Positions 1 to 64,000 of a stretch of 64,000 bases of DNA are shown one piece after another. The position numbers and the translations under genes were made by a program. The stretch's first letter is position 1. Each line of letters starts with the position of its first letter. Source of the stretch: Bacteroidetes bacterium HGW-Bacteroidetes-1 (GTDB lineage Bacteria > Bacteroidota > Bacteroidia > Bacteroidales > F082); the NCBI GenBank assembly GCA_002842755.1, contig PHDU01000001.1:1-64000 (forward strand), in the 5' to 3' direction. The notes beneath the pieces are model-generated. The model saw only the letters and a list, made by a program, of their open reading frames with translations, had not been told where the DNA came from and made no database searches.

Positions 1-143
1 TTTAATTACGCAATAAATATAGCATAAATTATCTTATAAATAACAATTATTCTTCAATACTTATCAATTTTTTATTATTGTATATTGATGCTTGTGGAAT
101 GGGTTTTTAGACAGTCTGACGTTTAGCAAGGTTTTTTTTGTTA

Positions 144-491
144 TTAAAACAATTCAAGCTGTTGGGGAGTGCCCGGTCGCTTGGCCGGATCCTGACCACG
201 AAAAAATTCCATCATTCCAAACTGCTTATCCGTCAATGAAAAGAGTATAATTTCCCCGCGGGGAGCAAGAAATGATTTTACCCGCTTCGTATGCACTTCA
301 GCATTTTCGCGATTGCTGCAGTGGCGAACATAGATGGAATATTGCATCATCGTAAAGCCATCCTTTTGCAGATTTTTTCTGAATTGGGCGTAGTTTTTCC
401 GGTCTTTTTTGGTATCTGTTGGCAAGTCGAAAAAAACAAAAATCCACAAAATCTGATACTGATTTAATCGTTTGAAATATGTTTTATCCAA
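144..491 (-). CDS. cas2: CRISPR-associated endoribonuclease Cas2
   Basis: 115 aa with Cas2-like start IFVFFDLPTDTKKDRKNYAQFRKNL; directly downstream of cas1. Confidence 0.93.
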   Translation of the reverse strand: MDKTYFKRLNQYQILWIFVFFDLPTDTKKDRKNYAQFRKNLQKDGFTMMQYSIYVRHCSNRENAEVHTKRVKSFLAPRGEIILFSLTDKQFGMMEFFRGQDPAKRPGTPQQLELF

Positions 492-493
492 TC

Positions 494-1399
494 TTAAATT
501 TTTAGCTCAGGATATAATAATTTTCTCGAAGATCCTTCAAAACAGGCAGATAACGACGCTGTTGTGCGCTGCAAACCTACCATGAGCGGACTACTTTTTC
601 CATCAATATCAACATCTATTGCCGGAATTTGCAAAAGCTGCTTTTTGATTTCAGGCGTTAGTTCATCTTGATCAGGAAATCTTTTCACAACCTCAAGAAC
701 AACACGATCAACATAAGGGCGATAGGGCTCCATGATGTCAGAAGCCAGACACCATGGGTTGTATTTGTTGCGATGATGGATGCCTACGGCTGGCAAAAGT
801 CCGCTTGAAACAAGACCACGTGCAACAATGGCTAAAAGTACGGCATATCCATAATTCAACATCGCATTTGGGTTTTCACCTAACCTATCTCTTGAAAATG
901 AACTTTCAGTTCCAAAAAGATTCTCCCAATAGTAAGCTGCTGCACGTCCTTCAACATTTTGCGGGTCACCACTTTTAACCAGCTTCAGGTAATATTGCAT
1001 CTTGCTGTCATTTATTCCCAAACTTCTTAGTATGGCAGCCTGATTGCTGATTTTTGCAATGATAGTTTGCTGCCAAAGGTTCTTTTTTAAAGGCAGAGAA
1101 CATTCAAGCTGTTGATACATTTTTTCGGTAAAAGCATGATGCGCGAACATGGGCAACATCAATCCAAAAGGCAAATGTTTTGCATCGCAACTGATGATAG
1201 CAGTATTGTTTTGATTCAATTCAGCAATCAGCGCATTGGTAAGAGTAATATGCGGGTTGTCCAACACAACAACTCCAACATCTTCGATGGGAATGATAGC
1301 AGGTGGTTTGTTCTCCTTTTCCGGAAAATCAATATGCATCTGCATGTCTTTCTTTTTCAGATAACAAGGATTACCAAAATAAAGGGTGCGTTTTATCAT
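494..1399 (-). CDS. cas1: CRISPR-associated endonuclease Cas1 (type II-like)
   Basis: 301 aa, MIKRTLYFGNPCYL start, GRAAAYYWENLFG and GIHHRNKYNPWCLASDIMEPYRP motifs. Confidence 0.95.
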   Translation of the reverse strand: MIKRTLYFGNPCYLKKKDMQMHIDFPEKENKPPAIIPIEDVGVVVLDNPHITLTNALIAELNQNNTAIISCDAKHLPFGLMLPMFAHHAFTEKMYQQLECSLPLKKNLWQQTIIAKISNQAAILRSLGINDSKMQYYLKLVKSGDPQNVEGRAAAYYWENLFGTESSFSRDRLGENPNAMLNYGYAVLLAIVARGLVSSGLLPAVGIHHRNKYNPWCLASDIMEPYRPYVDRVVLEVVKRFPDQDELTPEIKKQLLQIPAIDVDIDGKSSPLMVGLQRTTASLSACFEGSSRKLLYPELKI

Positions 1400-1461
1400 T
1401 TTCGTTATAAGTTCTATTTATGAAAAGAATATTAGCAGTTTTATTTTCACAGGTTTTAATA

Positions 1462-2115
1462 CTATGTCAAACCATGACTCTCCGAAAATAATTGAACAGT
1501 TAGTCCCAACTCATTCGCTCTCTTCAAATTACCAAAAACGCACTCACGCTTCCCCATATAGCCGCCCAGGGAAGAAAATTCCCAGTCTTCAGCTTTGGTT
1601 ACCAGCCCTACTTTTATCGGATTGGAATGAATATAGTTGAAACATTGCTGTGGATATTGAAGTTCCCACTTTTCGATGTTAATCATTGTAGCACCGGATG
1701 ATGTAAACCAGTTATGTGCTACTCTACTCGTTTCATTAAGACAGATAGCTTTCGTTTTTTGCCTGAAAAGTGAGCCGGTGCGATTTTCTTGTTTATTAAT
1801 AGCACGGGTATAAGAGGCAAGCATTATTCCGATGGAATGGTTGAAAGAAATTGGTTTGTTGTCTGGGTCATAGATAGTCGGAGTGCGACTTTGAGTCGCG
1901 CCCCGACTATCTATGACGGCATAAAGCCTCTCAACCTCAACCATCAAATGAAAATGATTCGGCATCAAACACCAGGCAAGCAGATTTCCAAATGGAACAA
2001 TATGATTGCATAGTTTATCAACAAAAAACAAATAGTTTTCGCGGCTAAAAAAGATTTTCTGCCGGTTATTTCCCTGGTTATAAATATGGTAGATGCCATT
2101 GCGTTCGAAATTCAT
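1462..2115 (-). mobile_element. REP-associated (RAYT-like) Y1 transposase, IS200-type fold, inserted between cas9 and cas1
   Basis: 217 aa; MPNHFHLMVEV (HxH) and YIHSNPIKVGLV (catalytic Tyr region), GSLFRQKTKAICL. Confidence 0.85.
1867..1917. repeat. 51-nt near-perfect palindrome inside the transposase ORF
   Basis: GTCATAGATAGTCGG ... CCGACTATCTATGAC are perfect 15-nt inverted arms; inner GTGCGACT/AGTCGCGC continues the stem with one mismatch. Confidence 0.9.
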
Positions 2116-2234
2116 ATCACTGAGATTAATGAGATTGAGATATTTCCGAGACGATCAGTGTTGACTTTGAAGCAGAGATATTGAGCGACTATCAATGATT
2201 TCATAACAAATCTGTGATCCAAACTATACAATTT

Positions 2235-2264
2235 GTTGCCGAAATAGAGTGTACGTTTTATCAT
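2235..2264 (-). pseudogene. 5' remnant of a second cas1 (MIKRTLYFGN)
   Basis: Minus-strand ATGATAAAACGTACACTCTATTTCGGCAAC encodes the same first 10 aa as intact cas1; lies 26 nt after the cas9 stop codon. Confidence 0.8.
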
Positions 2265-2290
2265 ATAAACAACTGATTAATCAACTTGAA

Positions 2291-5200
2291 TTATTCTCCT
2301 ACCGATACTATATTTCCGCAATGATTAACTCTAACCTTAATAAGGTCTTTTAAATTGGTTGGCGTCTGAATAAAATAATGAGTAATTCCAATTAAGTATT
2401 TCTTTGATTTTAAAGTGTCCCCATCTACAGCTTTTGTTTCAAGATGGTGATTAAAAACATAATTTTTTGTTGAAATTTTCTGAACTCTAAATAAATTAGG
2501 ACTTATGAGAAAGTAATTTTTGGAATCAAGTAAATCTATTTCTTTGGGGTTAAATCCTGTTTTTTCATTTGGAAATACAAAATACTCATTCTGCTTCATG
2601 CTAAACAGGAATTCCCAACCTTCGTCCTTCCTATAATCCTTGTCTATAATAGGCAGTCCCTGATTGACACGCATTGTTGCTTCAAAAAATGAAACGACAT
2701 TTTCCTGTAGAATTCCTTTATCGTCATTATAAATTGCGACATGATGATTGTTGCCTGTATTAACAAAATCAACAGCTTGCTTTTTACCTTCAGTATCCAA
2801 AATAAGAACTCCATCTTTATCTCTTTTGTCGTGTAATGCCACTGCATTATTGATTCCAGTAATGGTTACACGCTTTATTGATATTCCTTTTTCCTCATTC
2901 AACCAGATTGGGTTCTCATCCAAATTTGAAAAAGCTTTTTTACTGTCTCCTCCAAATTCATTCAAACGGACTTGTAATAATTCTCTAATTTTCTTGTCAA
3001 TAACCTTTTCAATTTTCAAATCTGGTGTTATGTCTTTCCTAATAGTATAAATTGTCACTACACCAACAGTTTTTATTTTTTCAGGGACTTGTAGTGTTTG
3101 TAAATCATTCAGGTAAAGCGGATTTTTGTCTAAACTATTCTTACCCGTAAAAGCTTTTTTTGGGTCTTTATCAAACTCAATCAAACGTTTCAAAAGGGCT
3201 ATACGATAGGATTTTTTTGCTACAGTTGCGATTTTCTCTTCATTGAATGCTGATCCTACTTTCTCCATTTTTGAAATAAATCGCTTAATACTACCATAAA
3301 CAGTCTCCAAATGAAGTTGGCCTCTGGGAGTGAGTTGCTTCTTTTTATTTGTTCCGTTTTTTTTATCTGTTTCATTAATATTAATCGTTGCAACTTTATT
3401 TTTAGCCTTGATCGAAATCAAGGTATTTTCCAGATGTTTTTTTGCCTCATATCGAAAATCATTTAAAGGTATTGGCGGTTTAAATTTTAACTTCCCTCTT
3501 TCATCACGATACAGCTCTTTTTGCTCTATTCCGTAAATACTTCCTGCTTTATCGCTTCTAGCATTTAGGTTATTAAGATATTGGATAAAACTTCGTTTTG
3601 TAAAAGCAATAGTTAGAGCATCCATTGCATGATGTCTATGGTCGTTTCTTTTTGTCCAATCTTTAATACGTCTTATTTTATGTCCATCTCTATTTTCAAT
3701 TGTTTCGGTCATGCCAAGCATTTCGAATTTTCCCCAATTCAGCTCCTGCATTACGTCAATCAGTTGCCAATCTTCTCTCAATCGATCCGTTATTGAACCA
3801 GTAGTTGAAATTACTTCTTTAACCAATTCTTCTAAAATTGCTTTAGCTTTTTTTGCTATGTATTGTGAATCTCTGAGATCGCGGGCAATAAAGTCATCAG
3901 GAATATCTTCACCTTTCATCTTAAGCTTATTATATTTCCCTCTGGAAATTTTTCCAGCTTTATACAACTCCTCTAGTCGATCAAGATATTCTATCAATCC
4001 ATTTTGGCCATATTTTGCTAAAACATATTCATAAGCAGTATAGTTCCCTTTATCAATATTTGCCGCCCTAGTTTCAATTGTTTTATTTGAAAAGGAATCG
4101 TCAAAAAGCCTTGATTGAGGTATTATATGTTCAATATCAAATTCTTTACTAAACAACTTTTCCTGCGCAATGTATGTATTAGTATACAACGTTTTGAACC
4201 CTCTGGATTCTAATTCAAGATAAAGTTTGTAGCGTATAATGTCGTTTCTACTAACGTTCGAAATACCAAATTCACTTTGAAGGATTGCACGATATTTCTC
4301 ATGTTCAATTGTTGCAATATTTATAGCATTTGTTAGATCTTCCCTTTCCTTTGCGCTCTTTTTAAGTTCACGTGCCAACTCTATTCTAATCTCATCAGGC
4401 TTTCCATAAGCATCAACAACTGTATTAACCACATTTATCATTTGGTTAATAATTTTCTCTACAACAGGATTACGCAAGCTATTTTTAGGCAAGATTTCAA
4501 GTTTATCTTTTAAGACTTTAGTATCCAGTTCTTCCTTTGTTAACGAACTCTTAGAATGCCGGTATCCTGCATACTTACAAGCTTCACTAAAATCATTTCC
4601 AGCCTTTAAATAGGGTAAAATCTTTCGAATTGCTTTAGAACTTAAACTTCCATAATCCTGCTGGAAACTAACATTTGCCAGAATTACAGCGTATTCCTTC
4701 TCAAAACCAAATAATTCAGTAATTTTATTTACTAATTTTTCATTACCAGTTTTTGAATCGTCTCCTTCATAAGAATACAACAAATGCCAGAATTTATAAG
4801 CTGCTTGCCTTTCAAATTCAATTCCTTCTAATTCTGAATTAAAGAAAAGAATATCTGTATTATAATTTAATCCGGTAAAAATTGATTTTACAGTTGAACT
4901 TATTTGAGCATAATTCATTTTCGAAAAATCGAACTCACCGTGACCAGTTAATTCAATAATCCTGAAGTAAGCTTCAAATAATACTGCTTGAGTTCTATTT
5001 CCTTCAATCTCTTTATAATTCAGGTCAAGTTCTATTGGGTTAGCAAATAAAAGTTTTAATACATCCGCCTTTGTAAGCTTATTTTTCAGAGTCAATTCTT
5101 TGAATAATAAATCTTTTTCTTCCTGATCCAATAGTCTTCTTTTATTGTTATTTTTTTCAAATACTTCAAGATTATTGAGAATTTGCCAAATTTTAAACTC

Positions 5201-6433
5201 CTGAAATAATGGTGATGATTTCGGGCACACTTTAAAACCAACTGTTCTTTTCTTCTTCTTTCCATCAACTAAGATCTCAATTTGTCTATTTTCGAATTCA
5301 CAAAAACCGATAAGACCTTTTTGACTTTTTAACCTTCTCTGATAAAAAATAATAATATTCCTTACTTCATGTTTCAATTCAGGTGTAAGTTTCTCATGAA
5401 ATGTTGACTGCTTTTCCCAGATTACATCAAACTCATCTAAATAATCCTGGCGGTAAAAAACTTGATTTTTTAATCGGGTATGAGAATTCATTTCCAATTG
5501 TGACATTAGATATTGCCCGACAGTCAGTTTATTAAAATAAAGTTCTTTACTTCTATCACTAATTGAGCCCAAATAGCCACTAGAACTGTTTAAGTTGGTA
5601 TTAATTTCAGTAATTACATACGCTGCTTCTTCTTTTAGTAATTGAGAATCTATTGCTTTACTTCTCCATTTATAGGCTTGTAACCTTTTTTCATCCCTAG
5701 TATTCTTGTTTTCAGCAATGTTAAAACCAAACTTTTTCCAAAAAGCTGCGGAGGTAACTCTTTGTCCCTTTCCTTCAATTTCATTTCTGAATTCTTTTGT
5801 AAATATTTCAGGATAAAACTGCGACTGAAAGTTCCACACCCTACCAAATTCGGATATTAAATCTGACCTGTAGAAATCAGGTACATGTTTTTTATTCTCG
5901 AGAAGTAACCCTAAAACTAACTGACCGGGAGTCAGATTTTCATCATAAAGTTTTTTCGCAATACCCATTCCGTCAATCAATTGTCCTTCTTCTTGATTTT
6001 TTGCTTTACGACTGCTCTTATATCCGCGTTTTTTGTTGATCATTAGCAATACACGAGCAAATTCTGACAATGAAATTTCTTCTGTTGCTGCTCTCGCTCT
6101 TAGTCTGTAAGTTTCAAAAGTGCTCCTATTTCCGTTTTCCGAAAAAGTAGTATCATCACTTACAAGGCCATTAATTCTAAGAATTTCTATAAGGTTTTCT
6201 CTCCGGAGCTTATATCGTTGAAGATTCCTACGCATACTCCTTTTAAGAGTTCTGTCAGCAGTTGTAGTTATGCTTTTACCTCGTTCAAAATTTGATTGCT
6301 CATCAACAGTCAAAGGATTTACTCTAACTCCAAGTTTAACTATCGAAGATTGTTCGGTATTATTTTCTGCCTCATTTACCAAAGCCCAACCAATACTGTT
6401 GGTACCTAAATCAAGTCCTAAAATTTTTTTCAT
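2291..6433 (-). CDS. cas9: CRISPR-associated endonuclease Cas9 (type II-C-like, 1380 aa)
   Basis: RuvC-I KKILGLDLGTNSIGWALV; Arg-rich bridge RTLKRSMRRNLQRYKLRR; RuvC-II IRIELARELKKS; HNH FDIEHIIPQSRLFDDSFSNK; RuvC-III NDHRHHAMDALTIA. Confidence 0.97.
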   Translation of the reverse strand: MKKILGLDLGTNSIGWALVNEAENNTEQSSIVKLGVRVNPLTVDEQSNFERGKSITTTADRTLKRSMRRNLQRYKLRRENLIEILRINGLVSDDTTFSENGNRSTFETYRLRARAATEEISLSEFARVLLMINKKRGYKSSRKAKNQEEGQLIDGMGIAKKLYDENLTPGQLVLGLLLENKKHVPDFYRSDLISEFGRVWNFQSQFYPEIFTKEFRNEIEGKGQRVTSAAFWKKFGFNIAENKNTRDEKRLQAYKWRSKAIDSQLLKEEAAYVITEINTNLNSSSGYLGSISDRSKELYFNKLTVGQYLMSQLEMNSHTRLKNQVFYRQDYLDEFDVIWEKQSTFHEKLTPELKHEVRNIIIFYQRRLKSQKGLIGFCEFENRQIEILVDGKKKKRTVGFKVCPKSSPLFQEFKIWQILNNLEVFEKNNNKRRLLDQEEKDLLFKELTLKNKLTKADVLKLLFANPIELDLNYKEIEGNRTQAVLFEAYFRIIELTGHGEFDFSKMNYAQISSTVKSIFTGLNYNTDILFFNSELEGIEFERQAAYKFWHLLYSYEGDDSKTGNEKLVNKITELFGFEKEYAVILANVSFQQDYGSLSSKAIRKILPYLKAGNDFSEACKYAGYRHSKSSLTKEELDTKVLKDKLEILPKNSLRNPVVEKIINQMINVVNTVVDAYGKPDEIRIELARELKKSAKEREDLTNAINIATIEHEKYRAILQSEFGISNVSRNDIIRYKLYLELESRGFKTLYTNTYIAQEKLFSKEFDIEHIIPQSRLFDDSFSNKTIETRAANIDKGNYTAYEYVLAKYGQNGLIEYLDRLEELYKAGKISRGKYNKLKMKGEDIPDDFIARDLRDSQYIAKKAKAILEELVKEVISTTGSITDRLREDWQLIDVMQELNWGKFEMLGMTETIENRDGHKIRRIKDWTKRNDHRHHAMDALTIAFTKRSFIQYLNNLNARSDKAGSIYGIEQKELYRDERGKLKFKPPIPLNDFRYEAKKHLENTLISIKAKNKVATININETDKKNGTNKKKQLTPRGQLHLETVYGSIKRFISKMEKVGSAFNEEKIATVAKKSYRIALLKRLIEFDKDPKKAFTGKNSLDKNPLYLNDLQTLQVPEKIKTVGVVTIYTIRKDITPDLKIEKVIDKKIRELLQVRLNEFGGDSKKAFSNLDENPIWLNEEKGISIKRVTITGINNAVALHDKRDKDGVLILDTEGKKQAVDFVNTGNNHHVAIYNDDKGILQENVVSFFEATMRVNQGLPIIDKDYRKDEGWEFLFSMKQNEYFVFPNEKTGFNPKEIDLLDSKNYFLISPNLFRVQKISTKNYVFNHHLETKAVDGDTLKSKKYLIGITHYFIQTPTNLKDLIKVRVNHCGNIVSVGE

Positions 6434-6439
6434 ATTGTA

Positions 6440-6469
6440 TTGACTTTTGAGTTTTTGATCTTATATTTG
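6440..6469 (+). promoter_or_regulatory. Bacteroidetes-type promoter for tracrRNA
   Basis: TTG at 6440-6442 and TATATTTG (TAnnTTTG) at 6462-6469, 19-nt offset, just upstream of the anti-repeat. Confidence 0.65.
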
Positions 6470-6473
6470 CATC

Positions 6474-6548
6474 ACAATCTAAAGCAATTCACAATAAGGA
6501 TTATTCCGTTGTGAAAACATTTAAGGCGGGGTAACTCGCCTTTTTTTT
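6474..6548 (+). ncRNA. tracrRNA
   Basis: anti-repeat ACAATCTAAAGCAATTCACAAT, nexus AAGGATTATTCC, then GGCGGGGTAACTCGCC hairpin and T8 tract; divergent from cas9. Confidence 0.85.
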
Positions 6549-6844
6549 GTTGATAATCCAATAGCAAACTTCTGAGCATAAAAAAATACTCCACAACACT
6601 TCAGCGTGTTGTATTTTCAGAATCGCATTCAGCGCCATACATTGTAATAGTATCATCTGGTCACTATTTGTTGTTCATCAATAATTCCGCCCATTATTTT
6701 ATGCAGCAACCAGCCGATGATTTGAAGTTCGAAAGATAAATAAATTTTTTATTATTTGTAAAAAAAATGATCATTTAAAAATGATGATATTGTATAGTTC
6801 GATTTATATTCTAACATTCTATCATCTTCCCACTCCAACAAAAA

Positions 6845-6873
6845 ATCCCGAAGACTATAAAAGTCTCCGGGAT
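6845..6873 (-). terminator. Rho-independent terminator of the hydrogenase/DHOD operon
   Basis: minus-strand ATCCCGGAGACTTTTATAGTCTTCGGGAT followed by TTTTTG. Confidence 0.75.
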
Positions 6874-6932
6874 CATACTCAAAAAAAATTTGGTCGGGCC
6901 TTGCGGCAAAAAAAAAATAATATAAAAAAATG

Positions 6933-7910
6933 TTATTCAAAGTTCTTTTTCATGTACTGTAGTCTTTCAAAACCTGCAGTGTTTTCAGGATATTTGTTTA
7001 CAAGACCTCTGAAGTCTTCTATGTTGCTATAGCCTTTCTTCTTCATCCAGTCGGAAAGACCATTCACAATTTCACGCAGATATGGAATGCCGTTTTGATA
7101 TAAAGTAGTGCAAACCTGCGTTACGGTAGCACCTGCAAGAAGCTGTTTAGCAACACCTATTGAATAATGGATGCCTGTTGAAGCAGCAATATCTGTCGGG
7201 ATACCGCTTGCTGTAAGAAGAGCGATCCAACGCAATGAGATTGACTTTTCATCCGGATTCGAAAAAACATTGTCCGTCACAACTTTTGCTGTGGCAATAT
7301 CCACATCAGGGTTGTAAAAACGATTGAATAAAACAAGCCCATCCGTACCTGCTTCTGCCAACCGGTATGCCATTGCATAGATGTTGGTAAAATACGATCC
7401 CATTTTTACTGATACAGGAATCGTCACTCTTTCCTTCACACTAGTCAGAATTTCTATATAAGTATCTTCTATCTGAAGACTGGATACATTTCTATCAAAC
7501 GGGAAAATGGCAATATTAAGCTCAATTGCATCCGCTCCCGCGTCCTGAAGCTTGGCAGCAAAATGAGTCCACCCAACAGGGCTCACACAGTTAACGCTTG
7601 CAATCACAGGAATTGATACAGCTTTTTTTGCCTCTGTGATAAGACGAAGATAATCCTCAACGCCAGCCCCTTTTGATATGTTCATCACAAATTCGGATGC
7701 TTCGGGATACCAGAAATAAAGTTCATTCTTACGCAGGTTTGTTTCGATTCTGGCATTGATTTGTTCTTCAAACAGTGATTTAAGTACAATTGCCCCGGCT
7801 CCTGCTTTTGCACATGCCTTAACATTTTCAATGTTTCCGGTCAGCTTGGAACTGCTAACCACAATAGGATTCTTTAAATTTAACCCGAGATAAGTTGTTG
7901 ATAAATCCAT
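6933..7910 (-). CDS. dihydroorotate dehydrogenase-like (PreA/DHOD fold) protein
   Basis: MDLSTTYLGLNLKNPIVVSSSKLTGN, ASVNCVSPVGWTHFA, PVSVKMGSYFTN. Confidence 0.85.
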   Translation of the reverse strand: MDLSTTYLGLNLKNPIVVSSSKLTGNIENVKACAKAGAGAIVLKSLFEEQINARIETNLRKNELYFWYPEASEFVMNISKGAGVEDYLRLITEAKKAVSIPVIASVNCVSPVGWTHFAAKLQDAGADAIELNIAIFPFDRNVSSLQIEDTYIEILTSVKERVTIPVSVKMGSYFTNIYAMAYRLAEAGTDGLVLFNRFYNPDVDIATAKVVTDNVFSNPDEKSISLRWIALLTASGIPTDIAASTGIHYSIGVAKQLLAGATVTQVCTTLYQNGIPYLREIVNGLSDWMKKKGYSNIEDFRGLVNKYPENTAGFERLQYMKKNFE

Positions 7911-7930
7911 TTTCTGTTATTTTAAATTCT

Positions 7931-8440
7931 TTAATTTTCTGTCGTCAATGCATTGATAAGAGTCAACGGCTGTTTCGTCAAAAGAAAAGGTTTAAAAAAA
8001 TCAAATGCCATTTCAAGGTTTTCTTTTGCCTTTTCCGACATTTCTTCTTTAAAATCCCATTCGTATCCTTTGATGTGAATCAGCCAGGCTATGGGTGTAA
8101 CACCATATATTTTTCTGCAAAGATCTATTACAAATGAAGGGGATACTGCATGCATTGAAAATTCAACCCTTGCGTCTGAGGCATCAACTTCCGATAATGA
8201 GAAGTGTTCAATATTTTCTTCCTGTGATGCATCTACGAAAACCACAGCCGTTGCTTTTGATACCGTATCAGCATCTTCAATGTTCAATTGATAATTACAA
8301 TCGGTAACGATATGATGTAAAGTATTTTGTATGATAAAATCATCTACTTTCTGGATAAAAGCAGCACCCAGACCATCATCCTGACGACCCGGGTTACCAT
8401 ATCCATAAATCAGTATTTTATCTGAATCTGTCATTCTCAA
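7931..8440 (-). CDS. hydrogenase maturation protease (HoxW/HybD family)
   Basis: ILIYGYGNPGRQDDGLGAAF start and VVFVDAS motif; overlaps hoxH stop by 4 nt. Confidence 0.88.
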   Translation of the reverse strand: MRMTDSDKILIYGYGNPGRQDDGLGAAFIQKVDDFIIQNTLHHIVTDCNYQLNIEDADTVSKATAVVFVDASQEENIEHFSLSEVDASDARVEFSMHAVSPSFVIDLCRKIYGVTPIAWLIHIKGYEWDFKEEMSEKAKENLEMAFDFFKPFLLTKQPLTLINALTTEN

Positions 8441-9891
8441 TGGGATCTTTTTCGATCAATAACCTGTTCGTTGTGATCAAGTAATGTTATTTCAAGTGGC
8501 ATTTTACCCAATGCATGCGTAGCGCAACTCAAACAAGGATCATAAGCACGAATTGCGACTTCAACTGCATTCATCATAGGTTCAGTAATTATCTCCTTGC
8601 CTGTCATAATTTTTTTTGCAACAAAATTTACCGAACGGTTCATCGGCTCATTGTTGTTGGTGGTAGATACGATCAGATTAGCCATTTCAATCTGATCATT
8701 ATCATTTATGCGGTAATGATGGAATAAGGTGCCACGGGGAGCTTCGATAACACCAACACCTTCTTTAATTTTTTGGCCCTTTGTAACGAGGTCATCACCC
8801 ATAATTTCAGGGTCGTTGAGCAACTCGCGGATCATTTCAGCTGCATGAAGTGTTTCAATTAAGCGGGCATAGTGCATATGCAAGCAATGGTTATTTGGCT
8901 TTCCATTCGTCAAAGCTTTGTATTTTTCGAACTCAGCCTGTGCCAGTGGTGTTGGGATGAAATCGATAGTATTCAAACGGGCAAGTGGGCCAACGCGATA
9001 CCAACCTTTTTCTTTTCCGTATTCTTTGAGGTATGGAAACTTCATATAACTCCAGCTCCGCACTTCCTCTTCAATATAATTGGCGTATTCCTGGCAATCT
9101 ACATCATTGAGTATTTTCTTCCCATCAGCGTCAACAGCGCGAAGCACCCCATTGTACAAGTCAAGAGCACCGTCTTTTCTGACAATGCTCAGATGATTAC
9201 TTGGGAAAAACGCAAAATTGTCGATAAAATCTTTATTGGCAAAATAGTATTTCTTGAAGAAATCCAGTGCCTCTTCTGCCCAGGATACCATCTTGTCCGC
9301 ATTGAGCGGGTCAGCACCTTTCAAAAACTCATCCCGTTCTTCAATTGAAAGGCTTTTATTGATTCCACCAGGAATGGCTCCGGTTCCGTGAATTTTTTTC
9401 CCGGCTGTGGCGCGGATTATTTCCTGTCCAAATTTACGCATCATTACGCCTTGAACAGCCAATGCAGGATTGGTGAGTGCTATACCTATGATATTCCGGA
9501 TGGCCGGATCACCATCAACTCCAAAGAGAAAATCAGGAGCACTGAGATGGAAAAAGTGCAAGGCATGAGATTGGAAAAACTGACCATAATGCATAAGCCG
9601 ACGCATTTTTTCTCCAGTACGCGTCAATCCTTCTCCGGTACCTGCGCCAACAATTACATCCAAAGCTTTTGCTGCTGCGAGATGATGACTAACCGGACAA
9701 ATTCCGCACAAACGTTGCACAAGAACCGGCGCTTCCCAATAGGGTCTTCCTTGCACAAAACGTTCAAATCCGCGGAATTCAACAATATGCAATCTGCTTT
9801 GCTGGATGTTTCCTTGTTCATCCATTAGAATGGTTACCTTTCCGTGACCTTCGACACGGGTTACAGGTTCTATGGTAATTTTTTTAGACAT
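8437..9891 (-). CDS. hoxH: NAD-linked [NiFe] hydrogenase large subunit HoxH
   Basis: RVEGHGKVTI, RLCGICPVSHH (N-terminal CxxC), DPCLSCATHALGKMPL (C-terminal CxxC). Confidence 0.93.
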   Translation of the reverse strand: MSKKITIEPVTRVEGHGKVTILMDEQGNIQQSRLHIVEFRGFERFVQGRPYWEAPVLVQRLCGICPVSHHLAAAKALDVIVGAGTGEGLTRTGEKMRRLMHYGQFFQSHALHFFHLSAPDFLFGVDGDPAIRNIIGIALTNPALAVQGVMMRKFGQEIIRATAGKKIHGTGAIPGGINKSLSIEERDEFLKGADPLNADKMVSWAEEALDFFKKYYFANKDFIDNFAFFPSNHLSIVRKDGALDLYNGVLRAVDADGKKILNDVDCQEYANYIEEEVRSWSYMKFPYLKEYGKEKGWYRVGPLARLNTIDFIPTPLAQAEFEKYKALTNGKPNNHCLHMHYARLIETLHAAEMIRELLNDPEIMGDDLVTKGQKIKEGVGVIEAPRGTLFHHYRINDNDQIEMANLIVSTTNNNEPMNRSVNFVAKKIMTGKEIITEPMMNAVEVAIRAYDPCLSCATHALGKMPLEITLLDHNEQVIDRKRSH

Positions 9892-9909
9892 GATTTACGA
9901 CGGTTTAGT

Positions 9910-10458
9910 TTAGTCAAATTTCACAACTTCGTAGGGCAGCTTCAAAGGATCGCCAGTAATTAAAGCTACCAGGGCGTCCCAAATAAGATCAGCACGTGGC
10001 GGACATCCTGGAAGGAAATAGTCAATTTTGACGATTTCATGACAGGGATAAACCCTGTCGAGCAGCATTGGAAGCTCATCATCATTCGGCAGAATATGAT
10101 CTGTATTCAATTGCACCGTAGGTCCGCCTATATATGCTTCGTGCAGACATTCTTCAATGGGAATTCCATTGCGTAAGGCAGGCAGGCCGCCCATGATGGC
10201 ACATTCACCCAAAGAAATAAGGATTTTACAATTCTTTCGGAACGAACGAAGTACTTCAACATTCTCGCTGTTGCAGCAGCCTCCTTCGATAATACCAATA
10301 TCAACAGGCTTGGTAAAAGTTTTAATATCATCCACCGGGGACTTATTGAACTCCACCAGCTCTATCAAGGTTAGAATGCGTTCGTCAATATCAAGAATTG
10401 ACATATGGCAGCCGAAACATCCGGCCAAAGAAGTAGTTGCTAAAATAGGTTTACTCAT
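9910..10458 (-). CDS. hoxY: [NiFe] hydrogenase small subunit HoxY
   Basis: TSLAGCFGCHMSILDID; GECAIMGG; FLPGCPPRADLIWDAL. Confidence 0.92.
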   Translation of the reverse strand: MSKPILATTSLAGCFGCHMSILDIDERILTLIELVEFNKSPVDDIKTFTKPVDIGIIEGGCCNSENVEVLRSFRKNCKILISLGECAIMGGLPALRNGIPIEECLHEAYIGGPTVQLNTDHILPNDDELPMLLDRVYPCHEIVKIDYFLPGCPPRADLIWDALVALITGDPLKLPYEVVKFD

Positions 10459-10476
10459 GATATTTTCCTCCTTAAA

Positions 10477-11178
10477 TTATACTTTAACATTACTTCCAAT
10501 GGGATTATGATCGAATTTTCTTTTCCCAATAGGTATAGCAAATCCTTTTTCTTTGACGATAATGGAACCTACCGGACAATTTCTCATTGCCTCTTCTGCC
10601 TGAGCATCAGTCATTGTGGAAGCTAATTCAGCATCAAGAACAACCTCAAGGTGGTTGCCTCTTCCACGGAAAGCAAAGAAAGATCGGTCTTCTGCATCTT
10701 TTATTGACTTGATGCACCGTTTGCAAAGGATACATCTGTTCTGGTCTTTTATAATTTTCGGAGAAGATGCGTCAATACCTTTTACAGGGAAATCAAAGGG
10801 GAAACGTGGCACCATCATTTGATAAAGGTAACCCAAGGCCTGAAGTTCACAATTGCCACTTTTCTCGCAAGAGGGACAAAAGTGATTGCCACTGACAAAA
10901 AGCAATTCTATTATGCTCTTTCTCAGTTCACTGATTTCAGCAGAAGTGCTTTCGATTTCCATTCCATCGGCTACAGGAGTAGTGCAGGAAGTCATCAGAC
11001 GACCGTTGATTTTTACAGTACAGATACGACATGAACCTTTCGGTTTCAAATTCGGCATATTACAAAGTGTAGGAATATAAACGCCATTTTTCTTAGCTGC
11101 TTCAATGATATAAGTTCCAGCCTCTGCCATGCATTCTACGCCGTCAATCTTGAATTTTATTAGATTACTCATGATCAA
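10477..11178 (-). CDS. hoxU: hydrogenase diaphorase subunit HoxU (2Fe-2S/4Fe-4S)
   Basis: PTLCNMPNLKPKGSCRICTVKING; HFCPSCEKSGNCELQ; NRCILCKRCIKS. Confidence 0.92.
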   Translation of the reverse strand: MIMSNLIKFKIDGVECMAEAGTYIIEAAKKNGVYIPTLCNMPNLKPKGSCRICTVKINGRLMTSCTTPVADGMEIESTSAEISELRKSIIELLFVSGNHFCPSCEKSGNCELQALGYLYQMMVPRFPFDFPVKGIDASSPKIIKDQNRCILCKRCIKSIKDAEDRSFFAFRGRGNHLEVVLDAELASTMTDAQAEEAMRNCPVGSIIVKEKGFAIPIGKRKFDHNPIGSNVKV

Positions 11179-11198
11179 ATATTTTTCAGTTTGTTAAA

Positions 11199-13040
11199 TC
11201 AGTGGTGGTTAAAATTAGGAACACGTCCAACGAATTTGCATGACTCTTTTACTGAAGCTGTTAAATCGAAACCCTCATCAAATTCCTTGTCTTTTTGAAT
11301 CAAATCTTCATACAGATGGTGGAAATTTTTCAAACTGCTGATGATAGGATTTCCTGCTGTTTGACCGAGGCCGCAACGGCTTGCTAAAAGTATCTTACCC
11401 CATTCCTTAAGATCTGTTAGATCTTTTTTCACACCTTTACCGTTAATTATTTTCAATAACTTGTTATGCATCACCTGAGGCATATTACGACAGGTACTGC
11501 ATGACCCACAGGATTCATCAATAAAAAATTCCATAAAATTAAGTACGACCTCTTTCAAAAGATTGCGTTGTTTACCAAAAATAATCATCGAACCACCTGT
11601 CGAAAGGTCAGAATATCCTAAAGTGCGGTGAAATTCATCTTTGGCGATAAGTGTTCCGGAAGGACCTCCAACCTGAACAGCCTGAACATCATAAGCTCCA
11701 ACCATATCAAGCATATCTTCCACATTAAAACCCCAGTTCACTTCGTAAACTCCGGGGAACATGCAATCACCTGAAATGCTCAGGATTTTTGTTCCTGTTG
11801 AATCTTCCGTTCCAAACTGAGTAAACCATTCTCCACCTTTTTCGATGATTCTGACAGCAGTTGCAAAAGTTTCTACATTATTTATTATGGTAGGAAAGTT
11901 AAGGTATCCCTTTTCAACAGGGAATGGGGGTTTGTCACGAGGTTCACCACGTTTGCCTTCCAGAGATTCAAGCAAAGCCGATTCCTCTCCGCAAACATAA
12001 GCTCCAGCACCAAACTGGATGCGGATATCAAAGTCAAAACCTTCTATTTCACCAATTTTTGAACCAAGGAAATTTTGTTCTCTCATCTTATCAAGAACAG
12101 ATTCAAGATAATCTTTCATATATCGATACTCATACCGAAGGTATAGAATACCTTCTTCGCCTCCAATGGCATAGCCTGCAACAGCCATTCCTTCAAAAAC
12201 AAGTTCTGGTTTCTCGGTCAGAATTACTCTGTCTTTAAATGTTCCAGGTTCGCCCTCATCTGCATTACAAACTACATAATGCTTCTCCCCTTTTGCCCTG
12301 CGACAAAATTCCCATTTGAAACCAGTAGGAAAACCAGCTCCTCCACGGCCTCTGATATGACTGTGTTTAATTTCAGCAATTACAGCTTCTGGTGACATTT
12401 CAGGAAGAATTGATTGAACAACTTTTCCGGTCTTATAATCATCGGAAAGGATCATTCCTTTTCGGCGTATATTGCTTGATACCATTGCTTTAAGTTCTGG
12501 ATGCTGGTTCTTTCCATCTCCATAACTTTCATTGCTCAATTCTTCAAGTTCACGGCCTTCACGCATATGGCGTACGATTTCACGCACACGGTAAGGAGTA
12601 AGCCTTGTGAAAACTTTATTGTTTATGATTGCAGCTGGTTCCTGATCATTCATACCAATACAAGCAGTATCAAACAGTCCGATCAATCCATCGTCAGTAA
12701 CTTTGCCGAAAGTTGTACCCACTTCTTTTTCAAAGGCTTCTTTGATTGCCTGGCGGCCAAACATATAAGATACAACGCTGTTGTTTAGATAAATGGCATA
12801 CTTACCCCTTGGTTTAACACTTAAGAAATGATAGAAGGTGATAACTTGTTCAACATCGACCTGTGAAATTCCAAGTGTGAGAGCCATCAATTCGATGGCC
12901 TTACGGCTTATGTAACCAAACTCCTCCTGAATATCAATAAGAATATCCATTAAACGGTTACTGTCGCTGCCATATTTGTCAATGATTTGTTTGACGATAT
13001 TTTCCATGAATTTAAAATTGGATGAGTGATTCAATTTCAA
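11199..13040 (-). CDS. hoxF: hydrogenase diaphorase subunit HoxF with N-terminal NuoE-like domain
   Basis: IRGRGGAGFPTGFKW, CNADEGEPGTFKDR, GAGAYVCGEESALLESLEGKRGEPR, ESCGSCSTCRNMPQ; N-terminal NuoE-like region. Confidence 0.92.
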   Translation of the reverse strand: MKLNHSSNFKFMENIVKQIIDKYGSDSNRLMDILIDIQEEFGYISRKAIELMALTLGISQVDVEQVITFYHFLSVKPRGKYAIYLNNSVVSYMFGRQAIKEAFEKEVGTTFGKVTDDGLIGLFDTACIGMNDQEPAAIINNKVFTRLTPYRVREIVRHMREGRELEELSNESYGDGKNQHPELKAMVSSNIRRKGMILSDDYKTGKVVQSILPEMSPEAVIAEIKHSHIRGRGGAGFPTGFKWEFCRRAKGEKHYVVCNADEGEPGTFKDRVILTEKPELVFEGMAVAGYAIGGEEGILYLRYEYRYMKDYLESVLDKMREQNFLGSKIGEIEGFDFDIRIQFGAGAYVCGEESALLESLEGKRGEPRDKPPFPVEKGYLNFPTIINNVETFATAVRIIEKGGEWFTQFGTEDSTGTKILSISGDCMFPGVYEVNWGFNVEDMLDMVGAYDVQAVQVGGPSGTLIAKDEFHRTLGYSDLSTGGSMIIFGKQRNLLKEVVLNFMEFFIDESCGSCSTCRNMPQVMHNKLLKIINGKGVKKDLTDLKEWGKILLASRCGLGQTAGNPIISSLKNFHHLYEDLIQKDKEFDEGFDLTASVKESCKFVGRVPNFNHH

Positions 13041-13074
13041 GGAACAAAAAATCCTGTTGTTAATTTGTTCACAG

Positions 13075-13082
13075 CAAAAGTA
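13075..13082 (-). promoter_or_regulatory. putative -7 box for the hox operon
   Basis: minus-strand TACTTTTG (TAnnTTTG) 35 nt upstream of the hoxF ATG. Confidence 0.45.
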
Positions 13083-13243
13083 AAGCGTTTTTCTCCTTTA
13101 AAAGCCCTATCTTGAAATTTAGAATGTTTTTAAATTACATTTCCAGATTTGGAGCCAACTATTTGCAAAAGAATACCATTTGATATAATAAAAGCCGCAT
13201 AGAATGTAAAGAATCTCTTAGGCCAGATATCTTTAGATTTCTA

Positions 13244-13945
13244 TTAGAATTTCCTTACTGCTCTCACAATGTGACGCTTCCCGGGTGGGCCAGGCAAACG
13301 TTCCACTATAAAACCGGTATCTCTAAGCGCTTGTTTCACAATCCCTTTTGAACTATAGGTGACCAAGACACCTCCGGGTTTCATTGATTCAAACATTTTG
13401 GAAAAGACTTCTTTGGTCCACAATTCAGGTTGCACATTTGGGCTGAAGGCATCAAAATATATCAAATCATATCTCTCTTTTTCAACCTTGAAATCTCTTA
13501 GGTCACTCTTATTTTTGTGTAAAGTAAAAAAATCGTTTACTCTAATGTCTTCTTCCCAATTTGATGAATGCATACTATTGAATGCATCTCTATAATTATC
13601 AAAACCAGGTAAATATGCATAATTCAACTGGTGAATTACATCCATACTGAGTGGGTAAGCTTCAATCGTTTTATAATAAATTGAAGATTCAGGAGCTGAA
13701 CTTAAGGTAAGCAAAGCATTTAGGCCAGTTCCAAAACCCATCTCAATAATATTCAGGTTTTTTTTTCCGGAAAGCAAGGGTAAGAGTCCGTTTTGAATAA
13801 AGATTAACATCGATTCCGTGATTGCGCCATGCGTAGAATGATAAGTTTCATTCAATTCACCATGAAAAAGACTCATGGACTGATCCTCTGTAATTATTTT
13901 TTTTACAGTCATTTCAACTATTTCGGTGAACAATAATGAAATCAA
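13244..13945 (-). CDS. MnmD-like tRNA (mnm5s2U34) methyltransferase / SAM-dependent methyltransferase
   Basis: ETYHSTHGAITESMLIFIQNGL; IIEMGFGTGLNALLT; YFDAFSPNVQPELWTKEVF. Confidence 0.85.
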   Translation of the reverse strand: MISLLFTEIVEMTVKKIITEDQSMSLFHGELNETYHSTHGAITESMLIFIQNGLLPLLSGKKNLNIIEMGFGTGLNALLTLSSAPESSIYYKTIEAYPLSMDVIHQLNYAYLPGFDNYRDAFNSMHSSNWEEDIRVNDFFTLHKNKSDLRDFKVEKERYDLIYFDAFSPNVQPELWTKEVFSKMFESMKPGGVLVTYSSKGIVKQALRDTGFIVERLPGPPGKRHIVRAVRKF

Positions 13946-15203
13946 GAATTGAAATTTCGACTGGAAATTGTTTCAGGATTGCACCATTCATATCCAACCG
14001 CAGCAATTCATGCTCAAAAGCAATATAAATCAATTTATTTTTCTTGTCGTAATTGAGAACAAAGGATTCGGAATTTTCAAATATCAATTCCAGTTCGTTG
14101 GAACCTAGGTAATACCGATAGATTTTGTTTTTTGAAGCCAGTAACAAAATGTCATTGCCAATGAATTCAATTGTAGTTGGCTGAAAAGCCTCGCTTGTAA
14201 ATACTGCTTGATAAAGCTGTGATAAAAAGTCAAACCTTTTTATTAAAAAACCATTCTCCTTTTCTACGACTAAAATTGAAGCATTTTGATGCTCCAACTC
14301 AGCATATCCAATCAATGGTCCATCCAAAAAATCTCTTCGATACATTAATCCGCTTGCATTATAATACATACCAATGAAATACTTTCCTTCACTGACAGTT
14401 TCTTGTCCTGCAATAATATAGTTTTCACTCTGACATAAAAAATGGGTAATTGTATCTGGCTGCGTGGGTGTTGAAACGACTACATTTCCAGTCATGCCTT
14501 GTAAAACACGAATCAAGCCTGCTCTATCAGAAATAATAACATTGTTGTCTCGAACCGCAAGCGCTGTAAAGATTTTTTCAGGGTACAAAGATGGGTATGT
14601 CCAAGCCTGCCCAAAGTCATTTAAATCCAGAGCGATTATTTCAGAGGGTTTTGCTGTCATCAAATACATTTTATCAGTGGTTGTAATCGCTCTGATTGCC
14701 AGTACTTCTCTTTGCAAGTATACCTTCCTATGTATTTTATCAGACATAAGATCGAGTTTCCAGATAGCGCTATTGTCGTTCAAATGTTCCAGCAAAAGAA
14801 CTTCAGTTATAAAATCAGTCGGCGGAAAATAATTAAACTTGAGATACTTGTTCTTTTGATTGATACCATCCTCAACCTGAACATGCAGCGTTAGAATTGA
14901 ATTATTCAGACTGTTATCCGGATAAAAAGCATGCCTGATAATAGTGTCGATTGCCATGGCATGAATAAAAAGAGGGTTTACAACAGAAACTCCTTCCTCA
15001 TTTAAAAGAGAAAGTCTGATACGCTCAAGCTTCTTGTCGTCCCTGATTTGCACCTCAAAATAGATGCTGTCAGAAGTAATAGTTGCGCCATCTTTTGGAT
15101 ACAAGAATTCGATTTCCGGAATCTGCTTATCTGCACTCTTTGAACAACTGATCAGCATCATGGAAAAGAAAAAAAACACAAAAGCTGCTCTTTGAATTTG
15201 CAT
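13914..15203 (-). CDS. hypothetical lipoprotein, probable beta-propeller
   Basis: N-terminal MLISCSKS lipobox-like sequence; propeller-like repeats; no specific family recognised. Confidence 0.55.
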   Translation of the reverse strand: MQIQRAAFVFFFFSMMLISCSKSADKQIPEIEFLYPKDGATITSDSIYFEVQIRDDKKLERIRLSLLNEEGVSVVNPLFIHAMAIDTIIRHAFYPDNSLNNSILTLHVQVEDGINQKNKYLKFNYFPPTDFITEVLLLEHLNDNSAIWKLDLMSDKIHRKVYLQREVLAIRAITTTDKMYLMTAKPSEIIALDLNDFGQAWTYPSLYPEKIFTALAVRDNNVIISDRAGLIRVLQGMTGNVVVSTPTQPDTITHFLCQSENYIIAGQETVSEGKYFIGMYYNASGLMYRRDFLDGPLIGYAELEHQNASILVVEKENGFLIKRFDFLSQLYQAVFTSEAFQPTTIEFIGNDILLLASKNKIYRYYLGSNELELIFENSESFVLNYDKKNKLIYIAFEHELLRLDMNGAILKQFPVEISILDFIIVHRNS

Positions 15204-15269
15204 CGCTGATATCTTGTTTTTATCTTTGGCTAAATTAATTCATTTCATCCAAACAAACAGAAACAGAAA

Positions 15270-15977
15270 ATGATCTACAATTTAAACCTTTCAAAAGTAC
15301 TTTTTCTTGATATTGAAACAGTTCCAATGCAACAGCATTACGAAGACCTGAGTGATGCGATGCAGCGCCTTTGGAATAAAAAGGCAAGACAGTTGAAAAC
15401 AGAAAAAGAGTCAACACCCAAAGAGCTGTATGGCAGAGCCGGAATATATGCCGAATTTGGAAAAATAATTGTCATTTCGGTCGGTTATTTTAACGGTACC
15501 GATTTCAGATTGAAGTCATTTTATGGTGACGATGAAAAAATACTTCTTGAGGAATTTGCTGAACTGCTCAATCGCCATTATTATAATCCAGACGACCTGC
15601 TTTGTGCGCATAATGGTAAAGAATTTGACTTTCCATACATTGCCAGACGCATGGTTATCAACGGCATAGAGTTGCCAGTAATTCTACAAATTGCGGGCAA
15701 GAAACCCTGGGAGGTAAAACATCTCGACACCATGGAATTGTGGAAGTTCGGTGATTTTAAAAGCTACACCTCGCTCGATCTGTTAACGACCATTTTTAAC
15801 ATCCCCACTCCAAAAGACGACATTGATGGTAGCATGGTTGGCAATGTCTACTGGGAAGAAAAAAATCTTGAACGTATAAAAAACTACTGTCAAAAGGATG
15901 TTCTCGCCATTGCGCAATTGATGCGACGATTCCTTAACCAAACGCTGATAAGGGAAGACCAGATTGTTTTTGCCTGA
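15270..15977 (+). CDS. 3'-5' exonuclease (DEDDy / PolB-exonuclease-like)
   Basis: VLFLDIETVPMQ (DxE), CAHNGKEFDFPYIARR, NYCQKDVLAIAQL (YxxxD). Confidence 0.85.
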   Translation: MIYNLNLSKVLFLDIETVPMQQHYEDLSDAMQRLWNKKARQLKTEKESTPKELYGRAGIYAEFGKIIVISVGYFNGTDFRLKSFYGDDEKILLEEFAELLNRHYYNPDDLLCAHNGKEFDFPYIARRMVINGIELPVILQIAGKKPWEVKHLDTMELWKFGDFKSYTSLDLLTTIFNIPTPKDDIDGSMVGNVYWEEKNLERIKNYCQKDVLAIAQLMRRFLNQTLIREDQIVFA

Positions 15978-16081
15978 CAATTGCTTCCTTTAAAAACGAA
16001 ATATTACAATTATTTAATTTTTATTGCAGCTTAGTTCATTTTGCAAAGCTGCTTTAAACTGAAATACCATAAGACCCATTT

Positions 16082-17545
16082 ATGTCAAAACACCTTCTCT
16101 CAAAATCCACTTTTATTCGTAGCCAGCAATGCCAAAAATCACTTTACCTGCATAAAAAAAGACCCTTTCTCAGAGACAAACTGAGTGCCGTACAACTTGC
16201 AAAATTCAGGAGAGGGACCGGTGTTGGGGTTCTTGCACGTGAACTTTTTCCTGGAGGAATTGATATGAGTCCTCGTTCACCTTCGCAATATGAGCAAAAA
16301 AGAAATGAGACTGCTGAAGCACTTTCAAACCATGAAATCAATGTTCTTTATGAAGCAGTTTTTCAATTCGATGATGTGCTGATTATGCTTGACATATTGG
16401 TCAGGGATGGTGACAATTGGGTTGCCTATGAAGTTAAAAGTTCAAGGTCACTTTCCGAAACATACATGAAGGATGCAGCACTACAGCATTATGTCCTTAA
16501 TGGATGCAATGTAAAATTATCGGATTTTGTTTTGGTTTATATCAATTCGGACTATGTTTTTAATTACGAACTTGATCTAAATCAATTGTTTATAAAAAGA
16601 AGTGTGCTTACTGAATCAGAATTACAAGCAGAAACAATCGGACACCAAATAACACTGTCGAAGCTAACTTTGGAGCTTTCAAACTCGCCCCAATTATCTA
16701 TAGGGATACATTGTAATAAGCCTTACCCCTGCGACTTCATTGGTCATTGCTGGAAAAACATTCCGTCCAACAGCATCCTGCATCTTACTACTTTTGACGA
16801 AGACCTGAGGTTCAAATTAATTAATCAAGGCATCAACACAATCGATGATCTCCCGAAAGAAATGATTCAGAATGAATGTCAACAACTTCAGATTGAAGCG
16901 CTTACTATCAACGAAATCACATACAACGCCAATAAAATAAAAGTATATTTGAATTCTATAAACAGTACATTAAAAAAACAGGGATCAGTTTCTTTAAAGC
17001 TACTTGTTCATCGACCTGCTGTTCCTTTCATTTATCTTACACAGCCTTATCAACTGCTTCCACTTGCGCTTTCAATAAGAAACAATGATACTAATGCCAC
17101 TGAGTCGATATCTTTTACATTGGATTTGAAAGGTTTAGAAGACTTTTCTAAAATAATGAACACCATTTTTAATGAAAATAATCTTGTAATTACTGACGAT
17201 ACCGATATTATTATGGAAACATTATTCAATGTTCAATCCATTCTCTCAGCATCATTTTCCTTTTCACCTGAAAGCGCAAAAGAGCAACTCATTGGAATTC
17301 ATCAATTGATCAATGAGGGTCAGGTTTTTCATCCTGTTTTAAGAAACGATTGGAATATGAATGATACAATTTTGGCTTTGACCGGCAAAAATAATTCGCT
17401 AAAAGAGGAGGTTTATCTTATTAATGATCTATTGAAGGCCGATGGCAATGAAGAAACCGCCCGGATTTTACAGCGTCTTGCAACCTATCCACAAGCAATA
17501 TTTCAATTGTTTGAAAAAATACAGCAACTGCAAAATATGAAATGA
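16082..17545 (+). CDS. DUF2779-like protein with Cas4/RecB-like (PD-(D/E)XK) nuclease domain
   Basis: LLSKSTFIRSQQCQKSLYLHKKRP start, WVAYEVKSSRSL core, CNKPYPCDFIGHCW cysteine cluster. Confidence 0.7.
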   Translation: MSKHLLSKSTFIRSQQCQKSLYLHKKRPFLRDKLSAVQLAKFRRGTGVGVLARELFPGGIDMSPRSPSQYEQKRNETAEALSNHEINVLYEAVFQFDDVLIMLDILVRDGDNWVAYEVKSSRSLSETYMKDAALQHYVLNGCNVKLSDFVLVYINSDYVFNYELDLNQLFIKRSVLTESELQAETIGHQITLSKLTLELSNSPQLSIGIHCNKPYPCDFIGHCWKNIPSNSILHLTTFDEDLRFKLINQGINTIDDLPKEMIQNECQQLQIEALTINEITYNANKIKVYLNSINSTLKKQGSVSLKLLVHRPAVPFIYLTQPYQLLPLALSIRNNDTNATESISFTLDLKGLEDFSKIMNTIFNENNLVITDDTDIIMETLFNVQSILSASFSFSPESAKEQLIGIHQLINEGQVFHPVLRNDWNMNDTILALTGKNNSLKEEVYLINDLLKADGNEETARILQRLATYPQAIFQLFEKIQQLQNMK

Positions 17546-17632
17546 GATGATTAAAAATCAATTCATTTCTTGACACATTAAATATTTATAAACAAATCAA
17601 ATCTCCTTTATTCTAATTGTTATTTTTGACGC

Positions 17633-19159
17633 ATGGAGAAAAGTACCAGAAAACCAAAAAATAATTTTGCAATAAGTCCGAATGATCAGCAGCGAGACCT
17701 TCTGCTTCAGCACGGACGCGTTCCACCACAAGCGACTGACCTTGAAGATGTTGTATTAGGCGCAATGATGCTGGAAAAAGATGCTGTGAATGCAGTTATC
17801 GACATTTTGCAACCGGGAGTGTTTTATAAAGAAGCACATCAAAAGATTTTTGAGGCAATTCAAAACCTCTTTACCAAGTCGGAACCTATTGATATTTTGA
17901 CGGTAACCAATGAATTGCGTTTAGCAGGTCACCTTGAAATTGTTGGAGGACCTTACTATATTTCACAACTTACCAACAGGGTGGTATCGGCTGCCAATAT
18001 TGAGTTTCACGCACGCATCATACTTCAGAAACATATTCAGCGGGAGCTTATTCGCATTTCATCAGACATTATCAAAGATGCTTACGAAGACACTACAGAT
18101 GTTTTCGATTTACTTGATAAAGCTGAATCAGGGTTGTTTTCGGTGAGTGAAACCAATCTTAGAAGGAGTTTTAGCACAATGCCTGATTTGGTACAGGCAG
18201 CTATTAAAGATATTGAAAACGCAAAAAACAACGAATCAAACCTTAGAGGTGTACCCTCAGGATATTCAGAGCTTGATCGTATTACACAAGGTTGGCAAAA
18301 ATCGGACCTCATCATTTTAGCTGCCAGACCCAGCATGGGTAAAACAGCGCTTGCGCTTAACCTTGCCCGAAATGCTGCTGTTACCTACAACAGGCCTGTT
18401 GCTTTCTTCTCATTGGAAATGTCATCCGTTCAGCTCGTCACACGTCTGATTTCAAGTGAAAGTTTTTTGCCTGCTGAAAAATTACGCAAAGGTGACCTGA
18501 AGCACTATGAATGGCAGCAACTGACAACAAAAATTACCCCGTTGGTCAACGCCAAGATGTTTATTGATGATACACCTCAGCTGTCAATTTTTGAACTTCG
18601 TGCAAAGTGCCGCCGCCTTAAACAACAGCATGATATTCATATGGTCTTCGTTGATTATCTTCAGTTGATGACATCTGGTGGCGAAAATCGTGGAAACCGG
18701 GAGCAGGAAATCAGCAACATTTCAAGATCGCTAAAAAGTCTTGCCAAAGAACTTGATATTCCAGTGCTGGCACTATCCCAGCTAAGCCGTTCGGTCGAAA
18801 GCCGACCCGGATCTAAGAAACCTATCCTATCCGACTTGCGTGAATCCGGAGCTATAGAGCAAGACGCTGATATGGTAATCTTCATCTACCGGCCAGAATA
18901 CTATGGCCTGACAGAAGACGGCGAAAACAACAATACACAGGGACTTGCTGTTATCAACATTGCAAAACACCGAAATGGTAAGCTTGGCGATGTCAATCTT
19001 AAATTTGTTGGCCAGTTTGCCCGCTTTGATGAACCAGATAATTTTGAAAAGAAACCTGCCGATATCGCTCCGAATGAAGGGTTTGAAACCCGAATTATGT
19101 CTTCCAGAATGAATGACGATTTCGATTCGTCCAGTGAAAATGATGTAACACCTTTTTAA
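17633..19159 (+). CDS. dnaB: replicative DNA helicase DnaB
   Basis: LEDVVLGAMMLEKDAVN; ARPSMGKTALALN (Walker A); VFVDYLQLM; LSQLSRSVESR. Confidence 0.97.
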   Translation: MEKSTRKPKNNFAISPNDQQRDLLLQHGRVPPQATDLEDVVLGAMMLEKDAVNAVIDILQPGVFYKEAHQKIFEAIQNLFTKSEPIDILTVTNELRLAGHLEIVGGPYYISQLTNRVVSAANIEFHARIILQKHIQRELIRISSDIIKDAYEDTTDVFDLLDKAESGLFSVSETNLRRSFSTMPDLVQAAIKDIENAKNNESNLRGVPSGYSELDRITQGWQKSDLIILAARPSMGKTALALNLARNAAVTYNRPVAFFSLEMSSVQLVTRLISSESFLPAEKLRKGDLKHYEWQQLTTKITPLVNAKMFIDDTPQLSIFELRAKCRRLKQQHDIHMVFVDYLQLMTSGGENRGNREQEISNISRSLKSLAKELDIPVLALSQLSRSVESRPGSKKPILSDLRESGAIEQDADMVIFIYRPEYYGLTEDGENNNTQGLAVINIAKHRNGKLGDVNLKFVGQFARFDEPDNFEKKPADIAPNEGFETRIMSSRMNDDFDSSSENDVTPF

Positions 19160-19168
19160 TACAAAATA

Positions 19169-20005
19169 TTGATGAAAAGCCAAAGTAAAATATTTATCAT
19201 CACTTTTTCAATGCTCATATTAGCCGCACAGTCTTTTGCCGCGAATGAAAAAGACCTTTCTTACAAACTTCAAAAAGGGGATAAGTATAACCTCAACATT
19301 ACCAACCGGCAGACTATCAACATGAATATGATGGGTCAAAGCATGAATCTTATTCAAAACATAAGTATCAATCAAGAAGTATTTGTTGCTGAAAAAGACG
19401 ATAAAAATAATTATACACTTGAGATGGAATATAAACGAATTCAATTTCAACAAAATGCAATGGGAATGGAAGTGAACTGGGATTCGGATCATCCTGACAC
19501 TACTGATTTCATGTCGAAACAGATTGGGGCATCACTTGGAAAAGCCATTGAAAAAACGATAACAGCTGTTATAGATTCAAGAGGGAACCCTATCAGCATC
19601 AATAAAAGCGAAGTAATCGAGCAAGCCAACAGTATTTCAGGATTTGAGTCAGGAATGATGGTGGTGTATGCAGATAAAAGTGTGAAGGAAGGGGAAACCT
19701 GGCAGGTTACAATGAAACCAGATCCAAATAGTGATTTTGTAATCGTTTCAGAATACAAACTCGATGAAATCCGTGGCAAAACAGCAAACATAAGCTTTAT
19801 TGGAACCATTACAGGCACTCAAATCATGGGTGAAACAGCTGATATTAAGGGTACTATCACTGGCAAAACGCAGATCAATGTAGCCACAGGATGGATAATC
19901 TCTGCCAGCATTAACCAGAATATGGAAATGGAAATGGAGCAGCAAGGCGTGAAAGTTCCAATGCAGATGAGTAGTTTTATTGAAATCACCTCATCAAATA
20001 ATTAA
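19169..20005 (+). CDS. secreted DUF6263-like protein
   Basis: signal peptide; YKLQKGDKYNLNITNRQTINMNMMGQSMN. Confidence 0.6.
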   Translation: MMKSQSKIFIITFSMLILAAQSFAANEKDLSYKLQKGDKYNLNITNRQTINMNMMGQSMNLIQNISINQEVFVAEKDDKNNYTLEMEYKRIQFQQNAMGMEVNWDSDHPDTTDFMSKQIGASLGKAIEKTITAVIDSRGNPISINKSEVIEQANSISGFESGMMVVYADKSVKEGETWQVTMKPDPNSDFVIVSEYKLDEIRGKTANISFIGTITGTQIMGETADIKGTITGKTQINVATGWIISASINQNMEMEMEQQGVKVPMQMSSFIEITSSNN

Positions 20006-20030
20006 AAAAGGTATATTAAAGCTATTACGC

Positions 20031-20073
20031 AAAAAACCATTGATGTGTTTGAATTGACATCAATGGTTTTTTT
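20031..20073 (+). terminator. hairpin terminator
   Basis: AAAAAACCATTGATGT...ACATCAATGGTTTTTTT. Confidence 0.75.
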
Positions 20074-20212
20074 ACTTATAAAAAGGCACACCTGTCAAAA
20101 AGTAATGACTGATTAAAGTAAACTGATTTAAAAGGCTAACAATTTGATTTATTCAAAAAAAGTCTGACAGATATGTTTATTTTTGTTTTAAACAAAGTGT
20201 CAAAATAAAGAG

Positions 20213-20932
20213 ATGTCAAGAATCCAAACTGTCCTGAAAACAACATTCGGTATTTTAAAAAAGATAATTTTCGGTTTGGGATTGATATTTGGTTTTATGC
20301 TCATTCTCAGTTTTACTGAGTATCCATATTTAGCCTACCATTGGCTGGGGACCAATCAAATCGAAAAACAAAGCAAAAGTGATTATATCATACTTCTCGG
20401 AGCTGGTGGGATGCCAAGCCCTCAGGGATTATTGCGTTGTTATTATGCTGCCAATGCAGCCATTGTTGATCCGGAGAGCGCGATCCTTATCGCACTCCCT
20501 GCGGATACAAATAATTTCACAGCAAGTGATCACTATGCTATGATTGCCGAACTTAAAAAACGAGGAATTGATTCAACCCGAATTTTTTCAGAATCGAAAG
20601 GAACCAATACGCACAGGCAAGCCTTAGAAATAAAAAGAATGATCAAAGACCCTGAAGCACGGCTTTTGATTATCACCTCTCCTGATCACATGCATCGTAG
20701 CATCCTTTCATTTCGTAAAATCGGCTTCAAGCATGTAAATGGAATTCCAACCTTTGAAAATTCATTTGATGAATATCTTCTTTTAGAAAAAAATGCAGAA
20801 GATGAGGTGATTACAAAACCTGAAAGCAATCTTGACCTGCGTTACAATATGTGGAGTTATCTGCAATACGAAATCCTTGTGATCAGGGAGTACACTGCAA
20901 TAACGTATTATAAGTTAAAGGGTTACATTTGA
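20213..20932 (+). CDS. YdcF/ElyC (DUF218) family protein
   Basis: YIILLGAGGMPSPQGLLRCYYAANAA; ESKGTNTHRQA; LLIITSPDHMHRS. Confidence 0.8.
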   Translation: MSRIQTVLKTTFGILKKIIFGLGLIFGFMLILSFTEYPYLAYHWLGTNQIEKQSKSDYIILLGAGGMPSPQGLLRCYYAANAAIVDPESAILIALPADTNNFTASDHYAMIAELKKRGIDSTRIFSESKGTNTHRQALEIKRMIKDPEARLLIITSPDHMHRSILSFRKIGFKHVNGIPTFENSFDEYLLLEKNAEDEVITKPESNLDLRYNMWSYLQYEILVIREYTAITYYKLKGYI

Positions 20933-20971
20933 TGGCTTACCTAAGTCTGTTTCGAAAACATAGAAATAAAA

Positions 20972-21002
20972 AAAAGTCTGACATCATAAAGCAGTCAGAC
21001 TT
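20972..21002. terminator. bidirectional terminator between DUF218 gene and sucC
   Basis: AAGTCTGAC ... GTCAGACTT inverted repeat flanked by A/T tract. Confidence 0.6.
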
Positions 21003-21024
21003 ATTGATCTATATACAAACTTGG

Positions 21025-22215
21025 TTATTGTAAAACTTCATTTACCAGAGAAGCTGCGTCCTGCAGACGAATTGCAGAGAAGACCCTCAAACCTGATTTA
21101 TCAATTAGTTCTTTTCCTTCTTCAGCGTTTGTACCTTGCAACCGCACAATAATCGGGACTTCAATTTCACCAATATTATTGTAGGCATCAACAATACCCT
21201 GAGCAACCCGATCACAACGTACGATGCCACCGAAAATATTTACAAGAATAGCCTTTACATTCGGATCTTTAAGAATGATACGAAATGCTTCTTCTACCCT
21301 TTTTGCATTGGCTGTTCCGCCAACGTCAAGAAAGTTAGCTGGCTCACCACCCGACATTTTAATCATATCCATTGTAGCCATCGCTAATCCTGCACCATTT
21401 ACCATACAGCCAACGTTGCCATCCAGCTTAACGAAGTTTAAGTCAAAACGACTCGCTTCGACTTCAATTGGATCCTCTTCGTTCAGATCTCTCATTCCAA
21501 AAATGTCCAACTGACGATATAGTGCGTTGTTATCAATGGCTACCTTTGCATCAGCTGCAAAAACGCGATCATCTGCTGCTTTTATCACAGGATTTATTTC
21601 AAAAAGACTGGCATCTGATCCCTCATAGGCTTTATAAAGAGCATCTACAAACTTTACCATTTCTTTAAATGCCTTTCCGGAAAGGCCAAGATTAAAGGCA
21701 ATTTTACGGGCTTGAAAAGCCTGAAGTCCAACGCGAGGATCAATTTCTTCCGTAAAAATCTCATCCGGAGTTTCTTCTGCAACTTTCTCAATATCCATTC
21801 CACCATGCGGTGAATACATAATCATATTCCTTCCAATGGTTCTGTTAAGCAGAATACTCATATAAATTTCTGTCACTGGCTCAGGGCCCGGATAATAGAT
21901 ATTTTGTTCGATCAGCACTTTTCGCACTAGCTTTCCTTCTACACTGGTTTGGGGTGTAACGAGCATCATGCCAATGATCTGATCTGTATAAAACTCAACC
22001 TCCTCAATAGTTTTGGCAATTTTCACTCCACCACCTTTACCACGTCCACCAGCGTGAATTTGTGCTTTGACAGCCCATTTATCGGAACCGGTCACTTTCT
22101 GTATCTCCTTGGCTGCTTCCACAGCCTTGGCTGGTGATTCGGCCACAATACCAAAAGGTACGGAAACACCGAAACTACTCAATATCTGTTTACCCTGAAA
22201 TTCGTGTAAGTTCAT
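21025..22215 (-). CDS. sucC: succinyl-CoA ligase (ADP/GDP-forming) beta subunit
   Basis: [42 protein letters not shown]. Confidence 0.95.
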
Positions 22216-22396
22216 ATCAAAAAATTCTGATTTTTATAAAGGCCAAAATTAGCACATTTTGTTCAAAGCAAAACCCTGGTCATTGAAAAGTTTAGGTTTT
22301 TATTTGCTTTCCACAAACAAATCAGAAAATGGTGTTGGCTGTTTATCACAACGATGCGCCAAAATTCTTAACTTTGCCACTTGTTAAAAATATTTC

Positions 22397-23047
22397 ATGA
22401 TTACTGCCCAAGGTATCTTTAAAAAATTTGGAGATCTTAATGTTCTCAAAAGCATAGATTTGAGCGTGAAACAAGGAGAAATTATCTCCATTGTTGGCGC
22501 ATCTGGTGCAGGAAAATCGACGCTATTACAAATTATTGGCACCTTATTAAAACCTGATTCAGGATCTGTAATGATTGATAATATTGATGTCAGCAGACTT
22601 ACTGATCAGAAATTGTCGGCATTTAGAAATCAAAAAATAGGGTTTGTTTTCCAATTTCATCATCTGTTACCCGAATTTACAGCTATTGAAAATATTTGTA
22701 TTCCAGCTTACATTGCAGGAGTAACTAAAAAGAACGCAACCGAAAGAGCAAAGCAGTTACTCGATTATTTTAAACTAACTGACAGAGCCGAACATAAACC
22801 AGCTGCACTTTCTGGCGGTGAACAACAAAGAATTGCTGTTGCAAGAGCTTTGATGAACAAACCAGCAGTTATCCTTGCCGATGAACCTTCGGGAAATCTG
22901 GATTCAACTTCCGCAGCTGAATTACATAAGCTCTTTTTTCAACTCAGAGATGAATTCAATCAAACTTTCGTCATTGTTACACATAATCCTGAATTGGCTG
23001 AAATGGCTGACAGAAAACTTGTTATCATAGATGGTCGATTTGAATAA
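22397..23047 (+). CDS. LolD-like ABC transporter ATP-binding protein
   Basis: [44 protein letters not shown]. Confidence 0.9.
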
Positions 23048-23099
23048 TCCTGCAATAATCCACAGTTCGTATCGTTAACTATAGTTACACAAATTAAAG

Positions 23100-26000
23100 A
23101 TGTTTCATTTTATGCGCCTTTCTTTTACATTTTCATACCTTTATCTTTTGTTTACTTTCTTATTGTCGGGTGGATCAATTCTGGCACAAGAAACACTTTC
23201 TTTTAAAAGCATTATAACTTCTGCGAATGAAAAATTTACAGAAAAAGACTATATAAGTGCAAAGACCTACTATGAAATGGCACTTCGCATCAAAGAAGAT
23301 GACGCATTTTCAAAACAAAGACTGTCAGAAACAATTGAATTGATTCAGAAGCAGTTGGAAACACAAGGAGTGTTTTACAGGTATCTCGATCAGGGCGATC
23401 AACTCAATCGGGAAGGAAAACTGGAAGATGCTTTGTTTTTCTACAATAAGGCATTGGAGATTTTTCCAGCAGATAAATACACATTGGCACAGGCAGATAA
23501 AATAAATAAAACCCTTGAAGAGGCTGCAAACCGTAAACAAAATTACAATCAAAGCATGGAATTGGGTGATCAGTTACTCCTGTCTCAGAAATATGAGGAA
23601 GCTTTGGTCCAATTCAATCAGGCAAGTACAATTTTTGCTGATGAATCTTTGCCAAAAGAAAAAATTGAATCTACTAAGAAATTGTTGGAACTTCAAAAAC
23701 AAAAAGAGGTTAGCTTCCAGCAGTTTATTACAGAAGCTAACAATCAGATAAGCAGAAAAAATTATCAGGATGCCATAAAAAACTTGCTTGAAGCACTGGC
23801 GATAATTCCTGATGATGCTAAAACGACTGCCTTGCTGGAGGAAACCAGGCAGTTGCTTGACAAGTCAAATCTTTACAAAGAAGCACTTGCAAAGGCAGAT
23901 GATGCTTACGAAAAAAAACTGTTTGAACAATCCATCACTTTATATCAAAATGCGCTTGAAATTTGGCCCAATCAGCCCTACCCTGCTGACATGATTTTAC
24001 GCATCAACCAATCACTCAACAGCGAAAAATATCTGAAGGAAGTTGCCTTAAAAGAATATCTTGCTCAGGCAAATACTTTCTACGCTAACCAACAGTTTGA
24101 AGATGCTTTGCAGGCTTATAATAAAGTACTTGAAATAGACCCAGAGCACAAACAGGCAGGTGATCGTCTAACAGAAATAAGTTTTATTATTTCCCAAAAT
24201 AAGGCAAAACAGCAAAATGAGATATTGTTTGCTCAATTTATAACTACTGGTGACAGTGCTATGTCAGCTGGAAAGTATGAAGAGGCTTTAGCCGACTACC
24301 AAGAAGCGCTAAATATAAAGCCGGACAACAGTGACGTTAAAATCAAAATAAACAATGTTGAATCATTGCTGAACAAAGCACAAGCATTGCTGGAAAAAGC
24401 CGCTGCTTATGAGCGCATCATTACTGAAGCAGATATGCTTCTGTCGCAAAATGAGCTTAATAACGCCAGGCAACGCTATGAATCTGCAATTCAGATCGAC
24501 AATACACAGACATATCCGGTTGATCAGATTAAAAAAGTTGATCTGATGCTTGTCGATCAGGCAGAAAAGAATAAAGCAAATTTGAAATATAATGAACTAA
24601 TCGCATCTGCTCTTAAACATTTTGAAGCCAGGAACCTGAATGAAGCCCGGTCAGAATATGTGAAAGCAAGCGAGTTTAAACCTGAAGACGAAACACCCCA
24701 TCAACAAATTATAATTATTGATCGTATGCTGGCTGATGAAGTATTATCGAGAGCAAAAGATGAACAATACAATAACCTGCTCGATATGGCTTCTTCGGCT
24801 TTTGATGTAAATAATTTTGAATTGGCAATTGGAAAATACGAAGAAGCTTCATTACTCAAACCTGAAGAATCTCTCCCAAAAGAAAAAATTGAACAAATTA
24901 AACTTCTTTTGAATGAGAAACTTACGTTAGCTCAAAAAGAAAAAGAATTTAGCGAACTTATATTACTTGCTGATTCACAATTTGAAAATAAAAATTATGA
25001 GGCTTCTCTTGAAAATTACAGGATAGCCCTAGGCATTTTCATTGACAGACAACATCCATCTGACCGTATTCAGCAGATTGATCAAATTTTCAAAGAAATA
25101 GCAGCAGCTCAGGCATTGGATGAAAACTACAACAAGCTCATCTCTAACGCTGACGACTTGTTTGCTAGCGCTGAATATCCGAAAGCTCAAACCATTTACA
25201 ATGAAGCAATAGTTTTAAAACCTGATGAAATTTATCCTAAAAATCAACTAGATAAGATAAATGTAATCATGTCTGACATGGTAAAAGAGGTTGAACTACT
25301 AGGTGTTTATAACGAACATATTGCTCAAGCAGATCAACTTTTCAATACCAAAAGTTATGATCAGTCAAAAGAACGATATGAAAAAGCACTTCAATTAAGA
25401 CCTGAAGAAAACTATCCCAAAGAGCAACTGCTGCTTATTGATGAAAGCCTGAAGTTAATAGCAGAAGCGAAAGCTATAGAGAGCCGGATTGACAAACTCA
25501 GGGCAGAAGGTGACAATTATTTCGGGAACAAAAAATACACTGATGCCAACGCTGCATTTGATCAAATCCTTCTCCTCGATCCAGACAATTCACATGCACA
25601 AGCAAAAAAAGCAGAGATTGCATTAGCCCTTGCATCATTGGCACGGGAAAACCAGCAACGTTACGATGAAGCCATCGCAGACGCTGAGAAAAATGTCGGG
25701 TTGAAAGAGTACAAGCTCGCAGTTGTATCCTACAAAACTGCTTTAGGATATAAACCTGATGACACTTTTGCCAACACAAGAATTTCTCAGGTTGAAGCCA
25801 TCATACAGGAAGAACTGCTTGTTTTAAAAACTGAATACAATAAATTTATAACAGCAGCAGACAAGAGTTATAACATTAAGAATTACGACAATGCGATCGA
25901 AAGTTATCTGAAAGCAGAAAATATTAAACCAGATGAACGGTATCCACGTGAAATGATTCATAAAATCGCGCAAATTATTGAAGAAAACAAGATAAGAGAA

Positions 26001-26333
26001 CTTAACTCTGCTGCAACGCTTATTGCTTCAAATGTATCAAAACGATTCACTTTTGAACCCGTGGATGTTATTGAACGAAGAGCTAATTACATTCTCATAA
26101 AAGCAAAGAATACTGGCAATTCTGCATTTCCACTTATTGTTAATTTTGGAAGTGCAAGCAGTCGAAACGGCGGTTTTGTTTTACCTATTCCTGCATCGGA
26201 AGAATACAATGACTTTGTTGTTCGCATCGGATCGCAATATAAGTGGTTTAGTGAAGACAATACCTGGATTGAGCTACTTCCTGAAAATGGAGAAGTAGAG
26301 GTTAGCATTATTCAGATTTCAAAAGGCAACTAA
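23100..26333 (+). CDS. large secreted TPR-type repeat protein
   Basis: 1077 aa; signal peptide, many ~70-aa units resembling YNxxIxxAD..F..xxYxxAxxxYxxALxxKPDExYPKxxIxxI. Confidence 0.8.
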   Translation: MFHFMRLSFTFSYLYLLFTFLLSGGSILAQETLSFKSIITSANEKFTEKDYISAKTYYEMALRIKEDDAFSKQRLSETIELIQKQLETQGVFYRYLDQGDQLNREGKLEDALFFYNKALEIFPADKYTLAQADKINKTLEEAANRKQNYNQSMELGDQLLLSQKYEEALVQFNQASTIFADESLPKEKIESTKKLLELQKQKEVSFQQFITEANNQISRKNYQDAIKNLLEALAIIPDDAKTTALLEETRQLLDKSNLYKEALAKADDAYEKKLFEQSITLYQNALEIWPNQPYPADMILRINQSLNSEKYLKEVALKEYLAQANTFYANQQFEDALQAYNKVLEIDPEHKQAGDRLTEISFIISQNKAKQQNEILFAQFITTGDSAMSAGKYEEALADYQEALNIKPDNSDVKIKINNVESLLNKAQALLEKAAAYERIITEADMLLSQNELNNARQRYESAIQIDNTQTYPVDQIKKVDLMLVDQAEKNKANLKYNELIASALKHFEARNLNEARSEYVKASEFKPEDETPHQQIIIIDRMLADEVLSRAKDEQYNNLLDMASSAFDVNNFELAIGKYEEASLLKPEESLPKEKIEQIKLLLNEKLTLAQKEKEFSELILLADSQFENKNYEASLENYRIALGIFIDRQHPSDRIQQIDQIFKEIAAAQALDENYNKLISNADDLFASAEYPKAQTIYNEAIVLKPDEIYPKNQLDKINVIMSDMVKEVELLGVYNEHIAQADQLFNTKSYDQSKERYEKALQLRPEENYPKEQLLLIDESLKLIAEAKAIESRIDKLRAEGDNYFGNKKYTDANAAFDQILLLDPDNSHAQAKKAEIALALASLARENQQRYDEAIADAEKNVGLKEYKLAVVSYKTALGYKPDDTFANTRISQVEAIIQEELLVLKTEYNKFITAADKSYNIKNYDNAIESYLKAENIKPDERYPREMIHKIAQIIEENKIRELNSAATLIASNVSKRFTFEPVDVIERRANYILIKAKNTGNSAFPLIVNFGSASSRNGGFVLPIPASEEYNDFVVRIGSQYKWFSEDNTWIELLPENGEVEVSIIQISKGN

Positions 26334-26426
26334 AAGGCAAAAAATCTTTCTTAGTACTGAAGTTATTAATTTAACCAATGTTTTGAGAAAATTTACCTGC
26401 ATTTTTTTAGCAACAACATATTAAAT

Positions 26427-26705
26427 TCAACCTGAATTACGATCTATCTGTTTGGTAAGATTGCCTTTGCTGAGCAACCATTTGGTATCATCAGCAAAAT
26501 GAACTATACGCTCTTATCTATAAGAACGATCTCTTTATCTGATTCAGAAAACAAACCCGTCATAAATAATTCAACCAATCCATCTATAAAATACCGAACA
26601 TCATGCCATTGCTGCATTTTTTGAAGATCGTACAATAAATTCAATAAATTTGCTTCCTGACATGAGAATCAATCCGACAAACTTTTTGGGCAGTTTGGTT
26701 GTCAT
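26427..26705 (-). pseudogene. candidate frameshifted gene remnant
   Basis: Coding-like segments in different frames: MTTKLPKKFVGLILMSG..., ...QEANLLNLLYDLQKMQQWHDVRYFIDGLVELFMTGLFSESDKEIVLIDKSV*, HFADDTKWLLSKGNLTKQIDRNSG*. Confidence 0.4.
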
Positions 26706-26750
26706 AACAAAACAATAGATTGTTCCAATGACAAAAAAAATAGGAATCAG

Positions 26751-28226
26751 ATGACGCCATTAGAGAAGCATTTTCAATATTTTCGAGAAAGAACAGTTGG
26801 TAATGAATTGATTTTCAATAGTCCTTATGGACCTCAGAAACTCCTTTATGCTGATTGGATTGCCAGCGGAAGATTGTATTATCCAATAGAAGATCGGATT
26901 ACAAAAGTAATTGGACCTTATGTGGGCAATACCCACACCGAAACCAGTGAAACTGGAACACTTATGACCAAAGCCTATCATTATGCTCATAATAAAATAA
27001 AAAAACACGTAAATGCCGGAGCAAATGATGTTATAATAACTGCCGGCACAGGAATGACCACTGTGATAAATAAAATGCAGAGAATCATGGGTTTAAAAAA
27101 CTGTCACACAATAAAAGGGCATGATTGTTTACAGAAAAACGAAAAACCAGTTGTATTTTTAAGTCATATGGAGCATCACTCCAATCATACAAACTGGTTT
27201 GAAACCAATGTTGATGTCGTAGTTCTTAAACCCACCAAAGATTTGCTGATCGATCTGGACGAGTTACGTTTTCAACTTGAAAAATACAAGCAACGCGTCT
27301 TTAAGATAGGCTCATTTACAGCATGTTCTAATGTCACAGGAATTGAAACACCTATTCATGAAATGGCAAAAATTATGCACGAATATGGAGGGATTATTTT
27401 CGTAGATTATGCAGCTTCAGCACCCTATGTTGATATTGACATGCACCCAGCCGATGATGAAATGAAAAAACTTGATGCCATTTTCTTTAGTCCTCATAAA
27501 TTTCTCGGTGGTCCAGGTAGTTCAGGAGTTATGATTTTTGATCAAACACTCTATAACAGTCCATCCCCTGATAATCCAGGTGGGGGAACTGTGGATTGGA
27601 CTAATCCCTGGGGTGAATACAAATATATCGACGATATAGAAGTAAGAGAAGATGGTGGTACGCCAGGATTTTTACAAGCAATTCGAACAGCTCTTGCCAT
27701 CGAAGTTAAAAACCAAATGGATACAAGAAAGATGCTTTTACGGGAACAAGTTCTGGTTGCAAAAGCATTTAAAGAGTTTCAAAAGATTAAGGGGGTGCAT
27801 ATTCTCGCTGACAACATTGAAAAACGTCTAGGTGTTTTATCCTTTTATCTCAAAGATGTGCACTTTAATCTGGTTGTAAAAATACTCAACGATCGCTTTG
27901 GCATTCAGGTAAGAGGAGGATGCGCATGTGCCGGAACTTATGGGCATTATTTATTGGATGTTAGCCATGATAAATCAAGAAAAATTACTGAACTTATCAA
28001 CCATGGTGATCTTTCGCAGAAACCGGGTTGGATTCGTGCCTCATTGCATCCAACAATGACAGATGAAGAGCTTGATGTATTAATTTTTGGAGTGACTGAA
28101 ATTATGCGACACCATCGCAAATGGCAGAACGATTATAAATATAATAAATATTACAATGAGTTTCATCACATCAACGAAATTCCCGATAAGACAGATTTGA
28201 TCAAACCTTGGTTCGTATTTGAATAA
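26751..28226 (+). CDS. class V aminotransferase (cysteine desulfurase-like, PLP)
   Basis: FSPHKFLGGPGSSGVMIFD PLP-Lys region; TAGTGMTTVINK; RGGCACAGTYGHYLL. Confidence 0.88.
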   Translation: MTPLEKHFQYFRERTVGNELIFNSPYGPQKLLYADWIASGRLYYPIEDRITKVIGPYVGNTHTETSETGTLMTKAYHYAHNKIKKHVNAGANDVIITAGTGMTTVINKMQRIMGLKNCHTIKGHDCLQKNEKPVVFLSHMEHHSNHTNWFETNVDVVVLKPTKDLLIDLDELRFQLEKYKQRVFKIGSFTACSNVTGIETPIHEMAKIMHEYGGIIFVDYAASAPYVDIDMHPADDEMKKLDAIFFSPHKFLGGPGSSGVMIFDQTLYNSPSPDNPGGGTVDWTNPWGEYKYIDDIEVREDGGTPGFLQAIRTALAIEVKNQMDTRKMLLREQVLVAKAFKEFQKIKGVHILADNIEKRLGVLSFYLKDVHFNLVVKILNDRFGIQVRGGCACAGTYGHYLLDVSHDKSRKITELINHGDLSQKPGWIRASLHPTMTDEELDVLIFGVTEIMRHHRKWQNDYKYNKYYNEFHHINEIPDKTDLIKPWFVFE

Positions 28227-28275
28227 AACCTGTTTTTACAATCCTTTGGACAAACTTCTTCTGAAGTATTTCTTG

Positions 28276-28443
28276 TTAGAATGGAACGCGATGAGGATAC
28301 ATCATCCTGACGATAAAAAACAATGCAAGCGCCATAACGCCTATTAGAATAAAAGTAATTCCTAAAACCTTTTTCTTTTTGATAAAAAACCAACTTGCAA
28401 GCCCGAAAAACGCCAGCGCAAGCACCAACAATTGTATTACCAT
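28276..28443 (-). CDS. small (55 aa) membrane protein, absent from supplied ORF track
   Basis: MVIQLLVLALAFFGLASWFFIKKKKVLGITFILIGVMALALFFIVRMMYPHRVPF; two hydrophobic helices; 15 nt after the RSH gene. Confidence 0.65.
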   Translation of the reverse strand: MVIQLLVLALAFFGLASWFFIKKKKVLGITFILIGVMALALFFIVRMMYPHRVPF

Positions 28444-28458
28444 GGTATATTTGTTACA

Positions 28459-30645
28459 TTAATCTATACGTGTTACGCGTTCAACACCCTGGACTTTACT
28501 TATACGGTGAATTAGCTGATCAAGATGATCTGTATCTTTTATCTGAAGTAAAATTTTTCCATTGAAACGACCATCCCGTGAATCAAAGCTGATACTCCGC
28601 ATGATGACTTTTAGGTCGTTGGAAATCAACTTTGTAATTTCACCTACCAAGCCTAATGTATCCTGACCTACTACACGGATAGCCGCCTGAAAAGTGGGAT
28701 TATCTTTCGCCTCTTTCCATTTCACTTTAAGAAACCTATAACCATATCTTGTCTTTAACCTTAATGCATTCGGACAGGAAGTTCTGTGAATGGTTATCCC
28801 AGTATTAATGGTAACAAATCCAAAAACATCATCGCCTGGAATGGGATTACAGCATTTTGCAAGTTTAAAATTAACATTGCTTATATTGTCGTCTATCAAT
28901 AAAAAATCATCCTTTGAGTCAGACTTTAATGAATGTTTAACTTCCTGTGGTTGCTCTGTCTGCTCATGTCGTGCACTTACCTTTTCATCTGAGCTAAGAC
29001 TTACAAGGTGTTTTTTTAGTTCAACAAGGTTCAATTTTTCAGTTGCAATCATATGATATAATTGCACCGATGAAGATGTTTTATAGTATTTAACAAGGTG
29101 GTTGATTATATCATCAGAATAAGTAATTTTCCAGTTTTTTAGTTTTCTTAATAATAATCCCTTACCAATCTCGGCCTCTTTTAACTCCTCCTCTTTCAAA
29201 TACCGCTTTATCTTACTTTTCGCTCTATCAGTATTAACAAAGCCCAGCCAATCATGCTTTGGTGATTGTTTTTTACTGGTTAAAATCTCCACTTTGTCGC
29301 CATTCTGCAGTACATGTCTGATGGGTACAATACGGTTATTAACCCTTGCTCCATTGCAGGTTGAACCAACTTGTGTGTGGACCTCATACGCAAAGTCCAA
29401 TACAGTAGAACCACCGTTCAATTGTTTAAGGTCACCATTGGGTGTAAAAATAAAAATCTTATCGTATTGATTTTGTTTTCGTTTGTAAGAATCAAAACGT
29501 ATCTGATCCGGGTTGTCCAGTACATCTCTCACTTGATTAAGCCAGTCTTCGGCTTCCTTTTTACCTTGTTGTTCTTTGTACATCCAATGTGCAGCCTGGC
29601 CTTTTTCTGCGACTATATCCATTCGCTCCGAACGAATCTGAACTTCAACCCATTTGTCATCAGGTGCTTTCAGGGTGGTGTGAAGCGACTCATAGCCTGA
29701 TGCTTTTGGTGTAGTTATCCAATCTCTCAATCTTTTCGGATTTGGGCTATATAAGTTAGTCACAATTGAATATACTCTCCAGCAGTCTTCTTTTTCCTTT
29801 TTGGGACTACTTCTCGTAATAATACGCATAGCAAACAGATCATAAACCTGTTCAAAATCAACATTTTGATCTCTCATCTTTGCCCAAATACTGGGTATCG
29901 ATTTAGTTCTCCATTTAATAGAGCAATCTAAACCCTGTTCTTTTAACTGCTCTTCGATAGGCTGAATGAGATGACTCATGAACAGATCCTGTTTATCCTT
30001 GCTGGCTTTTATCTTCTCACTAATAGAGTCAAACATGCTTGGATTTTCAAATCTCATCACCCTTTCTTCAAACTCAGCTTTTATGGAATAAAGACCCAAA
30101 CGATGCGTGATAGGGATATAAAAATGCTTAACTTCCAAAATAAACTTTTCTATCTTTTTTCCGTTTGAATCTTCAGGGGATCTGAGGTCATAAAGGCGAT
30201 GAGCAACCTTTAGAAGTATTACTCGAATATCTTCAATTAAAGAGAGAAAGAGTTTTCTGAATTGGTCAGAGTGGAATGAAAGACGCTCGGTTGGCAATTC
30301 TGAAATCTTTCTAAATCCCTTTATAATGATGGATACATCCTTATTATAACGGGTCTCCAATTGAACTGATTTTTCATAGCCAGATACCTCCATTCCATGC
30401 AAAAGTGCAGCAATGACTGTTGATGTTCTGAGTCCAATTTCAACAACTGCGATACGTGCCACTTCAAGGTAGTGCATAATCATTGGCTTGCCACTTGCCA
30501 GCATTTTGCCCTCATACAAAGTTGAGGCCTCTTGAAAAGCTTGTTTGATTAATTCTTTCTCTTCAGCAGATACAGTTTTATCGAGTGAGCCAAGTAATTG
30601 CTGAAACGCCTGTTGAATCATTTGTTGATCTGTCATGCTTTCCAT
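28459..30645 (-). CDS. RelA/SpoT family (p)ppGpp synthetase
   Basis: synthetase core VYDLFAMRIITR, NPKRLRDWITTPKASGYESLHTTL, TGS and ACT regions. Confidence 0.95.
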   Translation of the reverse strand: MESMTDQQMIQQAFQQLLGSLDKTVSAEEKELIKQAFQEASTLYEGKMLASGKPMIMHYLEVARIAVVEIGLRTSTVIAALLHGMEVSGYEKSVQLETRYNKDVSIIIKGFRKISELPTERLSFHSDQFRKLFLSLIEDIRVILLKVAHRLYDLRSPEDSNGKKIEKFILEVKHFYIPITHRLGLYSIKAEFEERVMRFENPSMFDSISEKIKASKDKQDLFMSHLIQPIEEQLKEQGLDCSIKWRTKSIPSIWAKMRDQNVDFEQVYDLFAMRIITRSSPKKEKEDCWRVYSIVTNLYSPNPKRLRDWITTPKASGYESLHTTLKAPDDKWVEVQIRSERMDIVAEKGQAAHWMYKEQQGKKEAEDWLNQVRDVLDNPDQIRFDSYKRKQNQYDKIFIFTPNGDLKQLNGGSTVLDFAYEVHTQVGSTCNGARVNNRIVPIRHVLQNGDKVEILTSKKQSPKHDWLGFVNTDRAKSKIKRYLKEEELKEAEIGKGLLLRKLKNWKITYSDDIINHLVKYYKTSSSVQLYHMIATEKLNLVELKKHLVSLSSDEKVSARHEQTEQPQEVKHSLKSDSKDDFLLIDDNISNVNFKLAKCCNPIPGDDVFGFVTINTGITIHRTSCPNALRLKTRYGYRFLKVKWKEAKDNPTFQAAIRVVGQDTLGLVGEITKLISNDLKVIMRSISFDSRDGRFNGKILLQIKDTDHLDQLIHRISKVQGVERVTRID

Positions 30646-30733
30646 GAAGTAATGCGTATAATTCTACTAAAAAAAACGTTTGCACCTTATTATGATACAA
30701 ACGTTTTATTCTGTTCAATTTGTAATCATCCTA

Positions 30734-31744
30734 TTATTTTTTTCCAGAGCCAAGTTCTTTACCCGAACCCGGCTGGTTTTGATTTCCAGATTCTGAGATA
30801 CTCTCACGCATCCTTGTGTCAGCCTGAATATTCTGAAATTTATAATAATCCATAATACCAAGATTACCCGATTTGAAGGCTTCAGCTATTGCCTGAGGAA
30901 TAAGAGCTTCAGCTTGAATTACATTGGCTCTGGCTTCTTGTGCTTTTGCTTTCATTTCTTGCTCTAATGCTACAGCCATTGCTCTTCGTTCTTCAGCTTT
31001 CGCCTGTGCAATATTCTTGTCAGCCTGTGCCTGATCCATCTGAAGTACTGCACCAATATTCTTACCAATATCAATATCGGCAATATCAATGGATAAAATT
31101 TCAAATGCTGTTCCGGAATCGAGTCCCTTTCGTAAAACCACTTTTGAAATTGAATCCGGATTTTCCAGTACAGATTTATGAGAATCGGCTGACCCAATTG
31201 AAGATACAATTCCTTCACCAACTCGGGCCAAAACAGTTTCTTCTCCTGCACCTCCAACCAACTGTCGAATATTTGCTCTAACGGTTACACGTGCAATAGC
31301 AATGAGCTGTATTCCATCTTTGGCAACAGCTGCTACTTTTTTTGTGTCAATTACTTTTGGGTTCACTGACATCTGAACAGCCAACAGAACATCACGACCT
31401 GCAAGGTCAATCGCTGTTGCAGTTTTAAAATTCAGTTCGATATTTGCTTTATCAGCAGAAATCAATGCATTCACAACTTGCTGAACCCTTCCTCCTGCAA
31501 GAAAATGCGCTTCAAGATCATCACGCTCTAATCTTATTCCTGCTTTTGTAGCAGCAATCAAACTATTAACAATAACTGAAGGCGGGACTTTGCGCCATCT
31601 CATCAAGATCAGTTGAAGTAACGAAATTCTTACCCCTGATACGAGTGCGGTAAACCACAATCCCACAGGTATGAAATAAAACAGGAACCAAATCAAAAAT
31701 ATGGCACCTAATCCAATTGCAATAATTACATACATTTCTTCCAT
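30734..31744 (-). CDS. floA: flotillin-like FloA (UPF0365)
   Basis: [44 protein letters not shown]. Confidence 0.93.
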
Positions 31745-31747
31745 CTT

Positions 31748-32215
31748 CTATAAAGTTTTAGATTTAATAATAATTTTACTTCCTTCGATTTTCAAAATTT
31801 CAATATCTGTTTCTTCGTCAATGAATTCTGATCGGGACTGAACTTCAAATATAGTATCACTAATATAAGCTTTACCTACTGGAGCACAACGTGTTATTGT
31901 TCTACCAACATCACCAACTTTCACGATATCAGTATTAACTGTATTCACTTTTCCATCAATATTTGTTTTTAACATGGCTTTGTCCCACGTTTTTGATCGA
32001 AGAGCATAAACTAAAGCAGCCAGATTTATTACAATAGTTCCTAGCAAAACATAAATTCCAACAGTAGTTCCCATTCTGCTAAATGAAAGATAAATTGCAG
32101 TTGCCATAAGGCCAAAACCTAAAACGCCTGCAAATCCACCCCCTGGAATAACCAGTATTTCAAGAAGAACCATCAGGAGGCCCAAACCAATTAAAACTAG
32201 AATAACTGTCCACAT
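31748..32215 (-). CDS. NfeD-like membrane protein
   Basis: hydrophobic helices plus C-terminal OB-like GKAYISDTIFEVQSRSEFIDEETDIEILKIEGSKIIIK; adjacent to floA. Confidence 0.85.
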   Translation of the reverse strand: MWTVILVLIGLGLLMVLLEILVIPGGGFAGVLGFGLMATAIYLSFSRMGTTVGIYVLLGTIVINLAALVYALRSKTWDKAMLKTNIDGKVNTVNTDIVKVGDVGRTITRCAPVGKAYISDTIFEVQSRSEFIDEETDIEILKIEGSKIIIKSKTL

Positions 32216-32222
32216 AAAATAC

Positions 32223-32495
32223 TTATTGAATGCTTGCTGTTAGATTTCTGTTCCTAAACTCTTCATAAACGGGCTTTAATTCATAAAGAGGCCCTGATTT
32301 CACCGCACACTTTCCTTTAAAATGCACAATCCATGTACAAGTCTCTGCTTGCTCAAGACTGTGATTGCATACCTCAATCAATGTTTCAATCACAAAATCA
32401 AATGTATTGAAATCATCATTAAACAAAACTATTTCCTTTGGCTCATCTTCCTGCACCTGTGAGAAATCAACCGGAAGTTCTTTTTGCTTTACCAT
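32223..32495 (-). CDS. clpS: ATP-dependent Clp protease adaptor ClpS
   Basis: IVLFNDDFNTFDFVIETLIEVCNHSLEQAE. Confidence 0.9.
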   Translation of the reverse strand: MVKQKELPVDFSQVQEDEPKEIVLFNDDFNTFDFVIETLIEVCNHSLEQAETCTWIVHFKGKCAVKSGPLYELKPVYEEFRNRNLTASIQ

Positions 32496-32729
32496 ATTTT
32501 ATAATACTGATTGATGCGTTAAAGATACAAAAATATGATGTTGAATCAATAATTGGTTAAAATCAATGTTAAAAAAATGCCAACCAGCGATAACCCGATC
32601 TTAAGCGATTGATTGCTTAACATTTAAGTCTATTTAATTGATCAACATTTATATCTTGGTAGCTTTAAAATAAATATTTATTAAACTGAACACACTATTG
32701 TATTTGAATGAAATCAATACTTTTGATGT

Positions 32730-33383
32730 ATGAATAGCTCCAATACTTACAATGCAAATTTCATTGCACTATTGAAATGCAGGCTTTTAGATCCATTACC
32801 TGGTGATAAGGCACATTTAACTTTAGAGCCTGAAACACGGAAAAAATTCAAATTTCAATTCAATCACACCTCTCCTGCTCGTGAAAGCGCTGTTCTGATA
32901 CTTTTATTTCCTGAAAATGATGGTATTGCTACCGTTTTAATAAAAAGAAATGAATACGAAGGTATTCATAGCGGACAAGTGGCATTTCCTGGTGGAAAAA
33001 AAGAAGATCAGGATAACAGCGACTATGATATTGCATTGCGTGAAGCACATGAAGAGATTGGCATCTTAAAGTATGATGTTGAAATTCTTGGCAAGCTATC
33101 GAAGATCTATATACCCCCAAGCAACTATAATGTTCAACCAATTGTTGGATGGATTTCATATAAACCCAATTTTGTAAGGCAACAATCAGAGGTAGCACTG
33201 ATATTTAATGTAGCGATACACGAACTGCTTAATCCACATAATTTACAGACAAAAACCATTGTTTTAAACGATGGCATTTCAATAAATGTTCCATGCTACT
33301 ATCTTAAAGAACAGATAGTCTGGGGAGCAACATCAATGATTTTAAGTGAGTTTATCGAAATACTAAAAGATATCTCAAATTAG
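32730..33383 (+). CDS. NUDIX hydrolase (CoA pyrophosphatase-like)
   Basis: SGQVAFPGGKKEDQDNSDYDIALREAHEEIGI Nudix box. Confidence 0.88.
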   Translation: MNSSNTYNANFIALLKCRLLDPLPGDKAHLTLEPETRKKFKFQFNHTSPARESAVLILLFPENDGIATVLIKRNEYEGIHSGQVAFPGGKKEDQDNSDYDIALREAHEEIGILKYDVEILGKLSKIYIPPSNYNVQPIVGWISYKPNFVRQQSEVALIFNVAIHELLNPHNLQTKTIVLNDGISINVPCYYLKEQIVWGATSMILSEFIEILKDISN

Positions 33384-33799
33384 AGCACTACTATCTTACT
33401 CGTTATTTCGGCACCTTTTTTTAACAATTCACTCACTCCACAATATCTTTCTTGTGACAAACTGACAGCTTTCTCTAACTTTTCCACATCAAGATTTTCA
33501 CCTTTAAACATGTAAGTAAGATGAATTTTATGATAATATTTTGGATGTTCTTCGGTAAGCTCTCCCTCAACTTCAACATTAAACCAACTTGGCTCAACAC
33601 GCATTTTTTTTAAAATAGAAACTACATCCATCCCGGTGCAGCCTCCCAAAGATGCTAATGTCAGAGGTTTTGGACGCGGACCGGCATTATGGCCACCAAC
33701 TGTTTCATCTGCATCAATAATTAATTTGAAACCATTAACATCAGCTTCAAATGACATATCACCTGTCCAGGTAACATCAACTTTATTATTCATATTCAA
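33380..33799 (-). CDS. OsmC family protein
   Basis: PKPLTLASLGGCTGMDVVSILKKMR. Confidence 0.88.
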   Translation of the reverse strand: MNMNNKVDVTWTGDMSFEADVNGFKLIIDADETVGGHNAGPRPKPLTLASLGGCTGMDVVSILKKMRVEPSWFNVEVEGELTEEHPKYYHKIHLTYMFKGENLDVEKLEKAVSLSQERYCGVSELLKKGAEITSKIVVL

Positions 33800-33802
33800 T
33801 TT

Positions 33803-34861
33803 TTATTTATTAAAACCAATAAATCCTGGAATAATTCCAGATTTTAATGAGTCAATAATTATGCCATCCGACCTAAACCTAAATACATATCCATTTTGCA
33901 TATAGTTTCCTGCGTCGGTAACAATCACTTCAGAAGATTCTGGCTCAATCGCCAAAGCAAAGTAATTTCTGTTTCCCTCCTCTACAAATTCTGTATCAGG
34001 AAGGTCATTGTCCTGAATACTCATCCTAAATATTCCATTATTCAAATAATAAAGGGTATCCTTTGTTCCATTTAATGTCAATTGTTCAGGAGCCATCTCA
34101 ATTTGAGGGAAATCAAATCTTTTCTCAATGACTAATGTTTTCGGATTGATTCTAAACAGAGCAGGTATTTCATCGTTCATAAAACCTCCGCTGCATAAAA
34201 CCCAAAGTTTATTATCTTTATCAAGCACCATACTGTTGGGCTCTTTTGCAACCACAATACTGTCAATCAGCTGATCCAGACCAATATCAATCACCTGAAT
34301 CGTGTTATTTGATGCTGTTTGATTGTATTGAGACCAATTAGCCGCGAAAACATTATTTTCAAAAAGAACCAACTGCTCTGTGCTTTTCCCGGTTTGAATC
34401 GTTCCTAATGGTTGCATGGTAGATGTTTGAAAGACAAATATTCCTGGCGTATAAATATCTGAGACATAAGATTTTTCAGCATCAATAACACAAACATATC
34501 GGGGAGAATGTAAGTTACTTATCTTACCAGCCAATTTGCCAGTTGAAGCATTGATGGCCCAAATTGTACCACTATTGTTTAAAACAATAAAAGCTATATG
34601 TTTCCAGAATGTCATGCTCTGCGCTACATCTCCCAATGGAATACCGTTTTTTTGATAAAAAAGATTATTCTTTATTTGAAGTGATTCATAACTGTAATAA
34701 GAAAGGGAAGCATTTCCTGCAGTATAATTTCCTTGGTTCAGTATATAAAAACCACTGCCAAGCTTCTGTTCAGCAATGGGTGGTTCTTCAACGATGTCCA
34801 TTTTGCTGCAAGAGAATAGGAAAAACAAAAGAAAACAACAAATTCTATGCCTTGTGTTCAT
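33803..34861 (-). CDS. DUF5074/YncE-like beta-propeller lipoprotein (BtuG-like)
   Basis: lipobox FLFSCSK; GSGFYILNQGNYTAGNASLSYYS; propeller repeats; in B12-riboswitch operon. Confidence 0.7.
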   Translation of the reverse strand: MNTRHRICCFLLFFLFSCSKMDIVEEPPIAEQKLGSGFYILNQGNYTAGNASLSYYSYESLQIKNNLFYQKNGIPLGDVAQSMTFWKHIAFIVLNNSGTIWAINASTGKLAGKISNLHSPRYVCVIDAEKSYVSDIYTPGIFVFQTSTMQPLGTIQTGKSTEQLVLFENNVFAANWSQYNQTASNNTIQVIDIGLDQLIDSIVVAKEPNSMVLDKDNKLWVLCSGGFMNDEIPALFRINPKTLVIEKRFDFPQIEMAPEQLTLNGTKDTLYYLNNGIFRMSIQDNDLPDTEFVEEGNRNYFALAIEPESSEVIVTDAGNYMQNGYVFRFRSDGIIIDSLKSGIIPGFIGFNK

Positions 34862-34880
34862 ATCTTTCTAAAATTTCATT

Positions 34881-36851
34881 TTAATTCTTGAGGTTATCAT
34901 TTCTACTTTCAAAATGATAGTTTAAAACCATCTCAAAATTTCTTCCCGGCATAGGACGCCATATAACTGCCTGATAGCTTTTATCAAAGATATTATTCAC
35001 TTTAAAAGAAGCACTCCACCTTTTTAGTTGATAGCCAATTGACAGATGATGAAGCGTATAAGCTGGTAGTTGGGTAAAAAATTGATCATTATCAGCAAAA
35101 GTAGTGTTGCGAATACCTGTATAATCGATACTATAATTTATGAAAGCTTTGTGATAGTTCATATAAAGAAAAGCGTTGCCATGGTATCTTGGTATGTAGA
35201 TTAACTGTTTTCCCGAGACATCTTCAATTTTAGCAACCGGACTTTCATCCGTTGTGACGGTATAGGCAAAATTCGTAATCACCTGAAAATTGATAGGGTA
35301 TACATCAAATTTTAAAAACTGATGCCACTCTAATCCACGGGCAAAAACACGTGCTATGTTTTCAGGAACCCAATAACGATAGGCAGTAGGTCGCCATTGT
35401 ATCCAGTCTCTCACATCAGAAAGGTAAGCTGAAAAACGCAACTTCAAATGCCCCGACTCCATTTCAGGCTTCCACGTTGCACCAAATTCTGTGCTAAAGC
35501 CTTTCTCTTGTTTCAAAGCAGCATTTCCTCCCGGAAACCAAAATAAATCATTCATTGTAGGGTATCTGAATATTTTGCTGGCTCCAAAATTTAAGTAAAG
35601 TGAGCGGACTCTTTTAGGGTTAATTTGTAATTCAATGGCAGGACTTATGCCTTCAGGTAGATTATTAATCCAATCATAGCGGAACATAAGCTTTCCTTTT
35701 GAATAAGGATTGATGTTAGTCTCTACACCTATCATTGAAGAAGTTTTTATCCTACTTTGATCACTTTCATAATTGTTGGTTTTAACAGACTCAACGTCAT
35801 AGAGCATTTGTGCAATTAATTTTGTATTCTTTGATATTTGATGCTCAGTCACAAAACTGTTCATCCAGACTTTTGACTCGTTTTTGGAATCGATCCTTGT
35901 AACAATAACATAAGGAGCTAAAGCACTGTTGGTCATCAAAAAGTAGTGCTGATTTTCAAAAAAAAGCGCAGTTTTCGCCTCAATTTTTCCACCTTTCCAA
36001 TACCGTTTAAATCCTAAGATGTTTCTATGAAAACGATCATTTTGAAATTCTTTGGGATCTCCACCCCTCTCCAGATTGGTCATAATAGGAGGCAAATTTC
36101 TGTCATTCCATTGATTCCAGCTTGTAAAATTCAGAAGGTTCTTTCCAAAATTCAGATTAACTTCCTGTAAGAACCCCATATTGTGATAATCAGCATTTTT
36201 CTGGTTCATATATTGGTGAGGCCAGGATGCAGTATTTAAGTATCTGAAATTATTTTCACTTGATTTTTTAAACAATCTGGTCTTGACTTGTAATTTTTTG
36301 CCACCATATGAAACAGACCCAAATGAACCGAATGTATTGAAGTCTCCAAAAGATTGTCTAAAATCAACTGTCAATCCTGTATTAAAAATAACTGCATTTT
36401 CAAGCTCAACCAACCCTCCAGCGCCTCCTGGTCGGTTGACGGCAGAGCCACTCCAGGCCAGACTCACATGATCGACAAAATAAACTGGTATCACCGAAAA
36501 GTCAATTTGGCCTAGCTGTGGTCCGTTGACCGGAAATCCATTCCACAATACAGTGGTATGATTGGCTGTTGTTCCTCGAAATGATGCAGTTGACAATCCA
36601 CCTGGACCATTTGATTTGATATATAGGTTGCTATGAAGGTGCATCAAATCGGATAAACTGCCAGCAGAAAATGATCTTAATGCCAGTGTGTCAAGTTTTT
36701 GAACAGAAAATTGCCTTTCAACATCCAGTGCCTTAGCTCTCACTTCAACCTGTATAAGTTGAATCGTATCAGGAATTTCAGCTTTTGAATAAACTACTGA
36801 AGCCTGCATACATATGAGAATAAGCACCATCTGTAAGGTAATAAATTTCAT
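34881..36851 (-). CDS. TonB-dependent outer-membrane receptor (BtuB-like)
   Basis: plug GPGGLSTASFRGTTANHTTVLWNGFPVNGPQLGQIDFSVIP; C-terminal VWRPMPGRNFEMVLNYHF; cobalamin riboswitch upstream. Confidence 0.9.
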   Translation of the reverse strand: MKFITLQMVLILICMQASVVYSKAEIPDTIQLIQVEVRAKALDVERQFSVQKLDTLALRSFSAGSLSDLMHLHSNLYIKSNGPGGLSTASFRGTTANHTTVLWNGFPVNGPQLGQIDFSVIPVYFVDHVSLAWSGSAVNRPGGAGGLVELENAVIFNTGLTVDFRQSFGDFNTFGSFGSVSYGGKKLQVKTRLFKKSSENNFRYLNTASWPHQYMNQKNADYHNMGFLQEVNLNFGKNLLNFTSWNQWNDRNLPPIMTNLERGGDPKEFQNDRFHRNILGFKRYWKGGKIEAKTALFFENQHYFLMTNSALAPYVIVTRIDSKNESKVWMNSFVTEHQISKNTKLIAQMLYDVESVKTNNYESDQSRIKTSSMIGVETNINPYSKGKLMFRYDWINNLPEGISPAIELQINPKRVRSLYLNFGASKIFRYPTMNDLFWFPGGNAALKQEKGFSTEFGATWKPEMESGHLKLRFSAYLSDVRDWIQWRPTAYRYWVPENIARVFARGLEWHQFLKFDVYPINFQVITNFAYTVTTDESPVAKIEDVSGKQLIYIPRYHGNAFLYMNYHKAFINYSIDYTGIRNTTFADNDQFFTQLPAYTLHHLSIGYQLKRWSASFKVNNIFDKSYQAVIWRPMPGRNFEMVLNYHFESRNDNLKN

Positions 36852-37840
36852 CGCTTGAATATTTTAAACGAATAAATCGATTCCGCATTCTCAATTTTAA
36901 GCAAATAAATCCCTGACTTCAAGGATGCAAGAGGAATAGAATTGTTTTGTCCAAAAATTTGATGCTCAAATATCTTTTGTCCATTCAAATCGAAAAGGCT
37001 AACCATAGAAGATTCAATATCATCACTATAAATGGTTATTACATTGGTAAACGGATTTGGAAAAACAGAAAAAATAATGCCGGAAAATTCTTCAAATCCT
37101 GTATTATTTTCATTGTGAATCACTCCGACAGCATCCAGATCAAAACCGGATGATGGAAAGGGCGTTGGCCATGGATCATTGATCATGTGACCTTGGGCAT
37201 CTTGCGAGCCATTGATAGGATTGAGTGTTCCAACAACATCTATCACCCGGATATGAGTGATACGATTAAGGTCAATGTCACTGCTCTGCGGCAGATCATT
37301 CAAATCAAAAGGCACTCCGTACAAGCCTCTGTACTTTCCTGCCAGATTGTTTACTTTCTGTGCTTCGATTGTTCCAAAGGTTGCAATTTGAATTTCTGTC
37401 TGAGTAAGTGAAACAGATGGAAACCTTTCGTAATGAACCCCATCACTACTCGCTTCAACATGAGCCAACTCAAGAAATAAATCATCAAAACTATTTTCAA
37501 AAACTGCAAAATCAGCTCCAGGACCATTTCTTAAGGGAATTGCAAATTGAAGGATTGCCGCTCCCCCATCACCCAAACTAATAGCATTCAAATCGGCTTT
37601 CCCTGTTCCTGCTGTTATTTCTCCAAAAGATGCATACCCTTTTTCCGGATCGTCTATCTGAACCAAACCGCGAACAATGGAGCATTCTGCTGCCCATGCA
37701 ACAAATATACTGCTATCAGCATGAATGGCATCTGTACCTTCCTGTCCGGCGGGTGGTGCGTATTGCCCATTTACTTTAACACCACCATAGGCAAGCAGCA
37801 ATATTACAATGATTTGAAATCTAAAAGCAGTAAATTTCAT
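36848..37840 (-). CDS. secreted T9SS C-terminal-domain protein (putative B12-acquisition surface protein)
   Basis: signal peptide; GPGADFAVFENSFDD; C-terminal FPNPFTNVITIYSD...LKSGIYLLKIENAESIYSFKIFKR. Confidence 0.75.
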   Translation of the reverse strand: MKFTAFRFQIIVILLLAYGGVKVNGQYAPPAGQEGTDAIHADSSIFVAWAAECSIVRGLVQIDDPEKGYASFGEITAGTGKADLNAISLGDGGAAILQFAIPLRNGPGADFAVFENSFDDLFLELAHVEASSDGVHYERFPSVSLTQTEIQIATFGTIEAQKVNNLAGKYRGLYGVPFDLNDLPQSSDIDLNRITHIRVIDVVGTLNPINGSQDAQGHMINDPWPTPFPSSGFDLDAVGVIHNENNTGFEEFSGIIFSVFPNPFTNVITIYSDDIESSMVSLFDLNGQKIFEHQIFGQNNSIPLASLKSGIYLLKIENAESIYSFKIFKR

Positions 37841-37849
37841 AATAAATTG

Positions 37850-39142
37850 CTATAGTTTCAGAAATTTAGTACTCACCGAAATCCCATCTTTATCTAAATA
37901 AATCAATGTATAAAACCCTTTTTTCAGGTAAGAAACATCCACTTCGTTTGAACCATTTCCATTGTCGGAAGACGAATTCATAACCACTTGCCCAACAGCG
38001 TTTAAAATGCTCAGTTTATAAGTGTGATGTAATTTGCTATAAGAAAAGAAAAGTTTATCCGAAACAGGGTTTGGAGAAACAGATAGCTTTTCTGATTTCT
38101 GCTCTGCTACCTGAGAAATATTTCTATAATCAAAAACCAAACTCTCGGCAGATATTCCAGCCTCAAATGTGTCGGTCTGATTTCCGGATAAATCAAAAAT
38201 ATGTCCTTCTCCAAACGAGAAGTAATCTGTTGTTGTTGCAAAGAAGGATTGTGATAATGCATCAAATGCAACATCTGCAAAATATGTAAAATTAGCCGAC
38301 CCGGGATCACCAACAATCACTGCCTGTGAAATCTGACGCGTGTCTAAGTTAATAGAGCCAATACCATTGTCTATCAGCAGGTATAAAAGATTGTCATGAA
38401 TTGCAACACCTTTGTTTATCACATGCGGAAAAGAAGAATGTTCAGTCTCCAATGTTTCAGGATTGATAAAGGAAATATTTCCGGTTGAAATACCCCACGG
38501 AGTTCGATTTACTGATACTATTAAATCATTGTATTTAAATAGGTTATAGATTCCTGCTCCGGCTTCACCCAAATTTAGCTCCTCAATAAAGCTTCCATCC
38601 AAAGCATTCAGAACGGCAATTTTTCCAACGGCACTCGTCCAATCACCTGGTACTGCAACGAAAATCCTATTGCCCCACTCAACCATTCCGGCTGCCTCAC
38701 CAGTTACTTCAGTAACAACAGACAATTGTTCCAAGGTAATCTTATTGTAAATTTTAATAAAATTTTCGGTCTCAGGATACTGGATTGAAACAAAGAGCAA
38801 GTCACCGGAAATAAGCATCATGCGTGGACCTGAGATTGAGGTGGAGGCTATTTTCTCAAAGGAATTCATATCGTACTTAACGATAGAATCAAGAGCCGCT
38901 ACATAAAGGAAATCATTATCGACCAAGGCATGTTGAACTGCCTGTGTTTTGATTTCACCAAAGGTGTTTTGAGAAAAATTCAACGGATCTAAAGACGTAA
39001 GAGTTACAAAATCGTCAGGATTCGAAAACGAGCCTCCTGAAGCTATTATAAGTTGATTGAGAACTTGCTGGCCTGTTGCTGCCAAACCGAATGATAGCAT
39101 CAACGCAATCATTGTTGATTTTAGAAATTTAGTACGACACAT
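37850..39142 (-). CDS. secreted beta-propeller protein with T9SS sorting domain
   Basis: propeller repeats; C-terminal VSPNPVSDKLFFSYS...LKKGFYTLIYLDKDGISVSTKFLKL. Confidence 0.75.
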   Translation of the reverse strand: MCRTKFLKSTMIALMLSFGLAATGQQVLNQLIIASGGSFSNPDDFVTLTSLDPLNFSQNTFGEIKTQAVQHALVDNDFLYVAALDSIVKYDMNSFEKIASTSISGPRMMLISGDLLFVSIQYPETENFIKIYNKITLEQLSVVTEVTGEAAGMVEWGNRIFVAVPGDWTSAVGKIAVLNALDGSFIEELNLGEAGAGIYNLFKYNDLIVSVNRTPWGISTGNISFINPETLETEHSSFPHVINKGVAIHDNLLYLLIDNGIGSINLDTRQISQAVIVGDPGSANFTYFADVAFDALSQSFFATTTDYFSFGEGHIFDLSGNQTDTFEAGISAESLVFDYRNISQVAEQKSEKLSVSPNPVSDKLFFSYSKLHHTYKLSILNAVGQVVMNSSSDNGNGSNEVDVSYLKKGFYTLIYLDKDGISVSTKFLKL

Positions 39143-39254
39143 AAAAATGGTTTTAAGGTTAAAGTCATAAACACATTACCTCAAAACTCCAGGAAATTTG
39201 TCGAGATCTTATAGGTTTCGACAAGCTTTTATCCCGAAAGCTTTGTTTACAAAA

Positions 39255-39435
39255 TGATTTTGGCAGGTCTTCTGACTTACTCTCTTTTGGAGCCTTCCCA
39301 TCTGATTGCGATCAGGACAGTGGCATTTGATTCCAAAAGTTTATTCAATGAGCTTACAGCAGCGGGTACTGTCCGGGTTTTACACCCGATTCCCTATTAA
39401 GTCCTGAACATGCATTGTGTTCGGACACCATAATC
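39255..39435 (-). promoter_or_regulatory. cobalamin riboswitch
   Basis: minus-strand ...GGGAATCGGGTGTAAAACCCGGACAGTACCCGCTGCTGTAAGC...GATGGGAAGGC...AGTCAGAAGACCTGCC (B12 box). Confidence 0.95.
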
Positions 39436-39568
39436 AACGCAAAAATACATTTATTTTAATAAATATATTCTTTTTGAAGATTAATAATTCTTAATTTTCG
39501 TACTAATAAAAGGTATCAAATGAAAACAAAAGCAACAATTGTTAATTTTGCTTTCTAAAAAAAATTAA

Positions 39569-40960
39569 ATGATAAAGATTCATTCATTATTTCTGTTTAT
39601 ATTGATTCTATGTGGCGGAGTGTATGCACAGGAAGATTCAAATCTAGGCTATAAAATTCATTTTCAATTAGATAACAAAAGTGACAGCACTTACTTTCTT
39701 GCTAACTATTACACCGATAAGTTCTTTATTGTTGACACAAGCGTATTGAATAAAGGCATCATTACATTTCAGGGGCAAGATTCATTATCTCAGGGAATAT
39801 ATATTCTTGCCAATCAAAAAAAAGAAAAACTATTAGAGTTTCTTGTAGGCCAGGATCAACACTTCAGTATTCACTTGGATCAAGAACTGAATCCTGCTAA
39901 AGCAGAAATAAACGGGAGTGAAGAAAACACCCTTTTTTTTAATCATCTTGTAAAAATAAATGATTCATATACAATTTTGAATCATTATAAACCTATACTC
40001 GAAAAACTGTCAGATGATAGTGAAGATAGAATCAAAATTACCGCAATGATTGATTCTGTCAACCAGTCGCTCATCGACTTCAGAAAAAGCATTGTTCAAA
40101 CGAAACCAGATATGCTGTTTTCAAAAATTTTGCTTGCGATGCAGGAACCAGAGATTCCGGAAAACTTAAAACTGGATCAGGAAGCTCAATTTAGGTTTTA
40201 TAAATCAAATTTTTGGAGCACTTTCGATTTATCTGATGAAAGATTACTATACACACCTTTGCTTCCCCGTAAACTTGAAACGTACTTCACTCAGATGGTT
40301 TTGCCCATTGCCGACACTGTTATTTTAGAGATAGATAAAATTATGCTACTCGCAAAAGGAAATCAAAAGATGGTAGATTATCTGGCCTGGCATTTCATTG
40401 CTGAGTATCAAACGCCCAAAATAATGGGTCTCGATAAGACATTTGTTTATCTTGCTGATGAATATGTTGCCAAAGATAAACTTAGCAGTATAACTCCTTC
40501 AATGCTTGAAAAAATAATGGAAAGAGCAAACAGGATGCGTCTCAGTCTTATTGGAGAAAAAGCACCAGAGTTATGGCTCATTGATACAACTGGTACCTTT
40601 CGCTCATTCAGAGAGCTGGATTCAGAGTTTACCGTTTTGATATTTTGGGATCAAACTTGTAGTCATTGCAAAAAAGAAATGGAAACATTAAACGATTTGG
40701 TGAACGAAAATATTCACGATATTGGTGTGTATGCAATCAATTCAACCAATGATTTTGAAGGATGGAAACACTATCTGCTTGAAAAGAATTACCCTTGGAT
40801 ACATGTCAATGGCACAAAGAGTATTACAGCTGATTTTCATGACCTTTTTGATATTTATAGTGTTCCGGTTATTTATCTTCTCGATAAATCAAAAACAATC
40901 ATTGGAAAGCGCATCAATGCATCTCAGATCAAGACTTTAATTGAGAATTATTCTAAATAG
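39569..40960 (+). CDS. thioredoxin-like TlpA/DUF5106 family protein
   Basis: FTVLIFWDQTCSHCKKEMETLNDLV with CxxC. Confidence 0.83.
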   Translation: MIKIHSLFLFILILCGGVYAQEDSNLGYKIHFQLDNKSDSTYFLANYYTDKFFIVDTSVLNKGIITFQGQDSLSQGIYILANQKKEKLLEFLVGQDQHFSIHLDQELNPAKAEINGSEENTLFFNHLVKINDSYTILNHYKPILEKLSDDSEDRIKITAMIDSVNQSLIDFRKSIVQTKPDMLFSKILLAMQEPEIPENLKLDQEAQFRFYKSNFWSTFDLSDERLLYTPLLPRKLETYFTQMVLPIADTVILEIDKIMLLAKGNQKMVDYLAWHFIAEYQTPKIMGLDKTFVYLADEYVAKDKLSSITPSMLEKIMERANRMRLSLIGEKAPELWLIDTTGTFRSFRELDSEFTVLIFWDQTCSHCKKEMETLNDLVNENIHDIGVYAINSTNDFEGWKHYLLEKNYPWIHVNGTKSITADFHDLFDIYSVPVIYLLDKSKTIIGKRINASQIKTLIENYSK

Positions 40961-41035
40961 ATGAACCCATGATCTCTTCAAGGCAACTTTGCGCTTATTT
41001 TAGCGTTATTTGTGCTCTGCTGCTTTCAAAACTAA

Positions 41036-41848
41036 ATGAACAAATTATTCAAATTTAAACAATACAAGTCGAACCATAACAAAAAACGGTTTTACTTTCT
41101 TTTCATTTCTTTCTTTATAACTGGTTTAGTTTTGCTAAGTCCCTCAAAGTCTATTGCTCAAAGTATTGTACATCGAATGTACCTCTTTGATCCCGGGTTA
41201 ATCATAAACATAAGTACAGGGCCTTCTGTTTCGTTTACCGACATTAAAAAAAATACTGTTTTTCCTTCTTACAGTCCTGCAAACGAATGGAGAATGGCTT
41301 ATCAGTTTACAATAGGCTGGGATATAACACAATATTTGAGATTAGGGGGGCAATTGGCCTATGGGAATATTGCAGGTTCAAGACCTTCAAGGGATGCACA
41401 TTTTGAAGCAAAGCTTTTAGAATTGAATTTCAGCATGAACATGAACCCCATCCTCATGTTTATTCCTTACAGAACTGACCAGAAATGGGCTCCTTATTTT
41501 ATAATCGGTATTGGATTATCTTACTATAACTCGGCTCTGAAACAGATTTCAGATAATACATTGCTTGCACAAAGAGGTTATGGGAATGGAGGAGGCTTAT
41601 GGGGCTTTGTTATCGAAGGCGTTGCTATTGGAGGTATTGGGGTAAGTTATAAAATAAATGAGCATTGGAGTCTAAGATTTGAAACGGCAAATCGCTGGAT
41701 GAATTCTGATAAGTTAGATTCGGTTGAAAGCCTTGATAGGTCACCTTATGATTTTTATAACTTCACTACTTTTGGGATATCCTATAAGATTTTTAAAAAT
41801 AAAAGCTATCCCGTAATCCTTAAAAAAAAGAACCTGGCATTTGATTAG
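41036..41848 (+). CDS. outer-membrane beta-barrel protein
   Basis: signal peptide; alternating amphipathic strands; C-terminal FGISYKIF. Confidence 0.55.
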   Translation: MNKLFKFKQYKSNHNKKRFYFLFISFFITGLVLLSPSKSIAQSIVHRMYLFDPGLIINISTGPSVSFTDIKKNTVFPSYSPANEWRMAYQFTIGWDITQYLRLGGQLAYGNIAGSRPSRDAHFEAKLLELNFSMNMNPILMFIPYRTDQKWAPYFIIGIGLSYYNSALKQISDNTLLAQRGYGNGGGLWGFVIEGVAIGGIGVSYKINEHWSLRFETANRWMNSDKLDSVESLDRSPYDFYNFTTFGISYKIFKNKSYPVILKKKNLAFD

Positions 41849-41999
41849 CAGATAATTTTCCAGGTTCTCATATAAACAAAAAACTATGATTTCTGGATTC
41901 CAAAAGCATTTTAAGTTTAAAACACACTTTTGCTTTGGTTGACTTTTTCAATTCGTTTCATTTTCATAAATTTGATGCTTCATTAAATACTCATTATTA

Positions 42000-44225
42000 A
42001 TGGTTACAAAAGCAAGGTTATTTAAAACTATTTTATTTGCGGCAGCCCTGTTGCAATTTTCTTCGATTCAATCGCAGACAAAAAAAAATATCGATCTAAA
42101 AGACATTTGGTCGAGCCGCGTTTTTAATTCGGAAGTAGTAAATGGCATGAATCCCGTTGCTGATGGCAGAAATTATGCGGTTATTGACGATGAAGGGATA
42201 AACGTGTTTGACTTTGAAAGTGGTTCATTGGTAAAAAATATCGTTAATCATAAGGAGATGGTTTCCGATAGTACTAAAGAACCTATCAAACTTCGATCTT
42301 ATACATTAAGCAGTGACGAGACAAAAATCCTTATTCCCACTGAAACAGAACTTATCTATCGGCACTCAACTAGATCGGTCTTTTACGTGTATGATATTTT
42401 AAAGAAGGCACTTACCCCTCTTTCTCTTCATGGAAAACAGCAACTTGCAACATTTTCACCAGACGGTTCAATGGTAGCATTTGTTAGAGAAAACAATATT
42501 TTTATTGTCTTCCTAGAGACAGGCAAAGAAAAACAAATCACTTTTGATGGTAAAGTAAATGAAATCATTAACGGAACAACCGATTGGGTTTATGAAGAGG
42601 AATTTAGTTTTACTCAGGCTTTTTTTTGGTCTGGAGACAGTAAAAAGATTGCTTATTATCGCTTTGATGAATCAAAAGTGAAAGAATTTCAGATGACCTA
42701 TTATAATGATTTATATCCTGAACAATATCGTTTCAAGTATCCCAAAGCTGGTGAAGACAACTCTCTTTTAAGCATCCATATTTATAATTTATCGACTGAT
42801 GGCACTATTAAGATGGATATAGGTCAAGAGACAGATATCTATATTCCCAGAATCGGCTGGACTCAAGATGCCAATTTACTTTCCATTCAACGATTAAACA
42901 GACATCAAAATCATCTGCAAATATTGCTTGCAAATGCTGAAACAGGATTTAGCACTTTGCTATACGAAGAAAAAAATCCCTATTACATTGACATCACAGA
43001 TAACCTGAGTTTTTTACCCGACGGCAAGAGTTTTATCATTAGCAGTGAAAAGGATGGCTATAATCACATTTATCATTATGACCTCACTGGAAAGCTAATT
43101 CAACAGCTTACGAAAGGAAAGTGGGATGTAACCGATATTTATGGTTACAGTTCTAAATTTAAAAAGATCTATTTTCAAAGTGCTGAAGTCTCTCCAATGG
43201 ATCGAAATATTTATGCAGTTGATTTAAAAGGGAAAAAAGAGCAACTCATTTCATTGCCAGGACAGAATTCAGCCTCATTCAGTTCCGATTACAGCTATTT
43301 CATTAACACTAATTCTACAATAAATCAGCCTTACTATATCACTATTAACAAAAATACAGGGAAAGAAGTAAGAGTTTTAAAAGACAATAAGATTCTTAAA
43401 GAAACACTCTCAAACTATCAATGGACTGATTTCAGTTTCTTTACCATCAAAGATTCTTCCACTAAACTTCCTGACGGAACACAGGTTCATCTCAATGGAT
43501 GGCAGTTATTACCCCCTGATTTTGATTCGACAAAACAATATCCAGTACTCCTATATATATATGGTGGTCCTGGAGCACAAACTGTAAATAATTCGTGGGG
43601 AGGTGCAAACAGTTTATGGTTCCAACTTTTAGCGCAATCTGGAATTATCGTAATTTCTATTGACAACAGAGGAACTGGTGCAAGAGGGGAATTATTCAAA
43701 AAAATGACCTACAAAGAATTAGGAAAATATGAAACAGAAGATTTGATCACCACTGCTCTCTATCTTAAAAATCTCAATTACGTGAATGCAGATAAAATAG
43801 GTGTATTTGGCTGGAGTTATGGTGGTTATATGTCAAGTCTGGCTATTACTAAGGGTGCTGATTACTTTCAATATGCAATCGCAGTTGCTCCAGTAACTAG
43901 CTGGCGCTATTACGATAACATTTATACTGAAAGATATATGCGTACACCCATTGAAAACCCTGATGGATATGACCAGAACTCGCCAATAAACCATGTTGAA
44001 AAAATGAAAGGTGACTATTTATTGATACATGGCAGTGGTGACGATAATGTACATTATCAAAACACCATGGAAATGATCAATGCACTAGTAAAAGCCAACA
44101 AGCCATTTGAATTGATGATTTATCCCAACAAAAATCATGGCATTTACGGAGGTAATACCAGACTCCACTTGTATGAAAAGATGACGAACTTTATTAAAAA
44201 GAATAATCTGTTTTTATTTCGATAA
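42000..44225 (+). CDS. dipeptidyl peptidase IV-like S9 peptidase
   Basis: VFGWSYGGYMSSLA nucleophile elbow; YPNKNHGIYGG His region; DPPIV N-terminal propeller. Confidence 0.93.
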   Translation: MVTKARLFKTILFAAALLQFSSIQSQTKKNIDLKDIWSSRVFNSEVVNGMNPVADGRNYAVIDDEGINVFDFESGSLVKNIVNHKEMVSDSTKEPIKLRSYTLSSDETKILIPTETELIYRHSTRSVFYVYDILKKALTPLSLHGKQQLATFSPDGSMVAFVRENNIFIVFLETGKEKQITFDGKVNEIINGTTDWVYEEEFSFTQAFFWSGDSKKIAYYRFDESKVKEFQMTYYNDLYPEQYRFKYPKAGEDNSLLSIHIYNLSTDGTIKMDIGQETDIYIPRIGWTQDANLLSIQRLNRHQNHLQILLANAETGFSTLLYEEKNPYYIDITDNLSFLPDGKSFIISSEKDGYNHIYHYDLTGKLIQQLTKGKWDVTDIYGYSSKFKKIYFQSAEVSPMDRNIYAVDLKGKKEQLISLPGQNSASFSSDYSYFINTNSTINQPYYITINKNTGKEVRVLKDNKILKETLSNYQWTDFSFFTIKDSSTKLPDGTQVHLNGWQLLPPDFDSTKQYPVLLYIYGGPGAQTVNNSWGGANSLWFQLLAQSGIIVISIDNRGTGARGELFKKMTYKELGKYETEDLITTALYLKNLNYVNADKIGVFGWSYGGYMSSLAITKGADYFQYAIAVAPVTSWRYYDNIYTERYMRTPIENPDGYDQNSPINHVEKMKGDYLLIHGSGDDNVHYQNTMEMINALVKANKPFELMIYPNKNHGIYGGNTRLHLYEKMTNFIKKNNLFLFR

Positions 44226-44252
44226 AGCAGAAAAAAAATTGTACATATTATG

Positions 44253-44279
44253 TTTGAATAAAAACTTTTTATACTTTTG
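44253..44279 (+). promoter_or_regulatory. promoter upstream of rpsU
   Basis: TTTG (44253) and TACTTTTG (44272-44279), 19-nt offset. Confidence 0.55.
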
Positions 44280-44334
44280 CAGCCCTAAAGTAACTAACTT
44301 CATTAATAATTTAAAGAAAGAGAGTGTATTTAAC

Positions 44335-44529
44335 ATGATCATCATTCCTGTAAAAGAAGGCGAGAGCATTGACAGAGCCTTAAAAAAGTACAAAAGAAAA
44401 TTTGAGAAGACCGGAGTAATCAAAGAACTTCGCAACCGTCAAAAATTCACTAAACCTTCAATTGTGAACAGAGAACAAAGACGTAAGGCTATTTATGTTC
44501 AAAAACTCCGTCAAGAGGAAGAAAATTAG
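44335..44529 (+). CDS. rpsU: 30S ribosomal protein bS21
   Basis: MIIIPVKEGESIDRALKKYKRKFEKTGVIKELRNRQ; ORF-track start is too far upstream. Confidence 0.95.
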   Translation: MIIIPVKEGESIDRALKKYKRKFEKTGVIKELRNRQKFTKPSIVNREQRRKAIYVQKLRQEEEN

Positions 44530-44556
44530 TCCTCTTTTTACAAGAATCTTTTTCTA

Positions 44557-44606
44557 AAAAACTTTGATGTAAGTTAAATTTATACTAAATTTACATCAAA
44601 GTTTTT
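44557..44606 (+). terminator. hairpin between rpsU and xer gene (terminator/attenuator)
   Basis: AAAACTTTGATGTAA ... TTACATCAAAGTTTTT. Confidence 0.6.
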
Positions 44607-44612
44607 ACTTTT

Positions 44613-45488
44613 ATGACAGTTCACAACTTCATCACCTATATACGTACTGAAAAACGTTTTTCTCATCATACGATCAAGGCATACCAAACTGACTTGGTGA
44701 TGTTTGAGAGTTTTCTGTTGTCAGATTATGAACTTTCTGATTCCAGTCAAGCAACTTCCAGCATGATCAGGGATTATGTTTCCACACTCAAGGAAGTTAA
44801 TATTGACAACAACAGTATCAACCGTAAATTATCTTCTATTAGGTCCTACTTTAATTTCTTGATAAAAAACGGCCAACTCTCAATGAATCCGGCAATTAGA
44901 ATTAAAGCTCTTAAAACAAAAAAGAGAACAGCCGCTTTTGTACCAAAAGAGGATATGAATAAGCATGAGAATATTGAACCCAATCCAGATTTTAAAGCTA
45001 TACGAAATCAATTAATTATTGAAATATTCTACCAGACAGGAATTCGTGCTTCGGAGTTAGTCTTTCTTAAAGAAAATGAAATCGATATGTTTTCACTGAC
45101 AATAAAAGTAACCGGAAAAAGAAATAAAGAACGTATCGTACCGTTTCATAGTAACATGAAAGATTTATTATTACGCTATCTGGATCATAAGAAAAGCCAC
45201 TATATGGAGTCAGATTATCTGATTGTTTCAAGTAACGGAAAGCCGGTTTCTTACCAAACAATATATAATATTGTTAATACTGAATTAAAGAAAATCACAA
45301 CCCTTACAAAAACAAGTCCACACATTCTACGTCACACTTTTGCAACCCATTTATTAAACAATGGTGCTAGTCTATTGTCAGTTAAAGAACTGCTTGGACA
45401 TTCAAGCCTTGCATCAACGCAGGTTTATACACATAATACAATCAATCAGTTAAAGAAAATTCATCAACAAGCCCACCCGAAAGGGTAA
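44613..45488 (+). CDS. tyrosine recombinase XerC/XerD-like
   Basis: HILRHTFATHLLNNGASLLSVKELLGHSSLASTQVYTH. Confidence 0.92.
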   Translation: MTVHNFITYIRTEKRFSHHTIKAYQTDLVMFESFLLSDYELSDSSQATSSMIRDYVSTLKEVNIDNNSINRKLSSIRSYFNFLIKNGQLSMNPAIRIKALKTKKRTAAFVPKEDMNKHENIEPNPDFKAIRNQLIIEIFYQTGIRASELVFLKENEIDMFSLTIKVTGKRNKERIVPFHSNMKDLLLRYLDHKKSHYMESDYLIVSSNGKPVSYQTIYNIVNTELKKITTLTKTSPHILRHTFATHLLNNGASLLSVKELLGHSSLASTQVYTHNTINQLKKIHQQAHPKG

Positions 45489-45519
45489 TTAAATATTTTT
45501 AAATTTAAAGGAGGTAATC

Positions 45520-45816
45520 ATGAAAGTAAACATCAATGCTGTACATTTTAAAGCCGATCATAAATTAGAGGCTTTTATCACCAACAAAATTGAAAAACTT
45601 ACAAGCCGATACACGGATGTTATTGGCTCAGAAGTTTTACTAAAATTAGAGAATGGAGATGATCCTGAAAATAAAATTGCAGAAATAAAACTACTAATAA
45701 AAGGTAATGATTTATTCGCAAGCAAACAAAGTAAGTCGTTTGAAGAGTCAACTGATGCTGCAGTTGACGCATTGAAGAAACAACTTGAAAAGTATAAAAG
45801 TAAGTTTATAAAATAA
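45520..45816 (+). CDS. hpf: ribosome hibernation-promoting factor (short form)
   Basis: 98 aa, VNINAVHFKADHKLEAFITNKIEKL. Confidence 0.85.
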   Translation: MKVNINAVHFKADHKLEAFITNKIEKLTSRYTDVIGSEVLLKLENGDDPENKIAEIKLLIKGNDLFASKQSKSFEESTDAAVDALKKQLEKYKSKFIK

Positions 45817-45971
45817 TATTTAACTGATTATCAATACTTTATTTCGATATCTTGAATTTTTTGATTTTTTTTAAGGAAATCTTTTGTCAATTGGATTAAA
45901 GTATCTATTTTTGCAGACCTTTTTACGGGGGTCTGCATTTTATTTATGCGGAAAAAGTTCTTCAGCATTGT

Positions 45972-46045
45972 GCCGGTGTAGCTCAGTTGGCCAGAGCAGC
46001 TGATTTGTAATCAGCTGGTCGGGGGTTCGAATCCCTCCACCGGCT
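45972..46045 (+). tRNA. tRNA-Thr (TGT)
   Basis: GCCGGTG/CACCGGC acceptor; anticodon loop TTTGTAA. Confidence 0.95.
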
Positions 46046-46066
46046 CATGTTTAAAATATAGTGATT

Positions 46067-46148
46067 GGGGGAGTACCAGAGCGGTCAAATGGGGCAGACT
46101 GTAAATCTGTTGGCGAAGCCTTCGGAGGTTCGAATCCTCCCTCCCCCA
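46067..46148 (+). tRNA. tRNA-Tyr (GTA)
   Basis: GGGGGAG/CTCCCCC acceptor, long variable arm, CTGTAAA anticodon loop. Confidence 0.95.
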
Positions 46149-46157
46149 CTTAATCAC

Positions 46158-46230
46158 GCGGGAATAGCTCATTTGGTAGAGCGACAGCCTTCCAAGCTGT
46201 AGGTGGCCGGTTCGAGCCCGGTTTCCCGCT
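46158..46230 (+). tRNA. tRNA-Gly (TCC)
   Basis: GCGGGAA/TTCCCGC acceptor; CTTCCAA loop. Confidence 0.95.
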
Positions 46231-46235
46231 CCAAA

Positions 46236-46307
46236 GCCGATGTAGCTCAGTGGTAGAGCGCTTCCTTGGTAAGGAAGAGGTCACGAGTTCAATCCTCGTC
46301 ATTGGCT
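46236..46307 (+). tRNA. tRNA-Thr (GGT)
   Basis: GCCGATG/CATTGGC acceptor; TTGGTAA loop. Confidence 0.95.
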
Positions 46308-46348
46308 CTAGAAGTTCATTATAAACACCTTTAATAAACAAAGTAGAT

Positions 46349-47536
46349 ATGGCTAAAGAAAAATTTGAAAGGACCAAGCCACACGTTAACATCGGCACCA
46401 TTGGTCACGTTGACCACGGAAAGACTACACTTACAGCGGCAATTACACTCTGTCTTGCTGATAGGGGTCTTGCCACATTTAAATCATTTGATTCTATTGA
46501 TGCTGCCCCTGAGGAAAAAGAAAGAGGCATTACAATCAATACAGCACACGTTGAATATCAAACAGTCTCGCGTCATTATGCGCACGTTGACTGTCCTGGT
46601 CACGCCGACTATGTAAAAAACATGGTAACGGGTGCTGCCCAAATGGATGGTGCAATTATCGTTGTTGCTGCTACAGACGGACCTATGCCACAAACACGTG
46701 AGCACATCCTGTTAGCACGCCAGGTTGGTGTACCAAGACTCGTTGTTTTCATGAATAAGGTTGACCTTGTTGATGACGAAGAACTGCTTGAATTGGTTGA
46801 AATGGAAATCAGGGAACTTCTTACATTCTACAAATTTGATGGAGATAATACCCCTGTTATTCAAGGTTCAGCTTTAGGTGGATTGAACAAAGAACCTAAA
46901 TGGGTAGAAAAAATCTATGAACTGATGGATGCATGTGACACATGGATTCCTCTGCCGGAACGCGATCAGGACAAACCATTCCTTATGCCTATTGAAGACG
47001 TATTTTCAATCACTGGTCGTGGTACTGTTGCTACTGGTAGAATTGAAACAGGTGTAATCAACACAGGTGATCAAGTTGATATTATTGGTATGGGTGCTGA
47101 AAAACTCAAATCAGTTGTTACCGGAGTAGAGATGTTTCGTAAAATTCTTGATCGTGGCGAAGCTGGTGATAATGCTGGTCTTCTTCTCCGTGGTATTGAC
47201 AAAGATGCTATTCGCAGAGGTATGGTTATCGCTGCTGTTGGGACTGTAAAACCTCATAAATTATTCAAAGCTGAAGTTTACATCCTTAAAAAAGAAGAAG
47301 GTGGTCGTCATACCCCATTCCACAACAAATACCGTCCACAGTTCTATTTCAGGACCACAGATGTAACAGGAGAAATTATACTTCCTGCTGGAGTTGAAAT
47401 GGTAATGCCTGGTGACAACCTAACAATTGAAGTTAGACTCATCGCAGAAATTGCAATGAACAAAGGTTTACGTTTTGCAATTCGTGAAGGTGGTCGTACT
47501 GTTGGAGCAGGACAGGTAACAGAAATTATTGAATAA
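46349..47536 (+). CDS. tuf: elongation factor Tu
   Basis: [27 protein letters not shown]. Confidence 0.98.
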
Positions 47537-47562
47537 TTAAGGTAACTTAATAAGGAAATACA

Positions 47563-47589
47563 AAAGGTACTCTTTTAAAGAGTACCTTT
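47563..47589 (+). terminator. hairpin between tuf and tRNA-Trp
   Basis: AAAGGTACTCTTTTAAAGAGTACCTTTG. Confidence 0.6.
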
Positions 47590-47611
47590 GTTAAAATATT
47601 GTTTAACAAAC

Positions 47612-47684
47612 ACGGGTGTAGCTCAATTGGTAGAGTAGTGGTCTCCAAAACCATTGGTTGTGGGTTCAAATCCTACCACCCGTG
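47612..47684 (+). tRNA. tRNA-Trp (CCA)
   Basis: ACGGGTG/CACCCGT acceptor; CTCCAAA loop. Confidence 0.95.
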
Positions 47685-47704
47685 CAAATAAAAGTTTAGA
47701 TTCA

Positions 47705-47902
47705 ATGTCAAAATTCAGCATGGTCAACTACGCGAAAGAAAGTTATATCGAATTGATGCAAAAGGTATCATGGCCTTCGTGGAGTGAGTTACAGAGTAGT
47801 GCTTTAGTAGTATCCATTGCTTCCCTTATAATCGCTGCGGTGGTTTATTTGATGGATATCACTTTTAGAACCTTGTTAGAAAATTTTTACAGACTTTTCT
47901 AA
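47705..47902 (+). CDS. secE: preprotein translocase subunit SecE
   Basis: YAKESYIELMQKVSWPSWSELQSSALVV; start trimmed from ORF track. Confidence 0.92.
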   Translation: MSKFSMVNYAKESYIELMQKVSWPSWSELQSSALVVSIASLIIAAVVYLMDITFRTLLENFYRLF

Positions 47903-47959
47903 CATTGATTATCATTGAATCTATGTTATGTGTTTTAACCTTCTCAAGTTTGACTCCAA

Positions 47960-48508
47960 ATGAGTGATCCTGTCGAAAAAAAGTGGTATGTAGTTCGGGC
48001 CATCAGCGGTAAAGAAAAAAAGGTAAAGGAATACCTTGATTCTGAAATCAGCCGGTTGGGATTGCAATCTCAAATATCACAGGTACTCATTCCTACTGAA
48101 AAGGTCTATCAGATAAGAAAAGGAAAAAAAATTAGCAAAGAGCGAAATTATTTTCCCGGATATATTCTGATAGAAGCGATTCTAACCGGTGAAATTCCAC
48201 ATATTGTGAAAACTATTCCAAATGTGTTGGGGTTTTTAGGGACAAAAGGAGAGCCAGACCCCTTACGTGCAAGTGAGGTTAAAAGAATTCTTGGTAAAGT
48301 AGATGAATTGTCGGAGATGGGTGAAGAAGTAAATATCCCATTCATTATTGGCGAAACAGTGGTAGTTACCGATGGTCCTTTTAACAGCTTTAGTGGTGTT
48401 ATCGAAGAAATCAATGAAGAGAAAAAGAAGTTGAAAGTAATGGTAAAGATTTTTGGAAGAAAAACACCGCTCGAGCTCAGTTTCATGCAAGTTGAAAAAG
48501 AGCAGTAG
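47960..48508 (+). CDS. nusG: transcription termination/antitermination protein NusG
   Basis: KKWYVVRAISGKEKKVKEYL; VVTDGPFNSFSGVIEEI. Confidence 0.95.
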   Translation: MSDPVEKKWYVVRAISGKEKKVKEYLDSEISRLGLQSQISQVLIPTEKVYQIRKGKKISKERNYFPGYILIEAILTGEIPHIVKTIPNVLGFLGTKGEPDPLRASEVKRILGKVDELSEMGEEVNIPFIIGETVVVTDGPFNSFSGVIEEINEEKKKLKVMVKIFGRKTPLELSFMQVEKEQ

Positions 48509-48553
48509 AGACACATCAACTTCCTTATTAGCAAATTATTATTAAGGATTAAA

Positions 48554-49000
48554 ATGGCAAAAGAAGTAAGCGCATTAATTAAACTGCAAATCAAAGGAGG
48601 AGCCGCTAATCCCTCTCCACCTGTTGGTCCTGCATTGGGATCGAAAGGTGTCAACATTATGGAGTTTTGCAAACAGTTCAATGCTCGTACACAGGAATTA
48701 GCCGGAAAAATTGTTCCGGTAATTATTACAGTGTACAAGGATAAATCGTTTGATTTTATTTTAAAATCTCCACCAGTTGCTATACAGATCAGAGAACTTT
48801 CCGCAATTAAAAAGGGTTCAGCAGAACCTAATCGCGTTAAAGTTGGTTCGATCAGCTGGGAACAAGTTCGGGCTATTGCTGAATCAAAAATGAAAGACTT
48901 AAATGCTTTTACAATTGAATCAGCTATGAAAATGGTAGCAGGAACTGCCCGCAGTATGGGAGTAAAGGTAACAGGCGACGCCCCATTTGAGATTAACTAA
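48554..49000 (+). CDS. rplK: 50S ribosomal protein uL11
   Basis: [35 protein letters not shown]. Confidence 0.97.
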
Positions 49001-49058
49001 CGCCATTGTGCGATAGTTATTTGCATTTTGTAGAACCCCTTAACACATTAAAAGTGAA

Positions 49059-49754
49059 ATGGCAAAATTAACCAGAAAACAGAAAGACGCTCTGGAACAG
49101 TTCGACAAAAGCAAGATTTACTCCTTGAATGAAGCAGTTGATATCGTCAAGAAAATCACATACACCAAATTTGATGCTTCAGTTGACCTGAATATCCGTT
49201 TGGGAGTTGACCCCAGAAAAGCAAACCAAATGGTACGCGGATCGGTCACACTACCTCATGGTACAGGTAAAACGATGCGGGTTTTAGTACTTTGTACGCC
49301 CGATAAGGAACAAGAAGCAAAAGATGCGGGAGCTGATTTCGTCGGTTTGGATGAGTATATTCAAAAAATCAAAGACGGATGGACAGATATTGACGTTGTT
49401 ATTACAACACCCAATGTAATGCCGAAAGTTGGTGCTTTGGGACGCATTTTAGGTCCACGTGGCCTGATGCCTAACCCAAAAACCGGAACGGTAACAATGG
49501 ACGTTGGAAAGGCAATTCAAGAAGTAAAAGCTGGTAAAATCGATTTTAAAGTCGATAAATATGGTATTGTCCATGCCGGTGTTGCTAAAGTAAGTTTTGA
49601 GAGCGACAAGATTACTGAAAACGCAAGGGAGTTGATTTTGACAATCAACAAACTTAAACCATCCGCTGCAAAAGGTACCTATGTGAAAAGTATTTTCATA
49701 TCAAGTACAATGAGCCCTGGTGTACAAATCGAACCCAAATCAGTAACAATCTAA
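49059..49754 (+). CDS. rplA: 50S ribosomal protein uL1
   Basis: [20 protein letters not shown]. Confidence 0.97.
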
Positions 49755-49776
49755 ATAAGAAAGGCAAGTTATTGAT

Positions 49777-50298
49777 ATGAGAAAAGAAGACAAATTAACG
49801 ATCATTGAAGCAATCACGAAACAATTGGGTTCCAATGCTAATTTTTATCTGACAGACATTTCAGATCTAAATGCAAAGAATACTGCAAGACTTCGTCAGT
49901 TATGCTTTACACGCGATATTAAATTGCTTGTTGTAAAAAATACATTGCTTCACAAAGCGATGGAGAGATCTTCTGTAGATATGAGTGAGTTGTACGTTGC
50001 CCTTAAAGGTGCTACAGCTATCATGTTTTCAGAAACAGGAAACGCTCCCGCTAAACTGATCAAAGAATTCCGTAAAACATCAAATCGTCCCATTCTCAAG
50101 GGAGCTTTTATTGAAGAAGCTGCCTACTTAGGAGATGATCAGATTGACTTCCTAGTGAATGTCAAATCTAAATTCGACTTGCTTGGTGAACTAATCGGTC
50201 TCTTGCAATCACCTGCCAAAAATGTGGTTGGTGCACTGCAATCGGGCGGTCAAAAACTCAGCGGAATTGTTAAAACGCTTTCTGAGAGATCGGAATAG
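49777..50298 (+). CDS. rplJ: 50S ribosomal protein uL10
   Basis: position between rplA and rplL; VKNTLLHKAME. Confidence 0.94.
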   Translation: MRKEDKLTIIEAITKQLGSNANFYLTDISDLNAKNTARLRQLCFTRDIKLLVVKNTLLHKAMERSSVDMSELYVALKGATAIMFSETGNAPAKLIKEFRKTSNRPILKGAFIEEAAYLGDDQIDFLVNVKSKFDLLGELIGLLQSPAKNVVGALQSGGQKLSGIVKTLSERSE

Positions 50299-50363
50299 AC
50301 TGAATTATTAGAATTCAAAGAAAATTAATATTAGAATTGTAAACATTTAAAAACGTAAATAAA

Positions 50364-50741
50364 ATGGCAGATTTGAAAGCTTTCGCCGAGCAGTTGGTTA
50401 ATCTCACAGTAAAAGAGGTAAACGAATTAGCCACCATTTTAAAAGATGTGTATGGTATCGAACCCGCTGCTGCAGCCGTAGCAGTAGCAGCAGCTCCAGC
50501 AAGTGCTGAGGTTGCAGAAGTAGAAGAAAAAACTTCTTTTGATGTCATCCTGAAATCAGCTGGTGCATCTAAACTGGCAGTTGTTAAATTGGTAAAAGAA
50601 CTAACCAGCCTTGGCTTGAAAGAAGCAAAAGAATTGGTTGATTCAGCTCCAAAACCTTTAAAAGAAGGTATTAGTAAAGACGAAGCTAATGCATTAAAAT
50701 CTCAGTTAGAAGAAGCTGGTGCAGAGGTTGAAGTTAAATAG
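50364..50741 (+). CDS. rplL: 50S ribosomal protein bL7/L12
   Basis: [39 protein letters not shown]. Confidence 0.97.
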
Positions 50742-50777
50742 TAGGGTTAGAATTTCTGCAAAGAAATGAGGCAGTGT

Positions 50778-50811
50778 AACCTCTATCTCAAATAAAAATG
50801 AGATAGAGGTT
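50778..50811 (+). terminator. rplL-rpoB intergenic hairpin (attenuator-like)
   Basis: AACCTCTATCTCA / TGAGATAGAGGTT perfect 13-bp stem followed by TTTGCGCC. Confidence 0.65.
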
Positions 50812-50896
50812 TTGCGCCTATTTTGCATTTTGTGTAGATTGTTTCTTTTTTCCTTAATCTGTGCCTGCCTAAACAGGCTTCCAAAAACTTAAGACC

Positions 50897-53800
50897 TTGG
50901 CAGTAAAAATACCCAAAAGAATCAGTTTCGCATCCACTAAATCCAATTTTAAATATCCGGATTTTCTTGATATTCAGTTGCAGTCATTTCAGGATTTTTT
51001 CCAACTGGAAACAAATACTGAAAACCGCAAAGAAGAAGGCCTTTATAAAGTCTTCGCCGAGAATTTCCCGATTACGGATGCACGAAACAATTTTGTATTA
51101 GAATTTCTCGACTACTTTGTAGATCCTCCGCGATATACAATCGTTGAGTGTATTGAACGTGGCCTCACCTACAGCGTGCCACTCAAAGCAAAGTTAAAAC
51201 TATATTGTACCGACCCGGAGCACGAAGACTTTGAAACAATCGTCCAGGATGTTTATCTTGGAATGATTCCGTACATGACCCCAAAAGGGACCTTCGTACT
51301 TAACGGTGCTGAACGCGTGATAGTTTCACAGCTGCATCGATCTCCCGGTGTGTTTTTTGGTCAACACAAACACGCCAATGGTACACAGTTATATTCTGCT
51401 AGAATCATTCCTTTCAAAGGTTCATGGATGGAATTTTCTACTGACATTAACAATGTGATGTATGCATACATCGATCGGAAGAAAAAATTACCTGTAACGA
51501 CTTTATTGCGCGCTATCGGTTATGAAACCGATAAAGATATCCTCGAAATATTTAATCTGGCTGAAGAAGTAAAAGTAAGTAAAGCCGGATTAAAAAGGGT
51601 TCTTGGAAGAAAACTGGCAGCAAGAGTGGTTCGTTCATGGATAGAAGATTTTGTCGATGAGGATACTGGAGAGGTTGTTTCTATTGAGCGTAATGAGGTA
51701 ATCATTGAGCGTGAAACAATTCTTGAAAACGACCATATCGACCTAATTGTTGATTCTGGTGTCAAAGCTATCCTTTTACACCGCGAAGACTTCAACACCT
51801 CTGAGTACACAATTATCTTTAACACTTTGCAGAAAGATACTGCAAACTCTGAAAAAGAAGCTGTAGAGTTTATTTATCGTCAATTACGAAATGCTGAGCC
51901 CCCTGATGAAGAGACAGCGCGCGGTATTATTGATAAATTATTTTTCTCTGATAAACGTTACGATTTAGGTGAGGTTGGTCGTTATAGAATCAATAAGAAA
52001 CTAAATCTGCATACAGCTACAGATATCAAAGTACTTACAAAAGAAGATATCATTTCGATTATCAAATACCTTGTTGAACTGGCCAATAATAAAACTGATG
52101 TTGATGACATTGACCATTTAAGCAACAGACGTGTTCGTACTGTAGGTGAGCAGCTATATGCTCAGTTTGGTGTCGGTCTTGCAAGAATGGCACGTACTAT
52201 TCGTGAACGTATGAATGTTCGTGATAATGAAGTGTTTACACCTACAGATCTGATAAATGCTAAAACACTTTCATCTGTGATTAACTCGTTTTTCGGAACC
52301 AACCAGTTGTCACAGTTCATGGATCAAACGAATCCACTTTCCGAAGTTACGCACAAAAGAAGAATTTCAGCATTGGGACCAGGTGGTCTTTCTCGTGAAA
52401 GAGCCGGTTTTGAAGTTCGTGACGTGCATTATACCCACTATGGCAGGTTATGTACGATCGAAACCCCTGAAGGCCCTAATATTGGTCTTATTTCTTCTTT
52501 ATGTGTTTATGCTAAAATCAATAGACTAGGTTTTATAGAAACCCCATATCGTATTGTTAAAGATGGTGTTGTAGATGTTGATTCACAACCAGTTTATCTT
52601 AGTGCTGAAGAAGAAGAGAATAAAATCATTGCTCAGGCAAGTACCCCAATTAGTGATAATGGTCTTTTCAATGAAGAGCGTGTTAAAGTTCGTTATCAAG
52701 CAGATTATCCAATAATTGAGAGGGAAAAAGTTGATTATATTGATGTTGCGCCAAACCAAATTGCTTCAATTGCCGCATCATTAATTCCATTCTTGGAACA
52801 TGATGATGCGAACCGTGCTTTGATGGGATCGAACATGATGAGGCAGGCTGTTCCTTTGATTCAACCTGAATCTCCAATTGTCGGCACTGGCATTGAGCGT
52901 TCAGTTGCCGAGGACTCAAGAGTGCTTATCAATGCCGAAGGTATTGGTGAAGTAATTTTTGTAGATGCTACAAAAATTACAATCAGGTATAGCAGAACAG
53001 AAGAAGAAAAATTACTTAGTTTTGATGAAGATGTTCGTAGCTACCATTTAACCAAATATATACGTACAAACCAAAATACCTGTATTAACTTAAAGCCTAT
53101 CGTTAAAAGAGGTGATAAAGTTTTTAAAGGACAAGTTTTGTGTGAAGGTTACGCAACTCAAGATGGAGAATTAGCCATTGGAAGAAACCTTATGGTTGCT
53201 TTTATGCCTTGGAAAGGATATAATTTTGAGGATGCAATTGTAATTTCTGAGCGTATCGTAAAAGAGGATATATTTACTTCTGTTCACATAGAAGAATTCT
53301 CATCAGAGGTTCGCGATACCAAAAGAGGGATTGAGGAACTGACCAATGACATTCCTAATGTAAGTGCAGAAGCGACAAAAGATCTTGACGAAAACGGATT
53401 AATCAGAATTGGTGCAGAAGTAAGTGAAGGAGATATTCTGATTGGCAAGATTACCCCAAAAGGGGAAAGTGACCCAACACCTGAAGAGAAACTTCTCCGT
53501 GCCATATTTGGTGATAAAGCTGGCGATGTGAAGAATGCTTCATTAAAAGCACCGCCTTCAATGAAAGGAGTAGTTGTTAACAAAAAACTCTTCTCACGTG
53601 TTATCAAAGACAGGAAATCAAAAGCAAAAGATAAGGATCTAATCCAGGAACTAGAAGATACTTTCAACAGGCAATCAGCCGAGCTTAAAAATAAATTGGT
53701 TGATAAGCTAACTGTTCTGCTGAATGGCCGTACCTCTCAGGGTGTAATGAACAATTTTAAGGAAACAATGATTCCTAAGAAAGCGAAATTCACCCAGAAA

Positions 53801-54703
53801 TCATTGCTTGCACTTGAATATGGCAACATTAATCCAAATAAATGGACTACTGATAAAGAAGATAATGAAAAGATAAAAACGCTTATTCACAACTTCAATA
53901 TCAAGCAGAAAGAAATCTATGGTGTTTACAACCGTAAGAAATTTGTTGCTACTGTAGGTGATGAACTCCCCAATGGAATCGTTCAGATGGCCAAAGTTTA
54001 CGTTGCAAAGAAACGAAAACTTAATATTGGAGACAAAATGGCTGGGCGTCATGGAAACAAGGGTATTGTTGCAAAAATCGTTCGTGAAGAGGACATGCCT
54101 TTCCTCGAAGATGGAACCCCCGTTGATATTGTACTAAACCCATTAGGGGTGCCTTCTCGTATGAACCTTGGACAAATTTATGAAACCGTGCTAGGTTGGG
54201 CAGGAAAAAAACTTGGCGTTAAGTTTGCTACTCCAATCTTTGATGGAGCACACATCGATGAAATCAATGAATATTTGGTGAAAGCCGGATTACCTGAGAA
54301 CGGAAGTGTGTACCTTTATGATGGAGGCACGGGCGAAAAATTTGACCAGCCTGCAACGGTTGGATATATCTATATGCTGAAACTTCATCATATGGTTGAC
54401 GACAAAATGCATGCCCGCTCAATAGGTCCATATTCACTTATTACGCAGCAACCTTTGGGTGGTAAAGCTCAATTTGGAGGTCAGCGTTTTGGAGAAATGG
54501 AAGTATGGGCCATAGAGGCATTTGGTGCAAGTAATATCCTTCAGGAAATTCTGACAGTTAAGTCTGACGATGTGGTTGGCCGCGCAAAAGCTTACGAAGC
54601 AATTGTAAAAGGCGACAATATGCCTACACCCGGTATTCCGGAATCGTTTAATGTACTCGTGCATGAACTTCGTGGCCTTGGCCTTGAGGTAACATTCGAC
54701 TAA
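50897..54703 (+). CDS. rpoB: RNA polymerase beta subunit (TTG start)
   Basis: [44 protein letters not shown]. Confidence 0.98.
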
Positions 54704-54715
54704 CAATTTTCAACA

Positions 54716-54745
54716 TGCAATCCAATGCAATAGCATTGGATTGCA
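54716..54745 (+). other. perfect hairpin in rpoB-rpoC spacer
   Basis: TGCAATCCAATGC AATA GCATTGGATTGCA, 13-bp stem and 4-nt loop, no following T tract. Confidence 0.85.
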
Positions 54746-54780
54746 TTTACAATTCTATTAATAAACATATTACATACAAT

Positions 54781-57700
54781 ATGGCTTTCAGGAAAGACAG
54801 TACAATCAGCAGCAATTTTTCAAAAATAACAATTAGCCTTGCCTCACCAGAATCAATTCTGGAGCGATCCAGTGGCGAGGTGCTTAAGCCTGAAACTATT
54901 AACTACCGCACCTACAAACCCGAACGTGATGGTTTGTTCTGTGAGCGCATTTTTGGTCCTGTAAAAGACTGGGAATGCCATTGTGGTAAATACAAAAGAA
55001 TCAGATATAAAGGTATTATATGTGACCGTTGCGGAGTTGAAGTTACGGAAAAAAAAGTTCGCCGTGAACGTATGGGACATATTCAGCTTGTTGTTCCAGT
55101 AGCACATATATGGTATTTTCGCTCGCTTCCCAATAAAATAGGAGCGCTTCTTGGTTTACAGACTAAGAAACTCGACATGATCATTTATTATGAACGTTAT
55201 GTCGTTATCCAGTCTGGTATTAAAGAAGCTGACGGGATAAATTATATGGATTTTTTGACAGAAGAGGAATATATTGACATTGCTGAGTCGTTGCCAGCTG
55301 ACAACCAACATCTTCCTGATACTGATCCAAATAAGTTTATTGCTAAAATGGGCGCTGAAGCAATCAGTGATCTATTAGCGCGCTTGGATCTTGATCAGAT
55401 GTCTTTTGAACTTCGGCATAAAGCAAATACTGAAACTTCTCAGCAGCGCAAACAGGAAGCTTTAAAACGACTTCAGGTATTTGAGGCATTCAGAGACGCA
55501 CGTACACGTATCGAAAACAGACCAGAGTGGATGATTGTTAAGGTCGTCCCAGTAATACCACCTGAACTGAGACCATTGGTTCCATTGGATGGTGGCCGTT
55601 TTGCAACTTCCGACCTTAACGATTTGTATCGTCGTGTAATTATCAGGAATAATCGATTAAAGAGACTTATAGAAATCAAAGCTCCAGATGTAATCATGCG
55701 TAATGAAAAGCGTATGTTACAGGAAGCCGTGGATTCACTTTTTGACAATTCCAGAAAAGCGAGTGCCGTTAAAACAGAATCAAATCGTCCACTTAAATCT
55801 TTAAGCGATAGCTTGAAAGGAAAGCAAGGTCGCTTCCGTCAAAATCTGCTTGGAAAACGTGTTGACTATTCAGGACGTTCTGTAATTGTGGTAGGACCTG
55901 AGTTGAACCTTAATGAATGTGGTATCCCGAAAGATATGGCTTCTGAGTTATTTAAGCCTTTTATCATCAGGAAAATGCTTGAAAGAGGTATCGTTAAGAC
56001 CGTTAAATCAGCGAAAAAAATTGTTGACAGAAAGGATCCTGTTGTCTGGGATATTCTTGAGAATATTCTGAAAGGTCATCCTATCATGCTTAACCGTGCC
56101 CCTACCCTTCACAGGCTTGGTATTCAGGCATTCCAACCTAAACTTGTAGAAGGTAAAGCCATCCAGCTGCATCCGCTGGTTTGTACAGCTTTTAATGCCG
56201 ACTTTGACGGTGACCAGATGGCTGTTCACCTTCCTCTTGGCAATGCTGCCATTCTGGAGGCACAAGTTCTTATGCTTGCTTCTCATAACATTTTGAATCC
56301 TGCCAACGGTGCACCTATTACGGTTCCTTCACAAGACATGGTTCTTGGATTGTACTATATTACGAAAGCTCGTAAAAGCACCCCTGAACATATTGTTAAA
56401 GGGGAAGGAAGACGATTCTATGGACCTGAGGAAGTAATCATTGCTTATAATGAAAAGAATGTGGATTTACATGCCAATATTAATGTTGCTGTAAATGTTC
56501 GTGAAAATAAGGTTCTAGTTTCAAAAATCATTGAAACTACTGTTGGGCGTGTACTTTTTAACGAAGTAGTTCCGGAAGGTTTTGGCTTTATTAATCAACT
56601 TCTTACAAAGAAATCACTTCGTGATATTATTGGAGAAATGGTTAAAATGTTAGGAACTGCTGCTGCTGCAAAGTTTCTTGATGACATCAAAAATCTTGGT
56701 TTCCAAATGGCTTATAAAGGAGGGTTATCTTTCAACCTTGGAAATGTCAAGATCCCTGCAGCAAAAGAAGAGCTCATAAACCAAGCCAATGTGGAGGTTG
56801 AGGAAGTACTTTCCAATTATAATATGGGATTTATTACAAATAATGAACGTTATAATCAGATTATTGATATTTGGACACATACCAACTCAAAATTGACAAA
56901 TACCGTTATGCAGATGCTGATCAATGATGATCAGGGCTTCAATCCGGTATATATGATGCTTGATTCCGGGGCCAGAGGTTCCAAAGAACAAATTCGTCAG
57001 CTTTCAGGAATGAGAGGTTTGATGGCCAAGCCGCAAAAATCAGGTGCAACAGGTGGAGAAATTATTGAAAATCCAATTCTTTCCAATTTTAAGGAAGGAC
57101 TTACGGTTCTTGAATATTTTATTTCAACACACGGTGCGCGTAAAGGTTTGGCGGATACTGCTCTCAAAACTGCCGATGCCGGTTATCTAACACGTCGCTT
57201 GGTCGATGTATCTCAGGATGTCGTAATTACTGAAAAAGACTGCGGAACATTGCGTGGTTTGACCATTTCTGCTCTGAAGAAAAGTGAAGAAATAGTTGAA
57301 AGTTTGTTTGACCGTATCTTAGGAAGGGTTGCACTTCATGATATTTATCATCCTCAATCAGGCGAATTGATTATTGCAGGTGGTGAAGAAATAACAGAGG
57401 ATGTTGCTGATGTAATTGGAAGCTCTCCAATTGAAAATGTTGAAATTAGATCTGTTTTGACCTGTGAGTCGAAGCAAGGTGTTTGTGCCAATTGTTATGG
57501 TCGTAATCTTGCTTCAGGCAAGCTTGTTCAAAAAGGAGAAGCTGTAGGTGTAATTGCTGCTCAATCCATTGGAGAACCTGGTACACAGCTTACTTTAAGA
57601 ACTTTCCACGTTGGAGGTACTGCTTCGAATATCGCTATCATGTCGAAAATAGAAGCCAAATATGATGGTGTTATCGAAATTGATGAACTTCGTTTTGTTG

Positions 57701-59088
57701 AAACGGTAAAAGATGACAAAACCTATGATGTTGTTATTGGACGTTCAGCTGAGATGAAAATCATTGATAAAAAAACAGGAATTATTCTTACTTCCGGGAA
57801 CATCCCTTATGGGGCAAATTTGTATGTGAAAAACGGAAGTATTATAAAAAAAGGAGATCAGATCAGTGATTGGGATCCATATAATGCTGTTATTCTATCT
57901 GAGTATGAAGGGAAAATTGGTTTCGAAAACATAATTGAAGGTATAACTTATAGGGTAGAATCTGACGAGCAAACCGGATATAATGAGAAAGTAATTATCG
58001 AAAACAGGCTTAAAACAAAAAATCCTGTAATTAAAATCCTTGATAAAGATAACGTACTCATTAAAACATATGATATCCCTGTTGGAGCACACGTTGTGGT
58101 TGAAGAAGGAGATAAAGTAAAAGCAGGTGGTATGCTTGTTAAAATACCAAGAGCTATTGGCAAATCCGGTGATATCACTGGAGGTTTACCAAGGGTCACT
58201 GAATTATTTGAAGCAAGAAATCCATCCGAACCCGCTATAGTTTCTGAAATCGATGGTGTTGTTTCGTTTGGAAAAAAACTCAAGCGAGGTAACCGTGAAA
58301 TAATTGTAACATCAAAAACAGGAGAGGAAAAAAGTTATCTCGTGCCAACTTCCAAGCAGATACTTGCGCAGGAAAATGACTTTGTTAAAGCAGGTACACC
58401 GCTGTCAGAAGGTGCAATGACGCCCGCAGACATTCTTGCGATCAAAGGTCCAATGAAGGTTCAAGAATACATTGTGAACGAAGTGCAGGAGGTTTATCGT
58501 CTTCAAGGTGTAAAAATAAATGACAAGCATTTTGAGGTTATTGTTCGTCAAATGATGCGTAAAGTTGAAGTTGAAGACCCGGGTGACACACGTTTTCTTG
58601 AAGGTGAGTTAATTAACAAAATTGACTTCCAGGAAGAGAATGATGAGATTTTTGGTAAAAAAGTCGTAACAGATCCAGGTGATTCCGACACATTGCGTCA
58701 GGGACAAATCATCACTGCACGAAAAATGCGTGACGAAAACTCTTTGCTTAAAAGGAAAGATAAAAAACTGGTTGAAGCCCGAGACGCAAAGCCGGCAACA
58801 GCTTTTCAAAAACTCCAAGGTATCACCAGAGCCTCCTTGCAGACCAATAGCTTTATTTCAGCAGCATCTTTCCAGGAAACAACAAAGGTGCTTACAATGG
58901 CTGCTATTAACGCAAAATCAGATGAATTGAAAGGCCTGAAGGAAAACGTAATTGTAGGTCATAAAATTCCTGCCGGAACTGGTTTATTGGATTATGATGA
59001 TTTGATAGTTGGATCAAAGGCTGAATATGAAGCTGTTATGGAAACAGCTTCACGTTCCTTAAAGGTAGGTTCAGAGAAATATAAATAA
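54781..59088 (+). CDS. rpoC: RNA polymerase beta' subunit
   Basis: [15 protein letters not shown]; start placed at [13 protein letters not shown] rather than ORF-track 54715. Confidence 0.98.
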
Positions 59089-59104
59089 ACAGACAGTATT
59101 GAAT

Positions 59105-59140
59105 AATCTCCCTCTTGAAATATTGAGAGGGAGATTTTTA
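59105..59140 (+). terminator. terminator after rpoC
   Basis: AATCTCCCTCT...AGAGGGAGATTTTTA. Confidence 0.8.
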
Positions 59141-59160
59141 CTGACATAAATCAAATTAAT

Positions 59161-59469
59161 ATGGTTGATAATAAAAATCAAATCAACATTGAGTTGAGTG
59201 AAGAAATTGCTGAAGGCATTTATTCAAATTTAGCCATCATTACGCATTCACATTCAGAATTCGTAATCGATTTCGTTAAATTAATGCCTGGTGTTCAAAA
59301 GGCAAAGGTAAAATCACGGATCATTTTGACCCCTGAACATGCGAAAAGATTGCATAAAGCATTGGTTGATAATTTAAAGAAATATGAATCAGTGCATGGA
59401 CTAATCAAAGATTCAGGCAATGATGGTATGCCTCCATTTCCAATGGGAGGCCCTACCGCTCAGGCTTAA
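59161..59469 (+). CDS. DUF3467 family protein
   Basis: GIYSNLAIITHSHSEFVIDFVKLMPGV. Confidence 0.85.
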   Translation: MVDNKNQINIELSEEIAEGIYSNLAIITHSHSEFVIDFVKLMPGVQKAKVKSRIILTPEHAKRLHKALVDNLKKYESVHGLIKDSGNDGMPPFPMGGPTAQA

Positions 59470-59471
59470 AA

Positions 59472-59508
59472 AAAAGAGGCTGCAATTTTGCAGCCTCTTT
59501 TTTTTTAA
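59472..59508. terminator. bidirectional terminator between convergent genes
   Basis: AAAGAGGCTGCAATTTTGCAGCCTCTTTTTTTT. Confidence 0.85.
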
Positions 59509-62500
59509 GAAACCTTCTCTACTTCTATTTCCTCATCTGCTCCAAAATAAACCAGATACCCTTCAACTGGTTTTGATTCAAGTTCAAAAACATAATTCAT
59601 ATAACCTTTTATTTGATTCCCATGTTTTTCAAGCTTAGCACCAGTCTTATAATCAATCAAGAGAATTCTGTTTTCAAAGTAAGAAAGTCGGTCTATACGA
59701 TATACTTTACCATCTTTACTTAGAAGTTCAACTTCTGTTTTAATGTTTGCCGTCTCATCAAATCCAAAACTGAGCAAAGGGTGAAATAAAATTCTCTGGA
59801 TTTGCGATTTGACCTTATCAAACTCGGTTAATTTCAGCAACCCATTTTCGATATATTTTGACAGAATGTGTTCCATATCTGAAGAATAATGAATTTCAGA
59901 CAAAATTAAATGAATGAGGTTGCCCCAAACCAAAGCCTCATTGGTCTTATTTAAGATATTCAACGTTTGAAGCTCTGAAGTAACCATTAATTTTGTTTGC
60001 CAATAGGAGGAAATAAAAACTTTGGTCTTATTATCATCTATCGCATGTATGTCGTTCTTCAATTTTAATTTGATTGGATGCTTTCCAAAGGTATATTTCA
60101 ATTGTTCTTCATTCCAAATATCTTTATGCGCTAAAAAGTCACGAAAAAAAACGGGATAAGTAAAACTAACTTCAGTTGATTTAGGTTTTGGAGAAAGAAT
60201 ATACATCCGTTCTGAAGGCCTGGTCATTGCTACATACAACACGTTCATTACGTCAAGTTTTGATTTATCGGATTCATTTACATATAAATCAGCAAAACGT
60301 GTGTTTTCAACACTCTTATTAAGTGGTATCAAACCAGTTTCAAGTTTTCCTATTCCCTCTTCTCTTAAATCAACCCATGCTTCTGTCAATGAATTTTTCC
60401 CGGGACTTGAAGATACAAAAGGCAAAATAACAACAGGAAACTCAAGTCCTTTTGCTTTATGAATTGTCATTACTTTAACCGCATTCGTTTCTTCGGGAAC
60501 AATCACGGACCTTTTACCTTTAACTTCATCCCAGTATGAAAGAAAATCTTCAAGGCTGCCTCTTTCATTCACCTGAAAACGATGAACTTCATCCATAAGA
60601 AACTGAATATAGGGATCGGGAGTTGACTCCAGATTGAGTAATCTCACAGTTTGTTCAACCACATCATAGACAGTTATACCTTTGATACCCATCTCATTCA
60701 AATTGGCAATTTTTTGCAACGCCGTTATTTGCTCTTCCTCCTGAAGCTGACTCAATTGAATCACAAGTTTACCAAAGTCATTTGAGCTTTTGTCTATCGA
60801 AAAGTCATACAAATTATTCATCAACTCTGTCCTATTTATTCGATCTTCAGGTTGCAAATAAAAACGCATGACATTTATGATCAATCGTACACTTGATGAA
60901 GCGTTAAGGAGTAAAGAATCGGCTGAAACAACGCCAATAGAATGATTGGCTAAAAATCGCGCAATCTGGTTTCCGGTTGTATTGGCTCTGGATAGGACCG
61001 CAATATCTCTCCAATTATAGCCATCATCCACCAATTGATTAACCAATTCAAGTATATGATCAAGGTATGATTGCATTTTACTTTTTGCGTTACCTGCCTC
61101 ATCCATGAAATGAAATGTAGTTGACCCCTCGTCCATTGTTTTAGCAGATTTTTGGCGCTGATCACTATATACGAATTGCATTGATTCAGGCAGTTTATCC
61201 TTTACAAAATCAAAAAAATCATTATTAAAGGAAACAATACCAGCTGCAGAACGATAATTTGTATCCAGATTCGAAAAAGCATAATGTTGCTTCATCAATT
61301 GCTCTATTCGTATCAATGATTCTTGATTGTCTGATCTGAATACCTTTGGAAGGATTAAAAACTGCTCAACTTCTCCACTTCTGAAACGATAAATGGATTG
61401 TTTTCCATCCCCAACAATTAGATTTTGATTTGCGTTTGCAAGGGAGTTCTCAATTAAAGGAAGAAAATTTTGCCATTGTAGGACTGAAGTATCCTGAAAC
61501 TCATCCAATAAAAAATGACTGTATCTTTCACCTAGTCGCTCATAAATAAACGGGACCGCTGCATTCTGTAATAATCGTGCAATACTTTTATTAAATTCCG
61601 AAATGTGAATAATTTGCTTTTCGGTGCCAATATCCCGAATAATCTGCAACATCTGTGATTGAAGCGCAAAGGCATAAATATTTTTCCGAAGTAATTTATA
61701 AAGATTAAAACGTTTAAATTCATTGAGATAAAAAGCCTCAAGCAATTTCAAACATGATTTCATCTGAGGTTCAATTATGCGAAATGAATTGGAGAGATCA
61801 GAAACTGAAGTTTTTTTTATGAATTCCTTTTCTCCTGAAAAATGAGAATGAATTGTTTTTGCTAAAAATACTTTTTCAATTTCCCTATTTGAAAGACTTT
61901 CAATCACTGAACCAATTCCTCTCGACCCTCCAGCTAATTCGAAGCGGTCAATTTGTTGGGAGTCAAGTAATCCAAGCATTTTATCTGCTATTAATTTTAC
62001 TCTAAACTCCATCTCATTGACTGTATTAAGAATCAATTCTTTTGCATGATTGATATCTTCCTCAGTAAGAATAGAAGCATTTCGTGCATATAAATAGGCC
62101 TCCTCTTTCAACAATTTCTTTGAAAAAGTCTTAAGTTCCTTCTCAACCTGAAAATCAGATTCCTCATTCATCAAATGCATTACAAAACCAATAATTGTTT
62201 CTGTAACAAATTCGTCCTGACCTATTTTACTCATGAGAATATCTGCCATAAGTTGTGCTAGTTGTTCGCTTTCGAGTTCAACTTCAAACTGAGATGGAAG
62301 ATTCAGATCGCGTGTAAATGTTCTCACAAGACGATGTGCAAAAGAATCTATTGTACTGATACTAAAATCACTATAATGATGTAGAATATTTGAAAATACC
62401 CTTGAAGCATTGCTAGTAATTGTTTTTTCATCCTGCATCAGATTAGCCTGCAGGTTTTTTATGAGTATATTTCGTGCAACTACGTTTGATTCAGCGGGAT

Positions 62501-62684
62501 TTACCAACAACCAAAGTGAATGCAAAACGCGTTCTTTCAGTTCGTTAGCAGCCTTATTTGTAAAAGTAACAGCAAGAATATTACGATAAAGTCCAGGTTT
62601 TCGCAAAACCAGTCCCAGATATTCCAAAACAAGCGTATATGTTTTGCCTGAACCGGCAGATGATCTGTAAACCTTTAAGGTCAT
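59505..62684 (-). CDS. UvrD/AddA-like helicase-nuclease
   Basis: YRSSAGSGKTYTLV (Walker A); LLDEFQDTSVLQW; VMTIHKAKGLEFPVVI; C-terminal RILLIDYKTGAK nuclease motif. Confidence 0.92.
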   Translation of the reverse strand: MTLKVYRSSAGSGKTYTLVLEYLGLVLRKPGLYRNILAVTFTNKAANELKERVLHSLWLLVNPAESNVVARNILIKNLQANLMQDEKTITSNASRVFSNILHHYSDFSISTIDSFAHRLVRTFTRDLNLPSQFEVELESEQLAQLMADILMSKIGQDEFVTETIIGFVMHLMNEESDFQVEKELKTFSKKLLKEEAYLYARNASILTEEDINHAKELILNTVNEMEFRVKLIADKMLGLLDSQQIDRFELAGGSRGIGSVIESLSNREIEKVFLAKTIHSHFSGEKEFIKKTSVSDLSNSFRIIEPQMKSCLKLLEAFYLNEFKRFNLYKLLRKNIYAFALQSQMLQIIRDIGTEKQIIHISEFNKSIARLLQNAAVPFIYERLGERYSHFLLDEFQDTSVLQWQNFLPLIENSLANANQNLIVGDGKQSIYRFRSGEVEQFLILPKVFRSDNQESLIRIEQLMKQHYAFSNLDTNYRSAAGIVSFNNDFFDFVKDKLPESMQFVYSDQRQKSAKTMDEGSTTFHFMDEAGNAKSKMQSYLDHILELVNQLVDDGYNWRDIAVLSRANTTGNQIARFLANHSIGVVSADSLLLNASSSVRLIINVMRFYLQPEDRINRTELMNNLYDFSIDKSSNDFGKLVIQLSQLQEEEQITALQKIANLNEMGIKGITVYDVVEQTVRLLNLESTPDPYIQFLMDEVHRFQVNERGSLEDFLSYWDEVKGKRSVIVPEETNAVKVMTIHKAKGLEFPVVILPFVSSSPGKNSLTEAWVDLREEGIGKLETGLIPLNKSVENTRFADLYVNESDKSKLDVMNVLYVAMTRPSERMYILSPKPKSTEVSFTYPVFFRDFLAHKDIWNEEQLKYTFGKHPIKLKLKNDIHAIDDNKTKVFISSYWQTKLMVTSELQTLNILNKTNEALVWGNLIHLILSEIHYSSDMEHILSKYIENGLLKLTEFDKVKSQIQRILFHPLLSFGFDETANIKTEVELLSKDGKVYRIDRLSYFENRILLIDYKTGAKLEKHGNQIKGYMNYVFELESKPVEGYLVYFGADEEIEVEKVS

Positions 62685-63772
62685 GGTGTCTTAATGATAA
62701 ACTTTTGTCTCATGCTTTCTCCGTTAAAATTTACTTCAAGAAAATAAATTCCGGTGGACTGCCCTGACAACTGCCATGGCAGCCGATATGTATTACAGCC
62801 TTCTTCTAAGATAAAATCTGAAGTCTCAAATACACATGTTCCTTGCAGGTTACTAACTCTGATCAGTGCTTTCCCGAGAAAATTGCTGCATACATTAAAA
62901 TACATCTCGCTTTCCGATGGATTAGGAAATACTTTTAGAACAGTGTTGGTCATCAATTCATTTGTACCAACGGTAAGATCCCTTATGGAATCCTTATAAA
63001 CCACAATTGTCCCAAGTAAATCATCCAATGTACAATGAAGCAAAGGAATGTCCTGATTTTTTCCAATCCATTTGTATTCAATATAATTACGCTCTACTCT
63101 TGTTCCCAGTCCAATAGTATCTATGAAGACACTATCAATTTCAAATACAGTAGATTTTAAGCGCAGAACATCAAAGTTCCCAAAAGGAGTTTTGAGAATT
63201 CCCCAACCATCGACAACATTACTGCGTTCGCGCTGAACAGAAATATATCCAATACCTGCAAGGGCAAACTCCAAATCGGCATTTGATTCAAAAGTGTCGC
63301 CCATGCTCATGGGGAAATTGTATAATACGTCAGGCGATGTAAATTTCAGTGGAAGTGGAATTCCTGATATTATTAAGCCATATCCGAAATCACGGAATGA
63401 TGAAGTTGTATTGCTAAAAAACTGATAAGCATCGTCAATTGGTAAGCCAGCTAAAAGCGTCTCTGTATTCACGCGCCAGGCAAGATTAGCGCTTGCAAGA
63501 AAAGAAGGCCAAAAGAAAAACGGTGTTTGTAAAACCGTCTTTACAGTATCAAGCCGTTGATTTTCCGGATACAATGAAGGATAATCCCAAACATAATTCT
63601 CGCCAGTTTGAGCAAAATCAATTGTTGTCGGATTCAAGGAAATACTGGTACGAAGCGTATCACCACTTGAAGGCATATCACTTGAAACAATAGTAATTTG
63701 AGAAAATACTGGTGAAATGAAAGCTATTATGATTGCAGAGAAAAGTGCAATAAATTTAGATTTGTTTATCAT
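62681..63772 (-). CDS. secreted protein with T9SS C-terminal sorting domain
   Basis: signal peptide; VFPNPSESEMYFNV...STGIYFLEVNFNGESMRQKFIIKTP. Confidence 0.8.
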   Translation of the reverse strand: MINKSKFIALFSAIIIAFISPVFSQITIVSSDMPSSGDTLRTSISLNPTTIDFAQTGENYVWDYPSLYPENQRLDTVKTVLQTPFFFWPSFLASANLAWRVNTETLLAGLPIDDAYQFFSNTTSSFRDFGYGLIISGIPLPLKFTSPDVLYNFPMSMGDTFESNADLEFALAGIGYISVQRERSNVVDGWGILKTPFGNFDVLRLKSTVFEIDSVFIDTIGLGTRVERNYIEYKWIGKNQDIPLLHCTLDDLLGTIVVYKDSIRDLTVGTNELMTNTVLKVFPNPSESEMYFNVCSNFLGKALIRVSNLQGTCVFETSDFILEEGCNTYRLPWQLSGQSTGIYFLEVNFNGESMRQKFIIKTP

Positions 63773-64000
63773 TTATTTAATTGTTTTTTGTTTTTTTTAC
63801 GTGTGAATAATTCCCCAAATTGATCAAACTCCTGACGGAAGGAAACACCAATACCCTGTGTAAATGGACTATAGTTATCAAAAGCACTCGAATTAAGCCA
63901 GGTATTATAGTTTGAATGATTAAACGCTTTGAGACGCAATCGTCCATCAGGGGTAATTTTAACACTAATATCAACATCTCCAACAATATTGCTCACATTT
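63769..64000 (-). CDS. C-terminal part of TamB-like translocation/assembly module protein (continues beyond window)
   Basis: YSPFTQGIGVSFRQEFDQFGELF typical TamB-family C-terminus; open at window edge. Confidence 0.65.
   Translation of the reverse strand, partial: NVSNIVGDVDISVKITPDGRLRLKAFNHSNYNTWLNSSAFDNYSPFTQGIGVSFRQEFDQFGELFTRKKNKKQLNK

Follow-up and report, generated by a model that had tools for sequence, protein, structure and literature searches.

Exchange between CRISPR-Cas loci has been described at the level of effector modules, which are replaced while the adaptation module and the array stay in place (PMC6452270, 2019). For type II-C loci of Flavobacteriales, the legend of Extended Data Fig. 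9 in a further study (PMC12669027, 2025) presents in situ Cas9 shuffling, in which cas9 is exchanged in place. In addition, Fonfara et al. 2013 (PMC3936727) found that the Cas9 tree largely agrees with that of Cas1 and that a dual-RNA can be exchanged between close Cas9s only. Effector exchange has been recognized from conflict between trees. Here, we analyzed a stretch of 64,000 nt, referred to as the window, which covers positions 1 to 64,000 of contig PHDU01000001.1 and belongs to a metagenome assembly of 4.23 Mb in 195 contigs with a contamination estimate of 3.6%. Its type II-C CRISPR-Cas locus probably bears a scar left when cas9 was exchanged in situ, with a cas9 of one clade (cas9-A) entering a resident locus that held a cas9 of another clade (cas9-B).

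Gene order and remnants between cas9 and cas1

On the minus strand, the locus reads cas9 of clade A, 26 nt, 10 cas1 codons, 57 nt of filler, about 13 Cas9-B codons, a RAYT-like transposase gene, cas1, and cas2. The cas9 gene (2291–6433, minus strand) encodes 1380 residues that match TIGR01865 (E 2.7e-149), HNH_4, and RuvC_III, and its RuvC-I (GLDLGTNSIGW), HNH, and RuvC-III motifs are all present. The intact cas1 (494–1399, minus strand) encodes 301 residues (TIGR03639, E 1.9e-85) and is followed by cas2 (144–491, minus strand), which has a TTG start and encodes 115 residues (TIGR01573, E 1e-20). Open reading frames and profiles over positions 1–9000 revealed these three as the only cas genes, without csn2 and without cas4, which is the type II-C gene set. 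The contig begins 143 nt past cas2, so that the array of the window lies beyond the contig end; arrays are found at the corresponding place in loci L116, L170, and L186. The only other cas1 of the genome is located on a different contig and was not retrieved with the Cas1 of the window, and it is therefore of a different kind.

Behind the cas9 stop, a spacer of 26 nt (2265–2290, minus strand) leads to the start of a second cas1 (2235–2264, minus strand), which we call the ghost. Its DNA, ATGATAAAACGTACACTCTATTTCGGCAAC, translates to MIKRTLYFGN, and six of its ten codons differ from those of the intact cas1, all of them silently (CGT/CGC, ACA/ACC, CTC/CTT, TTC/TTT, GGC/GGT, and AAC/AAT). Re-reading the letters reproduced exactly what the sequence-only reading had reported at this position, namely, the peptide, its distance from the cas9 stop, and the six silent differences. 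The two starts match at 24 of 30 nt, and the homology stops after codon 10. The ghost is not a chance likeness. On both strands of the 64-kb window, no other site resembles the cas1 start at more than 19 of 30 nt, and no 10-mer outside cas1 and the ghost shares more than 6 of 10 residues with MIKRTLYFGN. Moreover, with up to 3 mismatches allowed, the assembly as a whole contains the motif a single time. MIKRTLYFGN is the usual Cas1 start in Bacteroidota II-C, and the ten shared residues thus point to no single lineage; many cas1 genes begin with a sequence that matches the ghost at 26 to 27 of 30 nt. In Cas9-A loci without a cargo gene, cas1 begins about 5 to 30 nt after cas9, and the 26-nt spacer, whose length falls within this range, probably came from the donor locus, as did the ghost.

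The frame of the ghost continues as KLYSLDHRFVMKSLIVAQYLCFKVNTDRLGNISISLISVI up to a stop at 2112 and so overlaps with the beginning of the RAYT-like gene. About 60 nt beyond the ghost, this frame contains CFKVNTDRLGNIS (2136–2174, minus strand), whose pattern C.K...DRLGNI is that of the C-terminal end of Cas9-B. The proteins of this clade are mostly 1440 to 1670 residues long and about 30% identical to the Cas9 of the window, which belongs to clade A and ends in KVRVNHCGNIVSVGE. The sequence-only reading had overlooked this continuation of the ghost's own frame into the end of another Cas9 clade, for which the evidence comes from profiles. A profile of 16 Cas9-B tails, built after the motif had been noticed and hence somewhat flattering in its E values, gave the remnant as its best six-frame match in the window (E 8.9e-5; next match, 0.66); independent finds in other loci are unaffected by this order of events. 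The same kind of tail profile, run over 395 genomes, finds Cas9-B tails, and its sole match in the genome of the window is the remnant (E 8.9e-4). Likewise, a DNA profile of the Cas9-B tail matches the remnant (E 1.8e-4), and with the 32-residue remnant alone as the query, at least 8 of about 57 matches in the 395 genomes are Cas9-B C-termini. The remnant is short (13 codons), which counts against reading the site as an exchange. Searched against about 2 Mb of related loci and against the window, the 57-nt filler between both remnants (2178–2234, minus strand) gave nothing more than short words attributable to chance. By eye, it bears a faint likeness to a CRISPR repeat and to the REP arm.

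Recurrence of the probable scar and the RAYT-like gene

A scan of 51 cas9–cas1 gaps from other loci detected a Cas9-B tail directly behind the Cas9-A stop in L046 (E 2e-5), L069 (E 3e-5), and L036 (E 3e-4), and no Cas9-A tail in any of these gaps. In L036, L046, and L069, the donor part stops at the cas9 stop. A remnant of the replaced effector, the Cas9-B tail, thus lies at the junction in the window as well as in these loci. L118 was considered as a fifth scar and rejected, the matching sequence being its own in-frame Cas9-C tail. In L175 (G269:C97), Cas9-B is seemingly broken, with its tail in a separate 52-residue open frame before an intact RAYT and cas1. When the 36-nt remnant of the window was compared without gaps against 2 Mb, the relics in L046 (31/36) and L069 (28/36) ranked first, compared with at most 24 in the reversed control, and the best intact Cas9-B tail at hand (25/36) fell below both relics. 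It is conceivable that the resident Cas9-B came from an unsampled subclade or that the relics travelled with cas9-A lineages. As the ghost sits between cas9 and the relic, an unsampled resident subclade is favored over a travelling relic.

The loci L036 and L189 allow a direct comparison. From the RAYT start through cas1 and cas2 into the array, they are 72% identical in nucleotides over about 2.2 kb, with 85% identity in Cas1, 87% in Cas2, and 28% in Cas9. Judged by sequence, they are a before/after pair, in which RAYT, cas1, cas2, and the array are unchanged and cas9 has been exchanged.

The RAYT-like gene of the window (1462–2115, minus strand) has an intact frame for an HUH transposase of 217 residues with an HFH motif, and it appears to belong to the resident chassis. 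It scores 48.7 bits against NF047646, below the cut-off of 80 bits. Many loci that carry other Cas9s have a relative with 45 to 68% identity immediately upstream of cas1. A REP-like palindrome is located inside the frame (1867–1917), with 24-nt arms that are 92% complementary and a 3-nt loop; none is clear alongside the gene, whereas relatives have flanking REP-like hairpins. Long REP-type hairpins are found at a near-fixed place within the RAYT-like frames of the window, L036, L144, L146, L157, L174, L178, L180, L181, L182, and L184, mostly with a 15- to 29-nt stem and a 3-nt loop and mostly at codons 66 to 101. They are of the same type as the flanking hairpins where these were found, and their sequence differs per locus.

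The cas9–cas1 gap in Bacteroidota II-C repeatedly accommodates single cargo genes, including diverse RAYT-like genes and, by eye from their sequence, genes for BRO/RhuM-like, ATPase-like, and four-helix-bundle-like proteins (examples are L007, L036–L038, L045, L046, L054, L061, L069, L072, L080, L108, L111, and L114). In L174 (G387:C1), the cas9–cas1 gap holds two tandem RAYT-like genes, each accompanied by a hairpin of the same type. In L157/L231 (G150:C63), apparently a decayed CRISPR locus, a RAYT piece is fused in-frame to an IS21-like piece and is followed by 35 cas1 codons that end in a REP-like palindrome.

Conflicting trees and resident-type flanks of cas9

In the Cas9 tree of 49 loci, three clean clades (A, B, and C) are resolved, and their labels are scattered on the Cas1 tree, with 13 changes for A, 11 for B, and 6 for C, of which at least 9, 9, and 5, respectively, are forced by supported branches. 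The Cas9s nearest to that of the window are those of L036 (73%), L116 (72%), and L037 (72%), and it forms a three-row clade with L036 and L116 (98/96). The nearest Cas1s are those of L116 (78%), L170 (76%), and L186 (74%), with which the Cas1 of the window forms a four-row clade (100/99). In agreement with Cas1, the Cas2 of the window groups with those of L186 (99/90) and L170 (98/91). Both L170 and L186 carry Cas9-B. Compared with the window, L170 shows 76% identity in Cas1, 81% in Cas2, and 30% in Cas9, and the corresponding values for L186 are 74, 84, and 30%. An AU test rejects placing the Cas1 of the window together with those of its Cas9 sisters L036 and L116 (dlnL 144). Separate trees of Cas9 and of Cas1/Cas2, a check proposed by the sequence-only reading, are thus strongly incongruent, and related cas1–cas2 genes stand beside a distant cas9. 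For one swap common to the window and L116, the tree tests gave p values of 0.40 for Cas1 and 0.052 for Cas9. L116 (G015:C86) itself combines Cas9-A with Cas1–Cas2 of the Cas9-B side; the scar is absent there, and a different RAYT type begins 2 nt after the cas9 stop.

On the other side of cas9, the spacer toward the tracrRNA contains 33 nt (6438–6470, plus strand) identical to L170, the Cas9-B locus with 76% identity in Cas1. Overall, this cas9–tracrRNA spacer matches that of L170 at 50 of 56 positions, compared with 42 of 54 for L036 and 42 of 56 for L116 (which appears as L007 in the spacer comparison table), and the longest word shared by such spacers between loci has a median of 9 nt. Because the spacer is of the L170 type, resident-type sequence flanks cas9 on both sides. 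The adjacent tracrRNA candidate (6471–6548, plus strand) comprises an anti-repeat, a conserved core (AAGCAATTCACAATAAGGATTATTCCGTTGTGAAAACAT), a GC hairpin, and a T-run, and this core lies upstream of cas9, in divergent orientation, in nearly every A, B, or C locus. The anti-repeat (ACAATCTAAAGCAATTCACAAT) fits the L116-type repeat, and repeats of the L116/L170 type end in ACAATCTAAAAGCAATTCACAAC; agreement between repeat and tracrRNA at the locus of the window is predicted only. Over 71 loci, array-repeat similarity tracks Cas1 (partial rho 0.31, p 0.001), with no such relation to Cas9 (−0.11), and in the same comparison, the stretch upstream of the tracrRNA weakly tracks Cas1 (0.12, p 0.014).

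Probable direction of the exchange and comparison with known systems

The cas9 gene is probably the newcomer because the tracrRNA-side spacer, cas1, and cas2 are all of the Cas9-B side. The same direction is suggested by the array repeats, which follow Cas1 and not Cas9, by the recurrence of the Cas9-B tail behind Cas9-A, and by the constant chassis and exchanged cas9 of L036 and L189. The resident locus would have consisted of the tracrRNA, cas9-B, RAYT, cas1, cas2, and the array. A second II-C locus would then have donated a fragment with the complete cas9-A, the 26-nt spacer, and 30 nt from the beginning of its cas1, and this fragment would have taken the place of cas9-B between approximately the start codon and the last 13 codons. 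In the donor locus, cas1 would have followed cas9 without an intervening cargo gene, the RAYT having belonged to the resident. The 5' join, which is bracketed to the cas9–tracrRNA spacer or the first cas9 codons, may have been a homologous crossover, probably in the conserved first cas9 codons, near-verbatim common to both clades, or just upstream. The 3' join, bracketed to 2175–2235, would have been illegitimate, running past the donor cas9 into cas1, meeting the resident cas9 about 13 codons before its stop, and leaving the cas1 stub, the 57-nt filler, and the Cas9-B tail. The new Cas9 would use the resident tracrRNA and array, which may be tolerable, as the tracrRNA core is almost invariant across clades, and the resulting locus looks functional. 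No locus exceeding about 80% identity came to light that could represent the donor or the recipient.

The sequence-only reading had proposed a chimeric locus in which the cas9-proximal cas1 was cut off and the present cas1–cas2 arrived later. The chimera holds, with trees that disagree and a Cas9-B tail across the breakpoint; the later arrival of cas1–cas2 is less likely than the reverse. Under the reading with cas1–cas2 as the later arrival, a Cas9-A locus with its own cas1–cas2 would be the resident, and a block of cas9-B tail, RAYT, cas1, cas2, and array would have replaced its adaptation genes after cas1 codon 10. The 3' junction alone is equally compatible with such a replacement, and the incongruence of Cas9 and Cas1 is by itself directionless. 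However, the spacer upstream of cas9 matches L170 and not L036 or L116, repeats go with Cas1 over 71 loci, L036 and L189 keep the chassis and exchange cas9, and in published work, adaptation genes and array are mostly fixed while effectors are exchanged (PMC6452270). We therefore regard a replacement of the adaptation genes as unlikely. An artefact of assembly or binning that joined two CRISPR loci, as might be suspected in a metagenome-assembled genome with this number of contigs and this contamination estimate, is very improbable: with resident-type sequence flanking cas9 at either end, two joins would have to coincide, and the same kind of scar is present in three other assemblies.

Two further explanations are hardly tenable. 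Two cas1 starts in tandem could recall a cas1 that was duplicated within one lineage and of which one copy then decayed. Yet six silent and zero replacement differences in ten codons, after which the homology breaks off abruptly, are in keeping with two separate lineages that were both under selection. In addition, a Cas9-B tail lies between the copies, which refutes the simple form, and the trees conflict. A recent tandem duplication, which the sequence-only reading had already doubted for lack of near-identity, is likewise at odds with the 24 of 30 matching nucleotides. Alternatively, a RAYT-like element might target the cas1 start and carry copied first cas1 codons, so that its insertion restores cas1 and the old start stays behind. 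RAYT-like genes do recur just upstream of cas1 in many loci, and L157, where a RAYT piece precedes 35 cas1 codons, had suggested this idea. However, L157 gives the impression of a CRISPR locus in decay, as CRISPR repeats and cas genes occupy the corresponding place in the related genome G147; the ghost is absent from all other RAYT-bearing loci examined, no cas1 start follows RAYT copies outside cas loci, and the Cas9-B tail and the tree conflict would be left unaccounted for. The RAYT element was dropped on these grounds, and we give it, like the duplication, hardly any credence.

An exchange of cas9 within a resident Cas9-B locus raises a broader proposal, which we hold to be evenly balanced between right and wrong. 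In Bacteroidota II-C, cas9 alone may be a swappable cassette, with unrelated clades plugging into a fixed chassis of tracrRNA, cas1, cas2, and array by way of a near-invariant tracrRNA core and cas9 start, and each exchange may leave a diagnostic scar (the old Cas9 tail and sometimes the start of the donor cas1) that shows donor, recipient, and breakpoint in many genomes.

Compared with known systems, the RAYT-like gene resembles the REP-associated tyrosine transposases (NF047646) in its HUH motif and in the REP-like hairpins that flank its relatives, and it differs in its score below the curated cut-off, its position in the cas9–cas1 gap, and the palindrome inside the gene. Like the systems studied by Fonfara et al. 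(PMC3936727), the loci are of type II-C with a tracrRNA and an array; here, however, Cas9 clades of about 30% identity occupy one chassis, and the tracrRNA core is almost invariant. This raises the question of whether a single tracrRNA and array can serve Cas9s of just 30% identity, contrary to the rule that a dual-RNA functions with close Cas9s only. As in the module exchange described previously (PMC6452270), the adaptation genes and the array are kept and the effector is exchanged, whereas the unit here comprises the cas9 frame and a further 56 nt, with the spacer on the tracrRNA side apparently retained as well. The limited selection of literature searched yielded no description of a readable exchange junction. 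In situ exchange of II-C cas9 itself is already published (PMC12669027); in the part of that study cited above, it concerns Flavobacteriales and is inferred from trees and locus schemes, whereas the Bacteroidales junction described here still contains remnants of the two partners. What is new is this readable scar and its recurrence: the stubs of both partners, together with the before/after pair of L189 and L036, may make the exchanged unit, its direction, and its breakpoints readable.
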